Below, piece by piece: positions 1-7,876 of a stretch of 7,876 bases of DNA. Below the pieces are notes generated by a model, which ran no database searches, was not told the DNA's origin, and saw only the letters and a list, made by a program, of their open reading frames with translations. Each line of letters opens with the position of its first letter. Positions within the stretch are counted from its first letter, which is position 1. Origin of the DNA: Thermoproteota archaeon (lineage in GTDB: Archaea; Korarchaeota; JAOZGF01; JAOZFZ01); the NCBI GenBank assembly GCA_027492035.1, contig JAOZFT010000029.1:1-7876 (forward strand). Reading direction: 5' to 3'. The translations under genes and the position numbers were made by a program.

Positions 1-1136
1 TTGATGCAGAGGGGAGGAAGTAAACGGATGATGTTTATTCCTGAAGCTAGAGCTAATACGTTGTAATCCATTAATTTGTTTAGGTAAGGGCCGGCTGGAA
101 ATTTCAGTTCTAGGGCAAGCATTAACCCTATTCCTCTGATTTCATTAACTAATCCCTCAACCCAGCACTCTTTTCTTAATTTGTTTAGGAAATATTTACC
201 TTTCTCACCTGCCTTCTCATGAAGTTTCTCTTCTAAAATAACATTTATTGTAGCCAAGGCTGCTGCACAAATGACAGGTGACCCTCCGTAGGTGTTGCCA
301 TGTTCCCCCTTTTTCAGAGAATCCATTACCTCTTTCTTAGCTACTGTTACACCTATGGGTAACCCTCCAGCTAACCCCTTAGCCATACAAAGGATATCCG
401 GTTCAACATTGAAATGTTCACAAGCAAACATTTTCCCTGTTCTGCCGAGGCCTGTTTGAACTTCGTCAAGAATCATTAAAACATTTTTTTCGTCACATAT
501 TTCCCTCACTTGTTTAAGGTAGTCTTTGCTGGGTATTATTATTCCTGACTCTCCCTGAACAGGTTCAAGGATAACGGCTGCTGTTTCTTCACTTATTTGC
601 TTCTCCAGTTCTTCGGCGTCGTTATATTTCACAAATTTAACCTTTGGAAGCAAAGGCTGAAAGGGAGTCCTGTATTTTGGTTTCCATGTTAAGGATAGGG
701 AGCCAAAAGTTCTTCCGTGGAATCCTTGCTTCATAGAAATTATTTCCTTTTTACCTGAATATTTTCTAGCTAATTTTATAGCTGCTTCAACGGATTCTGT
801 TCCGCTATTTGAGAAAAAAACAGACGTTAAATTTTTAGGGGTTATTTCAACTATTTTTTCAGCTAATTCAGCCCTTACGTCGCTGTAGAATATGCCTGGA
901 CATGTTGAAATCTTCTCTATTTGCTCCTTCACTGCAGCTATAACTTTCTGGTGGGAGTGACCTATTACACATGACCCGTGGCCTGCTACGCAATCAATGT
1001 ATTCTTTACCGTTTATGTCCCAAATTTTAGCCCCTTTCCCTTTAACAGCAACTATTTTCCTTTTAGCGTAAACATTAGCTATATAAAGGGTTTCCTTCCT
1101 TACCACAGAGTCCTCATTAAGTGTTTTCCCCAACAT
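1..1136 (-). CDS. lysJ: LysW-aminoadipate semialdehyde / LysW-glutamate semialdehyde aminotransferase (LysJ/ArgD family), 3' end cut by window
   Basis: PLP-dependent class III aminotransferase of the acetylornithine aminotransferase family. In a LysW cluster it should transaminate the LysW-bound semialdehyde, using glutamate as amino donor, to give LysW-lysine and/or LysW-ornithine. I read 378 codons from the ATG at 1136 to the window edge without a stop. Family length is near 390-400, so only about the last 15-20 residues are missing. Visible landmarks are SGTES (111-115, phosphate-binding region), GFHGRT (138-143), LDEVQTG (223-229, cofactor-pyridine Asp at 224), the Schiff-base lysine K253 in MAKGLAGG, and NTYGG (281-285). 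The start overlaps the end of lysZ by 20 bp and a TAAGGA stretch lies just upstream, so translation is probably coupled. Assignment to LysJ rather than ordinary ArgD rests on the lysWYZ neighbours. The enzyme may serve both lysine and arginine. Confidence 0.93.
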   Translation of the reverse strand, partial: MLGKTLNEDSVVRKETLYIANVYAKRKIVAVKGKGAKIWDINGKEYIDCVAGHGSCVIGHSHQKVIAAVKEQIEKISTCPGIFYSDVRAELAEKIVEITPKNLTSVFFSNSGTESVEAAIKLARKYSGKKEIISMKQGFHGRTFGSLSLTWKPKYRTPFQPLLPKVKFVKYNDAEELEKQISEETAAVILEPVQGESGIIIPSKDYLKQVREICDEKNVLMILDEVQTGLGRTGKMFACEHFNVEPDILCMAKGLAGGLPIGVTVAKKEVMDSLKKGEHGNTYGGSPVICAAALATINVILEEKLHEKAGEKGKYFLNKLRKECWVEGLVNEIRGIGLMLALELKFPAGPYLNKLMDYNVLALASGINIIRLLPPLCI

Positions 1137-1935
1137 TCCTTACCACTGTGCAATTTTCTTCTTTCAACGCCTTAGTTACAGGGTTACTTCTGAAACCTGA
1201 AGAAATAATTGCTTTTAGAACTCCCCCCCTTAAAGCCTCTTTAACAGCTAAAACTTTCTTCTTCATTCCATAACCTACTTCTTTAAGCACAGGTTCGATT
1301 TCACAGCCCCTTATTTCCTTTATAAATCTACCTTTTGCATCTTTAATCCCTTCAACATCTGTTAAAATAAGGAGAGCATCAGCTGATAAAGCAGAAGCAA
1401 TATTAGCTGCAGCTCTGTCGCCGTCAACGTTTAAAGGTTCATTTTCCTCACCTAAAGCTAAAGCAGCTATGACAGGGAGGTAACCTTCCTTCAAAAGAAT
1501 TTCTAAAATCTCTTTATTTACATGGTTTATTTTACCTGTGTAACCACCCTCAACAATTAACACTTTGTTTCCCACTACCGACTTTACTTTCTTTTTCCTT
1601 TTAGCTTTAAGTAAGAAACCGTCTAGTCCCGTTAAACCAACAGCTTTAATCCCTTGTTTCGCAAGCTCTAAAACAATTTTTTTGTTAATTAACCCACCTA
1701 CGACCATTTGGTAAATTTTAATCGTTTCTTCGTCAGTGTACCTGCTTCTGAATCCTGAAGGTGAAACTATAAATTTCTGTTTAACCCCCATTCTTTCTGC
1801 TTGTTCAGTTACTTGTTTCCCTCCCCCATGAACAATTACGAATTCATGTTCATTAACTAAACTGCTTAAGTCATTTATTACTTGAGCAAGTGCTTGATCA
1901 ATTACTTTCCCTCCAAGTTTAACTACAATAAACAT
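1117..1935 (-). CDS. lysZ: [LysW]-aminoadipate / [LysW]-glutamate kinase
   Basis: Amino-acid kinase family protein of 272 residues, the usual size for LysZ/ArgB. It phosphorylates the side-chain carboxylate of the aminoadipate or glutamate carried on LysW. Motifs: VKLGGK (5-10, phosphate-binding lysine and glycines), HGGGK (36-40), SGFRSRYTDEE (60-70, a LysZ-like version of the substrate loop that is VTD-type in classical ArgB), NVDGDRAA (169-176), LTDVEG (191-196) and GYGMKKK (221-227). A strongly basic run at 110-118 (KAKRKKKVK) would suit docking of the very acidic LysW; this is inference. The ATG start has a purine-rich GAGGGGGA directly upstream. There is a 54-bp gap from lysY and a 20-bp overlap with lysJ. 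Whether it handles the lysine substrate, the arginine substrate or both cannot be decided from sequence. Confidence 0.95.
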   Translation of the reverse strand: MFIVVKLGGKVIDQALAQVINDLSSLVNEHEFVIVHGGGKQVTEQAERMGVKQKFIVSPSGFRSRYTDEETIKIYQMVVGGLINKKIVLELAKQGIKAVGLTGLDGFLLKAKRKKKVKSVVGNKVLIVEGGYTGKINHVNKEILEILLKEGYLPVIAALALGEENEPLNVDGDRAAANIASALSADALLILTDVEGIKDAKGRFIKEIRGCEIEPVLKEVGYGMKKKVLAVKEALRGGVLKAIISSGFRSNPVTKALKEENCTVVRNVGENT

Positions 1936-1989
1936 TCCCCCTCAACCGTTTAAGGGCATTTGTTGGTTTAACAAAGGCTTGAATTTATG

Positions 1990-3042
1990 TTAAACAGGGA
2001 ACAAACCCGGAAAAAATAGACCCGTAGTTTCATCCAATCCAGCAACTAAGTTCATGTTTTGAATTGCTTGACCAGCTGCCCCCTTAACCAAGTTATCCAG
2101 GGCTGAAACCAGAACTACTCTCCCCACATGTTCATCTATTTCAAACCCTATGTCGCAAAAGTTTGACCCTATTAAGGTTTTAGGGTCTGGAAGGGAGTAC
2201 AGTCCCTCCCTCCTCTTTATTATCCTAATAAATGGTTCTTGACCGTAAAATTTCCTATAAATCCTCCACAACTCTTTTTCAGTCACTTCTCTCAAAGGAA
2301 AAGAATGGATTGTTGCAAGTATACCTCTTACTGTGTCGACTGCATGAGCTGAAAAAGACACTTTAACGTCAGCTTCAGCCAATAAACTTAACTCTTGCTC
2401 AATTTCAGCCGTGTGCCTATGTTTAGCAACTTTGTAAGGTCTGATTACATTTGCTCTTTCAGGGTGGTGGGTGGACCTAGATGGCTTCACGCCGCTGCCT
2501 GAGGAACCTATTTTAGCGTCAACAACAATTTTTTCAAGGTCTATCACCTTTTCAGAAATTAGAGGGGCTAAGGGGAGTATGGAGGCTGAAGCCATACACC
2601 CAGGGCAAGCTACAATTTCAGCTTTCTTTATCTCCTCTTTATGAATTTCAGGCAAACCATAAACAGCCTTTTTTACAAGTTCTGGACATGTATGCCTGCC
2701 GTAATAATGAACGTAAGTATTTAAGTTTTTTAAACGAAAGTCTGCACTTAAATCAATTATTTTTAATCCCCTATCCATCAGTTGCGGAATCATTGTCTGT
2801 GAAACACCGTGAGGAGTAGCAAAAAAGACGAAGTTGCAACTGTCACTTATTTTTTCAGGGTTGAAACTTTGAATTCTTAAATTCAGCAATTTCCTTAAGT
2901 GAGGATGGACACTGCCAATAAGTTTTCCGTTGTGGGTTCTGGAGGAAGCGTAAGTAATTTCTGCTTCAGGGTGAATGAGGAGTAATCGAGCTAATTCACC
3001 GCCTGTGTATCCTGAAATACCTATTATTGCTGCTTCAATCAA
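1990..3042 (-). CDS. lysY: [LysW]-aminoadipate 6-phosphate / [LysW]-glutamyl phosphate reductase
   Basis: NADPH-dependent reductase of the ArgC/LysY family, 350 residues, full length. It converts the acyl phosphate made by LysZ on LysW into the semialdehyde used by LysJ. The N-terminal Rossmann motif is GISGYTGGEL (8-17), followed by YASSRTHNGK (31-40). The nucleophilic cysteine is C149 in CPGC (146-149). The catalytic histidine region is KHRHTAEIEQEL (207-218). GSSGSGVKPSRS (179-190) and the C-terminal VSALDNLVKGAAGQA (312-326) are typical of the family. The start is TTG at 3042, with no in-frame ATG giving a better N-terminus and a GAGAGG ribosome-binding site about 7 nt upstream. The Rossmann motif begins a few residues in, as expected. 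It lies 49 bp downstream of lysW, and no lysX is inserted between them. Confidence 0.95.
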   Translation of the reverse strand: MIEAAIIGISGYTGGELARLLLIHPEAEITYASSRTHNGKLIGSVHPHLRKLLNLRIQSFNPEKISDSCNFVFFATPHGVSQTMIPQLMDRGLKIIDLSADFRLKNLNTYVHYYGRHTCPELVKKAVYGLPEIHKEEIKKAEIVACPGCMASASILPLAPLISEKVIDLEKIVVDAKIGSSGSGVKPSRSTHHPERANVIRPYKVAKHRHTAEIEQELSLLAEADVKVSFSAHAVDTVRGILATIHSFPLREVTEKELWRIYRKFYGQEPFIRIIKRREGLYSLPDPKTLIGSNFCDIGFEIDEHVGRVVLVSALDNLVKGAAGQAIQNMNLVAGLDETTGLFFPGLFPV

Positions 3043-3091
3043 ATCAAAACCTCTCTTTAATGAACTGCGAAAAACTTGCCATGAAATTTAT

Positions 3092-3274
3092 TTACTGACC
3101 CCAATCTTCTCCTTCCAGTTCTGCTTCAGCCAGTACTATTTTGTCGTTATTTATTTCAACTACTTCAAGTTCTGTTCCGCAGTCTGAACATTCAACAACT
3201 TCTCTTACAACCGGATCTGTTAAATTTATTTCAGCTCCACAAACCGGGCATGAGGCAATGAACACCTGAGCCAT
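3092..3274 (-). CDS. lysW: Amino-group carrier protein LysW (ends in Gln, not Glu)
   Basis: Small acidic zinc-ribbon protein of 60 residues, the carrier of the LysW lysine/arginine pathway. Two CxxC pairs (C9/C12 and C29/C32) bind the structural zinc. The rest is rich in Asp and Glu, with few basic residues, matching the basic surfaces expected of partner enzymes. The tail is EGEDWGQ. The family ends in EDWGE, and that last glutamate's side-chain carboxyl is joined to the substrate amino group by LysX. Here the last codon is CAG followed by TAA, so a glutamine replaces it. A GAG codon would differ by one base, and no in-frame extension supplies a glutamate. A ribosome-binding site (GAGGGTGAT, 3279-3287) sits just before the ATG. 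It is the first gene of the lys operon and is preceded by a TATA-like box. Confidence 0.94.
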   Translation of the reverse strand: MAQVFIASCPVCGAEINLTDPVVREVVECSDCGTELEVVEINNDKIVLAEAELEGEDWGQ

Positions 3275-3278
3275 TCAC

Positions 3279-3287
3279 ATCACCCTC
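3279..3287 (-). promoter_or_regulatory. Ribosome binding site of lysW
   Basis: GAGGGTGAT on the minus strand, complementary to the archaeal 16S rRNA 3' end, ends 4 nt before the ATG at 3274. It supports this start and suggests a leadered mRNA, in agreement with the distance to the TATA-like box. Confidence 0.7.
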
Positions 3288-3370
3288 ACTTACTTGAACC
3301 CTTTTTTCAATTTACCTGTTTCTTTAATGAACAGGGGAGAATTAATGAAGCAATTCTTTCTTTCAGTAAC

Positions 3371-3402
3371 TTTATAAATCTTCCGTTGAAATTTTTAAAT
3401 TT
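3371..3402 (-). promoter_or_regulatory. Putative promoter of the lysWYZJ operon, with an AT-rich palindrome upstream
   Basis: TTTATAAA (3371-3378) is a good archaeal TATA box about 100 bp before the lysW ATG. A start site roughly 25 bp downstream would fall near 3350 and leave a leader of about 75 nt. Ten bases upstream of the box (3389-3402) is an inverted repeat, AAATTT-TT-AAATTT. This could be an Lrp/AsnC-type operator, since Sulfolobus lys genes are controlled by the Lrp-family regulator LysM. The region is very AT-rich, so the palindrome may be chance. TATA assignment moderate, operator speculative. Confidence 0.5.
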
Positions 3403-3669
3403 GTAGAGAAAAGAAGGAAAAAATGATTGGAATAACAAAAAATTAAGAGAAATATTTTATTTGTTTATAAATAAGTAGAAAAAACTAAACAAAGTAAGCC
3501 ATTTAAGGCTTTGAATTCTTTCACCTTAAAAGGAGGTTCGAAATATTAAACTAAACACCAAAGAAGTAAATGAATAATTATAAATTTTTCCATATTTAAT
3601 TCATTTATGGGTTAAATGTTCACAAAAATCTTTTCTAGGTAATATTTTTTCATTCAAGAAGTTTTCATT

Positions 3670-3712
3670 AAAAAAAGGGAGCCGCTGAGGAATAAGTAAA
3701 AAAGGACTTATT
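3670..3712 (-). terminator. Possible transcription end of the pyrBIC operon
   Basis: About 110-155 nt past the pyrC stop, the minus strand has a 7-bp inverted repeat (AATAAGT at 3691-3697 and ACTTATT at 3706-3712) whose loop carries a T6 run. A short GC-rich stretch follows, then a T7 run (3670-3676). Archaeal terminators are mainly T-runs, so this is plausible. The plus strand reads TTTATTTTTT straight after the same hairpin, so the polarity is not certain. Confidence 0.35.
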
Positions 3713-3824
3713 TATTTTTTAATATGGAAGAAGTGTAGTTCGGATTTTTCGACTTTCTTTCAAATTTAATGCTGCAAGAAAAGTAATGCTGGTTTTTAAA
3801 TGTCTTCTGAAGCTGTTAAAATAC

Positions 3825-5156
3825 TCAAGGAAACCTTTTTAGAAAAGTTCCATGACCTGGTTTTGAAAGAGGGGTTCCTTTTTCTATAATTAATTCCCCC
3901 CTGCAGAAAGTGGCTTGAATTTCTCCTTTAAACTTTTTCCCAAGAAACATTGATTGTTTAGTTTTGGTTAACAAGTATTCTTCTGTCACTTTAAACTCTG
4001 ACTTAGGATCTATTAAGACTATGTCAGCATCTGAACCTGGCAGTAAACAACCTTTTTTAGGATATATCCTTAGGAATTTAGCAGCGTTAGTTGAGAAGAC
4101 TTTTATTAATGTTTCCAAAGTTATTTCCCTATTTGAGTATAGGGTGAAGAGAATAGGCAGGGTGGTTTCGATACCAGGCATCCCTGATGGAGCCAAAGTA
4201 ATTTCTTCATATCCTTTATCCTTCATTTCCTTTGGGTAGGGGGCATGGTCACTTGCCACAAAGTTTATGTTTCCTTTAGTAAGCTCTTCCACCAGTCTTC
4301 GATTGTCAAATTTGTTCCTTAAAGGGGGACCGACTTTTGCGTAGGGTCCTTGCTTATCCATTTCATCCATTGTTAATGTTAAGTAATGTGGGGTTGTTTC
4401 AACTGTTATTTTAGGCCATAGTTTCCTGTACATGGAGATTATGTCCATACTGTCTGAACTGCTCAAATGAACTATATGCACTGGACATCTTGTTTGTCTT
4501 GCAATTTCTAAGACCCTCGCCACCCCTATACTTTCACACATTATTCTCTCTTTTGCGTAGTCACTGAATTTATTCCTGGATTCCTTTTTCAGTTTTACAA
4601 TTGCCCCTTCATCTTCAGCATGAACCATTAAGGGAACTTGGTACTTCTTGATTTCTAACATTATTTCTTTGAGGGAGGAAGTGTCTGGAGCAGATAAACC
4701 AGGAAATCTTGAAATCATAAAAGTTTTAACGGCTCCTACACCTGCTTCAGCCATTTCTTTAATGTTTTCAACAGTGGTTTTTCCAACTCCTCCAAGCAAC
4801 ATGAAGTCAATATGCGCCTTATTTCTCACTTTTTTAAGTTTATCCCTCAAAATTTTTGCATCAGTTACAGGGGGTTCAGTGTTAGGCATGTCAGCTATGG
4901 TGGTTACTCCTCCATGTGCAGCTGCTAAAGTCCCTGTTTCAAAGTTCTCGGCAGGATTGGAGCTTGGGTCTCTGAAGTGTACATGTGGATCAATCCCTCC
5001 TGGAATAGCTATTTTTCCTTCTGCATCATATACTTTGTCAGCTTCACAAATTTTTTTAGAGAAACAAGTTACCTTTCCTTCACTAACCATTATATTGACT
5101 TGTAGGAGGTTGTTGTTAAGCAAGATGCAGCAGTTTTTAATCAATAAATCAATCAT
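3825..5156 (-). CDS. pyrC: Dihydroorotase
   Basis: Zinc amidohydrolase of 443 residues that cyclises N-carbamoyl-L-aspartate to dihydroorotate, the third step of pyrimidine synthesis, in the cytoplasm. Expected motifs appear in order: the HxH metal site in DPHVHFRDP (56-64; H58, H60), GGVTTIADMPNTEPP (82-96), a lysine in GAVKTFM (141-147; K144) that fits the metal-bridging position, VHAEDEG (178-184; H179), HIVHLSS (227-233; H230), TTPHYLT (254-260) and SDHAPYP (302-308; D303). The C-terminus closes with the GSDADIVLIDP segment (374-384) and a PGHGTF tail, as in allantoinase-like dihydroorotases. Length and motif order make the enzyme look complete and active. It starts with ATG 47 bp after pyrI behind only a weak ribosome-binding site and is the last gene of the pyr operon. 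Confidence 0.95.
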   Translation of the reverse strand: MIDLLIKNCCILLNNNLLQVNIMVSEGKVTCFSKKICEADKVYDAEGKIAIPGGIDPHVHFRDPSSNPAENFETGTLAAAHGGVTTIADMPNTEPPVTDAKILRDKLKKVRNKAHIDFMLLGGVGKTTVENIKEMAEAGVGAVKTFMISRFPGLSAPDTSSLKEIMLEIKKYQVPLMVHAEDEGAIVKLKKESRNKFSDYAKERIMCESIGVARVLEIARQTRCPVHIVHLSSSDSMDIISMYRKLWPKITVETTPHYLTLTMDEMDKQGPYAKVGPPLRNKFDNRRLVEELTKGNINFVASDHAPYPKEMKDKGYEEITLAPSGMPGIETTLPILFTLYSNREITLETLIKVFSTNAAKFLRIYPKKGCLLPGSDADIVLIDPKSEFKVTEEYLLTKTKQSMFLGKKFKGEIQATFCRGELIIEKGTPLSKPGHGTFLKRFP

Positions 5157-5203
5157 TCTCTACACTTTTAAAGGTTTTTCCCAAAAACAGAGAAGAGAGA
5201 AAG

Positions 5204-5674
5204 TTAAAGCAGTTTCTCTATTTCTTCTTCCTTTACTATTTTGTCGCAGTAGTCACATTTGATTTTTAAAGGTTTCCTGTTTATTACTGTGAAGGATGTT
5301 TTGACAGGTTCTCTTTCCTTGTTAGTTATGCATTTGGGGTTTGGACATTTCAAAATATCTACTAAATGGTTTGGGATTTCAATTTTTTCTCCAGGTCCAG
5401 CTACGTGGTTTTTAACTGTACTTATTGTGGCTGTGGGGCTTAACAAAGCAACTTTAATTTTTTCTTCCTCCTTTAAATACCTTTTCCTAAGCTCAACCAC
5501 ATCCTTAACTTTGATTTCTTCATTTGGGACATTTAACGCCAAAATCACAGCTCCTTCTTTCGCTTTCAAGACCTTGAGTATTTTTAACGCCTTCCCTGCT
5601 GAAACATGATCTATAAGTGTTCCTTCATCTATTTTTACTGTTTTAGGTTTTCTTCCTTCACCTATTTCACTCAT
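5204..5674 (-). CDS. pyrI: Aspartate carbamoyltransferase regulatory chain
   Basis: Regulatory subunit that binds nucleotide effectors and links PyrB trimers into the allosteric holoenzyme; it has no catalytic role. From the ATG at 5674 it is 156 residues, close to the family's roughly 150. The N-terminal nucleotide-binding domain includes GTLIDHVSAGKALKIL, equivalent to the GTVIDHIPA region of known PyrI. The C-terminal zinc domain has all four cysteines (C110, C115, C140, C143; Cx4C then Cx2C) and a PVKTSF strand. A TTG at 5695 would add seven residues and overlap pyrB. I prefer the ATG because a GGAGGGG (5682-5688) lies 7-9 nt before it and it starts 4 nt after the pyrB stop. PyrI is common in archaea and enteric bacteria and supports feedback control of this pathway. 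Confidence 0.94.
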   Translation of the reverse strand: MSEIGEGRKPKTVKIDEGTLIDHVSAGKALKILKVLKAKEGAVILALNVPNEEIKVKDVVELRKRYLKEEEKIKVALLSPTATISTVKNHVAGPGEKIEIPNHLVDILKCPNPKCITNKEREPVKTSFTVINRKPLKIKCDYCDKIVKEEEIEKLL

Positions 5675-5678
5675 TCCT

Positions 5679-6608
5679 TTACCCCTCCAACCCAAGTATC
5701 TCCTTTATTAAAGCAGCCCTTATAACCATGCCGTTAACGGCTTGCTGAAAATACCTGGCATGTTTTGTTGAGTCAACTTCAGGTGAGAGTTCGGTGACTC
5801 TTGGCAGAGGATGCATTACAATTAAATTTTCCTTGCACCCCTCAAGGGAAGAGGGAGTAACTGTGTAAAGTCCTTTAAGTTTTTCGTATTCCTCAGGGTT
5901 TGGAAGCCTTTCCTTCTGTATCCTGGTAACGTAGAGAACATCCAATTCATTTATTGCATCTTGTAACTTTTCAATTTTTTCGTAACGTATTTTCCTTTCT
6001 ACCATCTCAAGGACTTCCTCACGTATTTGTAAAATTTCAGGTGCTATGTAATAAATTTTAACGTTGGAAAAAAGAGAAAGGCCGTAACTTAGGCTGCTGG
6101 GCGTCCTTCCATATTTGAGGTCTCCCATTATTCCAATATTTAAGTTATCTATGTGTTTAAATTCTCTCCAAATAGTGTACAGGTCAAGCAGGGTTTGTGT
6201 TGGGTGTTCTCTTGAACCGTCTCCTGCATTAATTACAGGAGCCTCTGCAAACTCAGCTGCAAGTTTACTGGCTCCTTCACTTGGATGCCTTAAAACAATT
6301 AAGTCTACTTTGTACCCATCTATCATTTTGATGGTGTCGGCTAATGTTTCTCCTTTAGCTACACTTGTTCTTTGAACCTCTCCGAAATCTAACACGTCAC
6401 CCCCTAATCTTTTCACAGCCATTGTGAAACTTAATCTTGTCCTTGTTGAAGGCTCAAAGAAAATTACTGCAACAATTTTTCCATTAGCTACGTTTAAAGT
6501 TTCCCCTCTCCTTAAACTTTCCAGTTCATCCGCCCTCCTAAACAAGTACTCTACTTCCTCTCTTGAAAAATCAAAAAACGAAATAATATCTCTCCCTTTA
6601 AGAGTCAA
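5679..6608 (-). CDS. pyrB: Aspartate carbamoyltransferase catalytic chain
   Basis: Transfers the carbamoyl group of carbamoyl phosphate to L-aspartate, the committed step of pyrimidine synthesis. 309 residues, full family length. Conserved active-site elements are visible: FEPSTRTRLSF (51-61; carbamoyl-phosphate loop S54-T55-R56-T57), the 80s loop TSVAKGET (81-88; K85), HPTQTLLDLYT (135-145; H135), GRTPSSL (167-173; R168), TRIQKER (228-234; R229 and Q231, aspartate site) and HPLPR (266-270). The start is TTG at 6608: an in-frame stop lies eight codons upstream with no ATG between, and GGTGG sits about 7 nt before it. The N-terminus, LKGRDIISFFDFS, matches archaeal and bacterial homologues. 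First gene of the pyr operon, 4 nt from the preferred pyrI start. Confidence 0.96.
   Translation of the reverse strand: MTLKGRDIISFFDFSREEVEYLFRRADELESLRRGETLNVANGKIVAVIFFEPSTRTRLSFTMAVKRLGGDVLDFGEVQRTSVAKGETLADTIKMIDGYKVDLIVLRHPSEGASKLAAEFAEAPVINAGDGSREHPTQTLLDLYTIWREFKHIDNLNIGIMGDLKYGRTPSSLSYGLSLFSNVKIYYIAPEILQIREEVLEMVERKIRYEKIEKLQDAINELDVLYVTRIQKERLPNPEEYEKLKGLYTVTPSSLEGCKENLIVMHPLPRVTELSPEVDSTKHARYFQQAVNGMVIRAALIKEILGLEG
5682..5688 (-). promoter_or_regulatory. Ribosome binding site that fixes the pyrI start
   Basis: GGAGGGG lies inside the last codons of pyrB, 7 nt before the ATG at 5674. It is one of the strongest purine motifs in the window and favours that ATG over the in-frame TTG at 5695, which lies upstream of the motif. 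It also points to coupled translation of pyrB and pyrI. Confidence 0.7.
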
Positions 6609-6657
6609 AACAAATCCACCTACGTAATGTTACAATGGAAAATTATTAAAAATCTTG

Positions 6658-6675
6658 TTTTTAAATCTTTAAAGA
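6658..6675 (-). promoter_or_regulatory. Putative promoter of the pyrBIC operon
   Basis: On the minus strand TTTAAAAA (6658-6665) is a TATA-like box preceded by the purine-rich AAAGA of a TCTTTAAAGA palindrome (6666-6675), in the place of a BRE. A start site some 25 bp downstream, near 6636, would leave a leader of about 28 nt before the TTG start of pyrB. The spacing is good, but the area is AT-rich, so other boxes are possible. Confidence 0.45.
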
Positions 6676-6795
6676 GAAGCAGTTCTTACTTTTAATTTTA
6701 ACAATTTCAGTTTTAACCAGCAAGGAGATATCTAAGGTTCAAATCTTTTCCATACAATAAATAACAGAGTTGGATTAAGTGTTCAGACAATTAAT

Positions 6796-6811
6796 AGACT
6801 TTGCAAAGTCT
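6796..6811. repeat. Perfect 16-bp palindrome AGACTTTGCAAAGTCT
   Basis: Uninterrupted two-fold symmetric site with no loop, centred between 6803 and 6804. It lies between the toxin remnant and the pyr promoter, about 130 bp upstream of the latter's TATA-like box. A loop-free palindrome suits a dimeric DNA-binding protein better than an RNA terminator. Its role is unknown: a pyr operator, a leftover toxin-antitoxin operator and chance are all open. Confidence 0.5.
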
Positions 6812-6842
6812 GCTTCTTTCCTGGGTGCATTGCCCAATTCAC

Positions 6843-7028
6843 CTACCCCATCGACAACAAATCCTTTAACACTGTAACTACCTTATCTGACCTTTTCAGA
6901 AGACATTTTAAAACCCTACTAACCCAAAGCAGCATTTTTTCTCCTCCAAACAAAATCAAAGCAGAGCTTAACGTCACGACTGTCAAATCTGTGAAAGGAA
7001 AAGGTATAAGAACAATTTTCCCCTTCAA
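6843..7028 (-). pseudogene. Decayed PemK/MazF-family toxin gene with internal deletion
   Basis: The frame starts at TTG (7028) and encodes 61 residues, whereas PemK/MazF mRNA interferases are around 110. Residues 3-16 (GKIVLIPFPFTDLT) match the diagnostic first strand and loop of the family, usually GDIVLVPFPFTDLS. The next segment, TLSSALILF, aligns with the usual KLRPALVL, but the conserved Arg-Pro is replaced by Ser-Ser. The end, SDKVVTVLKDLL (47-58), resembles the family's late VDKLVTLDKSLI segment. Only about 20 residues separate these blocks where 50 or so are expected, so the middle of the barrel appears to be deleted and the product should be inactive. No intact antitoxin precedes it. 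The family match rests on motif recognition alone. In intact loci the toxin is an endoribonuclease neutralised by its antitoxin. Confidence 0.55.
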
Positions 7029-7876
7029 GAGTACCTAACTTTAACCAAAGCTGAGTCAATAATTAAACCTCTACACCCCTCCAAGTCTAGGTGACATAAG
7101 TATTCCTTAACGGCCAAAGGCTACTGGAGTTTGCATCTATCAAGAATTTCACTAAATTCGAGATAAAAACCCTTGAAAGCTACGACTGAGCACTTGTCGT
7201 GGCGTCTCACCCCATATAAAGAGCAAATATTCACATTAAATGATTACTTAGCAACAGGAAAGTGGACAACAAAAAAATCGTGAATTTACCTAAGGCTTAA
7301 ATGCTGTCAAGTCGTCGAATCAGCCACGGACTTGAATAAGGAAATTCGGTAAGGCATCTTAAAGCTTTAACCCTTTTCTTCCAGTGAAAAACATTTTCTT
7401 TCTCTTCCTTAAAAACTTCCTCTAAAACAAATTCTTCACTTTTTTTATTTTCGTAACCTATTTTTTAACTGTATGGTTCCTTTGAAGCGTAGACTGAAAC
7501 TTTATCTTCAGACATTTTTAATCAATTTAATAATTCAAGAACTTTACTCTCGTTTTTTAGCTTTCCCAGTGACTTGTCCCACAAAAACTTAGTAGAGGCA
7601 GGGGTAAATGGAAATGTTTAAACCTTTATACAATTTGTTTTCGAGTCTTAGAAGGTAAAACCTTTTGCCTCTTCATCATTTCTGAAATATGTTTTTCATA
7701 AATTGATTTATTAAATTTTTTCGTCATAAATAGAATAAAATCACCGAACAATTTCATTATTACGGAATTTTTTGTTCAGATTTAGATATGGGGAAACTTC
7801 AAAAGATTCCCTGTGTTTACTTTGTCTCAAATTTCTTTCCTGAAAAAAAGGGTTCTGGGGATCTTACAAGGCAGAA
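7029..7876. other. About 850 bp without an intact gene, apparently eroded coding DNA
   Basis: No frame of convincing length occurs on either strand. Minus-strand scraps look protein-like: a frame at 7025-7120 whose TGA overlaps the toxin's TTG start (TTGA), a GTG-initiated scrap at 7087-7152 reading VKFLIDAN, which recalls the N-terminus of PIN-domain nucleases, the two-part frame at 7297-7515, and a 33-codon frame at 7626-7727. The scatter of short frames in one orientation fits decayed accessory genes, possibly toxin-antitoxin loci. No inverted-repeat ends, tRNA or CRISPR repeats were seen. Confidence 0.4.
7297..7515 (-). pseudogene. Possible remnant of an unrecognised gene, one in-frame stop
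   Basis: An ATG at 7515 opens a frame of 16 codons (MSEDKVSVYASKEPYS) ended by TAA at 7465-7467. The same frame then stays open for 55 codons to TAA at 7297-7299. The second part has the Lys/Glu-rich, charge-patterned look of archaeal coding sequence (for example EEVFKEEKENVFHWKKRVKAL). I do not recognise a family. It could be a gene with one nonsense mutation, a fragment of a larger lost gene, or chance in AT-rich DNA. Its position on the same strand upstream of the toxin remnant would allow a shared origin. Confidence 0.25.

Follow-up and report, generated by a model that had tools for sequence, protein, structure and literature searches.

Results and Discussion

The LysW protein encoded in the window, by which we mean the whole stretch of 7,876 bases that was analyzed, ends in glutamine at the place of the cargo-bearing glutamate, and it is no one-off but belongs to a recurrent pattern. 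We favor, with modest confidence, the reading that this is a working LysW which is made as a Gln precursor and deamidated before LysX acts on it, and that in most of the other lineages with a terminal Gln a glutamine amidotransferase (GATase) encoded in the operon also releases the product.

The terminal codon and the operon of the window

LysW serves as a small handle protein for the building of lysine or arginine in archaea and in some bacteria. In characterized LysW and ArgW proteins a terminal Glu carries the substrate, and LysX recognizes the tail via its GSWGR motif (PMC10433800). The lysW gene in the window (positions 3092..3274, minus strand) encodes 60 amino acids and is matched by PF21344 (57.6 bits, cut-off 27) and TIGR01206 (58.5 bits, cut-off 53.2); NF041070 gives 62 bits, which is under its cut-off of 75. 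Its tail reads GEDWGQ, as had been claimed in the earlier note: on the minus strand positions 3092-3106 translate to D-W-G-Q-stop, with the Gln codon CAG at 3095..3097 (CTG on the plus strand) and the stop codon TAA at 3092-3094. The four cysteines and the DWG, described as intact before, were confirmed by translation, the cysteines lying in a first zinc knuckle Cys9-Pro-Val-Cys12 (3239..3250, minus strand) and a second one, Cys29-Ser-Asp-Cys32 (3179..3190, minus strand). Alignment to the solved LysW proteins 3wwl, 5k2m and 3vpb places a C-terminal Glu at the position of this Gln in all three cases. Two zinc-binding Cys pairs and the acidic EDWG tail of the LysW family are present, and an encoded C-terminal Glu bearing the substrate is not. 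Compared to LysW and ArgW of Thermus, Sulfolobus and Thermococcus and to haloarchaeal ArgW, the system studied here has in common the four-Cys zinc ribbon, the acidic tail with EDWG, the lysY-lysZ-lysJ operon and a LysX with a tail-binding motif, but differs in the terminal residue, which is Gln instead of the known substrate-linked Glu (PMC10433800).

On the same strand we find lysY/argC for the [LysW]-aminoadipyl/glutamyl phosphate reductase (1990..3042, minus strand; TIGR01850 434.8 bits, cut-off 233.6), lysZ for the [LysW]-aminoadipate/glutamate kinase (1117..1935, minus strand; NF010662 258.6 bits, cut-off 194) and lysJ for the aminotransferase (3..1136, minus strand; TIGR00707 454.8 bits, cut-off 410), which runs off the contig end. 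The window is one entire contig (C27) of a genome that is 93% complete, and as this contig ends inside lysJ, a gene following lysJ, be it for LysK or for a GATase, would be outside the visible sequence. In the relatives G001 (same family) and G002 (same order) the gene order is lysZ-lysJ-lysK. The host genome encodes two LysX proteins on contigs C5 and C10, both above the cut-off of TIGR02144, the one on C5 adjoining homocitrate-synthase-like and isocitrate-dehydrogenase-like genes. With the LysW partner genes lysX, lysY, lysZ and lysJ all found, the earlier assumption that the pathway is not simply lost gains support. LysK was not recognizable in the contigs of the host genome, where the best M20 protein is YgeY-type and was rejected as LysK; C10 with the second LysX carries no LysK either, and 76 stretches at contig ends yielded neither a convincing lysJ tail nor any fragment of LysK. 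Neither of the two types of operon GATase described below (EgtC-like and class I) was found in the host genome.

Two observations concern the rest of the window. Upstream of lysW and on the same strand lies a pyrimidine cluster (PyrC-like amidohydrolase, PyrI, PyrB; 3825-6608), with approximately 550 AT-rich bases in between. At 6843-7059 on the minus strand two short open reading frames overlap in different frames; one of them starts with MKGKIVLIPFPFTDL, which we take to resemble the start of PemK/MazF-type proteins, and has no Pfam match. Both are perhaps the remains of a decayed toxin gene.

Glutamate and glutamine across LysW proteins

In a first set of 109 LysW loci, drawn from relatives as well as 84,980 species genomes, 17 end in Gln. 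These 17 loci belong to archaea, Gammaproteobacteria, Ignavibacteria/Melioribacter, KSB1, Phycisphaerae and Sulfidibacter corallicola, the last being a cultured organism with a complete genome. If loci obtained later are included, 158 distinct LysW proteins can be compared, of which 130 have Glu at the C-terminus, 28 have Gln and none has any other residue. From the GAR codons of Glu, codons for Lys, Val, Ala, Gly and Asp are also one base away. That Gln is the exclusive alternative although other residues are equally near is an argument against error or decay, and chance or decay as the general cause of Gln was rejected on this basis.

This bears directly on the possibility that the Gln codon of the window stems from a faulty assembly or a private mutation, with Glu in the living population. 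The two codons differ by a single G/C change, the reading comes from one incomplete assembly, and the nearest relatives (G001, G002) offer no readable LysW, a lysW gene being found in neither of their assemblies. We nevertheless regard it as unlikely, since numerous lineages show Gln, among them organisms with complete genomes and a group of 11 related archaeal genomes, and no other substitution is seen. Of the earlier suggestion of an error or strain mutation there remains that it may apply to the assembly of the window; as a general explanation the recurrence, with Gln as sole alternative, speaks against it.

A tree of LysX with 127 rows requires at least 13 changes between Glu and Gln, 4 of which are forced by well-supported branches alone. 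The tail-binding motif of LysX (GSWGR/GSWAR) is intact in all 27 Gln rows. An altered tail site of LysX was rejected as an explanation for this reason.

Tandem lysW pairs with both copies ending in Glu were observed at four loci (L043, L050, L051 and L070) of Borrarchaeum/Sifarchaeum-type archaea.

Paired copies in Nitrosopumilaceae-like archaea

A search for the tail pattern in 394 archaeal genomes revealed 11 genomes of one archaeal family with a terminal-Gln LysW. Gene content and a genome size of approximately 1.6 Mb suggest that this family is Nitrosopumilaceae-like. Ten of the 11 genomes possess one Glu and one Gln lysW, approximately 6-8 kb apart. The EDWGE copy is located next to an argG-like gene, followed by LysX1-LysY-LysZ-LysJ, and the EDWGQ copy is flanked by a homocitrate-synthase-like gene and LysX2-LysK. 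In the eleventh genome (G374) the copies are on separate contigs and both end in Gln (L216, 7433-7606). The duties of LysW and LysX seem to be divided in L214, L221 and L224 between the copy on the argG-like side and the copy on the homocitrate-synthase-like side.

No EgtC-like gene was detected in G073, the one Nitrosopumilaceae-like genome that was searched whole. As Gln is kept across many genera beside LysK, and no EgtC-like gene is seen in G073, a GATase is not required for Gln. The rule that Gln never occurs together with LysK, taken from the 109 loci, was rejected by these genomes.

The paired copies, as well as the two LysX genes in the genome of the window (C5, C10), could hint at a second LysW with EDWGE that fell into a gap of the assembly and carries the main load, with the Gln copy serving one branch only. 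We consider this rather unlikely for the window's organism. A search of its genome returned one lysW match (E 1.7e-36) and otherwise only matches with E > 0.2, so that a single LysW is present in a 93% complete genome; this copy is sited in the lysY-lysZ-lysJ operon, and its use would be left unexplained. The second Glu-ending LysW proposed earlier is hence the real situation in the Nitrosopumilaceae-like genomes, but it was not found in the genome of the window.

Two glutaminase-fold enzymes in LysW operons

Comparison of the gene neighborhoods showed a protein of approximately 213 residues starting with MCRLL in each of the 12 Gln loci whose flanks are complete. Its gene is positioned between lysY and lysZ wherever both are visible, and it also occurs in the genomes of Gln loci whose flanks are incomplete. 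Pfam assigns GATase_4 above cut-off, and TIGR03442, the equivalog model for EgtC, gives 44.8 and 47.6 bits at a cut-off of 218.65. The AlphaFold model (pLDDT 89.5) has EgtC and GlmS among its top fold matches, EgtC being the best one (Foldseek E 6e-12; VIA-align Z 24, rmsd 2.1 over 200 residues). EgtC, the ergothioneine gamma-glutamyl amidohydrolase, strips a gamma-glutamyl group through amide hydrolysis. The operon protein resembles it in the closest solved fold, the N-terminal Cys and the oxyanion Asn-Gly, and differs from it in the score far under the EgtC cut-off (45-48 compared to 218.65 bits) and in a Gly at the position of the Asp of YafJ, GlmS and archaeal relatives.

Invariant in all 48 EgtC-like sequences are Cys2, His73, Arg75, Asn101 and Gly102, and the protein has the N-terminal Cys, the Arg, the Asn-Gly and the fold of a class II GATase or Ntn hydrolase. 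If compared to E. coli GlmS, YafJ and two archaeal GATases, the Asp of the TDTE/TDSE-type motif is replaced by an invariant Gly116; the Asp for the free alpha-amino group, which marks a class II GATase acting on free glutamine, is absent. In GlmS glutamine is bound through its free alpha-amino group by this Asp and through its alpha-carboxylate by an Arg. With the carboxylate site kept and the amino site lost, the pocket appears suited to a protein C-terminal Gln or a gamma-substituted Glu in peptide linkage, as LysW would offer it.

In another archaeal family (G347, G395) LysW-Gln is accompanied by the EgtC-like gene, and lysZ and lysJ are fused. The fusion protein of approximately 670 amino acids is encoded at L217 12476-14479 and L218 11102-13111.

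The second enzyme is a class I GATase, which is unrelated to the EgtC-like protein. In two small archaea with LysW-Gln (G081, G125) it directly follows lysJ, its start overlapping the lysJ stop, and contains a Cys-His-Glu triad (Cys87, His172, Glu174). Its model has a pLDDT of 77, and Arabidopsis gamma-glutamyl peptidase 1 is among the structural neighbors. G039 has a class I GATase of 52% identity together with a LysW that ends in Glu. The third genome of that genus (G061) contains an orphan lysW-Gln alone (L149, 8119-8535), without operon; it may be a relic, or LysW may have a second use there. In close relatives the site of L149 is occupied by a complete lysW-X-Y-Z-J-GATase operon.

The orphan gene of this one small archaeon, together with the inability of LysX to activate Gln as it does Glu, might be taken as a sign that LysW-Gln is a non-chargeable carrier, that is, a decayed or regulatory copy. 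This is very unlikely, given that the Gln copy is the only LysW found in the genome of the window and that bacterial Gln loci are headed by lysW in an intact operon, with Cys and DWG intact.

Class I and class II GATases are known to form a gamma-glutamyl thioester in their reactions, and both are present in the operons. In principle, an enzyme with a Cys nucleophile could hence use Gln directly and let the amino group of aminoadipate or glutamate displace its amide by transamidation, with neither deamidation nor ATP-dependent ligation. We judge this highly improbable: the 27 Gln rows retain LysX and its tail-binding motif, and the same GATase is more common with Glu-ending than with Gln-ending LysW.

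Association of GATases, LysK and glutamine

The EgtC-like gene is present in 46 of the 109 loci, 12 of them with Gln and 34 with Glu. LysK is present in 17 loci, all with Glu, and none of the 109 loci contains both; in the remaining loci neither was seen, mostly as the locus ends early. Three GATase genomes that were searched whole gave weak M20 matches only. The operon GATases are located where LysK, the [LysW]-lysine/ornithine hydrolase of the M20 type, would be needed, but folds and chemistry are unrelated, the GATases having a Cys nucleophile and LysK a metal.

In a class of Bacteroidota the tail pattern was found in 29 genomes, and 28 of the 29 possess the EgtC-like gene, 26 on the contig of the match. 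Six of these 28 have a Gln end, and the 29th tail match is due to chance. In Chloroflexota 145 of 400 genomes contain the tail pattern, approximately 6 by chance according to a reversed control; the EgtC-like gene is absent in all 36 genomes tested, and no true Gln was found among approximately 139 genomes. Among the matches listed for Chloroflexota three read Gln, two of which turned out not to be LysW when checked, while the third lacks a stop codon. The apparent Gln matches in G570, G787, G1065 and G118 were rejected as chance matches outside LysW. The comparison of the Bacteroidota class to Chloroflexota yields a Fisher p of 1.4e-5, uncorrected for shared descent. In the LysX tree, 12 changes between Glu and Gln fall among 61 rows with a GATase compared to 1 among 46 rows without. 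A phylogenetic test by independent pairs is powerless, as there are no more than one or two pairs in which one member has a GATase and the other does not, and few independent gains of a GATase underlie its link to Gln.

That a GATase simply marks Gln was rejected, because most GATase operons encode Glu; it also follows that deamidation alone cannot be the main job of the enzyme. The same observation, and the occurrence of Gln beside LysK in the Nitrosopumilaceae-like genomes, would agree with operon GATases that stand in for LysK in product release alone; Gln would then lose its amide spontaneously or through some unrelated enzyme, and the flips between Glu and Gln would reflect relaxed constraint. 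We see this as conceivable though not probable. The flips are concentrated in the GATase lineages, and the gamma-glutamyl group for which the conserved pocket is suited is the same in both reactions.

Proposed deamidation before charging

Removing ammonia from Gln and releasing lysine from LysW are the same gamma-glutamyl hydrolysis. According to our preferred reading LysW would first be synthesized as a precursor ending in glutamine, and the side-chain amide of this residue would be hydrolyzed before loading by LysX, leading to the usual EDWGE tail. In most of the other Gln lineages the hydrolase would be the operon-encoded glutaminase-fold enzyme, either the EgtC-like Ntn hydrolase or the class I GATase, which may also cut the gamma-glutamyl bond and release the finished lysine or ornithine, replacing LysK. 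Since such an enzyme would convert Gln to Glu anyway, both residues would be interchangeable at the DNA level, and the codon could drift between them in GATase lineages. In LysK-bearing Gln lineages LysK itself, an unseen gene or another amidase might deamidate; in the window's organism this might be done by LysK, by the product of a gene located past the end of the contig, or by a different amidase. The earlier note had pointed to a co-occurring amidase as something to look for; most other Gln lineages do have glutaminase-fold genes in their operons, whereas a search of the window's genome found none.

A precedent is known from Pup, where Dop makes PupE from PupQ by deamidation and also depupylates (PMC8599861). 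Pup, too, is a small tag whose C-terminal Gln becomes Glu before an ATP-dependent ligase acts, and one enzyme deamidates it and cleaves the conjugate (PMC8599861). The fold of Dop is glutamine-synthetase-like, in contrast to the Ntn-hydrolase and class I GATase folds of the candidates proposed here, and the cargo of LysW, for which we infer deamidation, is a metabolite instead of a protein. By analogy, the deamidase in GATase lineages is probably the product-releasing enzyme. A Dop-like deamidation, one of the options considered earlier, offers the best fit to Gln as sole and recurrent replacement, to the unchanged LysX and to the glutaminase-fold genes in the operons; the deamidase itself is postulated, and the genome of the window has yielded no candidate. 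More tentatively, and with somewhat less than an even chance in our estimate, we propose that LysW is often a Gln precursor, that two unrelated glutaminase-fold enzymes have independently replaced LysK as deamidase and as releaser of lysine or ornithine, and that a Dop-like logic evolved here separately.

In the open-access literature, subscription journals being mostly outside the search, we did not find the recurrent LysW-Gln pattern described, nor a paper combining LysW, LysK and glutamine amidotransferase; LysW and amidotransferase appear together only in a review of the rumen microbiome, which mentions LysW once.

Conclusion

The function-defining Glu of LysW is swapped only for Gln, and repeatedly so, which points to an undescribed maturation step. 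Such a step would concern lysine or arginine biosynthesis in many archaea and bacteria, including probable ammonia-oxidizing archaea. The analysis names two candidate enzymes for the pathway hole left where no LysK is present, and would provide a second, unrelated case for comparison with Pup and Dop.
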